Below are positions 1-64,000 of a stretch of DNA of 64,000 nt, in pieces. Position 1 is the stretch's first letter. Each line of letters opens with the position of its first letter. The notes beneath the pieces are model-generated. The model saw only the letters and a program-made list of their open reading frames with translations, was not told where the DNA came from and did no database searches. The stretch is from Loxodes magnus (taxonomy: Eukaryota; Ciliophora; Karyorelictea; Loxodida; Loxodidae), in assembly GCA_946699065.1 (NCBI GenBank), contig CAMPDV010000061.1:682001-746000 (forward strand), given 5' to 3'. The position numbers were made by a program, and so were the translations under genes.

Positions 1-251
1 AAGTTCCTTTCCTGTCGCTGAGAAAGTCCCTGATCAGAGTCATTTTCTGAAGGGAACACTGTCTTTGAGATTATCCGATCTTGGTAGGGGCTTGAAACCT
101 GGCTGCTCATAGCGATGGAGCTCCCTAGCAGCTATGCCTGGAGTACGACAGGATATCCCCGTTATTCCATAAAAAGAGAGCGTCGGGTCGTGCAATCGGA
201 AAGGAGTTTCCGGTCCAAAATCTTTTATAGTGGAAATTAATTAATTAATTA
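1..251 (+). repeat. SINE-like structured RNA element, copy 1 (5' end cut by window edge)
   Basis: This is a diverged copy of the ~310-bp element at 22394 and 31122. It shares conserved blocks such as GAGAAAGTCCCTG (near 20-32), ATAGCGATGGAGCTCCCT (109-126) and GGATATCCCCGTTAT (151-165). It keeps the same hairpins with different bases: 195-202 pairs with 207-214 (8 bp, loop GGAG), and 34-38 pairs with 46-50. A TTTT run at about 222-225 fits a pol III stop. The 3' tail is a repeated TTAA. The GC-rich body contrasts sharply with the AT-rich surroundings. The RNA class is not recognised. Confidence 0.8.
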
Positions 252-1080
252 AAAGAAAATTTAACTATTTTTATAATAAATTTTCTATAAATTTTGTGAA
301 TAAAATTTCAAAATTAAAATAATAAAAAATAAATTAAATTAAAAAGTTTTATAAAAATAGATTAAGATTTGATATTAAAAAAATTCTTAATTTTGAGAAA
401 AATCTCGTTATTTCATTCTAACTAAGAGATAAATCATTACTTTTAAATGCTTTATCCTTGCTTATAAAAATTTCTGATCAAAAAAATTTATTTAATGCCA
501 TGAGATAGAAAAACAAACTTTATTTCTTAACAATTTTTGCTGTTAAATTATGATTTGATAAGTTTACTAAAAAGCTTGAACAGAGTTTTTTATTTTATTC
601 TATTCTATTTCTTATTTCTCCCTAATTTTATTTAATCTATCTTTAGTCACTTTTTTCTTTCCTTTGCTCAATAATGATATTATAAATTAAGAAAATTGAT
701 ATAATTTTTAAGAAAATTCTCCTTTTTCTCATTTCTTAAAATATTTAAAAGGAAAAACATTAAAGTTGCGCTATTATTAAATTGAAAAATAATAGAGCTT
801 ATATAAATATATTTTACTTAAAGGTTTAAAAAAGGATTTTACTTTCTCAAAGATTTTCAATCTGCATGTAGCAGTCCAGATTTTGACATGGCTTGTTTTC
901 CACAGTCTTTTTTATAAGAATTGCTATCTGTAAACTTTTTTTCGTATGAGATTCCTTAAAGTATCTTTCTTTTATATATTCCTGATTTAGTAAAGAAGAT
1001 TCTTATTATTTCTTTTAATGTATTTGCTTCCTCCTATTTTTTAAATTTTAAGCAATTTTTATTAAATTATAAAAATATAA
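233..1080. other. AT-rich spacer, no gene seen
   Basis: Very A+T-rich sequence with homopolymer runs. The bases around 840-900 are slightly richer in G+C but contain no motif I recognise. No coding frame with recognisable domains was found on either strand. Confidence 0.6.
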
Positions 1081-1925
1081 TAAAATGACTTCTTAGAAAT
1101 AACAAAACTTTGAACAAAACATTTAAAAAGAAAAATTCTCTAAAAAATAAAAAAGCGAAATAATTAAAATAAGTGAAAGTGAGAAATATGATTCATATGA
1201 CGAACATTAACAACTTGGAAATCCAGAATTTAAAAAAAATTCCAACACAAGCTCAAATAGAAATAATATTTAAGTCATTAAAAGATTTTATATTCAAAAA
1301 TAGATACCTCACTGATAAAGTAGAAAAATTTATAAAGTCTTTGCTTGAGAAATAATATTAATAATCATAAGAAATAGAAAACAAACTGGAACAAAAATTC
1401 TCTAAATTTAATAATAAATTCAGGTAACGCCATTTTTGTTTTAACAGAATTAATCGATCCTATGGAAATAGAAAATGAAGCCTCAAATTAAAATAGACAG
1501 TAAACGTTTATTTAAAATAAGTAGTAAATTTAAATTAAATAAGTGTTACAGGAATAATAGTTTAAAAGAAGAATAAAATGCTACGTGTGCAATAAATAAC
1601 ACCAATGAAAATACTGCTACTAACTAAGCGAAATTTAAAGAAAGAATAAATAAGATATTTTTAGAAAACTATTTAGGATATATCCAACATAAAGCGGAAA
1701 AATTTATAGAAAAAAATTCTTTAATTCAAATCTTAATCCTTGGATAAATAATTAGGAACGCTAAGTGCAAGACCAAAACTATTCCGAATATTAAAGGATG
1801 GTGCACTAATGAAGTGCTACACCGCCTAACTAAGCCTAGTAGGAATTCAAGACAAATAATAGAGACAAGCTGATAGAATAGGTTAGATGGCTGACTACTA
1901 AGGCTTTAACAAAGTTTTTTTAAGT
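1081..1925 (+). mobile_element. ORF1-only LINE-like element, copy A (uninterrupted)
   Basis: This is a non-autonomous retroelement carrying only an ORF1-like gene. The reading starts at an ATG at 1085, just inside the left limit of similarity to copy B. The product begins basic and coil-forming, has a Met-Glu-Ile-Glu motif (ATG at 1462) and a zinc knuckle C-x2-C-x3-H-x4-C at 1579-1617 (TAA read as Gln, TGA as Trp). The coil part and the knuckle part lie in different frames here, so this copy looks decayed or spliced. The 3' region holds a bulged hairpin at 1800-1823 (GGTG/CACC, CACT/AGTG, loop AATGA, bulge CTA), close to the LINE hairpin at 30641-30673. Limits come from alignment to copy B (24655-31043), which is the same sequence on the other strand, split by a LINE. 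Confidence 0.75.
1800..1823 (+). other. Bulged 3' hairpin of element copy A
   Basis: GGTG(1800-1803) pairs with CACC(1820-1823), and CACT(1804-1807) with AGTG(1813-1816). The loop is AATGA and the 3' side has a CTA bulge. Layout, loop and bulge match the hairpin at the end of the LINE, with changed base pairs in the stem. It is likely the site where the LINE enzyme starts reverse transcription (inference). Confidence 0.65.
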
Positions 1926-4900
1926 CAAGTTGATTGACAATATCAGTTATTCTTCCTGCTAATTTTTCTTTGTGTTTTTTCCCTAATTTTTACCAACATC
2001 TTCTAACCTTTTAGTAAGGGAACCTTAATCTTTATTTTATCTTGTTATATTTTATATTGAAGAGAGACTAGAGGTGATTATTAAATTTAGTTAGCTTCTA
2101 TTTCCCTTTTTGCGTATTAAGATGGTGGAATTTAAGTCTGAAGTAAGATTTATACTCTTGTAATATAATTTTTTTTACTAGTTAGTCTTAAACTTAATCA
2201 ATTTCAATATTTAGTTAATCGTAGTTAATTACAATTTTTCTTATCTAAATAGAAAAATTGTTTCCTCTTGCTTACAATTACTTATTTAAGATTTTCAATT
2301 TTTTTCCTTTTCTTGATTAATAGGCTCGGGATTTGCCAAGCGTATTGAAATGAAGAACTTGATTTGACGATAATCTACAATTTTATTTTTAGATCTTACG
2401 ATTTTTTTCTTCTAGCTTTCTTGATTTCTTCTTAGGTATGATATTATCCAATATTAAAGCCCATTTTTCTATTATTTTTAATATAATTTATATAGTAACT
2501 ATATAATTTTAAGATACTTTAATTTATTTATCTAATATTACTATTTAACTTTTTTCATATGCTTTTAATAAGCTCCCTTATATTTTATCTCTTGAATATT
2601 GTACGGAGCAGGAATTTCTAAGAAGACTTAAAATAAAAAAATAGTAATATAATATCTATGCTTATATTTCTTTTATATATGTATTTATATTTTTCTATTT
2701 GTTTTATTTTAAGGCATATGCATATACCTTTAATGGTATATTTTCTTTAATTAATTTAATTTAGGTTTGAAAATAGAGTTAAAAGCTTATTTAAATTAGA
2801 TTATTATTGCTTCTACGAAATAGAATTAAAAAATTATTAAATTAAGAATAGTGATCTCAAAAATCTTCTTCAATCACTATAATTTTTAACTACCTGTCTA
2901 GAATCATGTTAATGGTAAGTTTCATAAATTGTAATATTAAATTAGAATTGAGTAGTCAAAGTAATTAGCTTAGAATATGTTAATTGAGCCTTTAGCAATC
3001 TACGATAAATTTTAAGTATAAATCGATAAAAATATTTGGTTAAGTGATCAAGCCTGGTAGTAAATTTACTTGGTATCTCATTAATTCGAATGGTTTAATT
3101 CTATTATTCCCTAGTTGTAATATAGGTATTTAATAATTGGGAGTGTTAAATATAGAACTAAGTAATAACTTAGTCTCTTAAAATAATAGGAAGCTACTAA
3201 AATACTAAGGTTAAATAATAAAAGTAAGCAGTCTTAATTAAAATAAGCTAATAAAACAAAAGTATATGCTTATAAGACATCTAATAGCAGCATATTAAAA
3301 ATAGTTATATTAGCTATTATCTAATTTTCTTTACTAAATAAAACTTATTTACTATTATTTTTAAGATGCTATGGACCTATAGTTACATCATTTAATTTAC
3401 TATCTTATTAACAAGGAAAATATCTTACAGTAATATTGGTGACCTAAATTAATGGAAATAGAATCCCTTATTCATTTTTAATTAATGCAATCATTTATTT
3501 CCCTCTATTTATATCTTTCAATTAGCATCTTTTTATTAGCTAATTCCTTTTTATTTCAAATGGAATAAGAGCAAGAAGGTATTATGAGAACTCTTAATTG
3601 CTTCAATTAATGTGGCTAGCTATTCAATTAAAAATCTAAGCAAATCGCTCTTCCATAAAAATAGCAGCTTCTAGCATGCAAATTACTTCATAAGCAAAAT
3701 CATTTTATTGAAAACATTTGACTCTCTTGCTAATTTTAGCCCAAACTAATTTAGAAAAGAGTGAGTTTCCTTTTAATTTAAGTAATAGTAAGAACATTTA
3801 CTTAAGCCTTTAAAGAAACGAATTGACTTAATACTTAGAAGTGTATGAAGATAAAAAATATAAAGAGTTTTAGCTAATTCAATAAAACTCTTCTAATGAT
3901 AGATTAACAGAAAAAGTTACTAGAATTAGCTGGAAATGTAAAGTTCTGTGAATTTCATATTTTCCCTCAACTATATTTTGAAATGCGTAAGAGAGAAGTT
4001 TTAAGAGTAAAGAACAGAAGTCAAGAAACTATTTAGTCAAATTTAAAGAAATAAGAAATAGGAAGTGAAGATCAAGTATTAGAATGCAAAGTAGCATTCT
4101 TTGCTTATAAGCTAGAAAGATGTTTTGAGAAAGAAGAGAGGAGATTTAATGATCTTAAAACTTGTTAATATAATAAAAACATTAATTTAAAGAAGTTGAA
4201 AAATTAGAAACCTTAATAAAGAAGCTTGCAAGTCTGGAAGATAAGTATTAAAACTAAATTTAGGTTGCCTTCTCTAAAAATGAAATAAGCTAAACTAAAA
4301 TAAAAGGAAGAAGTTTAATTGCATATGATATCAAAAGAATTAATTTAAAGAGTTATCTTAGTAAAAAATTTCTAGTAGCTATAAGATGAAATTTCTTAAA
4401 CCATACTAAAGAAATCTATTATAGCATTGGCTAAAGTATTTTACGAAAGTTCAACTATTTATTATTCAAAAAGAACTTAAAGGATTGTGAATAAATGAAA
4501 AAAGTTGTAAGGAAAGCTAAAATGAGTGGAAGTAAATTATAATAAAGAACCTTATGAAATTGAAGTTTGATAATTAAAAAGATAATAATTATTAATTTTG
4601 AAAATGAATATTTCAATAGCTTTCATAATTTGGAGTTAAATCCTTACTTTCTGATAATTAATTTTTTGAGCATAAATAAAAAGCCTCTATAGACTAATTT
4701 ACTTATATAAAATAGAAATAGGAAGGTGATATTTTAGTAAAAGGAATTAACTTGAATAATAAGATTTAGACTAAGCTTATATTTGTTTAATATTAGTACT
4801 AAGATAGTTTTATAAATTTTGTAGCACATGCATAGCTTTTAATGACGAGGCTTATCTTTTATGTTGGTAACTTAAAATGGAGTTAAAAGTTTATTTAAAT

Positions 4901-5024
4901 TAGATAAGAATTATTTAACCTTTAAGAAGGAATAGAGTTTAGTTAGTTAATAGCAATAGTTTCTTTATTTTCTAATTAATTTGAAGCTAAATTGCTAATA
5001 ATAATGCTAATGGTTCGTTTTACA
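1926..5024. other. AT-rich spacer with one weak coding-like stretch
   Basis: Mostly featureless A+T-rich DNA. Between about 3983 (ATG) and 4560 on the plus strand, two successive frames read like a charged, coil-forming protein (runs such as KEVEKLETLIKKLASLEDKY), but in different frames. It may be a decayed gene or a gene with a short intron. No domain recognised. Confidence 0.35.
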
Positions 5025-5040
5025 AATAAGAGCTTTCAAA
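5025..5040 (+). repeat. Target-site duplication, left
   Basis: The 16 bp AATAAGAGCTTTCAAA recur exactly at 5985-6000 and bracket the element 5041-5984. This is the signature of target-primed reverse transcription. Confidence 0.9.
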
Positions 5041-5984
5041 AAAAACGAAAATGGTAGAAGGGTTCAAGAAAGGCTTTTATACCACCTCCTAAAAAGGGGA
5101 GAGAAAGTAAGAACCCTCATCTCTAACTAACACGTCTTCTTCCTAGAAATAATCTTCTTCTCAAAACCTTCAAGAATAATAGACTCAACTAGGAACTTCC
5201 AGGCCAACCTAAAAGATGGGACAAAAGCACCAAAAGGCTACCTCGATGACACCAACTGAAGAGGAAGGACCTAGAAAGGTGCTGGAGACGCAAGAAGCAG
5301 CAGCCGTGCGAGAGTTTGCGATGCCACAGTTCCAGGAAGAACAGGCATAAAATTTAGTCGCATTCTCTGACCTGAAGGAGGAAGTAAAGAAGCTACGATT
5401 AGAGAATAGAGCTCTAAAAAATCAAGTTACTGAGCTCAAGGAATGGAAAGAAAGCTTCTGGGAAGTCTATGATCGAGAGCAAAACACTTTCTTCAGGGAA
5501 ATGGGATTGCTGCAGCAGAGAACAACTGTGCTTGAAGAGAACAGCAAGTAGCAACAGTAGTAGGAATTCAAAGTTAAGACAATTCAAGATCCAATGGAAA
5601 TAGAAGGAGTTATTAATTTACCGAGGAGTCCAGACAAGAAATGAATTAGGAATAAACCAAGATGTTTTGTATGCAAACAAACTGGACATAAATATAGACA
5701 ATGTTAGAAATTGAGATTAATTAAATAATAGTAATGGAATAGAAAATAATAAGAAAAATAATAGTACTAATATTAGGATAAGATTAGACGAGAATTCTGT
5801 AACTAATTTTATCCGTCAGGAGGTCAAATCTACAAACCGAAGTGGTATACAATCTAAGGCGACTGAAGAAAGAGTCCTGAAGGGAGATGGCTCCAGCCAG
5901 GCTATCAAACTGGTCCTGTGAACACGAGGTTGAAAGTCCTCCAAGTTCACTAAACTCCAATTTAAACTTTTTAATTTAGTAATT
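5041..5984 (+). mobile_element. ORF1-only LINE-like element, copy C (complete, with TSD)
   Basis: A 944-bp element between perfect 16-bp direct repeats. Its first ~60 bp match the 5' end of the LINE at 25188 (both hold TTTTATACCACCTCCT after an ATGG). It carries a single open frame (5051-5866) and no reverse transcriptase. The 3' end has a bulged hairpin: GAAC 5920-5923 with GTTC 5945-5948, and GAGG 5926-5929 with CCTC 5938-5941. It is comparable to HAL1 (half-a-LINE) elements of mammals, which also keep only ORF1. Perfect TSDs and an open frame suggest a recent insertion moved by an enzyme supplied in trans. Confidence 0.85.
5051..5866 (+). CDS. LINE ORF1-like nucleic-acid-binding protein
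   Basis: 271 residues if UAR is Gln and the TGA at 5864 is the stop. The frame opens at the ATG shared with the LINE 5' end; its first residues (MVEGFKKGFYTTS) resemble those readable from the LINE start at 25192 (MVSFKKGFYTTS). After a Ser/Gln-rich stretch comes a charged coiled coil (about residues 105-165), then a Met-Glu-Ile-Glu motif near residue 182, then a zinc knuckle C-x2-C-x4-H-x4-C (about 205-218) and a Gln/Arg-rich tail. This is the usual plan of LINE ORF1 RNA chaperones: a trimerising coil plus an RNA-binding knuckle. One in-frame TGA before the knuckle must read as Trp. A gag-like origin is possible, but the TSD and LINE-like 5' end argue for a LINE relative. Confidence 0.75.
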
Positions 5985-6000
5985 AATAAGAGCTTTCAAA
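5985..6000 (+). repeat. Target-site duplication, right
   Basis: Exact second copy of the 16 bp at 5025-5040, directly after the 3' end of element copy C. Confidence 0.9.
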
Positions 6001-9000
6001 TGAAGTGTAAATTAAGGTTGATTACTTGAAGGTATAATCTATAGCATTTGAACTTGGAAGTAATATGCTTAAAATAAGTAACTGGGTATTAGTTAGAAAT
6101 GAGATGACCTTATATTATGCAGCTTATATTTAAAGAACGATACTAGAATATTTATCTAATTTTACTTGCTTGGTATATTCTTAATATTTGAAACTTTACT
6201 ATTAGCATTGTCTAAAGAATATATGGCTTAGATATCTTTAATATTACTATGAAGCTAAAATTATTTAAATACATGAGCATTCTTATAAAATACTGATTAA
6301 GATGAGATAATTACATTGAGTTAAGGATAAACTTTAACCTAATATTTCAATTTAGAATAGTTTAATACCTTTACTAAGGAGATCATTCAATTTACTATAA
6401 ATATAAAAATAAGTTAAACTAGTCAAATAGCTCTTATTTAGTACCAAGCCAAATCCTTACATTATACCAATAATTAACAAAAGCCTCCTACGATATCAAA
6501 AAAGCCTATACAAATACTTATTTTATAAAGAAAAGCCTTTTATCTACAAAGGGACTAATAACTAATTCTTATGCTAAAATTACTCATTAACTTTTAGATC
6601 TTAGATAAATATAAGTGATTAACTAAAATCAATACTTAATATACTATCTTCACTATATCTACTAGATTTACTCCCTTTCTTCTGAAGAAAGCAGAGAAGC
6701 TGTGTTACAGTTATTATAGTTTAGGCTAATGCTTATAAGATATTTAGCATCCTTCAAGACCAAATATTTTAATTTATAAGCAACAGAATTTCAGAATAAG
6801 CCTAATTAATTGAGTCTATCAGTTATGTAAAGTTATCTTCAAAAGATTAAATTAAATAATTGCAACTTGAGTCACTATGATAGTAGTAGTTTCTATAGCT
6901 TATGTAGAAAACTCTTTCTTGCAATAATTTGATAGTTGAAGTGCATTATATTAAACTAATAAGGAAAGTAAAGCTTTTTATTTTTCAACTTAATTAAATT
7001 AAGTTTAGGAACTATAAATCTACTTCTAATCAAAATAGGCTTAGAACAAGGATCTTTTTAAATGTGAAATAGTGGAATTTAAATAGCATAATTTTCTACA
7101 GAATCCTGTTAACCATATATAAAGGAATTATGAATAAGCTTATTTTAGAAATAAACTTTAATTAAGATTAAAAAGAAATTCTAAGTGTAAAATAATTTTG
7201 CTAAGGGTAGAAGCTAAATATAAATAAAGCTAAAGCTAATTATCTATTATTAAAAAATAAAAATTACCATATATAAAATATTTTTATAGCAAGGATATAA
7301 ATACACTAAGCCTAGTCTAATAAGAGAAAAGCAACATTAGTATAAAATTAAAAATAAAAGACTGGAAGTAAATATAATAATATACAATAAAAATAATTAG
7401 ATGCTTAATAATTAATTACTAGCTTGAAAATATTTTATTTAACACAATGTAAAAAATGAAAAGAATAAATAGTTTATTTAGATGATTGAACGTATAGAAA
7501 TTATTAAATCAATTAGGAAAAATAGCATTTGCTTAATGGAATTGCAAGATTAAGTTAAATAGCTATAAATAATTAAAAGATTATAAACTCTTAATAAACT
7601 ATTGCTAATCTTTTTCAAGAAAAGTTTAAATATCTATATATATAAATAATTCAGAAATATAGTTCAAACATACCATAGCAAAACATTTATAATTATGAAA
7701 GAAATAATATATCATCATTAGAAGAATTGATTTTAGTAAATAAAGCTACTTAATCATTATTCATATATAATAAGAACAAAATTATTTTAAAGTTAATTTT
7801 TCTAAATAACTTAATTTATAAAGTAAACCAATAGATTCTTATTTTAATATTAGAGTTAAAATTAAAATTTATTACTAATACACCTAAAATGAAGGCAACT
7901 ATTTAAAATATAGCTAAGATAAAATTTATTTCTTGGGTACTTTTACACCTTAGAAAAGAGTAAAGGAGAAGCAACTATAAAAATAAAATAAAAGAATAAT
8001 CTCTTTTCTTAGTAATTTTATTTAGAATTAATTAATTAAATAATTTTTATTTTAGTCCTAACTAAGAATAGTTTAGCCTTATAAATAATATTGGATAAAT
8101 AGATTCCGAAATAGAAATAAACTAGGATAAATAAACTAAAATCTTAAAAGTTTAAATTTTAGAAAAATAATTAAAAATATTATCAAGGTTTACCTTATCT
8201 GATGAAGATAAACCATAAGCTACAATATTTTTTAAATTGCATTTATTAGTAAAAATAAATTAAGTGATGGTATAAATACAACATTCATTTAAGTAGATTA
8301 TTTTATTAGTTGAGTGAAATCAAAAATTAATAGCTTAAGAAATAAATTAAGCTTTTTTTATTTGGGACTGAAAATTATTTAGATAAAGCTAAGTTTAAAT
8401 TATAAAAATTAAAAGATAAAGCTTCCTTTTGATTCTTTATATTTCTCTATAAATATATGCTCTAATTAAATAAAATATTAAAAACCTAGAATGGAAAATT
8501 TCTTATTTATGAAGACTTTAATATATTTTTAGTTAATTATCCTTTTAAGTTACCTTTTTATAAAATTTTGAATACATTTATTGCAAAAGTATTACCAAAC
8601 TTATATCATTATGCAGTCTAGATTTTGCATTATTCTTAATGTTTGTTTATAGTTTTTGGTAAAATGAAAGAAACAAAATAGATGATAAGATTTGTAGAAA
8701 TTAAACTATCATTAATTTAAAATTTATATCCACTAGATAAAGCGATTAAATACTTGTTTAAAGATGATGTAGTTTATCTACTTAGACTTGTATTTTACTT
8801 TTTACTTTTAAATCCAGGAATTTAGGAATTGAAAATTGATATATTTGGTATAAGTATTTTGGTAAATTAATAGAGCCTATAGAATGGTTGTTTAGTTAAG
8901 AAAGGAAAATAAAATATAATTATAAGCATAAATAAATCCTTATTACGTATTATTTAAACTTAACCTAGATATAATACTTATTAGCTTTATTGTTTAAATT

Positions 9001-12000
9001 TGTCTTTATTATTCTATTAAGTGTCTTACTATTATTAAAGAAACTAATCTAGCTAATCTTAGAATAATAGAAATAAAATAAATAAAAATACATTTAAAAA
9101 GTTATCTCATTAGTACATTCTAAATAACACTTACTAGCAAAATCAAATCTTCTCTAGTAATAAAAAGCTATTATTAAATTTACATTTTAATCAATCATAG
9201 TAGAAAAAAGATTCTACGCTAAAAACTTATTATTATTCAATTATTTTTAATTTCGTAGTAGAAGCTTAAATGCCTCTAGATTAACTAGATAGTCAAATGT
9301 TTTTATCTAATTATGTTTTAGTAAACATTATTGAGTAAATTTATCTTAGTTATAATAAGTTTATTGATAGAATAAAAATAATAATACTTATAAGTGACTA
9401 TTTTCATATTTTTTAATACCTTAATATTTTTAACATGCTACATTTAAGAAATTTAATAATCAAGCTACTTTATTTTAGGAGACTATACACCCCAAATTTA
9501 AACTTTAATACTCATTAAATTTTAACTATTATTTTAAAGGAAAGCATTTTTAAGTAGCCTAGTTTTAAATGCAAAAGCTTTCTTTGCTTTATCCCTTTAC
9601 TTTTTTAAAAAAGTAAAGTTTAAACACCATTGGAGTGTTTTCAGCTTTATAGTTTAGACTTTCAATAAGTTACCTTAAGCAAAAATAAATTAATAGACGC
9701 ATCTAAATTACAGTTACATTAGAGACTTATATCATTATTTAGTTATATAAAGCATTATCAATATATCAAAATGAATCTTATATAGTTGATGAATGCATTT
9801 TTCTCTAATTTTCTAAGAAGAATTAAAATCTCAACAAAGGCTTTTCTTGTACAAAAATATCTCTATAAGAAATTTTAAAACTCATGCTTAGATATATTTT
9901 GCTATAATTATCGATTATTAAATTAAAATATATTTCATTTATAAAAAAATTCATACAGGCACTAATAAAATTGATTACTAGCAAACAAATAGGGGAAACT
10001 TCATTAATAGATATTAGAATAAATCTTTGAAAAGGCAGATAAACTATTGTGACCTAGTTCTAAATTAATTATTTAGAATTCATTGAAGTTTATTATGATA
10101 TTTCATTGGAACATTTTACAGCAATACTCACATCCTAATTTAGAGCCACGACGATTTTTTAATCAAGTAGTTTCAGCAGATTTTAAAATGAAAGTATATC
10201 AAATAATTTAAGTGGCTTCATAGGCAATTAAAGATAATTAACTTGACTAGTTGCAGACTTATTCCAACACGCTGAAAAAATATTCTACAAAAAAAATAAT
10301 AAAAGAGAATGAATATTCTCCAGCTTCTTGGCCAGAAGCACTAAATTTAATAAGAGCATAATAAAGAAGGCAGCACATAAATAAATTAATTTTCACTCTT
10401 AAATTTAGCAAAATAGAAAGAGCAATTCTTTAATTAGTTTTAAAACAAGAATAGAGACGAAGTTTTCAAAGGTATCTTTTCTAAAAAAATGTCCTTACTA
10501 CATAATATAATATTTTATATCCCTTAGAATTATTTTGGTAAGCAAATCCCCTAAAAATAAAATTTAGTTCCAAAATAATAAAAAATAAGATTCTATTTAT
10601 TTCTCATAAATAAGGAGATTAAGTCATAAAAAGATTTTATTTTAGTGAAGATATATTATAAAAGAATAAATAAGAAATAATCTTTGAAATGATAATGTAA
10701 GTATTCAAAGATAGCTTAATAAAGGAACTTAAATAATCAAATCTTAAATATAAAATAAAATTTATAATCATTAAATTAAACCAATTATGTCTATTAATAA
10801 TTTAATATAATTTTCATTATAATTACTAATAAATCTCAATATAATACATTTAATACCTTTAATGTTTTTTATTTTTATAAGTCAAATTAACACTTCTAAT
10901 AATTTATAAATCCTAAGGAAAACTCAATTATCTCACTGTAAGTTTTTTCGAAATTTTTTTTTAAAAATAAAGTTTAGAAATATTTTCAGACACATTTTAG
11001 ACTTAGATTTAATCTCAAAAGTATAATCTTTAAGCAATAAAGTTTTCTTAGTTAAGGCTTAATATTTTTAAATATGAGATAAATTAAAATAATTTAAATG
11101 TTTTATCTATCGATATTTCTAGCTATAAAATAACTTAATAGGTACTTTCCTCATTCAAATTTAATTTCGTATACTTCAGCTTTTTATTGTGTTTCTACAT
11201 AAATGCATTTATATAGTTGAACTATGATAATCTATGCAAAATCATAAATTTACTCATGACTAAGAAACAAAAGATAATTTATTTTATTTAGTTTTTTCTT
11301 ATTTTATGCCTGTAATTGAAAGAATATTTATATGATGAATGTTTATTAGCATTTGATATGCTAAAAGAATTTTTAACTAAATTATGAGATTTCTATTTAA
11401 ATTGTATTTATTATATGATTATTTTTATTTTATTAATATGGATTCTAGCTTATAGTCTTTCTTTTAATAGCTTTTATTATAAATTTGAAGAAATAGCGTA
11501 ATAGATAAAAATATTAAAGTGTATTTAAATTATTATTCTTTACACTTTTATTCTATTTCATAATTATTATTCTTAGTTTAATTTCTTTGCTGATAAATAT
11601 ATTTATCAAATCTAAGTTTAGATTTTAGAAATTTTAAGATTTGCTTAATTTCTTTGGTTAAAATTAATTATTAGCAAGGCTGAAATATTTTTTATAGCTT
11701 TATTTATATTTTTCATAAAAAATTAACTTTGCGTAATCTAATTCCTCAGTTCTGACAAAATAGTTTTTTATTTTATTTTTGAAGAAAAATTTTTATATTT
11801 TTCAGATATTATTTTTTATTTTTTCATCTCAAGTTCCAAAAAAATAAAAAGCAAATTATTTTTGATTACTGTTTTTATATCTAATTGCATTTAAATTTTA
11901 AGTTTATTATTTAATTTTGGTGACTTTAGATAAAATAAAGGTATTTTAAATTTCATTTAAAAATCTTTTTTATTATCTAATGCTATCACCTTTAATGCTA

Positions 12001-13836
12001 ATAGCCATTCATTTATGTGCCTCTATTTATTTTAAGAGTAATAAAAGTAGCTTTTGGTATACCTAATTTAATAGTTATGCTTTTGATCTAATATTTGGTA
12101 TTTTTTTATTATTCCTATTACTATATTAAATAGATAAGCAAAGTTAAGAAATAGTTTATTTAGTTTTAATAATTTCCTAAATATGATATAACTATTTATT
12201 TTTAGGCCAAGCTTAAAATTCTTTATTTATTTCGGATTAAGATTGAAAAAAGATAATCATAATTTTAAATGAATATTCTTTATGATTATTAATAAGTTTA
12301 AGCTAATTTAATAAGGTCTTTTATTTGTTTTAAGAATAGTAGCTTTATTTAAGTTTTATTTTCTTTTATTTAAGAACATTTTGTGTTGCACTAATTTTAG
12401 ATTCTAGTTTAAAAGCCTTACTAGGATTAACTTACCAAAAGCGTTTATTAAGTTTTGAACCTTTTCCTATTGCTTAGTAAGCTACTAGAAATATTTATCT
12501 ATTTTAGATAGAATGGACTATGAACTATGAGCTTTCATTTTATAATTTTAGGTTATATTTTAAATTTTAAAATTGAGATATTTAAGTTTTATTATAAACG
12601 AGATTATTTTAAGATAAATTTTAGATGCTTAAAGCTACTTTAATTGCAATAGCTCTAATATTGATATCACAGCATGAGGAAATCATAATTTGTCAATCTA
12701 TTAATTTAATATCTAAAAATAAAATTTTAAAAGCTATTACAATAAAATAATAATTTGCTATTAGCTACTTAAACAATAACCTAGGCTAAAGTACCTACTC
12801 TTAAATATAGTTAGACTAACTAATTTGGAAATGCTCTTATTACTTATCCACTTTTGATAATTTTCTTTCTATCACTAAAATTTAATTTTCTTTAATAACT
12901 TTTTAGATAAACATTGGCTATTTTATCTACATTCTTAAAATAAAATTAAAAAGAGTTAAATTTAAATAAGCTTTTAGATTATTATTTCTTAAGAGCCTTA
13001 TAACTATTTTATTAATTTTTAGCATATATAAATAGAAAGCTTTAATTTAATGAAACGATTCAGAAGTTAGGTATTAATTTATGAATTAAAGCTTCCAAGT
13101 AACTTTCCAGCTTCAATTTTGAAAATCTAAATCTAAGACTTAAGTTCTATCTCATTTAAGACTCTTCGGAAATATTCCTGGATCTAATTTTTTCATAAGA
13201 TTGAACCAAATAAAAAATTTAAATTGTGCTTCAGCTTTTCTGGCCTCATAAATAAATCAGAATAGAGATTAGTGATCTAGCATCTCTTTTTTTTCTAAAT
13301 ATAACTTTTTGCTCATTCTATGGTAATAATTCTTCTTCACATTTCTTTTAACCTCTTTACTCTTAAAATACCTTGCTTGCTATAAGCTTAATTTAAATAG
13401 AATACTTAGCTATGTAAGATTGGAAGCCAACATTAGGTTTAGCCTAATAAAGGCTAGATTAATCTTTGTATTGATGAATTTCACTAAAGTTATATATAAA
13501 GCTAAGTTATTGGTTCAGCTCTAATTTTGTTTAATCCATATCGAATGCTCTACCTAAATTTGATATAGCATCTTATGAAATAAATAAAGAAGAAAATAAA
13601 TTTTAAGTTTAAGCTAAAATAGCAAACATTTAAGATGTTCTTTGCTCTCTTCTCTTAATTAAGCCTCTATAAATTAATTCTATTTTGCAAATACTAAAAC
13701 CATTTGAATAAAGGAAAAAACAAATTTTCAATTTCCACATTTTTATCTTTAATTTCAAATTTAAGAAAAACTAATTATTCTAGAACTTTTAACGAATTTA
13801 AATTGGCTGCTAATTTAAATTTTATAATTACGGGTC
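6001..13836. other. Long AT-rich spacer
   Basis: Nearly 8 kb without a gene I can name. Most of it is A+T-rich, with the codon look of random AT DNA. The exception is a coding-like stretch around 10095-10700, listed separately. A long minus-strand frame at 12009-13571 was examined and rejected. No tRNA or conserved RNA was seen. Confidence 0.55.
10095..10700 (+). CDS. Weak candidate gene, unknown product
   Basis: From an ATG at 10095 the plus-strand frame stays free of TGA well past 10700, and its first ~100 codons look protein-like (mixed charged residues, Pro and Trp, e.g. NEYSPASWPEALNLIRAQQ). G-starting codons are about 20% over the first part, between the local background (~12%) and the firm genes (25-30%), and fall later. 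No motif is recognised and the 3' end is not defined. It could be a decayed gene or chance. The end given is only where the coding look fades. Confidence 0.25.
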
Positions 13837-16800
13837 ATGGCAGACGAAAAAGAAAAGATTAGCAACAAAAATGTAGAAGAGCCGAGCTTAGTTATTGATA
13901 ACATGACTGATTTAACAAGGAAAGGTGATATAGACTTGGCGAACAAATTCGCTAAATGAAATTCCGTGTACAAGAGCTACAAACAAAAAGTAAGGTTCCC
14001 TATCTGAACTGATAATGAAAATTTAAATAAGTTCGGATTAGGTCTTGAGCTTTACTTTGATTGGGTGAAGTGATTGATATTAACTTTCCTTATACTAAGT
14101 CTTATTGATATTGCAAAGTTAGTGATAAACCGCCAAGGAGAAAACTATGAGAAGGATGAAGCAGGTCTTTTCGAACGTTTTACCATTGGCAATCTTGATA
14201 CAGGATAAAAAGAAATTGATTTCTGAGTTTTTAACGAAAGGAACAGTGAACTTAGTAAAGAAATAAAGCAGGTTTATTTATATTCATACTGAAAGGATTC
14301 TGGAAAGAACGAAAATTAAATAAAGCAGTATTTTAATGAAGACGATAAATAAAAGTAATATGAGAAGGAAATTATAGATAGAACTGAAAAAAGGAATATG
14401 TAAATCGCGATAATTGATTTCTTTTAGTGCTTGGTATTTTTGAGTTTCATCGTGTTCTATTGATATAGGACAAATATAATAATTTCTAAGTACTAAAATA
14501 GCACTCCAAGTGTTTGCAAATACGCTATATAAATAGAAGGTCTTCCATATGATGCATCTCTAGATTAAATAAAAGAATTCTTTACGTCAAAATATGGGGA
14601 AGTTCATGAAATAGTAATTGGTAAAAATGAGTTTAGCCTTTTAGAACAATATACTGAAATAGCAACTATCAAGATATAGATAGCTTCAGAAGAAATAAAG
14701 ATAAAGGAAAACGTAAAAGACAATAAAATGGCCTTTTTTATTAAGAAAGTACTAGTATTTTTAAGAATAATCCCCAAAATAAAAATTATGAATATTTCGT
14801 AATTGAATGAAAAATTGGAAAATCTCAAGTAAAATTTAAAGAAAGAAAGTAAAACTCTCATTAAAGAAACTCGTAAAATGAACCTTTGCAAAACTTTTAT
14901 TATCTTTGAAGATATAAAGTCTAAAGAAGCATGCCTGGAGGATTATAAAAATACTTTCTGGTTTACTTGTTTTCAATCTAAAAAATCAAGATACAAAGAA
15001 AAATATGCTCTTAGTATTGAAGAGGCAAAAGATCCTTCAGTGATATAATGGGAAAATTTAGAAGTTCCATACTGAAAGAGAAAATTATTATCATCTCTGG
15101 TCACCCTCATATCTTTGATTATAATCGGAATTTCACTAGCTGTGATTTATGGAATAAACTAAGGCAAGAATGAAAATCTTCCATCTCAAGTAGAATGCAT
15201 ATCATACATCAGTACTGTAAATAAAAAAATTAAAAAGAGCGCAGAAAATTTAGATTTTAATCTTGATAAGTTTACTTTGAATGATGCAATGAGAACTTAT
15301 AAAGAAAACACTGATACAATTGGTTATTACTGTTGGTGTTCTAAATAAGATATATATGAAATATTAAGAGACGATGGAGATTTAGGAAATCTTTGCAAAG
15401 ATTATAAGAATGAGAAATTAAAATAATGGGCAGTTGATATTTTCTTAGGTATTATTATCATCATATCAAACGATGTAATAACTTGAAGTTTACAAAAACT
15501 CAACTATTGGTAAAAAAAGCATGACAAGATAGAGTCAAGTTTAAACATCGGATTTAAAATGTTTATTTTTGAGTTCTTCAACACAGCCTTTTCTATTCTT
15601 GTTATAGATTCTGAAAATTTCAACGATTTTTAGAGATATTGATATGTCGATGCAGGAAAAGGAATAACAACAGCTATATTTGGAGCTATTTTACAACCAA
15701 GTTTGAAGAAAGTAATTTTAAAGCCTATTAAAATACTAATCAAAAAATGTCAAGCTAAAAGCCCTTAAACTTAGTATGAAATGAATCAAACTTTACTTGG
15801 GCCTGAATTTAACCTAATCGAGCAATATTCGTTTATTTGCTCGATTATTTTCACAGTATGAGTGTACTCAGCTGGAATTCCTTTTCTGCTTGTAATGGCA
15901 ACATTTTCTATTTTTATAGTTTATTGATCAGATAAATATCTTCTTCTAACTTTCTATAAGAAACCGTTAAATATCTCTTCCTAACTACACATCTTCATCC
16001 AGAAAATAATTCCATACGCCTTAATTTCTCATGCGATATTTACAATTTTTATTATGGGATGCAAAGATATATTTCCAAGAGATTACGAAACTTGTATAAC
16101 AACTGTTGAAGACAGATGCTATTGATATAATTAAGATTTGAGTGATAATGTTAAGAAAACCAGTACACAAGAGAGAAAATTACAAGAAATTTGTAGTTAG
16201 GATTGTGAAAATTCTTGGTTAGGAGATTTAGTATGTAATGAAGAATGCAATGTCAAGGAATGCTTGTATGATTTTGGAGATTGTAATCCTGACATGCATG
16301 AATGCGGATTGGATTGTTATGCTTCATATTTAGGTGACAGTTTGTGTGACGAAAATTGTTATAATGAATAATGCTTATGAGATCATGGTGATTGCTATAA
16401 TGAAAATAATTGATGTGATCCGAATTGTTACTATTATCTACTTGGAGATGGAATATGCGATGAAGGTTGCAATACCTAATCATGCTTTTACGATTATTTA
16501 GATTGCTTTGATTCAGAGTAATAATGTAGTGAAGACTGCTATTTTTATTATATAGGAGATGGATAATGTGATGAGGAATGTAATAATGAAGTATGCTTGT
16601 ATGATTTTTAAGACTGCTGAAATATAGAAAAGTACTGTAACGAAAATTGTGACGTATCATGATTAGGAGACGATTATTGTGATTAAGAATGCAATACTGA
16701 AGAGTGCATTTACGACCTTAATGATTGCTATGATTAGACATCAAGTTGCAGTGAAGAATGTATTACTGAGCTATGAAATAATGGTGAATGTGATTAATAA

Positions 16801-18226
16801 TGCTTTACTTTTGAGTGTTTTTATGATTATAAAGATTGTTTACTAGAGAAAGCTAATTTAACTTAATGCAGCGATGATTGCGATTAGAATTGATTAGGTG
16901 ACGGCGAATGCGATCCTAGATGCTATAGTGAAGAGTGCAATTGGGATAATGGCGATTGCGATTACTGCAGTGATGGGTGTAAATGATATTATATTGGTGA
17001 TGGTTATTGTGACGATTATTGCAACAATTTTGAATGTGAATACGACAGAGGAGATTGCTCCAATTAAGGATCGAGCTTGACAGAATGCACTTGTGACTTA
17101 AATTTATTAAAAAACAATAACTGTGATGGGGAATGCTTAACTTAAGAATGCAACTATGATTTACCAGATTGTTAGTATTATGCTTGCGACAGAAATTTGT
17201 CTTGCTCATTTTATTGGTTAAATGACGGTTTCTGTGATATAGAGTGTAATGTACTGGACTGCAATTTTGATGATGGAGATTGCTAAGAAGAAACGGGAAG
17301 TCTTGAATTTGATTAAGACCAGTGCACATAATTAGGTTGCTAAAGTTCATGGTTAGGGGATCGTTTTTGTGATGAAGTTTGCAATACATATTTATGTAAC
17401 TATGATAATAATGACTGCTCTTTATGTCCTACTACATGTCCTATCGAATGAATTGGTGATGGGGAATGCGATTATAATTGTTTTAGCAGAGACTGTAAAT
17501 ATGATGGTGGAGATTGTGATACTAATGAATATTATCAAAGCTTAAAAAATTGTGATGAAAAAAAATGCCCATATTCATGAATCAGAGATTGGATTTGCGA
17601 CTAGAATTGCTATAACGAAAACTGTTTGTAAGATGGTGGTGACTGTGAATACCTTAAATAAAACGAACAGCTTTGCTTAGATACTGGATGCCCAAGCCTT
17701 GAGTATATTGGAGATTACATATGCGATCAAAAATGTAACAATTAAGAATGTAGATATGACGGATATGATTGCTCTTTATTAGAAACATGGTAGGAAAAGA
17801 CCTGCTCTTTCACTAATATATAAAGATGTGCTTTGGATAACTCGACAGCTGATAAACTTGGCTTCACATCTGGAATTTTAATGATTATCATAATTATTAT
17901 TGTTCCTTCATTAACAATAATAAGATATATTTATAATGCAATTTGCAGGAAAAGAAATAAGCTTAAGAAAGTAAGTCCTTCTATATCCTTGAAGTTCTCA
18001 GATGGTAAGTATTTATTTTTTAGTCAAAAGTTAGATAAAAACAGTAGGTCTAGTTAGCTATTAAATTAGACTCAACCCGGATTATAAAGAGGCTATTTTT
18101 ACAATGGAAGAGGAAATATAAAATCAAAAAACGACAGGTCGAAGCACTCCTTAAAATGATAAATAGGAATAATCTTTTGAAGAGGAAAGTGGAGATTCAA
18201 AAAAATAGAAGAAGTAATAGTATTGA
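13837..18226 (+). CDS. OSCA/TMEM63-type channel with 14 Notch LNR modules in an outer loop
   Basis: Predicted 1456 residues from two exons, 13837-18004 and 18024-18226, ending at TGA 18224. The N-terminal part follows the OSCA/TMEM63/CSC1 plan of mechanically gated cation channels: hydrophobic helices near residues 79-98 and 198-212, then a cytosolic RRM-like PHM7 domain (IEGLPYDASLDQIKEFF near 232; FIIFEDIKSKEACLEDY near 354; DPSVIQWENLEV near 399), then a run of transmembrane helices from about 417. After the helix ending near 750 comes an array of 14 cysteine-rich LNR (Lin-12/Notch) modules, about residues 787-1315, each on the plan GDG-x-CD-x2-CN-x3-C-x-YD-x-GDC. A last membrane helix (about 1342-1368) and a charged Gln-rich tail follow. 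The array thus sits in the loop before the final helix. In-frame TAA, TAG and TGA all occur throughout. Inferred role: cell-surface mechanosensitive channel with a large Ca-binding ectodomain. Confidence 0.85.
16195..17780 (+). other. Array of 14 LNR (Lin-12/Notch repeat) modules
   Basis: Fourteen consecutive modules of roughly 33-43 residues can be read in one frame. Each has the spacing C-x(n)-C-x(4-6)-GD-x2-CD-x2-C-x4-C-x-x-D-x2-DC. In Notch each module binds one calcium through such Asp/Asn residues and holds three disulfides. Modules 6 and 9 have lost the usual Gly-Asp before the CD pair, but keep the cysteines. Confidence 0.85.
18005..18023 (+). other. 19-nt spliceosomal intron
   Basis: GTAAGTATTTATTTTTTAG has perfect GT...AG ends and a strong 5' splice site. 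Removing it moves the reading from a frame that meets a TGA at 18157 to one with an acidic, Gln-rich cytoplasmic tail ending at TGA 18224. The joined length is a whole number of codons. Tiny introns are known in heterotrich and other ciliates. Confidence 0.7.
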
Positions 18227-21200
18227 ATTATCAACTCTAACTTTTAAACCTTAAAAACTCTGTTATTGCAATTTAAAATTTAAAATATTTCTTATTTTAA
18301 TAACAATTCTTAAGGTAGTAGAGTTCTAATCATTTAAAAAACAATTTCTTGTCCTTATTTTTTATGATTTATAAAATCTATTTAGAATCTAAGAATTCAG
18401 TTAAGTACTTAAAAATAATTTAAAGCATTTTTCATTTTATTTGAGTTTTGTCATTTGAAGGCAACTCTTTTATCAAATCAACTAAATTTAGTCTCTTTTC
18501 TCCTCTTTTTTAAATGAGAATAACATAGAAGAAGATTTAAAGTTATATCCTTTCAATTAAACTTAAATAAGAAAATCTATAATTGGATGGCTATAAAAAC
18601 TGAATCCGATTTATGAGACAAGCAAGTTTTAATTTACTTTTATAGATAAAAAGATAATTATCTATTTATAAGGTATGACTTAATAGATATAACTATATAC
18701 ATTCTTTAATATCTACTATAAGTATAAATATATTCTTCCGTTTATCCTATAAATATTTGAAGTTTAAGATATTAAATTTATTTATTCTATAATATTAGCT
18801 TATATATTTTCAAATGCATAGAAGATTTTTATAGAATAAATTAATTAATTTGTTTTAAAACAATTAAGGAATTTAATCTTATAATCTGTTGTTTATCGTT
18901 TAGAAATAGATCAGCTATATAGTTTTTCTTCTGAATTTAATTTTTAAATCGAATTTTTTTCTTAAATAGTATATGTACCTAAGTTTAAGCTTAAGCTAAA
19001 TCTTTCATAGTTGAGTACTAAAATATCTAATAGTTTCTCTATTAAAATCTTAGACTTTTACACTTTAATAGTTAAATTTACTTTAAAGATAATAAGAAAT
19101 ACTATAATGAAAGCAAACAATAAGAGCTTTAGTTTATGATATAGATTTATTTTTTAAATAGTGTATATTAGCTTTCTTTAAATTATTTTAAAGGTTCTAG
19201 AATAATTACTTTATTTAATATTATTACTAAGGATATTATTTTCTAAGGTTTATTGATGAAATGTTAATATATAGCTATATACCACAAATCTATTTTAAGT
19301 AAAATTAGTATTGCAAATGTAGTTGAATATTTATTACAAAGCTTCTATTATATCTTTAATTATATATCCTAATAGGTAATACTTCAAATTATTTTTTATT
19401 ATATTCAACTTTTTCTATCTAATACTTTCATTTAATACTATTTTGAGCAAAGATTGATAATTTAATACCCATAATGAAGGTGTTAGGAAAACGAATATTT
19501 AAGCAATAAATTTTAGCTTGATACATACAAATATTTGAAATGTACTAAAAGGACATAAATTAAAAATTAAAAGGTGCATATAAAAATTATTTGAGATTGA
19601 TGGTTCTATAGCTTAAAATAAATAAACATATTGCTAGTTCTACTGTTATAACTAAAATAACTCATAATCTCTAGCTTAAATGCTTTATCTTATCTACTTA
19701 TTTTAGTCAAGATGTATCAATAAATCTAAGTTTCAATTTTTCTTTCTTCTAAGTAAATTTATAGTATAATTTTTAGAACTTTATATTGGATTTTAAGATG
19801 TATGTCATTATATTTAGGTAGCATTAATTAGATAATTATAAGGTTTAGTATATATGGTTAATTTATATAAGTATATAATATTTCTTGCTAGTGAAAAATC
19901 AGAAGAATCAATTTAAGAATTAATAAAACTGATATTATAAACATAACTTGGGAATCTAACTCTCAAATTAACTACTATCTCATATCAGATTAAGCAGAAT
20001 CTATATCTTAATAAACTTTCTTCAAATTAGTTATCTTCTAAGTACACTCTTTAATGGCTTTCAAAGCAAATTAAGAATATTATAATTGATACTAGTGAAA
20101 TTAGTAAAATATAGAGAGTGATAGTAGAAACTTAATTATAAGTATACTCATTAAGATAATCTCATAAATAAAGAAACTTTTTTCCCTTCCTAATAACTTA
20201 GATATTTATCTGATTTAATTAATCTTTAAGTTGGAAAGGAAAGAAAGTATTAGTTATATAATTAAGAAATAGCTTATCGTTACATGTGAAATTTTACTTA
20301 TAAATCTAATTTCTAACTTATAGATATAAACTAGAATAAACCATCCAGCTAATGGTAGAATACTTAATTTAGCATTAAGTTTTACATTAAGAAATATATT
20401 AGATTTAATACTTAAATTTAAAAATTAATGACATATATACTTCTATTATTTGGAATATATAAGATTATAAGATAATAAATTGATTTAAAAGAATTACATA
20501 ATTATTAAGTCAAAATAAAAAATATATTAAGTTAAATAGAATTTAGTAGCCTTTAATTATATTATTTAACTCAGTAGTTAAATATATTTATAATTTATCA
20601 AATAATTAGTGAAAGCATATAAAATACGATATTATATATTTTCTATTAATTCCTTTATAATAATTTTATAAAGATGACTTTAAGTTTTAATTTATCCATA
20701 TATTTAACTTTTATCTTCGACATATAGAGAAATAATCTATAATATCTTATTGGAGTGGATTAAAATACTCTTAGTTTATCTTTCTATGCTTTTACTTCTT
20801 ATCTATGCTAATTTCTATTTCCTCAAATATCTCATTTATTTTTGTCTTTAGCTTTTGACTAATAAAAGCAATTCTGATTTTATGAAAGAACTAATTTGAA
20901 TTTATTAATAGTTCTAATCTATTATATTCTGTTATATAATTAATTCCCGCTTAGGAGAATTTACAAAGGTGTTCAACTGTGCCTTAATAAAAAATTTACT
21001 TTGATGTGAAATCTCTGATAGAAAAATGATATAATAATAATAAAATGAATGAGAATTTATATATTATTTTAAATAAAAGAATCATAGTCTCACGATGAGC
21101 TATTAATATATTAAATAAAATTAATTAGGGAATCATGCTAGTTACAAGAAACTGATTCTATTTCTAATTAAAAAGGGTCTGAATCTTAATTTTAGTTCAA

Positions 21201-22377
21201 ATTTCGATGAAAGAACTTTCGAATTAATTTCAAGGTCATACATTGAATTTTCTTTAAATTTAGCTTTAAATTTCCTTAAATCTTGTTATTAATCTTAGAA
21301 AAGCAATGCTTAATTGACCTTAGTGTATCTCGTTCTGGTCAAATCATGTCAAAATCCTATTAACGAAAAACTAGTAAAAAAAGTATTTTCTGTTTAAACA
21401 TAGATAGGATACTCGTACTCTAGATTTTAAACTTTCTTCTTCGTTCATACTTTATTGAACATAAGCAATAAAGTCTTTTTTATAACTTTATTACTAAAAC
21501 ATAATCTATTAATATTCATTATATTATTTTTTATTATTATTAAAATTTTCTTAAGCAAAAAATTCAACCTAATGGATTAAACTTTTAGTCAATAAAATTT
21601 ATTTTCTCTTATTTTATTAGCAATTTATTTATTAGAGGATATCAATTAACAATTATTTTTCTTTTGATCTGTTTAAAATTAAATAAGTTAGGATTTTTAT
21701 TAGTTTTTGGTATATCTAACTGCTTATTCTATATAATTTTAAGGGATACTACAAATATAGCAACTATATTTTTATTTTAGTTTTCATCCCTAATTTATAT
21801 TATTTCTAGTTTATAGATTTATGCAATAGTTTATGTTTTGTGTATTTATACTGATATGGGTATGCTTGTAGTTGAGATTATAACACCTAAGAAGTTTTAT
21901 GCTTTTTTATATTTGCTAAGTAGGATTAATTCTAATTATTTTAATTTAAGAATATAAAGCAAGAAAACTTATAAATCTCCTTTATAAAGTATATTTATCT
22001 TATTCCCAAAATTTTAGACTGGATGCTAGTAGAAAAAATTAGTAGCTTTTATAGAAAATTCTTTCTAATTAATAAATAAAGTAGTGAGAAACTAAAGATT
22101 TAAAAATTAGTTAATTTCCCTTTTATAAAATAAGAACTTATTATATTTATATTCTATTAAGTATCTAGTAGAAATACTTGAAATCTAATTTATTTATTTC
22201 ACATTATTTAATAAAGCTTTTCTTTACACTTTATTATCTAAATTCATTAACTTAGAAATTCATTAAGTTAATGATCTAAATAATTTTTAGAATTTGATAA
22301 TTTGTCTTCATCCTACTAGATTTATAAAGATTTATAAGGAAACTAAGAGTGAATATTGAAATGTAGATGCTTATAGT
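18227..22377. other. AT-rich spacer, no gene seen
   Basis: About 4 kb of A+T-rich DNA between the channel gene and the second SINE copy. I see no domain, RNA gene or repeat with defined ends. Confidence 0.55.
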
Positions 22378-22393
22378 AATATTTTATTTTTGT
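22378..22393 (+). repeat. Target-site duplication, left
   Basis: AATATTTTATTTTTGT, repeated exactly at 22702-22717, brackets the SINE-like copy 2. Confidence 0.85.
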
Positions 22394-22701
22394 ATAATTA
22401 AAAAGATGATGGGAGCTGAGATTGACCTTCTGAATCATACTTTCTGGTTTTATGGCTAGGAACAAGTTCCTTTACTGTCGCTGAGAAAGTCCCTGGTCAA
22501 AGTCAACCTTTGCAAGGGAACGCCTTCCTTTTGATTATCGATTCCTGGTAGGGGCTTGAAGCCTGGCTGGCCATAGCGATGGAGCTCCCTGGCAGCTGCT
22601 TTTCGAAAGCAACAGGATATCCCCGTTATCCCAGAAGGGAGTGTTGGGGTCGTTAAACTGCAAGAAGTTGCAGTCCAAAACTCTTTTAGTTAAAATTAAT
22701 T
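22394..22701 (+). repeat. SINE-like structured RNA element, copy 2
   Basis: 308 bp between exact 16-bp direct repeats. It starts ATAATTAAAAAGATGATGGG, has a body much richer in G+C than its flanks, a TTTT run (22684-22687) and a TTAA-repeat tail. The body is full of hairpins: GGAAC/GTTCC near 22460, CCCT(22491-22494) with AGGG and CAAAG(22498-22502) with CTTTG(22508-22512), TGCTTT/AAAGCA near 22597-22611, and ACTGCAA(22657-22663) with TTGCAGT(22668-22674). It is nearly identical to copy 3. Size, TSD, simple tail and T run fit a pol III-driven SINE moved by a LINE enzyme. No clear tRNA-like A and B boxes are visible, so the parent RNA is unknown. Confidence 0.85.
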
Positions 22702-22717
22702 AATATTTTATTTTTGT
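22702..22717 (+). repeat. Target-site duplication, right
   Basis: Exact second copy of the 16 bp at 22378-22393. Confidence 0.85.
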
Positions 22718-22832
22718 TGATTAGTAAATAAACCATTCTTAATTGAAATCTCTATTTATTAGATCACACTTATATAATTACTAGCTACTGGGATTCTTAC
22801 CTAATTATAAATTATTTAAATTTGCATAGTTA

Positions 22833-23225
22833 AAAATATCTTAAACGAAGAACTTTTACATAAATTAATAATGGATTAGAGTGTAGTAATATATTCCAAT
22901 TTCATTAAATTGTTATAATTGAGTAGTAACTCTAAGCAAGAGGATTTTAATCTAAGAAATTTTTAGAAGCAGATATATCAGTAAAGTTTGGTTGCAATTT
23001 TTCAAAATTGAAAAATTTTGTAAGTAAAAGAAGACCTCCAAGCAAATAGATTCAAGAAAGCGAATCTCGAATGAAAATAGGTACTTTAATGTCAACTAGA
23101 TAAGGCTTTTAAGTAAAAGCCTAAATTAAAGTAGATCCAAAACAAAATGAAAACAATCATAAATAAGTGGAAAAAAAATTTAATAATCAGACAGAAGAAA
23201 ATCATAGTTTTTTATTTTCTGAGGA
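22833..23225 (+). pseudogene. Decayed 3' part of the beta-repeat protein gene
   Basis: Clearly similar to the last half of the gene at 34687-35817 (its bases from about 35255 on). Shared stretches include GTCAACTAGATAAGGCTTTT and the 3' end up to TTATTTTCTGAGGAATTTT. The N-terminal half is absent, the 30-residue repeats are reduced to about one, and the reading frame is not kept. It lies 120 bp after SINE copy 2. It is a truncated duplicate of a host gene and probably not expressed. Confidence 0.75.
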
Positions 23226-24654
23226 ATTTTGCAACTACTGTAATATTTTTAAATTTAATAGTTATTTTTGATAAAGTATAATATCATCTAATCTTTGAAT
23301 ATTTACAAGAATTTACTACTACTAAAATATTTAGTTTCATTAAAATGAAAGATAAAAGCTAATTTCTAAATATTTTTTATTTATATTTGAATATTTCTTC
23401 TTTTTATTTTAAGCAATCTAATATCATTTCTTTTTTATTACTATTGCTTAAAATTAAGTTAATTAATTTTTCTATCACCAAAGAACTTTATAAAATACTT
23501 AATCTATTTTTTCATCAAACTAAGAAATTTTTTATCTACTTAATATAAAAAATTTAGAAATTTGAATGAAATATATTATATAAATGCTTAATGCTACATT
23601 TCCTGGCTAAAATATTAATAAAAGCAATGATTTGTATTTAAATTTTTAAAATAAATAAGCTATGTGATCATATTATTTTATTAAATTTTGATTTTAATTT
23701 TAAACTAAAGAGTGTTTTGTTTTACCTTTACTTGTAAATATCATTTTTTCAATTAAAAAATAAATGATTTTTAAATATCCTCTTAATCTATTCTTTACTT
23801 AGTTACTCTTGTTTTAAACATTTTTCTTTATCTTTTACATTTCCACCAATTCAATTATTTTTTCATTATCATCCTGAAGTATATTTTTATTTATGTATCT
23901 AAATAATCCAATTAATTACTTGGAAATTATTTTATAAAGCTTTTAATATACAATATAAACATATGATTTGTAATTCGCAACCTTTTAAGATAATAATTTT
24001 CATAAATTAAAGTAGTTAGAACGTTTTAATAAGAGTCCAGTATAATATCCCTACTCCTATATTAAGATTATAAATAGTATGAAGATCTATCTATAATTAC
24101 GTATTTAAATCGGAGAAATATAAATAATGCTTTTATTAGCTAATTTAAGATTTTTTTAATTTAGGCTCATATATAGCATAGTTCTATCTATTAAAATATC
24201 CTATAGATTCAGCATTAAAGTTAAGTTTAAAAACAGGAGCAGCATTTTCTTCCTTTTTAAATAATAATATTCTTAACTATTCAAATTTTATTTTTATAAA
24301 TTAGTTTTTTCTTTTTAAGTTTAAAGTTATTTTAAATGTATTAGACTATCAAAATCTAATTAAAATTTATTTATCCATGTATATTTTAAATTATTTTTAT
24401 ATTCTATCCTTTTAGTGACTCAATGCACTAAGTGTTATTGCTACTAATCGGTTAATTTAATTCATATGACTTAAACTTACTCACTAATAACCTATTTGTT
24501 CAAATGCTAAGTAACTAAATCAACAAATTGATAGATATGATGACTTTATGTTTTAAACTGTTGAACATAGAAATAAGATTTACTTTAACTTTCAGAAATA
24601 TAAAACAAAATCTTTAATAATTGGAAAGGAAGGGCTTGGCTCCTTTCACCAATT
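23226..24654. other. AT-rich spacer, no gene seen
   Basis: A+T-rich DNA with many short T runs. No coding frame, RNA or repeat recognised on either strand. Confidence 0.55.
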
Positions 24655-25301
24655 TATAAAAGTTAAAGTTAAAAGCTTTTTTAAAGTTTTAGTAGTCAGC
24701 CATCTGACCTATTCTATCAGCTTGTCTCTATTAGTTTGTCTTTAATTCCTACTAGGCTTAGTTAGGCGGTGTAGCACTTCATTAGTGCACCATCCTTTAA
24801 TATTCGGAATAGTTTTGGTCTTGCACTTAGCGTTCCTAATTATTTATCCAAGGATTAAGATTTGAATTAAAGAATTTTTTTCTATGAATTTTCCGCTTTA
24901 TGTTGGATATATCCTAAATAGTTTTCTAAAAATATCTTATTTATTCTTTCTTTAAATTTCGCTTAGTTAGTAGCAGTATTTCCATTGGTGTTATTTATTG
25001 CACACGTAGCATTTTATTCTTCTTTTAAACTATTATTCCTGTAACACTTATTTAATTTAAATTTACTACTTATTTTAAATAAACGTTTACTGTTTATTTT
25101 AATTTGAGGCTTCATTTTCTATTTCCATAGGATCGATTAATTCTGTTAAAACGAAAATGGCGTTACCTGAATTTATTATATATATTAAAAAATGGTTAGC
25201 TTCAAGAAGGGTTTTTATACCACCTCCTCAGAGTAGGAGAGAAAACCTGAAGCACTTTCTTTTACCACGTCTTTGCTTTAATTATTCCAATCTTTTTTAT
25301 T

Positions 25302-26336
25302 ATGCATGGAAAACAGACTAATAATGCAAGACCTCAGACTACGCAGGACCAAACTAACTGACCGAACGAACACGAAATAATAGAACGAATAGTAGAAAAA
25401 AAATAGCAATATACCCATGATTGGTCGAACTGTACTAAAAGGAGGAGCACAAAACAAGAAAGGAATGTGGCAAAAAAGTAAACAACCTAAGTAATAATTT
25501 AACAAAATAATGAACAACTCATTTCAGCCAACATCCCTGAAGAATAAATGTAAAGGGTCTACTAAAATGCCTATGATGATTTATCAGAAATGGTGGCCGC
25601 AATTTACTTTAACCATTACTTGGAAAACACTGATTTAGTAGAGAAAAAGGCCAAAGACTAAGAAATTATACAAGTGTTTAGAAATCAAATATGGAAGGAT
25701 TACGGACAAGCAGTGGCGAAGTTCATAGTGAAATAAAACGGAATTGTATACTTGGTATTTAACAATGAAGAAAGATACTAGCATTTCACTTAATTCAGGG
25801 AATGAACGTTCAAAGGAGTTAGAATTCCTATCTAAGCTAGAAACTAATTGGAATATTTTGACATTCATAACTACCCAATTTACTTCATAATTAACGAATA
25901 CTCAAATATGAAGGAAGTAATGGAAATAATAAGATAATATGGAAAATCAAGAGGAGAGATATAGCATACATATCCAAACACAACAATGCTAACAGGGAGC
26001 AGTGTAGTCTACCTAGATTTAAAGGATGTAGATGAAGCAAAGAGAATACCAGAAGTAATAGATTTGAATGGAAACAAAATGAGAATATAACACCCAGTAA
26101 ATTTTATCTGCTGCCTATGTAAAGTGAAAGGGCACACAGACCAGCAATGCAGAAGGGTAGAAGCAGCAAAAAGGAAAAAGCTACATACAAGAGAATTAGA
26201 GATGCTTGAAGGAGAAGTTATTTTAACAATAAACAAACCAGATTTTGAAGCAAATCAAGCAAATTAGAGGATAATTGGAGAAGAAGAATAAATGATTATA
26301 GAGGAATCAAGGGAAGAAGAGAAGGAAATAAAATGA
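25302..26336 (+). CDS. LINE ORF1 (zinc-knuckle protein)
   Basis: From the ATG at 25302 the frame runs through a mixed alpha/beta region to a zinc knuckle at 26109-26150 (C-C-L-C-K-V-K-G-H-T-D-Q-Q-C, C-x2-C-x4-H-x4-C) and then an acidic stretch. The first in-frame TGA is at 26334, taken here as the stop. The same frame goes on, very basic, right into the endonuclease, so a fused ORF1-ORF2 product by reading TGA as Trp is possible. The earlier ATG at 25192, shared with copy C, lies in a different frame in this copy. Likely role: RNA binding in the retrotransposition particle. Confidence 0.65.
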
Positions 26337-27035
26337 GGAGAATAGAAAAATAATAAAAACAACTAAACAATTAAATAATACAAAGTTTTTTATGCTAAAA
26401 GAATAAATAAAAATTATTTTTCATCAAAATGGAATTGGACATATGTAAGACAGAGGGATAGAGAAATGTTCAAATCATTAAATAAAATAGAAAACAATCA
26501 ACTAAATAATAAGATATACCATAAAGAAAATTAGAGAAAAGGATAGGATAGGTGATGGTAAAAACGCTAAACCCTAACAAAAGAAATAAGAAATAAACAA
26601 AATAGTATAATGGAGTATGTCAGGAAAAACGTAAATAAAGGAAAAAAGCAAAAAGCAAAAAGAAATAGAACAAACTCAAGAAGAAAAAGAATAAGATGCA
26701 AGATAAAAGTGAGAAGAAAGAAGTAAATTGAAGCAAACTTCAATGAGAATGTACTATGCTAAGAAACCGATAAACAAAAATGAACAATTATCCGACTTCA
26801 ACTTATAGGAAAAGGAAAAAGAAGAAGATTAGAATAGATAAGAAGAAGGAAAAGGTAGATAATAAGATTAAAAAGACAAAAAAGGGGAAAGAACTAATAA
26901 AGAAAATAATATGGAAGCATAGAATGATAGATAAGAAGAAGAAAAGGTGGAGAAGGAAGATGAATAAAAAGAAGAATAAGGTGAAGAGGAAGTAGAGGGA
27001 ATGAGTGTAAAAAAGATTAAGAATAAGTCATAAAA

Positions 27036-30000
27036 ATAGGGACAGCAAATGTTAGGGGAGTAAGAAGTGCAAAAAAGTCACTAGCCAAATTCATGACTCA
27101 AAAAAGTATCCACATAATGGCAATATAAGAAATTTAGATTGAAGACTAAAAAGATATGTGTAATATAGCAGGATATAAAAACTTAATAAATGTGGGTTCA
27201 AAAAAAGGAAAAGGAGTAGCATTTATATTAGAAACGACATATGTAAGGAGATCAGAGAGATATAGAATGAAGTAAACCAAATGACGCTCTTTGGAGGAGC
27301 GAGAGTAATGGCAATAGAAATAATGAAATAATTAGCAGTAATAAATGTCTACGCTCCTGTTGCAAATAACAACGAACAGTATGAGCCTTTCTATAATTTA
27401 GTGAATGAATTTAAACTATAAGCAATAGAAAAAGGACTTAATGTAATGATAATAGGAAACTGAAATGCGCACATAGAAAAATGACTGCCAAAGAAAACAA
27501 ACTCAGCAGGAAAGAGAATGACACAGTTTATGGAACAGAATAATTTAATATGCCTAGACCCAACTGAAATAGGTACCTTTATTCACTAAAACAATGAGTA
27601 TAAAATAGATTACTTTTTAATCGAAGAGAGAATGAGAGAAAAGGTGTTAAAGAGTGATTTTTATTACTCATACGTAATAGATGACCATAGGCCTGGTATT
27701 ATATAGGTAAAGATGGGTAAAGAAGTAAGAAAGCCATAAAAAATAGCAAAAATAAACTACCTACTATTAAAGAAAAAAGAGATATAAGAAAAATTTGAAA
27801 GATTTATACAAGAAAATCTCTAAGAAGAAGAAATTGATAACCTAAACGGCACATAGACTTATAAATGATGAAAGAAAAAGATATAAGAAGGAGTTTAAAT
27901 AGTATGTGGAAAATTCAAAACATAAAACTCTAAGATATATAAATATTCAGAAACAACAAAATAATGTAATAAAATCTTTAGAAAATGCAGCAAACAATTA
28001 AAATAAAGGGTAAAGAACAGAGAACAAATAAATGAAAATCAATAAATTGAGAATCAAAGAGAATACCAAAGGTAAGATAAGAATACATTTAATCAAGAAA
28101 AAAAGATAAAAGAAACTAACTAAACCTATTTATGGACAATGTAAATAAAGGAAGTCTAACAGATATGTGGAAGAAACTAAAAAGCTTACTTAATAGAAAA
28201 AATAATTAATGAGTACCCTTATTAAAAGAAGATGTTAATACTTTCAGGGATGAATGGTAGAAACTGTATGAAGATGGCGATAATACGCTACCAACTAAAT
28301 GCTTAAACAAGAGATAAATAGTGGTAAACGAATATGAAATTTGAGAAATCATCAACTAATTGGCGAAATGAAAAGCAGCAGGACCTGATGAAATACAAGT
28401 AGGCACAATATTAGCAGGTGGGAAAAAACTAACAGAAGTAACATGTAAAATGATAGTTAAGATGATTTAAGAGGGAGTAATACCTTAAGAGATGAAATAA
28501 TAATACATAATATTAATATACAAAAAAGGAGGACAGATGAACCCGATGAATTATAGACCAATCTCTTTACTGAATCATGCTTTAAAAATAGTAGATGCAT
28601 GAATTTTCTAGCAACTATAAGGATATCTGCATAATGATGAAAGCGAATATTAATATGGCTTAAAAAAGGAAAATCATGCTCACTATAAATTTTCAACCTA
28701 AGAACAGTATAGGAATGATCAATACGGAACGAAAAAGATGTTTTCGTAATATTTGTTGATATTAAGAAAGCGTACGACTCGGTGCAAAGAAAAGATATAT
28801 GATAAATCCTAAACGATCTAAAAGTACCGGAATAGATAATTTAACTCCTAGCAAACTTCTACTATGAAGAAGAAATTAAACTTAAAATCAATGAATAAAT
28901 AGCAAAATCATTCGCGACAAATAAAGGACTAAAACAGGGAAGCATAACGTCGCCAAGACTATTTAACTTAATAATAGCAAGGCTTCTCCATAGCTTGAAA
29001 GATTAAAAGCTAGGAATTACGATAGACTTTAAAAACTAAGAGGGATGAACACAAGAAATATATGCAGGATGTTTTGCATATGCAGATGACCTAGCCTTAA
29101 TAAGTGAATGAGAATAATTAGAGGAAGTAATCAAAAATTTAACCTCGTGAGCAGAAAAATACAAACTGGAAATTGCAGATAAAACAAAATGAATGATATG
29201 AAAAGCAGCAGAAAATAGAAACTGAGAAAATATAGGCAATACTATTGAGGTGGGAAACTTAAGAATCGAAAGAGTAACGTCCTTTTAGTACCTAGGGTAT
29301 ATAATAGAAGAGACCATCAGCTTTAAAAAACACATGGAGAACAGACTAGAAGCAGCATAAAAGATGTAAACATGAATACTGGGTAAAATAACAATGAATA
29401 AGGGATTAACACCATATAACGCAGGAATAATGATAAAAACGTTCGTAAGCTCAGTATTCAGCTATGGGACAGAAGTTATCCCATATTGTGAATAATTTGT
29501 AGGAAAATAAGTGATGGAACAATTAGAAATAAAATAGAGAAGATCTTTACGAGCAATCATAGATGCCCCTTTCTAAGTGTAAAATGAGATGCTAGAATAC
29601 GAGTTACAGTTTATGAAATTTAAACATTACCTATGGCAGAAAACGCTGAGATTAAGAGGCAGACTAATAGGTAACTAAGGGAAAACAGTAGATGGATTAA
29701 TGTTCGACCTAAGTAAAGAAGAGAACTTTATTTTTGAACAACACTGCACGACAATAAAATTAGAATTAAAAATTGAAGACAAAAATATATTTATAGATGA
29801 TGGTAATAATAATCAAAAAGGGAAGAAAAACATTAATCGTGCAATTTGAGAACATAGAGTATACATAGAAGATAGAGAAAGAATGGAGTAAATGATAACA
29901 ACTCTACAGTATAGAAAAACATGATTTGATGAATATGTAGCAGGACCACCCAACTACCTGAGATACAATAAAAATAGAAAAGAAGAAATATGCTACATAT

Positions 30001-30627
30001 TTAGAATAAGAACGAGATATAATGGGAGCCAGGATTGTTTAAAAGAAAGACACCTAGTTGCGACAAGCAAATGCCCTTTCTGTAATGATGCAAGAGAAAA
30101 CGAAAGGCATATCATAGAAAAATGCTCAGAATACAAAGAAAGTAGATAAATATGTATTAGAAAGTTAAGAACAATAGGAGTAGAAAGACAAGGAATGGAA
30201 CTATTTGATATAATATGAGGTACGGCAAAATTCGAAAAATTCATTAGAACCTAAGAAGAGTAAAAAAGAGCTAAAACTGACTTGATAATAAAAGATTATA
30301 TCAAAAACATATTAGAAAAAAGAAAAAAGGATACTTAGAAAAGAAAATTGAATGAAAAAAAGAAATAGGAAAAGATTATAGAGCAGGAAAAGGATAGTTT
30401 TTATGAGTTTATAAAAGCTTGATTAAGAAGAAAAGAATTAGAAACGAAAATTAGCAAAGTATGTAAAAAAAAATAATGGACGCTTGTAACAAAGAATCAA
30501 TAAAACGTAGATAGATAGAAGACAGAAGAACAAGAGATATTGAAGAAGAAAATGATGAAGATATGGAACTAATAAGAGAAGAATTTTTATAACCTGAAGG
30601 CTTACTTGAAGAAATAGACATGTATTA
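27036..30627 (+). CDS. LINE ORF2: endonuclease and reverse transcriptase (frame-disrupted)
   Basis: Endonuclease signatures: IGTANVRGVRS at the start, an AIQEIQIED motif, VINVYAP, IGNWNAH (usual form GDFNAH), IDYFLIEE and DDHRPG. Reverse transcriptase signatures: KAAGPDEI, NYRPISLLN, FVDIKKAYDSV, KGLKQGSITSPRLFN and the catalytic FAYADDLALI (29073 on). Thumb region SFQYLGYIIEE follows. A C-terminal C-x2-C-x7-H-x4-C type finger lies near 30072-30125. Both TGG and TGA encode Trp. The frame changes several times, so the listed span is not one open frame. No in-frame TGA is seen in the last ~45 codons before the 3' hairpin. Function: nicks target DNA and copies element RNA at the nick. Confidence 0.85.
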
Positions 30628-30640
30628 AAACATTTATTAA

Positions 30641-30673
30641 AGAGCTGCGCACCAACGAGGTGCTACGCGCTCT
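30641..30673 (+). other. 3' hairpin of the LINE
   Basis: AGAGC(30641-30645)/GCTCT(30669-30673), GCG/CGC and CACC(30650-30653)/GGTG(30659-30662), loop AACGA, 3' bulge CTA. It is followed by a TTTA repeat. Near-identical structure ends the element at 39540-40150 and occurs in copies A and B. It is the likely recognition site of the LINE enzyme. Confidence 0.8.
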
Positions 30674-31105
30674 ATAATCAAATTTATTTATTTATTTATT
30701 TATTAAATTTAAAGAATTCTTTGTTCCAGTTTGTTTTCTATTTCTTATGATTATTAATATTGTTTCTCAAGTAAAGACGTTATTAGTTTTTCTAATTTTT
30801 CTACTTTATCAGTGAGGTATCTATTTTTAAACATAAACTCTTTTAATGACTTAGATAATATTTCTATTTGAGTTTGTGTCGGAAGTTTTTTTAATTCTGG
30901 ATTTCAAAGTGGTTAATGCTCGTCATATCAATCATATTTCTCTCTTTCACTCATTTTAATTATTTCGCTCTTTTATTTTTTAGAGAGTTTTCTTGTTTAA
31001 ATGTTTTGTTCAAAGTTCTGTTATTTCTTAGAAGCCATTTTATATCATAATAATAAAATCATACAAAAAAGATTTTATCTATCAATGCTTATTCTTTTAA
31101 TATTG

Positions 31106-31121
31106 AAAAACAGAAATTAAA
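31106..31121 (+). repeat. Target-site duplication, left
   Basis: AAAAACAGAAATTAAA, found again at 31435-31450 around SINE-like copy 3. Confidence 0.85.
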
Positions 31122-31434
31122 ATAATTAAAAAGATGGTGGGAGCTGAGATTGACCTTCTGAATCATACTTTCTGGTTTTATGGCTAGGAACAAGTTCCTT
31201 TACTGTCGCTGAGAAAGTCCCTGGTCAAAGTCAACCTTTGCAAGGGAACGCCTTCCTCTTGATTATCCACTCCTGGTAGGGGCTTGAAGCCTGGCTGGCC
31301 ATAGCGATGGAGCTCCCTGGCAGCTGCTTTTCGAAAGCAACATGATATCCCCGTTATCCCAGAAGGGAGTGTTGGGGTCGTTAAACTGCAAGAAGTTGCA
31401 GTCCAAAACTCTTTTAGTTTAAAATTAATTAATT
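31122..31434 (+). repeat. SINE-like structured RNA element, copy 3
   Basis: 313 bp, nearly identical to copy 2 over its whole length with only a few base changes (for example GATGGTGGG for GATGATGGG). It has the same start, hairpins, TTTT run and TTAA tail (slightly longer), and exact 16-bp direct repeats outside. The high identity of two copies 9 kb apart at unrelated sites indicates recent retrotransposition. Confidence 0.85.
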
Positions 31435-31450
31435 AAAAACAGAAATTAAA
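31435..31450 (+). repeat. Target-site duplication, right
   Basis: Second copy of the 16 bp at 31106-31121. Confidence 0.85.
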
Positions 31451-32690
31451 GTTTATAGATATTATTTTAATTTAATCTATTTGAAGCAAACAATAATACA
31501 GTTAAATTTTATAGAAATTTTAAAGTTTATTTATATATGAAAAATGTTGGTTTACCTAAAATAGTTCTATTAGCTTAATACTAATAGGAGCTTTTACAAT
31601 TTATTGAATAAGGACTTTAAAGTATACATCTAAAAGACTTTTTATAAGTTAAAAAATAATTTACTTAGACCTATTTTACAATAAAGTTACTATAAAATAT
31701 ACCTACATTAATGTAAGCAATAAATTATTTAGTATGAAACTTCTGATTTATGCTATTAAATAAGTTGCCCATTATAGAAACACTTTATCAATACTTTAGC
31801 CAGAATTTTATAAAAATAAATTCAAATATTTATTTTATAAACTCATTAGCAACTTTTTTCTACTCAACACTTTATAAAATAAATTATCATAATAGAATTA
31901 ATATTATGCTTTACTTTCATTTATTTATTTTCTATTAAATCTAACATTATTAGCGAGTGTAATTAATTTTTTAATTTTTTTATATTGAATCCATTTACAA
32001 AAGAAATCGATGTATCTCAAGAATTAATAATAGTTATAATACTAGATATTTATTAAAATTTGTTTCTTCAATAATTTTTTAGCTCCGAACTATTATTATA
32101 CTCATCTTTTCCTATATCTTTTAAATTGCTATCTATGGAAGTATGTTTTATGTATTTAAGAAATCTACTCCATGCATGAATCTTTAGCTTTTGTTTTATT
32201 GATTATATCTAAAATAAAATTACAAATTCTTTCTTTTTAATTTAATTCAAATTTTCAGTATAGTTATAAAAAACTTTTAAAATATCTAATTTAAATTTAA
32301 ATCAATATAGATTTAACTCTATTTCCATAGAATTAAGAATTAAGAATTATCTATAGTTAAAATTTCTTCGTCGCTCAAGAGATTTTTAAACAAAAGGCTG
32401 AAATTTAAATCCTTAATTTGATAAATTGTAAAATGTGAACTCTATAGATTTTTTCCTAAAATATTGATGGAAATATAATCTTAAAAAGTAAGTGTCTAAA
32501 GTAACTGATATTTAGATGTAGTTTTGTAATGTTTAAGAAACTATTTATTTTACAAAAGTTTGCAAATCTTTTAAAATAATCTAAAATAAATTCTAATAGA
32601 AATATGAGACTTTGCAATAAAAATACAAGATAATAATAGTCATCATAAAAATTCACTTTAAGTTAGCACATTTTTTAGAATAATAAAATG
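31451..32690. other. AT-rich spacer, no gene seen
   Basis: A+T-rich DNA. The short open frames here (such as near 31750 and 32456) have no recognisable domain and biased composition, and I treat them as chance. Confidence 0.5.
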
Positions 32691-32839
32691 ATTAGAGAAG
32701 AATAAAAATAATCTAAAAACTAAAAAAAACAAAAAAAATAAAAGCAATAAAAACAATAAAAAAAGAGCAACTAAAATAATAGAAGCTTTGTCTAATCTGG
32801 AACTTCTTTTAAAGGTAAAGATAATTTAGGAAATAATAT

Positions 32840-32970
32840 AAACAAGTGGCACTATTTCTAACTAAAGAAGACCTGAAATATAAACTACTTTATAAACGAA
32901 AACTGATAGAAAAAAATGGCTAGTTAAAAACTAGGGGTATTATTTCTAACTATAAAAAGCCTGAAAATAA
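32840..32970 (+). repeat. Two-unit direct repeat at about 90-bp spacing
   Basis: A ~33-bp block centred on TATTTCTAACTA...CCTGAAA occurs near 32847 and again near 32937. It lies just before element copy D and may be its repeated 5' leader. Confidence 0.5.
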
Positions 32971-33830
32971 AAATGGAGTCTTAAAATCTTGTTCCCGGCT
33001 TTTTCTTGAGCAAAGAAGAGAAAAAGCTCTAGAGAAAAAGCAGGTATAAAAAAGTTTCAAGAGTCTTCTTCTCCTCACTTAACAAAACTAATAAAGAACC
33101 TAATAACTATAATAAACACCTCCTATAGCAATAAAAAGAAAGGATTCTAATATAATAACAGGAAAAGAACTTCCATCAAAGATAATTAAAAAGGAAATCA
33201 ATATTTAACAGTTAGTATTTGAAATATCCAATCTCTAGGAAGAGATTAAAATGCTTAAGTAGGAAAATTAAGAACTAAGAAACTTATTATCGCTTGGATA
33301 AGATAACTTAGAGATTAGAATTATTAACTAAGAAAGGGAACTCCAAGCGCATTGGAACATTTAAACTGAACATAGATAAGAAACAGCAAGACTTGGAAAT
33401 ATCCTATAAAAACAAGAGTTGGAGTTTATTAAGCAAAAGAATATTAGCACAAACATAACTAATTAGACAAATTAGATGGAGATAGAATAAAAAGAGGTTA
33501 TAAATCGAAAACTAATCAGATAAGTAAGGAAGAGATGCTACTACTGTAAGAGTAAGTGATATTTGTACAAGAATTGCTAAAAATTTTAGAATTTCAAGAA
33601 AAAATTTTGGCGTAAAGAATAAGAAAAATGCTAGAGGCTCTATTGTAACTAGCATGGAGATATTTACAGAAGAAAATGATGTGAAGTACCTTTTGAAATA
33701 ATAAAAACAAGAAATCAAAGAAACTGAGAAGACCTTAGTGAAGATAATTTCATTAGAAAGTCAAGAATGATGAGAAGTGTTGCTGATAAAACAATTTATT
33801 TTAAACGGTGTCCAGATTGGCACTGTTAAA
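32960..33830 (+). mobile_element. ORF1-only LINE-like element, copy D (degraded)
   Basis: It begins with AAAAATGGAG like the 5' ends of copy C and the LINE. With UAR as Gln it encodes a charged coiled coil (about 33200-33430), a Met-Glu-Ile-Glu motif (near 33480), a knuckle-like C-x2-C-x9-C with Tyr in place of His, and a Lys/Gln-rich tail. Order and spacing match copy C. A bulged hairpin lies at 33804-33827 (AAC/GTT, GTG/CAC, CCA/TGG, loop GAT) at the same relative place as in the other copies. No clear TSD was found, so the ends are approximate. Confidence 0.65.
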
Positions 33831-33840
33831 CATTTTAATT

Positions 33841-34686
33841 TCATTATTATTATAAAGAAACTATGTGATAATGATATAACTTTAAGTATAGTTGAAATTA
33901 TCATTTTGAAGCTTTTTTAGCAGAAAAGCTCTTATTTTGCTGTTTACTCTAAAAACCTCTTAAAGAACTCAACAGAATATTCTACTGACCATTTTCTCTA
34001 AGTAAGGACTATCGGCATTCTCCAAAATTTTAAATTTTAAGTCTCAACAAAGTCCAAATGTATTTCTTTCAATAATTTAAATAGGCTAAAGAAACCTCTA
34101 AGGTTGTGAGATATATCTGACACTTAAAAAACCTACTTAAGCATTCTTATGATAATTGGTTAGCAAGATAATAATAAAGAAAAATAACTATAAAGCATAA
34201 ATCCATCTTATGCAAGAATTTTAATATTTTTTGTTGCTTAAACATAATTAAAAATTAAAGGTATTCTGAATTTAATAATTCAAATATTCTAAGTTTATTT
34301 ACTAAATAATAAGGAAACTTCAATTTCAATTTTTAATATGAATTCTTATCAAAAGAAAACTAGAGAAAATATAAAGATCTAAAGATTTATCAAAAACAAA
34401 CTTAAAAGATAGTTAGTTAAAAACGTCAGAAAGTGCCGCTAAGCAACTTTTTATAGTAGCATTTTGATGTTGATTTATTGGTTATTCTATTAAAAACATA
34501 TTAACTTTGTGTTATAACAATTACATTATAAACAAATTACTTATAACTAAAAGCTACGAAACTTAAAATGAAGAATGAAATTAGTTATCTATTTTTAGTT
34601 GAATTTTGATTTAAAAATTAATTAAGCTTTAATGCTAAATTTAAGAATCAAGAAATTGAATTATGAAATATTCATAATTCAAAGGA
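33841..34686. other. Spacer before the beta-repeat gene
   Basis: A+T-rich, with no feature I can support. Any promoter of the gene at 34687 must lie here, but no motif is recognisable. Confidence 0.5.
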
Positions 34687-35817
34687 ATGCCAGAAAAGAA
34701 AAGAAGTGCATAGAAAAATGCTGAATAAAATTTAGAAATGCAAGATACAACTAAGAGTTTCTTAAATAATTTGGAAGATTAAAATGCTAGAGAAATAGAA
34801 GAAATCGAAAAATGGATTTAGTTTTGAAAGACATTGGAAGAACGTTTAGCTAAAGCATTAGAAGAAAAAATGAAACGTTTAAAGTCTTTGGATGTTCATA
34901 TAGTAAAAGCTATAGATGAAAGTGAAAGATGAATGATAAAAGATTCTATAAAGTATATTGAAGGATGCATTACAAGTTAAGATTTTCAGGTAAAAGCAGG
35001 CTTTTACGCATAAGAAAATTTAGAAAATATTGCTAAATTATTAGTAAGTGGAAATATCTCAAGTTTAGGAAGTATTGAATTAAAAGCAGGTATTTTATTA
35101 AAGGATGAAAATGAAAATGAAGCAAGTTGTAAATTCCTTACCAATCTTAATAATTTGAATTAAATTTAGTTAGTTGCAGATATTCATACAAAGATGAAGT
35201 TGGATAAAAATACGATTTTTTAGCTAGATGGAAGTTTTTCTATTTTAAAATATCTTAAATTAAGAGCTTTTACATAAATTAATAATTATTTAGAGAGAAG
35301 TTTATTCCAAATTAACTGAATGGTTCAAATTGGATAGTAACTTTAATTAGCAACGGGATTTTAATTTAAGCAATATTTAGAACCAGATACATTCGTAAAG
35401 TTTGGTAGCAGTTTTTCAAGTTTGAAGGGTTTTTAAGTTAAAGCAGGTTTCCAAACAAAATAGAATCATGAAAACGAAACTATAATGAAAATAGGTGCTT
35501 TCATTTCATCTAGATAAGGATTTTAAATAAAAACAGGTTTGTAATGAAACTATATTTAGGAAAACGTAAATTGAATGAAAATAGGTGCTTTAATGTCAAC
35601 TAGATAAGGCTTTTAAGTAAAAGCAGGGTTTCAATGAAAATAGCTTTAAGAAAATGAAACTAGAATTAAAATAGGTGCTTTAATTTCTAGTCGATAGGGC
35701 TTTTAAATAAAAGCCTAAATTAAAGTAGATCCAAAACAAATTGAAATCAATCATAAATAAGTAGAAGAAAATTTTAGTAATTAGACAGAAGAAAATCGAA
35801 ATTTTTTATTTTTCTGA
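34687..35817 (+). CDS. Beta-repeat protein, possible beta-barrel
   Basis: 376 residues, ATG 34687 to TGA 35815, one frame with many TAA/TAG read as Gln. The first ~75 residues are a charged coiled coil (EIEEIEKWIQFWKTLEERL). The rest alternates short amphipathic strands and turns. The last part is a clear tandem repeat of 30-residue units, three full and a fourth partial, on the pattern (M/I)KIGAL-x-S-(S/T)-RQGFQ-(V/I)-KAGFQ-x-K then a polar loop. Each unit reads as a beta-hairpin: strand GFQVKAGFQWK, loop QLQENE, strand TRIKIGALIS, turn SRQG. About 16 strands in all suggest a membrane beta-barrel or a solenoid, by inference only. No known family recognised. A truncated copy lies at 22833-23225. 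Confidence 0.75.
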
Positions 35818-38800
35818 GGAATTTTACAGCTACTGAAAAGATTTTTAAATTTAATAATTTTTTTAAAATCAAGTATATTATATAGGAAATGTTTATATCA
35901 TGCAATCCATTAATATATCACAATATTTAAAATTTAAGAATATAATTAGGTTATACATTTAAATTTAAATCCTGCTAATTTATTTTATTTTTATTACTAA
36001 GATAAATAAACTCTTAAGCATCATACAATCTTTTTTTTAAATACATTAGTTTTCTTTTTCTATTTAAAATTAATTTAGCTATATTTAAATTATTTAGATT
36101 TAAACAATAATTTTATACAATTAAAGCCAAATTGAGATAAGTTTCAAATAGTTTATAGATGTAAATTTAGATTATTACAATTTAAAATTTAAGCTATATT
36201 TAAATTTTGTTTTCTATTATTTTGTTATGTAAAATTATTATATTGCAAATTTCAGGGTTTTTCAGTTTACCATTTGACTTTCTTTGTTTTACTGAAATAT
36301 TTAATTAAATTTCTTCAATTAGACTTAGAATATTAAGTAAATAATTGATTTAAGGTGCTATTTCTTTGAACTTTGTCTAATTCTTACCAAAAAATTAAGA
36401 GAGCAAATATAAAAATTTGGATTTTAGACATGTTATATGAAATAAACTTTTTACCTTTAATCTTAGAAAAAATTATAACTGATTATATAATTCTGCCATT
36501 CTTTAGCTGCTTTAGTAAAAGCTTTTATTTTAAATCTCTCTTAAAAGTATAAAAATAGTTTCAAAATTATTTAAGCTTTTTGAAAAATTACGTTAAAGCT
36601 TTTTTTAAAAAGGAATGACTCCATTAAGATCTGAAATAATTTGTATCTTATAATTAAAATTGTCTAATCCTAGTTTAATACTACAATGAAAACACTAAAC
36701 TTCTTTATTAATACGTTGATATATTTAGGCCTAATACTTTAAGTTAGTTAAAAACACAAAATAATAATATATAATTAAAAATTTTATATTCTGGCTCTTA
36801 AAAAGTAATCTATATATAAGGTTACACTTATATTAAAATTTAGTTAGATGTTAAACTTAAATATATATTAATAAAATAAATGAAAAAGTATTAGCATACA
36901 ATTTTAGAAAATATTTAAAGAGATAAAGTGTTTATACTTCAAAATTATTTAAAGTCAAATTTTTATATAATAAAAAACTGGGTTTAGTTCATAGTAGATA
37001 TTTAGCATACTTTAAGTATTATAGTATAAATCAGCATTTACTACATAGGATAAACATTTTTTAAACAGAAATTTTATACTTTCAAAACGTTGAAAAAAAT
37101 CATAATTAAAATGAATTAATAATTCTTATAAGTATATGTGTTATTTATATACGATATTTCATTTAATTTCCTTCTTAAAATAATAATTTTGTAGATTTTA
37201 ATGAGTCATTATAGTTTACCAGGTTTGCCTTCAGCAAGCATTTAATTTTGGTAAAATAAAAATAATAAACTTAAGATTTAACTGAGTTTAATTGTGCTTA
37301 CTTAGGCTTTATTTTAATTATTTATCAATAAAATATTTCTCTTTTTAAAAGGCAGACATATTGAATAATTTAAATATATCACATATAATAAAGAACAAAT
37401 TATCCTAATAGAGTATATGAATATGAACTTTAATAAGTAGATATATTATAAAATTTAATTAAATTATTATATACCTAAGTATCCAATTTCTCTTGCCTTT
37501 TTTAAATTTAAGTTTCCTTAAAAAATAACAAGATTCTATTATATAAAAAATATAAAAAAAACCTAATGTAGATATTCATCAACAAAAAATGTATGTCTTA
37601 ATTCTGAAAATAATTATTAAACTTTGAACTTAATAGATTTTATTTGATAAAAGAAATTAAAAATACATAAAAGCTGTGGTAGTGTAAAAGCTAAAACTTT
37701 CAAAATGATTGTGATTCTCATAACTTGTAATAGAAGAAGAGCAAAAAGTAATGAAGTTAATATTGGATTTTATTGGGTATAAATGAGATATAAATGGAAT
37801 TAAGTCATTTAAAACTAAATTGCTAAAATAACTAAAAAAGTGAAAAAATGAGTTATTCTGCTGAGAGTCAAACAGGAAAAAATATTAGAAAATTATCATG
37901 ATAATAGTACAGAAGTTTGAGAAAATGTAATAAATAAGTAAATGTGTAAAAAGAAAAATGAAGTTAGAAATAGAAAAACTAACATATTTAACTATTGATA
38001 TGAGAACAATTTGAATTAAATAATAGTTATCATAGCTAAATTTATCTAAAGGATTGCTAATAAGGTAAATAGAGAGATTTTAATCAAATGGTTTTTTGTA
38101 ATTTATAAGTAAATAGATGTGTAATAAAATACTTTGGCTTCTTTTTTATTTATTTTAAAGGATTTTTATGATTTGACTAATAAACTCTTTAAACTATATT
38201 GAAAAATAGATATTAAATTTATTACTAGGCTATATTTAGTTATATTTAAAGAAATTGAAAGGTAAGTCAAGTTCAAATAAATTCATATTATAACATCATC
38301 GAAAAGCTTGAAGAGATATATTTAAGAAGATTTACTTGCTGATCTTATATAAAGTTATTATTGTTTAATGAATTTAGATTCTAAGTTAAAATCACAAATT
38401 TTTAATGAAATTCTTTTATTAAGTGAGCAAGAAGAAATAACCATAAAACTTAAATTTCTTCTATAGATAATATCTAATTATGATTATAGAAATAGAATGA
38501 TAAAAACCAAGCCATTTAATTAGTTTAATCATTTAAATCATATATTTTATTAATTTTAAGTTATAATTGCGAGCCTAAAGAGAATTTATTTTTAAAAATT
38601 TAATAAGCACTAAAATTTCAGTATAGAACTTGAAATATAGTTACTTTAATATAAATCATTTAAATTTTTAGAAAGTTTAGAATTAGTTAATTTACAATTA
38701 AGTTAGATTTATCCTTATTGAGATTCTAGAATACTAATAGACAAATTTAACTAAATTTGATGGAAATAAAAATAATCCTTTTAAAAGCAGGAAAAATTGA

Positions 38801-39230
38801 ATAAATAACTTCCTATACTGTTTTCAGTCTTTCATAAGCAATTTTAACCTGCGAATAACTATATCCTTCATCTATTTTCTTCTAATTTTTCGCTATAAAA
38901 TTAGTTATTTAAATATAGCTTTATTATTATTAATTTTAATAATGCTCTTCACTTTTATCAAATTTAATAGAATTTTAAAATAACTACTAGATTTCTTTAT
39001 ACTTAAAATTATAAATATTTTAATATTTTAATATTTAACTATAAAATAAATTTTAACGTTTAGTCTCTTTGTGAAGCAATAAATTAAAAGTTAACTATAT
39101 TAAGTAAATTTATATAACTTTCTAACTAAGCTTTATTTTAAAATTAATTATACAGCTAACTTCACAATCTTAAAACAGCATGAAAGAATTAACTTTATTT
39201 TTGAAGTTATATATTATTATTTAGCATTCA
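35818..39230. other. AT-rich spacer with no firm gene
   Basis: About 3.4 kb, mostly A+T-rich. The stretch near 38390-38760 reads, on the plus strand, like a Leu/Ile/Gln-rich protein for ~120 codons, but has no clear start or domain. I do not call it. Confidence 0.45.
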
Positions 39231-39234
39231 TTTA

Positions 39235-39420
39235 AGATTTATCTTTTTATTTACATCTGGTTATATAACCTGATTCTTAACGTCCCATAGTCTCACCGTC
39301 TTATCTCCACTTCCCGATGCGTTGCTTATTTACACTGGATTTTCAAATTTTATCTTATAAATACAAAAATTAGTTAAAATTTCTCAGACAAAGCAGATAA
39401 AAATTTCCATATTTCTTTAC
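39235..39420 (-). pseudogene. WD40-repeat gene fragment
   Basis: On the minus strand one WD40 repeat end is unmistakable: SNASGSGDKTVRLWDVKNQ, encoded at about 39270-39330. WD repeats form beta-propeller scaffolds. The sequence before it (toward 39552) reads as a charged peptide in another frame, and no second repeat follows, so only a fragment of a WD40 gene seems to be left. A very short intron could explain the frame change. The dimeric SINE-like element begins about 120 bp upstream of it and may have broken the gene. Confidence 0.45.
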
Positions 39421-39539
39421 TTTTCTCACAAAATAAAAAGATTTAAAAGATGCTTTTCTAGCTAAGGAAATACTTGATTCGGCAAATTTCAGCTGTTTCT
39501 TGGATTTCTTCTCCAATATTGGTGTTTCCGAGTGGGTTA

Positions 39540-40150
39540 TTTTTGCTAGCATTTTTTGTTCTTCATTGCCATGCTGTACTCCAGATTGTTGCTTTTTCGT
39601 ATCAGGGGAGAAGCCTTTTCTCCGCCACTTTTTATTATATATTTTTTTAAAACCGCCATAGTTGTTCGAAGGTGAACAACAAGGTCATCTTCATCAGAGG
39701 TTGGGGAAGTTAAGTACCCATAATCGACTTTATGTCTTCCTCTGCTTTGGTTTGGCCTCGAGACATAAGATTCTTAGACCTTCGGCACTGGCTTAGTTTA
39801 GTTTAATTCTGGAACGAAAAAGAAATAATATTGCGAGCTTCATCAGAGGTGGGGAATTTAAGTACCCATAATTGACGCATGTCGTCCTCTGCTTTGGTGA
39901 TGCAATGAGACACAATCCTGCCATGTCCTTGGGCCTCCAACAAGTATTAAAGATTACGAGTATTCTTAAATTATATCATTGTTGAACATTTTTATCAGTA
40001 CTGAATAATTATACCAGTATTGAACAAGATCTACCAGTATCTGATAATTTTATCAGTAGCAAACATTCTTGTCAGTATGAAACATTTTTTTAAAGAGCTG
40101 CGCACCAATGAGAGAGTGCTACGCTCTCTATAATAAAATTTATTTATTTA
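39540..40150 (+). mobile_element. Dimeric SINE-like element with LINE-type 3' hairpin
   Basis: A G+C-rich island of about 610 bp. It contains two similar ~62-bp modules, 39689-39750 and 39839-39898 (both run CATCAGAGGT...GGGGAA.TTAAGTACCCATAA...CCTCTGCTTTGGT). A hairpin GTTGTTC/GAACAAC lies at 39661-39680. After the modules come about five degenerate ~22-bp units of the type TATCAGTA..GAACAT (39985-40085). The last 70 bp, from about 40081, match the LINE 3' end (30628-30700), including the hairpin with loop CAATGA and the TTTA tail. No coding frame. It looks like a SINE that uses the tail of the local LINE for mobility. The left end is uncertain and no TSD was found. Confidence 0.75.
40094..40129 (+). 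other. 3' hairpin shared with the LINE
   Basis: AGAG/CTCT, GCG/CGC and CAC/GTG pairings, 3' bulge CTA, loop slightly longer than in the LINE. It is followed by ATAATAAAATTTATTTATTTAT, as in the LINE tail. Confidence 0.75.
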
Positions 40151-41365
40151 TAAAAATCTTTTATCTTTTTTCAATTTATAAACAAGTAGCATTTAATAAA
40201 ATATCCAACTAATTATATCATAATTATATTGCTACTAGCTAATGAAAAATTACCTAATTTAAACAACTCAACTCTAGCACCAATTAATAAATTAGGACAA
40301 AAAAATGAAACTTTTTCTTTTAGCTTATATTCCAAACATTTTCGTTAACTAAAGGTAAAACCGAAAAAGCATAATAGAAGCAACTAATAATTTAAAATAA
40401 TTAGTAAAAAACAAAAGAAATTCATAACTATTTGCTTTCTCTTTAAATAGCTTGACTAATTGAAAAAAGGAAATTAGAATAGATAAAATATTTTAATAAA
40501 TATATTTAATAATTAACTAGAAAATAGAATATGGTAAGATTAATTTCTTAGTTAATAGTTAACTTTACTTTTATTTTAACTTTTACTAAGAATATATAAT
40601 TTAAAGATCTAAGTTACTAGTAAGGATTATATTTCTTTAAAATGCGCATTTATTTATTCAGTTGGATTTAAAATTATTTTTTTACCAATCGCAAACATCA
40701 CAATTAATAATTGCACTATAGTTGTTTTATATAGCGAAATGAATTAAATTCATTCAAGTATATAGTTTCTCTTTATAATCTTTATGTACTTTCTTTAAAA
40801 ATAAAATCTAAGATTTAAAAATTCTAAATATAAATCCTTTTCCTTTAGAATATTTATTCTTTTATTTTTTTTCTAAATTTTGCTTTTAAGAAATACGGAA
40901 AAACTTAGTTTCTATAAGAGCATTTTTTAATTTTTCCATTTAAGAAAATAAAAAATTATTATAATATTGTCTAAAACTTTTCAACTATTTATCTAGGCTT
41001 TTCTTATTAATTTATAACCTAACTACTTATCACTCTGCTTAGTTAAAGTATTTTAATATATTTTAACAATGAAATTAAAAAGAATAAATATAGATATAAC
41101 TAAAGTCATTATTATACCCTTTTTTAATTTATTTAAATAGATATTCGAATTAGACTATTTAATTAAATAGAGGATTTTAGAACTGTCTACTATTAAATTA
41201 GATTATCTGCTTATACGAGATATGACCTTTCTTATTATTATAATTATTGATTATGCTTTTTAAAAAGATTAGTCTTAAAATAATTGTCTAGATAAAGGAA
41301 ATTTTAAAAATTAGGAAATTTTAATTTAACTTGGTATAAAAAAGTTTTCAAGTTCATTTCTCTTC
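40151..41365. other. AT-rich spacer, no gene seen
   Basis: A+T-rich DNA downstream of the kinase gene. Nothing recognised. Confidence 0.55.
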
Positions 41366-43144
41366 TCATACTACCTTGCGCCAGACTTCACCATTTATGT
41401 CATATATGTGTAAGTTGTTATCACTATCGAACTGGTAAACATGGTCTCCGCTTAGAACAGGCTGAACATAATCATTCTGTAAGCAATTATCTCCAGTATA
41501 TTTAGATGGTCCAATGATCACTCTTTAAAGATCGAAAAGCTAATCCCAAGTCCAATCCCCATTACGATAAATAAAGAAATATCCCTTTTGAGGTATATGA
41601 ATGGCAGTAGTACTACAAGCTTCGTAAAGTGACTGGTTGCATACACTCCATTGATTTTGAACTATATCGTAAATTTGAATTTTGTCTTATAATCAATCTT
41701 GCTAGTTACTATACCCTCCAAATACATACAATTTTGGATCAAGTTGATCACATCCAAATAACGAAACTGGAGAATTAATGTTTTTAATATTAGTAAAAGA
41801 TTTACTTGGCATATTAAATACTTCGCATTACGGCACGTCAATATATTTATTGGCTTAAGCATGAGCTCCTGATATTATGAAGATTTTATCACTTTTGTTA
41901 AAACTAGTTCTATGTGAATGTCTTTAAGCATTCATTTTAAACTCTTCATATGAGTTTTCGTGCTACAATATAAATTAATTGTAATAATCTGAAATAATGC
42001 CACCAGAATAAGCCACTGTCTATTCCTCAATTTATTCGACTTGAGCACAATGTAACTAAAACCAAAAGAATCAGTCTAATGTCCTTTCTTCGAAAGTTTT
42101 ACTTGAAACTATATAAGTTTTTTACTTATCTGAGTTAATACAAAAAGTAGAAATTCTCTAAAACTGCTTTACAAGTAATTAATTATTAACTTATGATCTG
42201 CCCTTTGTCAATGCTTCTGGCTACTATTCTAGTTATTCTTCTGCTTATTGTTTATGTTAGCTATCAACTCCACCTAGCTTACTTTACATACTTATTGGTC
42301 TTTATTTGTTTACTTGCGCATTAGTTAGAATATTATAGTAATCTAAGAGCTTTTACTATACTTCATCTAGTTACATTCTTTCTTTAGAATTTTATTTCCA
42401 GCATGCTTCAATTATTTCAGCAAATTACGGAGGGCAATCTTGTGGTATTGTTTCTCTTTTTCCAGAAACTGAAGCTTTAATTACTCCTGCGTCATTAGCT
42501 TAGGCAAAAGGAATTTTTCTGGCTGCTATTTCCCAAAAAGTAATACCTAATGCATAAATATCAGAATTTTAACCGTAGGCAGGTACCAATTCTGATAACT
42601 CAGGTGCCATTCATCTCAATGTTCCTACTTAACTTCCTGTTTTTATTGATTTAGATTCCAACTTTACACGCGAAAGGCCAAAATCAGTAATTTTTGCTCT
42701 GAAAGTACCATCTAATAGAACATTCAGACTCTTAAAGTCTCTATGAATTATTTTATTGTCATGAATGAATTTTAGACCAGAAACTATATCTAAGCAAATT
42801 TTGATTCGTCTATCCCATGGTATATCATTTTGTAAATTATTAAGATAAGCATAAAGAGACTAATTCATCAATTCCATGACTAAGCAGGCAGGCTAAGAAC
42901 AAAAGCCATAACATCTAACAATATTTGGATGGTTTAAGTCTTACATAATTTCTACTTCATCCCAAAATGCTTTCTAGATTTTTGGATCTGTAATATTAAT
43001 ATCCAGTATCTTTATAGCTACATCAGTTGTTGAATCCCATGTTCCTTGCCAAACTGTCCCATAATTTCCTTTTCCTATTTCCTTGATTTAAATCAATCTT
43101 TGTGGAGCAATTTCGAATTTCTCTAACTTGGGGTTCTTTTTCAT
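41366..43144 (-). CDS. TKL-type protein kinase with Kelch-like C-terminal domain
   Basis: 592 residues, ATG 43142-43144, TGA 41366-41368. The kinase domain (about 17-275) has every catalytic element: glycine loop GKGNYG (24-29), VAIK with Lys45, helix-C Glu63, HRDFKSLN with Asp136 and Asn141, DFG with Asp154, and GTLRWMAPE (174-182). The RWMAPE and HRDFKSLN forms are typical of tyrosine-kinase-like (TKL) Ser/Thr kinases. A Gln-rich linker follows. The C-terminal ~240 residues carry Kelch-type motifs (FIISGAH, LYVFGGYSN, NQWSVC, IFIPQKGYFFIYRN-like), probably a small beta-propeller for binding partners. That half is clearly related to the C-terminus of the gene at 48433. TAA/TAG as Gln and TGA as Trp are needed inside the domains. 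Likely an intracellular signalling kinase. Confidence 0.9.
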
Positions 43145-46100
43145 TTTTAATAAAACCTAAATGGTAGTAAAATAGCAAAATATACCAGAAAAGATCGTAT
43201 AGTAACATGATTCAATCAGAAATATCAGATTATGAGTTATATTTACTTAAAGTTAAAAAACTAACTATAACCTAACTATTTAAATAGTCTTCAAATCATT
43301 ATTTCTCAACTATACAATTTAGACAAGAGCCTATATTTAATATCCCTTATAAAAATATCTTAAGGAGAAGGATTATTTTAATAGAGATTAATAATGCAGT
43401 TCTTAGATTCTTAAATAAGATCTTTCTAAATTATATTTTAAAATCGTATCTAAGGAATGACTATGCCAGATTAATTAATGAGGAGGGTATTATAGGGATA
43501 GTTATTAGTATTAAAGAGTTTTAAAGAAATCAATATTAGAAGCTAGCATCAGCATATTTGAAAACTTAGTATCTTAGATAGTTTAAATCTAATTAAGACT
43601 TTTTATAACTTAGAAAATAATTTATTTAGTTTAAGTAAGTTTGAGTAAATCAATTAAAATATTTCTTAACGATTCCTTTAGCTAGCATGTTAAAATTATA
43701 AGTAGAAGCTTTTAAAATGAACATATTATAAAAAGTGGTAGGAAAAAAGTGTTGGAAATAATGCAAAATAACTTGTGGAGTAAAAGTTGAACTCAGATAG
43801 AATTAAAGTTAAAAATGCTAAAACAGAAAAATTATATAAAGATAGATGATTTATTGCTATTTTTAGTTAATTAGACTTTATTACAGTTAGAGAGACTTTT
43901 ATTAATTAAGAGGATTTAAAATTATTATCTAACTAAAGCTCGAAGCTTAAACAGATTTTACATCATTAGTGTCACATTCCACTTTAGAATGTAGAAAATA
44001 TTTGTATGTTAAGAATAAACTGAAAGGCTAGAATATTTAATGCCTTTATTATCAAAGCTTTAAATTTCTGGAGATTTAAAGTATTAATAATAAAAAATTG
44101 AATGCTAAAGAATAAATAGATGCTATTAAGGAAAAATTAGCTATATTGCGAAATATAAAAGCCCAGTTTAGCAGGTATAATTAATAATTTCTGATTATTC
44201 TAATATTTATAAGTATATTTAGGTTTTGTCTGAGCCTCATTTAAATAGGTGTATTCAAATTTTGTTGATGACACTTTCTCATACTAACTATTTAAACTGG
44301 CAATAGCTTTTAATCTGATCCAAATAAATTTATAAAATAAATTTAAATCCTAGACTCTCTTTTTATTATTACCTAAATACATTTAATAAATTAAGTATTA
44401 TCTAATTAAAATTATTTTTCTCCTTTAGAATATGCTTAGATAATAGTTAATTACAGTGAAAGAATAATTAGAATTGTAAGTATAGCTGATATTGTATTTT
44501 TATTATTTAATAGATTATTAACTTTATTTATTATGAAACTTTATGGTTCACCTGTCTTACTATTCTTTTTAAATGGGAAATATAGTGATAAAGGTTATTA
44601 AATTAGGATTTTCAAGAATTTTCTCTTATGCTTAGGGAATATTCTATACTTTGATTTTGCTTTAAAGGTAGATTTCTGGTTATTTTAAGCAAGTAACTGC
44701 TTTGACTTTAGAGTTTTTCCATTTAAAAACTTCGTTAATTAAGCTATCTTAATTTACCTTGATGATAAGACTTTTATTTTGCTTCTTTTAACTTAGTTAG
44801 CAAACCAAATCTCATTAATTTTATTTTTTAATATCCCACTAACAATAGAACCTGATTACGAATTTTAAAAATTTACTTTTATCAAGCAAATTAAAAATAA
44901 CTAAAGCACAAGTTCAAAACTAGCTTACTTATTATCTCTTATATCTATTAAATAATATCCTCTATGGATTTATAGCTATTATATGCTTTCTGTTTCTTCT
45001 AAGATACTTTCTTTATATAGACTCATATTATAAGCTATTATAATACAATTTATAATCTACTTGCTATTTTCTAAGCTAGAGGTATATACATTAAAATAGT
45101 AATTAAACCTAGCTTCACTAACTTAGAGTAGCTTAACATAGTTATTATGCTTTAGTAAGATTATAACCTTTTATTTATTTCATAGAACTTTCGCTATAAT
45201 AAGCATGCTTATTTTAACTAAGATCATTAGTTATTTTACTTATATAACTATAAATCAGGAGAAGGATGAAAGTTTCCAATATCTAAATTGGAACAATTGA
45301 TAGCGTTTGCTAGGTTTTATATTAGTACAGCACTAGAAATAAAAAAGGCTAACATCTAGTTAGTTAAACATATGTTTAGACATTAGTTGATAAAAGATTT
45401 GCTAAGCTTTAGTAATTTCCATGAAATAATAAGCTAAGATATAATTATTTATTAATAGAATGAAAATGAGCTAGCTGGCTACTAGGGTATAATATAACAA
45501 GTTAGAAATCCCTAGAAAAATTAGATACTTATACTAGCTAGAAATATATAAAAATTTAAAATCTCAGATTTAGTAAAGAATATTATGCTATGTAGTAGAT
45601 AATTAATTGACAAAAAGGATTTAATGAAATCCATCTAAGCTAAAAATATTTCAAATAACTAACTAAAAATAAAAAGAAGATAAAGAGGTCTTGATTAAAG
45701 ATAAGAGGTTGGAAGTGATATATTTAGTTATTTAGACTAATAAAAATAAATTTTAATACATAGAGTTAAAGTTTTTAAAAAAGGAAAAGACAAAGTTTAA
45801 AGCTAGTTGCCATTATAATATTTGATAAAATGAATTAAATTAAGTATATAATGATTATCTCTAAATAGCATTATATAATTATCAATCACCAAAATAATTA
45901 AATTCATTAATTTAAGTGAAAAGGCTAAAATAATATAGTAAGATTAATGCCTCAAACGAGAATCTTAATTTTTAGCTAGATATCATTAATCTAATTTGCT
46001 ATAAAATTAGAAATTCAGTTAAGAAAAAGGATAATAAAACTTTAATTATTAAACTTAGGATATAGATAACTTTCAATGCTAAGTAAGATATTTTATGCTT

Positions 46101-46279
46101 TTATAAAGGATTCTTCGCTTTAAATTTAAATAATTTAATCTGAGGAAAAATAAGAGAAGTCAAATGATTATTACGGTAAAAAAATAAATTATGACTAAGA
46201 ATTGACGATCTAATAGAGTTTAAAGCTTAAAATTTTGTTTTTAACTATAAGTAAAGTTATTAATTTTGAGTTGCTCTTC
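43145..46279. other. AT-rich spacer, no gene seen
   Basis: About 3.1 kb of A+T-rich DNA. No conserved domain, RNA or repeat noticed. Confidence 0.5.
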
Positions 46280-47299
46280 TCAATCATTTTATGCTCTTTC
46301 CATCTTCCTTTTATTCTCTTCTATATATTTTTTCATCTCAATGACTAACTATTTATTGATGATACTAGAAGCACATGGAATTGTTTCGTACGCCCATTTC
46401 TATAGTGCATGAAGCCAATGTCCCTTTGTAAAAGTTCTTCTTCCCAATGCTTTCATTGCACCATTTACTGATCCTGATGCTTACACAAAGGTTTTGAATT
46501 ATACAGTCTTTGATTAAACTCAATTTGGAGCGAAGCATAAAAAGTCAATTTTTCCTTTATCGTTGATTTTACTTTCCAATTACATAGTTTAAGTCAGTTA
46601 GTTAATATAAGCTTTGCAACCACCATAAATAGCAGTACCTATACAAGGAATTTAGGCAAGTCCAGAGCCTAAATTAATAATAGCTGACTTCTTTTATCTT
46701 TTAAGCATGATTGGTATAAAGTGTTGACTTAAGAACTAAGTACTTAGAATATTCTTAGCGATTGTTTAATAAGATGAGTTCATGCTCTCTTCCTTAAAAT
46801 AAACTGATTCTCCTGTAATTCCTCCAATATTATTAACTAATATTGCAATATCTAAGCCTTCTAGTTAAGAATAGACAGTCTAGTAAAAGCTTATAGTGAT
46901 AGAATTGAAATCAGCTGAAATGACTTTAGTTTTAATCTAATACGCTTGCTCTAATTCCTATTACTTTATCTATAGGTTTGACTTATTTCTACTTAGTAAG
47001 CATATGTTAAACTTACGCTAAGCAAAAAAGTTGGCAAACCCCCATCCTATTCCTTCTGTGCCTCCTGTTATTACAACCCATGAATCTTAGTCAAAATATT
47101 TCTACCTAAAATTAATATGAGGCTGTAAAATATAATTCCAAATCCCACTCAAAAAGCAAAGCAGGTGAGATAAAGCTTTATAAAACCCAACCCCAGCAAG
47201 AACATAAGCACAATATAAAGAACACTAGCAATTTAGAAGAGAGGTTTGATAATAAGAGCCTAGGAATATAGCAATGACTAGTAGAATAATACTCATCAT
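46280..47299 (-). CDS. 17-beta-HSD12 / 3-ketoacyl-CoA reductase-like short-chain dehydrogenase
   Basis: 339 residues, ATG 47297-47299, TGA 46280-46282. Two N-terminal hydrophobic stretches (about 3-15 and 28-55) would anchor it in the ER membrane. The Rossmann domain follows: cofactor motif TGGTEGIG (78-85), NNIG (156-159), catalytic Ser212 and Y-G-G-C-K with Tyr225 and Lys229. The C-terminal part has the phrase ASGSVNGAMKALGRRTFTKG, typical of the HSD17B12/KAR group, which reduces 3-ketoacyl-CoA with NADPH during very-long-chain fatty-acid elongation. Length fits the family (~310-340). One TGA (Trp, in FAPNW) and many TAA/TAG (Gln) lie in frame. A second in-frame ATG directly follows the first. 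Steroid activity cannot be judged. Confidence 0.9.
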
Positions 47300-48432
47300 T
47301 TTTAGTATAAATTTAAATCAAAAGCATTAAAACCACTATCCAATATTTCACATTAAAAAGACTTATATATCTCTATTATTTAATATTATCTTAATATGTT
47401 TAATTATTTAAAGAGCTAGATATAATAAAATATTATAATAAAGAGAAGTTTACTGCAAAAAGTTTTCGAAGAGCTAATATAAATAAATAACTTAAGAAAT
47501 AATTCCATAACAATGATTGAAGCCCTAGCTTAAATGGTAAAATTAAACCAAAAATATAGATAAATAGTAGTATTTTCAGAAAATAAACATAAAGGATTGT
47601 GATAAAGTAATTTAGAAAACTTAATATATAGGGGATTTCTTAGTTTAAAGACTGTAAAATGAATGTGAATCAGTAATGAAATTATAATATCTATAATATT
47701 GTTACTAGGATGTATTTAATTTTATAATTTACTTTAAATAAGTAATCAAATCTAAAACGTTAATGATACTTACCTTAAACTTTTATAATATTATCTAAAG
47801 AAAAAGAGTGATCATGGAATATTATTTTTGCTCTTTAATCTAAATAAAGTTAAAAGGAAGTTTTTTAAAGAAAAATAAGTGAATAAAGAGATATTGGATT
47901 TAGTAGGTATTTATCACTCAATTAATTTGCATCTTAATATAAACTTGTAGTAAGAAGTTGTGCAATACTCTAAAGTTAAGATTATAAAATTTTGATCTGA
48001 GTTATCTCTTAGATTGAAGAAATTAGATATAAAAATAGAAAGAAAGGGAATCATGATATAAATATATTATGAGCTTATTCTAAATTTAGTCTTTATTTTA
48101 ATTTATTGTGATGTTTGCTAAGAATTTTATTTTCTCTATTTGTTTTTAAATTTTTTTTAAGAGGTTAAACTGAAAAGCGGAAGATAAATTCAGATATAAA
48201 AGATCTAGAAAATAATAAAGATATTAAAGATATGCTTTAAAAATATGATTGCTAGAAATTTATTTTTTTGGGATTTAATTAAAATCTAAATTTAGTAAAA
48301 GATATAGTGAACTTATCAACATGAAGATCAATAATTCAGATGAAAAAATTTAAAAGGTTAACGTGAAATTAAAAATTATAGAAAATTTGTCTCTATAAGA
48401 TTACTTAATATTATTTTTGAAATTTATCTTTA
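47300..48432. other. AT-rich spacer, no gene seen
   Basis: Spacer between the reductase and RING genes. Nothing recognised. Confidence 0.5.
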
Positions 48433-50091
48433 TCATGTCAATTTTTTCCAATTAAGCTAATTTAGATTATAAACGTAGAGGTCATCATTAGCATCATACT
48501 AGTAAACGTAATCTTTACTTAAAACTGGCTGACAAAAATCATATCAGCCTGATTTTCCTCCGTTATATCTTTCTCCTTATTTTGCTATTACTTTTAAATC
48601 GAATATTTGTGTTTCAATATCTCCGAAATTTCTATAAATTAAAAAGTATCCTTTTTAAGGTATAAAAATGCTAGAATTTTAACCTAGATTAGTTAATATT
48701 TGAGGTAATTCAATTCATTAGTTAGTCAAGCTTTCATACCTTTAAATTTTATTTTAACTACCTTTTAAATAATTTTTTCCTCCAAAGATAAACACATTTG
48801 AATCATTCTAGTCACATCCAAATCCATTAACTGGAGTTTAGATTTATTTTATGGTTATAAATGATTTTTTATTGCAGTTAAAGATTTCACACTCTTGTTA
48901 ATCTTTATAAGCCGTATTCTATAAATAAGCTCCTGAAATAATGAAAATTTAATCTTTTTTATTAAATATAGTTCTATGAATACATCTTTCAAATTACATT
49001 TTTAACTAATCTGTCTAAATATCTGAGTATAACACAAATCTATTCTATTTATTTTTACAGCCACCTGATATAAGAATAGTTTGTTCTTATATTTATTCAA
49101 TTTGAGATCAGTTTTCATCTATTTTATCTATCTAAATTTGCTTCTGTTCAAATTAATTTTTAGCTATTTAATAAGATTTTTTTAAATTAGAATTTCAGCA
49201 AATGGTAGAAATAGTATCATATTATTTCTACTAGCTATTATTATCGAAGAATCCTTTTATTTATATTATTTCAGACTTTTTAAGTTAAAAAATCATGAAA
49301 TTTTCAATGAGTTAAATAAATTTATCTATATTTTTATCATACTAGATCTTTACTCCAGGTATAGTAAAATTAGTATCTAAAGCTGAAATATTCTTATAAT
49401 TTTAATTGAATTCTATAATTTCATTTATGTTTTACTAGTCTTTTATCACTAGCTAATTCAAATGATTTTCTAATGTCTCTATTTTTTTCTCTTCATTTTC
49501 TAATTTTTACATTATATCTAGCTCATTTATTTCTATTTGCTGGATTCTTATTTATAAATTTTTAGTAAGTTAGCCAATAAGTTCTTAAGTAAGTTGATCA
49601 AGATCTTGCTTGTATTTTTAAATTTGAACTTAAATTTACTCCTTTTCTGTTTTAAGCTTAGCTTTGTATTCAAGTATTTCGCTTTGAATCTGTTACTTCT
49701 TCTATTATATCTGCTTAACTTCATTTTCCTTTAGTTATTAAATTATCTCTTCAACTACAACTATTTTATGACCTTAATGTTCTTTTGAAAATGCGCAAAC
49801 ATGACAAATGCTTTAAAAATCATCTTAACAAAAAAGCTTTTTCTGTTCTTTATGATTAGCACAAATATTACTTTGGAAAGAATCCTCACCTGGCAGAAAG
49901 GCTAAATCAAGATCAAATGGATCCTTATCTGTTACATTTTTACATCAGGGACAAATTATTTAGCCACTCTAATTATGCATTCTTAGAACACATTCAAAAC
50001 ATATTACATGATTGCAGTTAAGTGTCTTAGGTTGATTTCTTCCTTTATTATATTCTTTATTGCAGGAAAAACACTAATTCGTTCTCTGCAT
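48433..50091 (-). CDS. RING / B-box / coiled-coil (TRIM-like) protein with Kelch-like C-terminus
   Basis: 552 residues, ATG 50089-50091, TGA 48433-48435. N-terminal C3HC4 RING: C7, C10, C26, H28, C31, C34, C47, C50. Then a type-2 B-box: C77-x2-H80-x7-C88-x2-D91-x4-C96-x2-C99-x5-H105-x2-H108. Then about 120 residues of Gln/Glu/Lys-rich coiled coil. This is the tripartite (TRIM/RBCC) order of ubiquitin E3 ligases, where the coil dimerises the protein. The C-terminal ~240 residues are Kelch-like (ILISGG, VFIFGGKNYL, NQWIEL, SIFIPQKGYFLIYRN) and match the C-terminus of the kinase at 41366, including the final QPVLS...VYQ.D...LYVYN.N pattern. The C-terminus probably picks the substrate. TAA/TAG in frame read as Gln. 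Confidence 0.9.
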
Positions 50092-50925
50092 TGCTATTTA
50101 ATAATTAAAGCTTTAAAACTTAAATATTCTGAGAATTGATAAAGCTTATATTTTAAATAAAGAAATATAAGCAAAAGCCTTAAGTCTTTATTAATGCTAT
50201 TAATTAATCTTCCAAGGTAAATAAAAGCAAGTAGTGAGAATATTAACTTTGATTTTGCATAAGAGGAAATAAAGAAAATCCATAGAACTCTTTAATTAAA
50301 GGGTAATTATTTTAGTACTTTAGTAGTTTAGAGTTAATTTTATAAATGAAGGTATGGACTTTTATCTCTTATTTTAAGCTAATAAGATACTGAGAAAATT
50401 ATTATGTAGATTAATGGTTTTAAGAATCTATTTTGTTTAGGATAAATTTTAGGTATAGTGATTTTATTATTTCACTATATCAAAAATTAAAAATGTATAG
50501 TAGCTTATACATTAAGTTTTAAACTGAATAAAGTTATTCTTTAAAACTAAAACTTTTCTTTATTTTTTACTATTTAATAAAAGTAACTTTGGCAAGTCTT
50601 TATAAGAGAAAGTTTTAGTTAACAATTTGCCTAAGAAAATTCTATTTTCCTTGTATTTTTACTTATAATTAAAGTTTCTAACAGACTTGCTATTTAAATA
50701 GATATCCTCTTTTAAATTCCCTTCTTTAGATGTTTATTATTATCTAAATAAACAGCAAAGTATTAACTATTCTGTATATTTAATTAGATTGTTTATAATT
50801 TTAAACTTTATTGTTATTTTCCTTATTTCTAACTATCAAATAAATTAAGAAAGTATTAAGAAATGCTTCCTTTAATTTACTTATTAAAAAAGCTTTAATA
50901 CAAAGGTATAATTCTTAGAATTATA
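50092..50925. other. AT-rich spacer, no gene seen
   Basis: Upstream of the RING gene. The minus-strand frame of the candidate gene at 50926 continues open into this part after its TGA, so its true end could lie here. Confidence 0.4.
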
Positions 50926-51759
50926 TCACTTATAGATTTATATTTCGATCATATCTTTTTTATTTGAACTAAAAATCAAAAAGAAGGTAAATTCAAATCT
51001 AAATTAGTTTTGCTATTTTTGAATGTTTGTAAATCTAAATCCATTGCTATCTTTTCTTCTTATTGCAAATAAATTAGGGTCGTTTTCTTTCTAAATGCAT
51101 AACTTTACTTTTTTCACTATTTTCTCTAATTTTTAACTGCAAGTTTGAACTTCTTATTGATTATTAAGAGCATCCTGAATTAAATAAACTAACGAAAAAA
51201 CCAATTAAATATCTCTTTTAAATAAAGAAAGATTACAATGATGAAGAAAGTTCCTTAAGTTTAAAATATTAATTTACGCTATTTATTTAGTTTAAAAATT
51301 AGCTCAAAAGCTAGAAAGCCTTTCTTATATTTTAAAGCCTTTTTTAAAGTTTCTTTATAACTATTTATAAAGGATTTTGCAAGTATTTATTAGTTTTTAA
51401 GTTACTTATTTATATTCCTTTTTAAACTTTTTGCTTATATTAAATTAATTTACTCTACACTAAATCTTTCAAGCATAATTAACCTCTTACACTATTACAC
51501 ATTTTAAATCTATTTAATTATTTATCTTCAAAGCCAGATTTCTTAATCTAAAGTTTTTACATAATTTCTTTAATTTATGATCCGCATACTAGACCCTTTC
51601 TTTCAAATATTATACAATAAATCCTTAAATAGACTAAAATTCTATTTTCTAGAAGGTAGAAGAAATTTTAAAAGTTGCCTCGATCAAATAGTTTAACTAT
51701 TTTTGAAACTCCGTTTGGCTTGTCAATTATAAATATCTTAATTTCTAAATTCAATGCAT
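50926..51759 (-). CDS. Candidate protein, 277 residues, unknown
   Basis: ATG 51757-51759 to TGA 50926-50928, one frame of 278 codons with three TGA (as Trp). The product is rich in Lys, Leu, Asn and Gln but with diverse residues (e.g. FIVQYLKERVQYADHKLKK, LFKRDIQLVFSLVYLIQDAL), mostly helical, no signal peptide or known domain. Codons starting with G are about 16%, above the local background but below the 25-30% of the firm genes. A real but fast-evolving protein, a decayed gene or chance are all possible. Confidence 0.4.
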
Positions 51760-52478
51760 TTAGCTTTAAATCCTAAAAAGCTCTTATAAATTACTATTTT
51801 TAGTTCATTTTGTCTAGTTATTTAAACTCTTTCTGAATAAAAAGCATACTATTTTTTATTCTAACTTATTGGCTATGATTAATAATCTTGGTAGCTTTTA
51901 GATTTAACATCTAATTAGCCATTAATTCTCTATTTATCTTTATATTGCTAGGATTTGTTTATCTGATATTTAAAAAGCCTTTTATTTAAGTAAGCATTTT
52001 TGTAAATTAAATATCTACAGTTATTCCTTAGTATGTGGTTGCTTAATCTAGACCAATTTATTAATCTAACTTAAACTTTCTTTTCTTTATAGAGTTTAAA
52101 ATTATGAGATTAGAACCTGGGATTTATTATATATTTAGTGCTAACTATCCACTATAATTTACTTTATTTATGTTCAGAGAAATCGCTTCTTTTAATCCCC
52201 ATTTTAATAAAGTACTTGTCATGACTTACAATGCTCATACTTTATCTTATACTGAAGCTTTATTTATTAAATTACTAGAGAGAATTAACTTCAGTAATAT
52301 TTAATAATTTTCTTATAAAGTAGAAAACAATTGAAACAACTATTAAGCCTTTAATTGTAAAAAGAGATAGAAATAGAATCATTTAATGACTTTATTAATT
52401 CGGAGGGAATTTGAGTTGAAAATTAAATCTTTCGAATGCTTTTTGAAGTTAGCTTTTAATAAAAAACCAAGTTAAATT
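51760..52478. other. AT-rich spacer, no gene seen
   Basis: Nothing recognised between the candidate at 50926 and the gene at 52479. Confidence 0.45.
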
Positions 52479-53333
52479 TCAATCTTTTAGAGCCAAATCA
52501 GTATTGCCATAATTAATTTAAATACCTTTCTTAATAAAATAATCTTTGAACATTCTTTAGAACTATGAATTTAAGAATTTATCCATTAATTAGAAAATTA
52601 TGAAACGATAGATATTTAGATATTTTTAATCGTTAAAAAGTGATTTCAATTCTTGCTAAGAATTCTCAAATTTTTAGTTTTCTTCATTCATCTAGATTTT
52701 CTCTTTATATTTCAAATTATCTCTTCTTTTCTAGTTAAATTTTCTTAATACTGAGACTAAACTATCTTTTTGCTTTTCGAAATCAAATCCGTTTTCCTTT
52801 CCTTGCTTGATTTGATTGTTTCAGTCATCAAGAGTCTTTCTTTGAATTCCTAAAATTTGCGCGGCTTTTTCTAGTTTAAGTTTTAAAGTTTATCCATCCG
52901 GTCCTTTTATTCCCATATGCATCGTCCTTTATTATAAAACAAAGTTAATGATATCTTTTATTCTTTTTTCCTTAGATCTTGAACCTTGTTTTTTATCAAA
53001 GCTATTAGTAAATTCATTTGATTTAATCAGTTAGATTTTAATATCCATAATTCCATTAGCTGGAAGATGTTCTCGTAACTGAATATTTTTCAATCACTTA
53101 TTAAACTTTCTTTTGGTGAACAAGTATCATCATTTATTATCCCTTTTGATAAAAAACATAGAAGGTATAATGCTTATATCAGGTCATTTCTATTAGAGCT
53201 GGGAATATAAAAGCTCAGCAACTTTTTTCATATCTATCAACTATAAATCTTTACACTCCAGATTGAAGCTAATTTAGTTAGTATCAAACACATCTCAATC
53301 TCTTTTTAAAATGATATAGTTAATTCTCAGCAT
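52479..53333 (-). CDS. Uncharacterised protein with helix-turn-helix-like segment
   Basis: 284 residues, ATG 53331-53333, TGA 52479-52481. The middle (about residues 135-205) contains KLKLEKAAQILGIQRKTLDD followed by a basic, helical run ending FDFEKQKDSL. The phrase around ILGIQRKTLDDW resembles a helix-turn-helix recognition unit. I have an impression of similar phrases in proteins of other ciliates but cannot name a family. The N-terminal third has several Trp codons as TGA. The first TGA not followed by convincing protein is taken as stop; because TGA also means Trp, the C-terminus could be longer. DNA or RNA binding is only a guess. Confidence 0.65.
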
Positions 53334-53766
53334 ACTTTCCTTCAAATTTTATTAGAAACTTTACAATCTTATCAAGGAAGCAAAGGATTTATAATATAAC
53401 TAATAATACTTAAAAGATTAAGGCTATTATTATTATTGCCTTTTTAATAATATATTTATGACTAAATACTTGTTATGGTCTTCAAAAATTTATTAGATGG
53501 TTCTTATTATGCCAGTGATATTGAAGATGAACTTGTTTTATGGGATTTAATTGATTTTCTTAATTAATTTAGCTTTTTATCTTTTTTATATTTCCTTACA
53601 ATTGTTCTAATTTACCTTATAGGCTAGTTACCTAACCTTTTATAGTTCTTTTTATGAATCTATAAGCAAATCTAGTTTTACTTTTATGGTTTTATTAGTA
53701 AATCTATAATTTACTCTGAAAAATAAAAAATTACTTTCATCTTTTTTGTGCTCGAAAAGGTAAATA

Positions 53767-54333
53767 ATGACAAAAAAGAATAAGTTAAAAGAGGAATAGA
53801 AGCTGCTAAAAGAGTGTTTAGTCTCTATTTATGCAAATACTTTGGTAAGCAGCATTGGAAGCTTAATTATATAGATGAAGTATTATAATACATTTGCATA
53901 TTAGCATATTAGCATATTCAAACAAATATGCTAAGGAAAATAATCTTAAAATAGCAACATAATTTAATGGATTTTATATAATTTATCATATATTGCTTAG
54001 TCCTTTAAATAAAGTGCTTATACTATTATCGTTAGTAAAGGGACAATACTGAAATAGGAATTTTAGCCTTAATTATAGAATAAATAAGGACAAAACTGTT
54101 ATAAAATAGAAAATAATTAATAGTTAAGAAGCAAGAAAGGAAAATTTATCTAGTTAAAGAAGGTTTATAATCCAACATGCAGATATAAGGAATAGAGAAA
54201 AGCAAAGAATGAGAGTTAAGCATTAATTAAAATAATTTGATATTTTACTGTATTGAGAAAAAATGTATATAGCAGAATTGTAAGAACTAAATGCATTCAA
54301 ATGGAAGACTTAAACTACCAAATAAATATATGA
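53767..54333 (+). CDS. Weak candidate, 188 residues, unknown
   Basis: ATG 53767 to TGA 54331, 189 codons, one in-frame TGA. The start is protein-like (MTKKNKLKEEQKLLKECLVS, then a hydrophobic IYANTLVSSIGSLII). From about 54041 a second plus-strand frame is also protein-like and runs to TGA 54911, so a short intron could join the two. No domain recognised. Part of this A+T-rich region may simply read well by chance. Confidence 0.3.
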
Positions 54334-56165
54334 TAAATAGCTTTTTGTTAGTAATTACGGTACTTCTAGATTTTTCTTAGCGATTGAGAAAAATTATAAA
54401 ATTTCGAGTACTGAACATTGAAAAATCGATGTAGCTGTTTCAGTAAGAAAATAAAAAAATAAAGCATATCAAAAGAAATATAAGAAGATGACTAAAATCC
54501 AAGAAATATACCTTAAGCAAATATAACTAAATTAAAAAAAGAGATATAATGAACAAAATTTTCAAAACTAACACTCAATTATATTATAAATTTAATAATT
54601 ATTACTCTATAATTCATAAGCTTCATAAGCAATAATTTAATATAATTAGCCCTAAGAAAAATTAAAGAAAGGAAAGAAGATTTAAAAATTTAAATTAGCA
54701 GACTTGTGTAAATAAAGACTTAGTCAATTAGATTACTCATAATTAAACCTATCCAGAGTTTAAATTTATCTCATTATTGAATTTAAGCAATGATCATATA
54801 AAACTAAGAATAAAGGAAAGCTTATTTTTAGTTAGTTAGAAAGTTATTAGAAGAAAATATTCCCTTGCCTGTATTTTATGAAACTATCTAAAGGTAATAA
54901 GATTCATAATTGAAATACTAATTAAATCTTATTAACTTTCTAACAAAACTTAGTTTAGTAATTTAATTTCTTTTATTTCTTAAGGATACCTAAGAAGTAT
55001 TTTTTATCTAATTTTCTTATAAATTAATCTAATTGTATGTTGATTTATGATAAATACTTAATACTTTCTAACTAATTTAGGATTTTATAGATAAATAATT
55101 TCTTAATAAAAGTCAGAAATATAATTAGCAAGCTTTATGTATATTGCTATCTTCAAATTTAGCAAAGATGAACTAATGTTTAAATACATCGCTTTTACCA
55201 ATTTTAAGTTCTTGATACTTAGACTAAAAAAATTTATGAAAGTTAGATTTTAAAGTTAAGAATTTCAGACTAAGTAAAGAGATGTTAGTTATAGGTATTA
55301 TATGAAAAAAGAGAATGCTATGTACCACCGTGGAATCTTTTTTTAACAGCTTCTTCATATTCTTGGGATCTAATCTTATTAATTAAAGAAATTGTCTTGG
55401 ATTCTTTCTTTAGAATATTTGAAGGATTTTATTCTTTTACAATCCTCTGGTAGTTTATAGTTATTTTATTTTCTAATTAATTGTAATAAAATTAAAATAT
55501 ATGGAAGATCTATAACTAAATAGAATATAAGGTATTTCAATTATCAAAATCAAGGATAGAAAAAATAAGGATTTCCTTATTTACTTGTTCTAGGAGAAAG
55601 CTTAGTATAAGAATAATTTCATAGGAGTAAAAAATGTTTAAGACTCTCCTATATCAAGATATGCTTTGATTCTTCTTTAAATTGATACTGTCTATTTATA
55701 TACTTAGTAAATGAAAATTATCAAACGTTTTTTTAAGATATAGTCATTATGATTATATCTGACTAAATTGAGATAAAGGTTTTTGATTTAATAAAAAAGC
55801 ATTTAGGTGACTTTTTATTATCTCCTAAAATCTAATAATTTAACTATTAAGAATAACCTTCTTAATGTAAACCTATCTGCCTTAAAATTTTTCTATAAGG
55901 GTTCTACTTTATAATTTTACTATAACACTTTTAAAGAGCATTCACTTAATTAAAATTAAAAAGAAGATGTTTAAATTAATTAATACCTGAAGCATAGTTT
56001 TAATTAAATAAGTGCTAAAGAGTGTATATCATATTTATAATTATTTAATTTTAGATGTTGTACCTTAAAATTTATGTTTATACATTTTCATTTTCATAGC
56101 CAATTCCTCTCGAATTTACTTGATCTAGCACCCTACCAGTTTTGTCCTTGCTCTTTTTCAAGATT
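54334..56165. other. AT-rich spacer, no firm gene
   Basis: Holds the continuation of the second plus-strand frame noted at 53767-54333 (Gln/Lys-rich, to 54913). Otherwise nothing recognised. Confidence 0.4.
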
Positions 56166-58436
56166 TCATTGCTTTATCTCCTGCCAAAACATTTTTTTAA
56201 TATCCATCAGAGTTTGCATATTTTTTTTCTCGTAATTAAACTCTTTTTTCGTTTTCAGTTGATTTATCAAATCTAAAAGAATGTTACAAGTTTCTAAGTT
56301 TACTATATTTTCTAGCGATGCCATTTAATAAGTTTTTTAGTATGAAATAGTTTCGAAATAAATATCTTTTATAACCTTCTAGCCAACTTGCTTTTATTTA
56401 ATATATAGCTCTAATGTTTATTTTAGTTATTATTATAAAGCAAACTTATTAATTATTTCTACCTAGTTAACATTCTAACTGCTTTTGATTAAATTATAAA
56501 TCTCTTTTATTATTTAAAATATCTAGATGTCTTATTAAATTAGTATACATAATGAAAATTGTAAATATTTTCCAAAATAACGATCTGTTTTGCTAAGATC
56601 TATTATTGTTTATGCTATTGTGCTTCTACTTTAAAAGCATTTGAGTCTAGACTGAATTTTATTTGTTGCTTCGATAATTTATTTTTAAATATTTGTAGCT
56701 AAGTAGAATTAATCTTCTATACTTAGGCTTTTTAAATTTTAAACTAAATGTTCGTTCTATTATAGGGAGTACTATATTCCTTAGTTTCCATAATTATAAT
56801 AGCCTTCTTGATTTTTTTAGTTACCCTGCGTACTAATTTAGAATTGATTCTGTTATTGAATCTTATTTTAATTTTCTAACTTTTATTAGCTAGAATTATA
56901 TTACTATTCCATTTATGACTATGGTAAGGTTTTTTAATGTAATTACTAATAAATATTCTGCTTATTTTATTCTTAATAATAATCATTTACTCCATCATTG
57001 TACTTTTTTTTAATATCTTTAGAAGGCGAATAAAATTATTGCTAATTTGTAATTTCTTTCTGTAAAATGACACTATTTGCTTTCTAAAATTTCTGTTATT
57101 CAATTTATTGAGTCTCTGGCTATTTATGATAATCTTACTATTAGTTTTTTGTAAGCGGTTATTTTTCCTACTAAGCCAAATTTTACTTCATCATTTCTTA
57201 TTTCTCTTTACTGGCACTTTCATTAAATAGAATCTATTACTTATTCCTAAGCATATTATCTTAGTCTTCTTTGGTCTATTAATAACTAGAAAATATACAA
57301 TCTGATTGCTAATATTCAGACTCTTCATTCTTTTTAACTTCACTATTATAATAAGGCTATTTTTACTAACTTTAAACAGTGTTAGGGTTTACTAAATAGC
57401 TTGCTTATAAAGAATATGTTTTATTTTATTAACTATCTGAAGTAAATTTCTAGTCATAATGCTTGTTCTCTGGGTTTAATTAAGCCTAGCTCTATTAATA
57501 AGCTTTTAAGGATGTATTTTATTGGATATTTAAAGGCAACTTCTATTCGCAAGGTTGGTAATATACATTATAATTGGATTAATTTTAGGATAACTGCTTA
57601 ATATAATTTTGGTTTTTAATCTTCTGCAGGCCTTTCTTTATTCATGAATGCTACTGCATAAAGGTAACGCTTTTCCTTGAGTCTTAGTCTATTATTAGTA
57701 TGGACTAAAGGAAATCTTAAGCTTCTTCTGAAATCTTTAATATTTCCCATGGAATCTAATTATTTATTATTTTTTTTAGTTATGAAATCGAAGAAGAGCA
57801 AAAAGGTACTTGTCCTACCAACATTTCGTAAATTATAACTCCACATGATCATAAATCTGCCTTGAAATCATAAGAATTAGAGTATAAAATTTCAGGAGCG
57901 GTATATAAGGGAGTACCGCACATAGACTTAGCTACTTTTGTTTCTTATAAGCATTTTGCTAGTCCAAAGTCAATTAATTTTAGAGTTATTTCATCATTTT
58001 CAACAACCAGCATTATATTTTCAGGTTTTAAGTCTCGATGAATTACTTTGATTTAATATAAATATGAAAGAGCATTAATAATTTAGGCTGCAAAGACCTA
58101 AGCTTCTGACTCTTTAAGTTTGTTATTTCTTTCCCTTAAGTAAGTTCTCAAATCTCCTCCGTTACAAAATTCCATAGCAAAATACCAGTTATTAGCTGTT
58201 TCAAATATTTCATAATAGGCAATAATATTAGGATGCATAAATGAGAGTAGTGTTATACATTTCTCTGATGCTATTCTTTACTTCTATCTCTCGCTGAATT
58301 TGTTTTTCTAGATTTGTTTTATTGCTGCTTATATTTACTCAGGTTTTTGTTCCCTTTTTCCTAGGTAAACTATTCCAGATTACCCAGTTCCGATAATCTT
58401 CTATAATGTTCATGATCTAACCTTCTTTAAAGCCAT
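56166..58436 (-). CDS. ULK/Atg1-like Ser/Thr protein kinase with long Gln-rich tail
   Basis: 756 residues, ATG 58434-58436, TGA 56166-56168. The kinase domain takes the first ~265 residues: glycine loop IIGTGQSGIVYLG (14-26), AAIKQI with Lys40, HRDLKPEN, LIDFGLAK, CGTPLYTAPE, and FKADLWSCGVIIYEML. The GTPLY-APE and KADLWS forms and the N-terminal place of the kinase resemble ULK/Atg1 kinases, which start autophagy and are expanded in ciliates. The tail of ~490 residues is dominated by Gln, Asn and Lys, many from TAA/TAG, with a helical C-terminal section (LKQTLELYIKQKQVGQKVIK onward) that could correspond to the substrate-binding region of the family. Assignment to Atg1 itself is not certain. 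Near the 3' end a second frame also stays open, so a small intron there cannot be excluded. Confidence 0.85.
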
Positions 58437-59344
58437 TTTATTTATTATATAATTTATTCTATTGCGGCCTTTACTCTCTAAATACATTTAAAAATAAAAT
58501 CCTTTTTTTACTCAAAGCTTCTAGAGCCCAACTTTAAGCATATTAAAAATAACCTAAATACAAACGATCAAAGTACACTAAATACTAGACTGCTCTCATA
58601 CAGACATTAAAGCTTTTATTCTTAGAAGTAAACTAAAGCTTAGAAGGATGTATGGCAACTAAGTCTAAAAAGGAAATAAAAATATATCAACATAAATTTA
58701 CGAAATTATAATAGCTATATTTATTAAGAGCTTAAGAGCATTCATTAATATTTTATTTGTTTATGGTTAATTTTATATAATTAAGGGATAAAAGAACGGA
58801 TTGGATTTTTATGTATAACCATAGAGATTAAAATTAGCTTTTAGTTTCTGCTTTAGATTTTTTCTGCTTTCAAGGAAGAAGATTCATTTTATAACCTAGG
58901 TGCTAGGGTATAATAAAAGGAAATTAATAAAGTTAAAGAAACGAGTGAGAATGTATAACTAAGGATATTATTAGAAATATAAAGGAAGCTATGAATATTT
59001 AAAAGTTAAGAGATAAAGAAAAATTATGGGTTTAGTACAGACATGGATTTATGATAAATTTTCATTAAATGAACAATCTAACAATTTTATAAATAAGAAA
59101 GCTAATATAAAAAATCTAGTTAATTATATCTTTTTATTTTGAATATTTATATTAACTAAAATATAGCATAATAATAATTAAAAGAGACAATGAAGAATTT
59201 AGTGTATATTAATTTATTTATTAGCCATAAAAATAATCAAACTGAAATTGATTTAGAATATGAGAAAGTTAGATTTAATTTTAAAAGGGGATAGATATTC
59301 TTAAACTTAGCAACAAAATAAATAATCGTTTTCTTAATTTTTAA
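58437..59344. other. AT-rich spacer, no gene seen
   Basis: Between the ULK-like kinase and the small candidate gene. Nothing recognised. Confidence 0.5.
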
Positions 59345-59812
59345 TCAAGGATCTTATCTCCATATAGATTAAAATATACCAGTATAAGCTTCTTTTAAGT
59401 TTGTTTGACTAAGTTCAAAAGCATTGTTATCTTAAATAGCATTGAAAATTTATAGGAATAAGCTTAATAATTCTTAATTATCAACAGAGTTCATAAGTAT
59501 TTAGTTTCTATTGATACTGACTTATTCAAATTGAAGTTATTAGTTTCACAGAATGAGAAATGCTAATTTTTGATTTTATTTTTAGGTGTAAAAAGAGCAA
59601 TCAAAATAGGAGTTCTTAATATTTATAAAGCTATGATTCTTTATCTTTCCTTCTTTAAACTAAAGATATAAGTGTGAAGATTATTTTTATCTAAGCTTTA
59701 ACTTAATAAATACGTTTTACTATCTTTGATCTATACTTAAATCAGAAACTTGAAATACAAAAGTATCATAATAGCTAAAATGGAAAGATATCTACTTCTT
59801 TAATTTTCTCAT
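59345..59812 (-). CDS. Candidate 155-residue protein, possibly C2-like fold
   Basis: ATG 59810-59812 to TGA 59345-59347, one frame of 156 codons with a single TGA (Trp). The first ~100 residues alternate hydrophobic strands and polar turns (YDTFVFQVSDLSID, NVFIKLKLR, LYLQFKEGKIKN), like a small beta-sandwich such as an N-terminal C2 domain. The last ~50 form a helical segment (NQELLSLFLQIFNAIQDNNA). No binding residues can be named. Codon bias is weaker than in the firm genes, so it may be real or decayed. Confidence 0.4.
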
Positions 59813-60754
59813 TACACAAATAAAATTAAAAGAGCTAAATAGAAACTTCAGCATTACAAGAAACTTAGCAATAGATTTATTAGGATTATATCTTATAAGT
59901 TCAAATAGCTTTAGAAGCAAATAGTCTGCTTATGTTTATGGATGACTGATATATTGGCTCCTAAGTAGAAAATAAATCTAATGAAATTTATTCTAGTTAT
60001 GAATATAAAGCTTCTAACGGTAAAATTAAGAATTTTTTTTTGAATAGAAAGGCTATTAATTTAAATAGTTCCAGTGCTTTATTTTAGTTATTTCATGCTT
60101 AGATTTAAATTTATTTAAGCTATTATTATAGATTTAATAAATGAGCTAGTACTGCTTAATTAATCTCTAATTAAAGTTATGAAAGAGAAATATTTTCCTT
60201 TATAAGTGCTTTAATATAACTGGCTATTATTATTTTTACCTTTCTTTATATAATTCTATTTATTTCTGTCTCCTTAAGAAGTCATTACATTAAAAAAATA
60301 AAAAGCAGGCCTATATTATAATATCGCTAGAGCAAACTTTACGTAGACTTATCTATTTCACATAATTTATTAAAGTAGATAACAGAAACTAAAGGCTACT
60401 GATTGATAGCAACTTATTTCCCTTATAATAATAGCTATTTTTTATTTTTTATTTGACTAAATTAAATTAAAAGAAATAAGTTAAAAAGATATTAAGCTAT
60501 TCAAGAAAAAGCAATCGTATAATGATAATTGATATTTGTCTTTATCTTGTAAAGAGTTAAATAGATATAACTTATATTCCTTTAATAAGTATCTAAAATA
60601 TTAAAATAATGCTTATAGCTGTACTTTCTATTTTAGTACTTTTTAGTTTAAGAATTAAAATAATGTATGAATAAGTAATCTATTGACTTTTGATGTTAAT
60701 TTTGTCTTGATTAAGAATTTTTAAGTTTAGATTTTTTTAAGTCTAATTTATACT
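59813..60754. other. AT-rich spacer, no gene seen
   Basis: Downstream of the calpain gene. Nothing recognised. Confidence 0.5.
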
Positions 60755-63301
60755 TCAAATCAATAAGCTTAATGATTTCCACTTTAATTTAGCTTTCTAG
60801 CTCTGATCTAGTATTTTTCCTATTATAAGAAAATTATCGTTTGGAAAAAGGATGAAAACTACATGATCGTTCTCTAAGTTTTACAGTTCTAAATTTTAAG
60901 TTTCAAACCATTGAGATATTTCTACAGCTTAATTATGTTTATTTAAAGTATAAACTATTGCAATTCCTTCTTTACTGTATATGTATGTTATAACTCTAAT
61001 ATTTTCTCTCTTATAAGTCAAATAGTTTTCAAATTACTCTCCAAATTTTATTGTTTCTGCTATAATTTCTTCTTTACTCCATTTAGAAGAGTATACTTAT
61101 TAGTTAATGATCTATTAAGAAACATTAGGAACCTCAAAGGTGTTTTAAGCAAATTGTTTATCTTTAGGGGCTTCAACTAGATATTAATATTAAGCTTCTC
61201 CCTAAGCCATAAATAAATCTCTCTCTTTATTTCCTAACATTTTCAGACCTTTTATTTATTGATCCTTATCTTCATTCTGAAATTAATTGTTCTTCTCCTT
61301 CACTTCAACTTAAATGCTCTTTTGGTAGCTTAATTAATAAGAGGAAGTTTTGCTCGTATCTACTAAAAAAAGTTTGAAGCAAAAATCTTCATCTGGGCCT
61401 ATACTGCATGTTAATATTCCATCTGTAGAGTTTTCTAATTTTAGATTTTTTAGCTAGAATGTAAATGTAATATTTAATCGTATATCAGGTGTTGAATTAA
61501 CTAGGAAGCCAAAATGTCCAAATTACGTTGAGTAAATATGCAAGTAAATGTAGAGGTCTTTCTCGTTTTAATCACCAATTTCTATTGTTTTTATCTATGG
61601 ATCTTATACCTTCAAGCCATTGTCTACCATTTACTTAAGGTACTCATTTGAATAATCTATTCAAACATACTTATTGTAGGAAACTTCTCCCTTTATTCCA
61701 ATTCTTTTAAAAAGGATTACCATAGATTATTAAGGAGGAATTACCATTTCCAACTAGTTTTGCTCGTTTAAATGGTATTTTAATATTTCATATCCTGATA
61801 AAGATGTAAAGGCTAACTTCTGGATAAGCTTACCTTGCTTTGAATTATTTACAAAGGCTAAGTAACCGTAAAAGCTATTGGAGCTTTCCAGACTAAAATA
61901 GCTCTAGATTTCAGGCTCTCCATATTTCGCATAATTTTAAGGCGTGCTTTTTTATACAGCGCATGAAAATAAAGCCTTTTCTAAGAAAGGAACTTCTTAA
62001 ATATTTCTTGTAAAATCTTCCATAGAAATAGGATTCTAGCTATATGTAGATATGGTTAGAGGAGTTTCAATTTCAATTAAAAACTCTTACTCGATATAAG
62101 CATAATAAATAACTCCTTTCTATGCTTTAATTTTTACCGATAAATTTTCTTCTTCTCCACTTTTAGCTGAAATTCATTAATACTAAGCGTTCTCATTCTC
62201 TTGCATAACAACTATCAGCGTTAAGCTTGTTTTACTCTATTGAATAATGTATCTTAAGTTTCTTTCTGAGATTTAAGATAAAATTACGTAAATCTCTCTA
62301 TTTTCGTTTTAATCTGCTTCGAACCTTCATAATGAATTTTTTCTATTTTGTAATTAAATTTGCTAGCTCTATAGTTTATAATTGCTATAGAACTTGCATA
62401 TTGTTGTTGTTCTGAAATATGTCTTATAGTCACTTAAGCTCATAAAAAAGCTGCCATCGTTTTTTTCTGAGATTTAAAGTGTTTGCTTTAACTCTTCAGT
62501 TCATAAAGGAGATTTATCGCTATAATCTCCGTTCCATTCTGAATGGCCTCAAGGATTTCTCAGTTTGATTAGTCTCACTTTTCCTCTTCCTGCTATTTAA
62601 AATTCAATGCATAAAATAATTGTGTAAGCATGGTTTTGTATTAAGCCAGAAGCTTAGTAAAAATCTTATTAAAAAGAGATTTAAGAGGTTTACAAATTAA
62701 ATCCTCCACAATTACCACAGGCTATAGATCCACGCCCGTTTTCTATTGATAACTTTTTTCAAAGAGATCATTCATCAATTTTTTAATGAGAAAAGCTTTT
62801 AGTGGGCGCTCCTGTTAAAGCTTCTAAAGCTTCTTGACTATAACCACATATAGTACTTTCATAGCTTCCATTTATTTTAGCTCACGCCTTTTCCAATAGC
62901 ATTGCTCACATTCCTTTACTTTTGCAAAAAGCAGGTTGATTTGTGTCTTGCTTAATAGGAATAAATTCATCCACTTCTATTAATTAAGGTTACCCACCAA
63001 TATAGAGCTTAATGATATATTTCCCTTATTCGTTATACGATTACGTAACAAAAAGATCTCTTATTTTTTGTGGATTGCTAGCTAATGCACAACAAGCAGA
63101 AAGAAAATAGCAGTTTCCTATACTACCTTACTCAATACTTTCTGGTCCCATTTGCTGATCAAACATCTAATTGGTAACATAATCCCTTATTCTTCCTCAT
63201 TCGAATTGGTTTCACTTTTCTATTTACTCACTACTCAACTCACAGTTCTTATTGAATAGAGATTAGTTTGTAGGGGGGAATTCTTTATCTATTCAAGACA
63301 T
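60755..63301 (-). CDS. Calpain-type cysteine protease
   Basis: 848 residues, ATG 63299-63301, TGA 60755-60757, one uninterrupted frame. The calpain core fills about residues 5-290: start WIDKEFPP, then QGSIGNCYFLSA with catalytic Cys64, VDEFIP, LLEKAWAKINGSYE, ALTGAPT, then NHAYTI with catalytic His224, and RLIKLRNPWG with catalytic Asn249, followed by GDYSDKSPLWTEELK. All three residues of the triad are present, so an active Ca-dependent cytosolic protease is likely. The remaining ~550 residues form beta-rich domains that look like successive C2/CBSW-type calpain domains (repeated phrases such as DLYIYLHIYS and FLVDTSK). There are no EF-hands and no transmembrane part, as in the atypical calpains of protists. 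TAA/TAG (Gln) and TGA (Trp) occur within the core. Confidence 0.92.
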
Positions 63302-64000
63302 ATTAATATAAAAGCTATCCAAAGTAATAAATTTATTTCAAGAAACCTTTCAAATATAAATATAAATCCATAACTTACTTTTAGTTACCTTGCTCTTTTA
63401 TTCTTTTTTCTTTTCAGCTTATAGTAATAAGAAAATTAATGCTTCATTAAATAAACTTCTGATTGTATGATTGCCAGATCTTTTGCTATCCTGATGCTTA
63501 AATATTAGAGATTGCTTTAGCATATAAATATCGATTTTTTTACTTGCACTACTTTGATTTTATACTCGACTTTTCGATTTTCTTTCTAATTTAACGAGTA
63601 AGGAAATGGCTCTTTAATGTATGCTCTAAAGATAGTTACCTTCTACTAATAATGTATAGTTGAAATGAAATGAAATGAAATGATTCTTATCCTTTAATAA
63701 AGGCTTTTATCATCATTTTTAAGACTAAATTAGACTTACTTAAATTAGAATATAGAAGTAGGTAATCCTGCTTTAAAAATTAACTTGGTAAGATTACATC
63801 TTTACTATAATTTTAGATTCATATTTGAATGTTAATTTTAGTTTTTCCGTCTGAAGTAACTTTTAATTTTCCAAAGCTTATTTTTATAGTTCTTAGTTAA
63901 AAGAAACTAATAGAATCTTTATCTCTAAATAAATTATAATAGATCATAAAATTTAACTCGATTATATTGAGTCTTGATATAGATCATTTTAATTATTTTA
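63302..64000. other. AT-rich sequence upstream of the calpain gene
   Basis: No gene seen up to the window edge. It should include the calpain promoter, but no motif is recognisable. A short tandem repeat lies at 63661-63681. Confidence 0.5.
63661..63681 (+). repeat. Short tandem repeat (TGAAA)4
   Basis: Four exact TGAAA units followed by a T; a simple microsatellite about 360 bp upstream of the calpain start. Confidence 0.85.

Follow-up and report, generated by a model that had tools for sequence, protein, structure and literature searches.

The window analysed here, a 64,000-nucleotide stretch of the genome of the ciliate Loxodes magnus, carries on its forward strand a gene (13837-18226) that encodes 1456 residues, contains one 19-nt intron and ends with a TGA stop at 18224-18226. 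Its product joins a membrane core, assigned through its relatives to the OSCA/TMEM63 type, to an array of LNR modules. The gene is composed of the following parts.

13837..18004, forward strand: exon 1, encoding residues 1-1389 and base 1 of codon 1390 (coding model segment 13835-18220)
14053..14472, forward strand: TM1 (residues 73-95), first outer loop and TM2 (188-212), from hydropathy of the window protein and 19 family members, ends set by eye
14473..15087, forward strand: cytosolic RRM-like domain of the PHM7_cyt type (residues 213-417), with a WENLE motif near its end and PHM7_cyt found in relatives
15088..16068, forward strand: TM3-TM9 (residues 418-744), from hydropathy, with RSN1_7TM in 13 of 21 members
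16069..16191, forward strand: start of the TM9-TM10 loop, FPRDYETC...CYWYN, with native loop cysteine 753
16192..17058, forward strand: LNR modules 1-8, distal arm, variable in number among family members
17092..17772, forward strand: LNR modules 9-14, membrane-proximal block, order largely kept among family members
17773..17859, forward strand: juxtamembrane stalk CSFTNIQRCALDNSTADKLGFTSG, with the second native loop cysteine
17860..17934, forward strand: TM10 (residues 1342-1366) and a strongly basic stretch after it, from hydropathy and alignment to relatives
18005..18023, forward strand: 19-nt intron GTAAGTATTTATTTTTTAG, GTAAGT...TTTTTTAG, with comparable position and size in other family members
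18024..18226, forward strand: exon 2, last part of the cytosolic tail, including the motif GLVSYQIRLNPDY, and TGA stop at 18224-18226

The start, end and length given in the original prediction are correct once the intron at 18005-18023 is removed. According to the excerpt consulted of a published study, Loxodes introns have a mode of 17 nt and a mean of 19.3 nt (PMC11441545). When the spliced and unspliced versions of 19 genes were searched by sequence pattern for the tail motif (SY.I..NP.Y), the motif reappeared in 8 genes (the window gene and seven others) once an intron of 17-19 nt at a roughly matching position was removed; in two of the 19 the motif was present with or without splicing (18 nt), and in two more it was found unspliced. 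The pattern was unmatched in the remaining 7 (L022, L027, L041, L044, C46, C28 and C89), although inspection by eye reveals the motif in C46 and C89. One pattern match in C46 falls inside a membrane helix and was excluded from the count.

The absence of a stop between core and array carries no weight alone because translation table 27 lets all 64 codons be sense; the open frame was accordingly dropped as evidence for a single gene in a code that has no dedicated stop. For the same reason, an artefact has to be considered in which two adjacent genes, or an assembly join, are read through in a frame that never closes under table 27. The nearest in-frame TGA upstream of the stop is codon 1248, and another, codon 763, sits between core and array, as a boundary between two genes might. 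However, the listing of open reading frames shows no in-frame ATG between codon 763 and the first LNR module. Moreover, residues 1335-1456, past the array, align to the post-TM9 part of two LNR-free relatives with scores of 79 and 99, reached by none of 1000 shuffles for either relative; no similarity was found between these residues and the more distant relatives P0004 and P0007. LNR modules follow the same core at 34 other loci, including C481, where the array lies in another frame, and at L057 a single reading frame contains both PHM7_cyt (30.8 bits, cut-off 27) and LNR (107 bits). Together with the intron common to family members, these observations rule out the artefact for practical purposes, and we consider it extremely improbable. 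The homology beyond the array, the 34 other loci and dN/dS values well under 1 all indicate that core and array belong to one gene, in agreement with the fusion originally proposed.

The identity of the core is less directly established. In the window protein itself, Pfam yielded nothing above cut-off except LNR: RRM_1 matched weakly, and neither PHM7_cyt (at E<=1) nor RSN1_7TM was found. A phmmer comparison of the core with PDB likewise gave no match at E<=1. Because the core of the window protein alone gives no Pfam match above cut-off and no PDB match, its OSCA identity is stated at the level of the family. PHM7_cyt (PF14703) was detected at E<=0.01 in 18 of the 21 members aligned, which do not include the window core, and RSN1_7TM (PF02714) at the same threshold in 13 of 21 (best 8.5e-11); PHM7_cyt scores above the curated cut-off in P0006 and L057 and below it in P0004, P0007 and L041. 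With the family profile, TMEM63B and TMEM63A rank first in PDB (6e-13). A weak structural model of the core (mean pLDDT 52.4) shows the strand-helix order of an RRM-like domain, and its best 27 Foldseek rows are TMEM63/OSCA proteins, from 4.9e-10 (TMEM63A); these include row 17, whose title says no more than "a plant cation channel" and which we take to be an OSCA. With the same weak model, the best VIA-align matches had an rmsd near 11 over 427 residues, and TMEM16A scored nearly as high with a lower rmsd; weak Anoctamin matches occur in 7 of the 21 members. The OSCA/TMEM63 assignment, which the original prediction had made from the window sequence and for which it had proposed a structural check, thus stands at the family level, with membership resting on the relatives. 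The count of ten helices assumes that residues 653-706, a hydrophobic stretch of 54, form two helices, and it leaves out the hydrophobic stretch 297-323 of the cytosolic domain.

Plant OSCA1 and OSCA3.1 and human TMEM63A-C share with the Loxodes family the RRM-like domain between TM2 and TM3 (PHM7_cyt), RSN1_7TM, the WENL motif and the order of helices, in addition to providing the best profile and fold matches. Solved OSCA/TMEM63 channels have an extra helix, TM0, whereas hydropathy shows none in the window protein, whose TM9-TM10 loop extends to about 600 residues with its 14 modules. The four invariant cysteines of the TM3-TM4 outer loop (454, 499, 501 and 520) are, to our knowledge, also extra relative to these channels. 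Conventional ciliate OSCAs (P0003 of Paramecium; P0006; C94, C46 and C28 of Loxodes) have the same core, but no LNR, and their TM9-TM10 loop spans a few dozen residues; a homologous TM10 and the tail motif SY.I..NP.Y are found in C94, P0006 and P0003, and by eye in C46.

The 14 LNR modules (PF00066, E 2.3e-71) span residues 786-1312 and, by hydropathy, lie between the last two hydrophobic segments, TM9 and TM10, as had been predicted. In the window gene, the array sits in the TM9-TM10 loop between FPxxYxTC and RCAxxN, with TM10 following. Cys753 and Cys761 are present in every one of the 19 aligned Loxodes rows with a letter at the respective position; the LNR-free C94, C46 and C28 carry FPxxYxxC or FPxxFxxC at the start of the loop, and C28 has CAQSKSISDKMGMLSGILY at the stalk position. 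Of the 35 LNR loci, 25 show a stalk of this type and TM10; the remaining ones either end before the stalk or are unmatched by the pattern. Comparison of these sequences indicates that the array is inserted between two native cysteines of the loop, which would keep both its ends at the pore domain and near the membrane.

The array is acidic (residues 781-1330: 78 D and 50 E vs 14 K and 8 R), and all 14 modules have the six cysteines of an LNR and both aspartates of the D..DC motif, residues that bind calcium in Notch. It is predicted to be extracytoplasmic, the position originally suggested for it: with the exception of Cys366 in the cytosolic domain, every cysteine shared by all 19 Loxodes rows falls in a predicted outer loop; each of the four predicted outer loops that precede the array carries a net acidic charge, and the large inner loop and the residues that follow TM10 carry a net basic one. 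Two segments predicted to be inside, the N terminus and the TM4-TM5 loop, depart from the positive-inside rule in being slightly acidic. AlphaFold2 prediction of the segment from TM7 through the array to TM10 was uninformative (pLDDT 37.6).

The Notch negative regulatory region likewise has LNR modules (PF00066) near a membrane helix. In Notch, these modules form the lock by packing on the HD domain, according to the consulted portion of PMC4537882. The original prediction had the window array act as a similar force-sensitive lock, and this part of it does not hold: at E<=1, Pfam detects no Notch family other than PF00066, HD included, and TM10 follows the last LNR after only about 29 residues, which leaves no room for an HD domain. 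The window protein further differs from Notch in having 14 modules instead of three, no known cleavage site, and an array that is tied to the membrane at both ends and joined to a channel. PAPP-A and GNPTAB also employ LNR outside Notch but are enzymes without a channel. In NOMPC (TRPN) and polycystin-1/TRPP, a long repeat tether or a large ectodomain is likewise joined to a channel, but the channel and repeat families of these proteins are unrelated to those described here, and the NOMPC tether is intracellular.

Cores of this type occur at at least 106 places in the L. magnus genome, redundancy included. LNR modules were found at 35 of the 38 core loci read, all except C94, C46 and C28. The loci include tandem clusters; the arms range from about 3 to 36 modules, and some, such as L014 and L015, contain near-identical repeated modules. 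The frame of L025 is intact with only about 3 modules, so that not every member needs a long arm. In C481 (L055), the frame of the array differs from that of the core after the first module, reflecting either a short intron or a broken copy. For the six modules nearest the membrane, taken in order outward, the best match sat at the equivalent position in 46, 19, 64, 58, 54 and 48 of 72 comparisons, the second module being poorly kept; the values are 22 of 56 for the seventh module, 8 of 42 for the eighth, and no more than 4 of 30 for the six after that. Thus, the proximal modules largely appear to hold their order between genes, and the distal arm varies in length. For the window gene and L012, dN/dS is 0.231 in the core and 0.243 in the array, and array values range from 0.05 to 0.32 where computable, indicating that both parts are under purifying selection. 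In a tree of 26 cores (19 with LNR and 7 without), 18 of the 19 LNR rows form one clade with support of 90/91, which is below the starred level of the tool, and C89, also with LNR, falls without resolution among the LNR-free rows. The LNR label requires 2 changes on this tree, as few as in none of 500 shuffles, which is compatible with one or two origins. The same genome encodes other LNR-rich proteins without an OSCA core.

The protein-database relatives (P0003, P0004, P0006 and P0007) come from the listed matches of a search by shared 5-residue words, and the comparison bears on these relatives rather than on ciliates at large. No LNR was detected in P0003 and P0004 (E<=1) or in P0006 and P0007 (E<=0.1), nor in their database annotation. 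Among titles and abstract openings of the open-licence literature, we found no description of LNR-bearing OSCAs or of Loxodes OSCAs, and in its main text the Loxodes genome paper contains neither "osca" nor "notch" nor "mechanosens". The original statement that no described protein is known to have this plan, an OSCA-type channel with an LNR array in an outer loop, agrees with these searches. The window protein is, however, a member of a large family rather than a single case.

Our best guess, unproven and falling slightly short of an even chance, is that the gene encodes a tethered, force-gated channel. The gene, its modules, the OSCA family, the insertion site, the large family and purifying selection are read from the sequence, and mechanosensitivity would follow by analogy with OSCA/TMEM63 channels, a family that senses membrane tension. 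The protein would have ten membrane helices, with the N terminus inside, and 14 calcium-type LNR modules built into the outer TM9-TM10 loop, of which roughly six proximal modules would serve as a fixed stalk and the distal ones as an arm of variable length. From the predicted location of the array outside the cytoplasm, we infer a calcium-stiffened rod that might grip a matrix, a wall, another surface or prey, and a transfer of force in which a pull on the arm would move TM10 and the pore, such that force could reach the channel via the tether as well as the membrane.

The sequence evidence fits ligand binding equally well, and the LNR arms could instead be recognition or adhesion ectodomains, for prey, mates or substrate, displayed on an OSCA scaffold and gating it upon binding. 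Diversified arms would explain the size of the family (at least 106 core places), the range from about 3 to 36 modules, the tandem clusters and the near-identical modules of L014 and L015, and LNR-rich proteins that lack the core exist in the same genome. However, the stalk and the greater part of the six-module proximal block remain ordered across deep divergence, as would a force-bearing or structural element, and the dN/dS of the array reveals no diversifying selection on average, so that we view this possibility as rather unlikely. It is distinctly unlikely that the array is an ion-handling canopy that binds calcium and, with no involvement of force, raises divalents at the pore mouth or senses outer calcium; its composition and the D..DC motif of every module fit such a role, which leaves the ordered proximal block and the arm of free length unexplained. 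Some members of the OSCA/TMEM16 superfamily scramble lipids, and the weak Anoctamin matches and the TMEM16 rows in the fold comparison are what might be expected of a scramblase, or another non-channel protein of this fold, anchored by its LNRs; given that the best sequence and Foldseek matches are to TMEM63/OSCA, we rate this, too, as improbable.

If the channel is indeed force-gated through its arm, Loxodes may pull on its own channels from outside, and outer tethers of differing length would provide a natural test set for the force routes of OSCA/TMEM63 channels, namely, membrane tension alone vs a pull on the arm. The gravity organelle of Loxodes, the Mueller organelle, consists of a barium sulfate body in a vacuole, the lumen of which is topologically outside the cytoplasm, so that the acidic, divalent-binding LNR arms would face it. 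In the consulted parts of PMC5460273 and PMC10954788, no receptor channel for this organelle is named. We consider it a very long shot that OSCA-LNR channels are the missing gravity transducers, some of them linking the membrane of the Mueller vacuole to the mineral or its stalk and others mediating surface touch; the weight of the barium sulfate body would then pull the channel open through the LNR tether. At dozens of loci in a single protist, LNR modules are used far from Notch and without HD.

The product of the window gene (L011, 13837-18226 on the + strand) after splicing is a protein of 1456 residues with 14 LNR modules, as anticipated by the original prediction. A codon model trained on the window, and seeded with this gene itself so that it is not independent of it, calls a single uninterrupted coding segment at 13835-18220. 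In 150-base bins, GC is 0.29-0.33 throughout 15937-16536, which spans the supposed junction of core and array, and drops to 0.16-0.24 past the stop. For Loxodes magnus, the genome report gives GC as 33.5% in coding sequence versus 18.6% in 3'-UTRs, intron size as 17 nt (mode) and 19.3 nt (mean), and the code of the MAC assembly as table 27 (PMC11441545). We likewise found introns of 17-19 nt and in-frame sense use of UAA, UAG and UGA, the final in-frame TGA ahead of the stop being codon 1248. The tail of the gene is defined by two features:

18005-18023, + strand: intron (GTAAGT...TAG) of 19 nt, which changes the reading frame of the tail
18224-18226, + strand: stop codon TGA, after splicing

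Residues 1335-1456 align with the part following TM9 in two LNR-free relatives, P0003 from Paramecium (score 79) and P0006 (score 99), with 0 of 1000 shuffles as high in either case; against the more distant P0004 and P0007, no alignment signal was detected (281 and 354 of 1000 shuffles as high).

Pfam detects PF00066 in 14 stretches (E 2.3e-71), and a simple pattern search gives 14 modules, each 27-33 residues long, across residues 786-1312; all 14 carry D at the two positions of the D..DC end. The outer segment 781-1330 contains 78 D and 50 E versus 14 K and 8 R, with three N-glycosylation sequons in or beside it (1007, 1120 and 1335). The TM9-TM10 loop reads FPEKYLQC-SNSENILIL-CAQSKSISDKMGMLSGILY in C28, an LNR-free OSCA gene of Loxodes, and FPRDYETC, the array and then RCALDNSTADKLGFTSGILM in the window gene; therefore, the array sits between two native loop cysteines.

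Hydropathy, with helix ends placed by hand and the hydrophobic stretch 297-323 of the cytosolic domain left uncounted, yields eight separate hydrophobic stretches ahead of the array and one helix behind it. Stretch 653-706 could accommodate two helices by its length, and by analogy with OSCA it is read as putative TM7 and TM8. Seven cysteines are invariant across 19 Loxodes cores: one, 366, belongs to the cytosolic domain, and the other six (454, 499, 501, 520, 753 and 761) fall in predicted loops on the array side of the membrane. Net charge is acidic in all four loops predicted to be outer. It is basic in the large inner loop, in the loops joining TM6 to TM7 and TM8 to TM9 on the inner side, and in the segment following TM10, but not at the N terminus or in the TM4-TM5 inner loop. 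From these cysteines and charges, the array is predicted to be extracytoplasmic, either on the cell surface or within a lumen.

The real finding is a family rather than a single gene. In the 705,730,643-base assembly, of whose contig C61 the window covers bases 682001-746000, the window core used as query matched 57 places (60 rows, with three split matches merged by hand) and P0006 matched 52, with 3 places shared, so that at least 106 places carry a core. Scoring covered 57 of 635 candidates for the first query and 52 of 611 for the second, so these counts are lower bounds; as a count of genes, 106 may be inflated because the assembly contains redundancy. The published k-mer estimate of genome size is about 261 Mbp, high-copy repeats left out, versus 706 Mbp assembled (PMC11441545). 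Sequence was read at 38 of the 106 places, namely the 30 best core matches (L011-L040) and eight more (L041 on C178, L042 on C1727, C198, C481, C89, C94, C46 and C28), a sample skewed towards kin of the window gene. LNR modules follow TM9 in 35 of these 38, and none were found in C94, C46 and C28; for 25 of the 35, the stalk and TM10 could also be read. At 97% and 60% amino-acid identity, 32 LNR loci form 24 and 10 clusters, respectively. The nearest relatives of the window gene, L012 and L013, are on the same contig and have 14 modules each. Our search of titles and starts of abstracts in the open-licence literature found no LNR-bearing OSCA, in agreement with the earlier statement that no described protein of this plan was known.

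Some members occur in runs. Seven OSCA-core genes lie at C43:582072-774177, with arrays read in all seven, and six, spaced about 11 kb apart, at C198:270170-326611, each with an LNR match at most 4 kb downstream (sequence read for one of the six). In L055, on C481, the array frame differs from the core frame after the first module, reflecting either a short intron or broken genes; this group has many similar copies.

We computed dN/dS for sixteen gene pairs, with arrays of unlike or cut length aligned unadjusted. Core values were 0.17-0.28 in 12 pairs. The near-identical pairs L016-L021 and L027-L029, in which changes are very few, gave 0.51 and 0.68, and two diverged pairs, both close to saturation, gave 0.09 and 0.11. 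Array values were 0.05-0.32 in 13 of the 16; in the other three they were not computable (two without synonymous change, one saturated). For the window gene, core and array gave 0.231 and 0.243 against L012, and 0.236 and 0.315 against L013.

Module counts by pattern range from 1 in L025, where two further degenerate modules are visible by eye, to 36 in L042, for which Pfam gives 23 stretches; several loci are truncated where the sequence read ends. When modules of 9 genes were numbered from the membrane and scored for a best match at the same place in another gene, places 1-6 gave 46, 19, 64, 58, 54 and 48 of 72 comparisons, the second being poorly kept, places 7 and 8 gave 22 of 56 and 8 of 42, and places 9-14 at most 4 of 30. 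Near-identical tandem units make up the distal modules of L014 and L015, suggesting that the arm has expanded recently within these genes.

In Notch, force is described as pulling the LNR modules and linker away from the HD domain beneath them (PMC4537882). The window protein has no room for such a domain, so that the Notch-type force-sensitive lock is not an apt model. What is kept is the row of compact, disulfide-rich, calcium-type modules, here fixed at both ends to an OSCA channel domain. Transmission of pull from an outer anchor, which the modules would pass to the channel, is the most likely reading, although we hold it tentatively. Its main rival, under which the same row of modules serves recognition by binding, appears less likely.

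LNR modules are widely expanded in the Loxodes genome, with at least 147 matches (150 of 10,515 candidates scored). Ten loci on C143, C1624, C1023 and C1040 (L001-L010; sequence read for six) encode very LNR-rich proteins without an OSCA core in the sequence examined, among them L003, with a PA14 domain as well as 20 LNR stretches, and L008, with 19 stretches. The window also contains the following:

26531-30642, + strand: LINE-like element with matches to Exo_endo_phos_2 (1.5e-8) and, in another frame, to the reverse transcriptase family RVT_1 (2.5e-23)
41360-43144, - strand: single frame with both a protein kinase domain and Kelch repeats
46271-47092, - strand: short-chain dehydrogenase gene
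56076-58391, - strand: protein kinase gene
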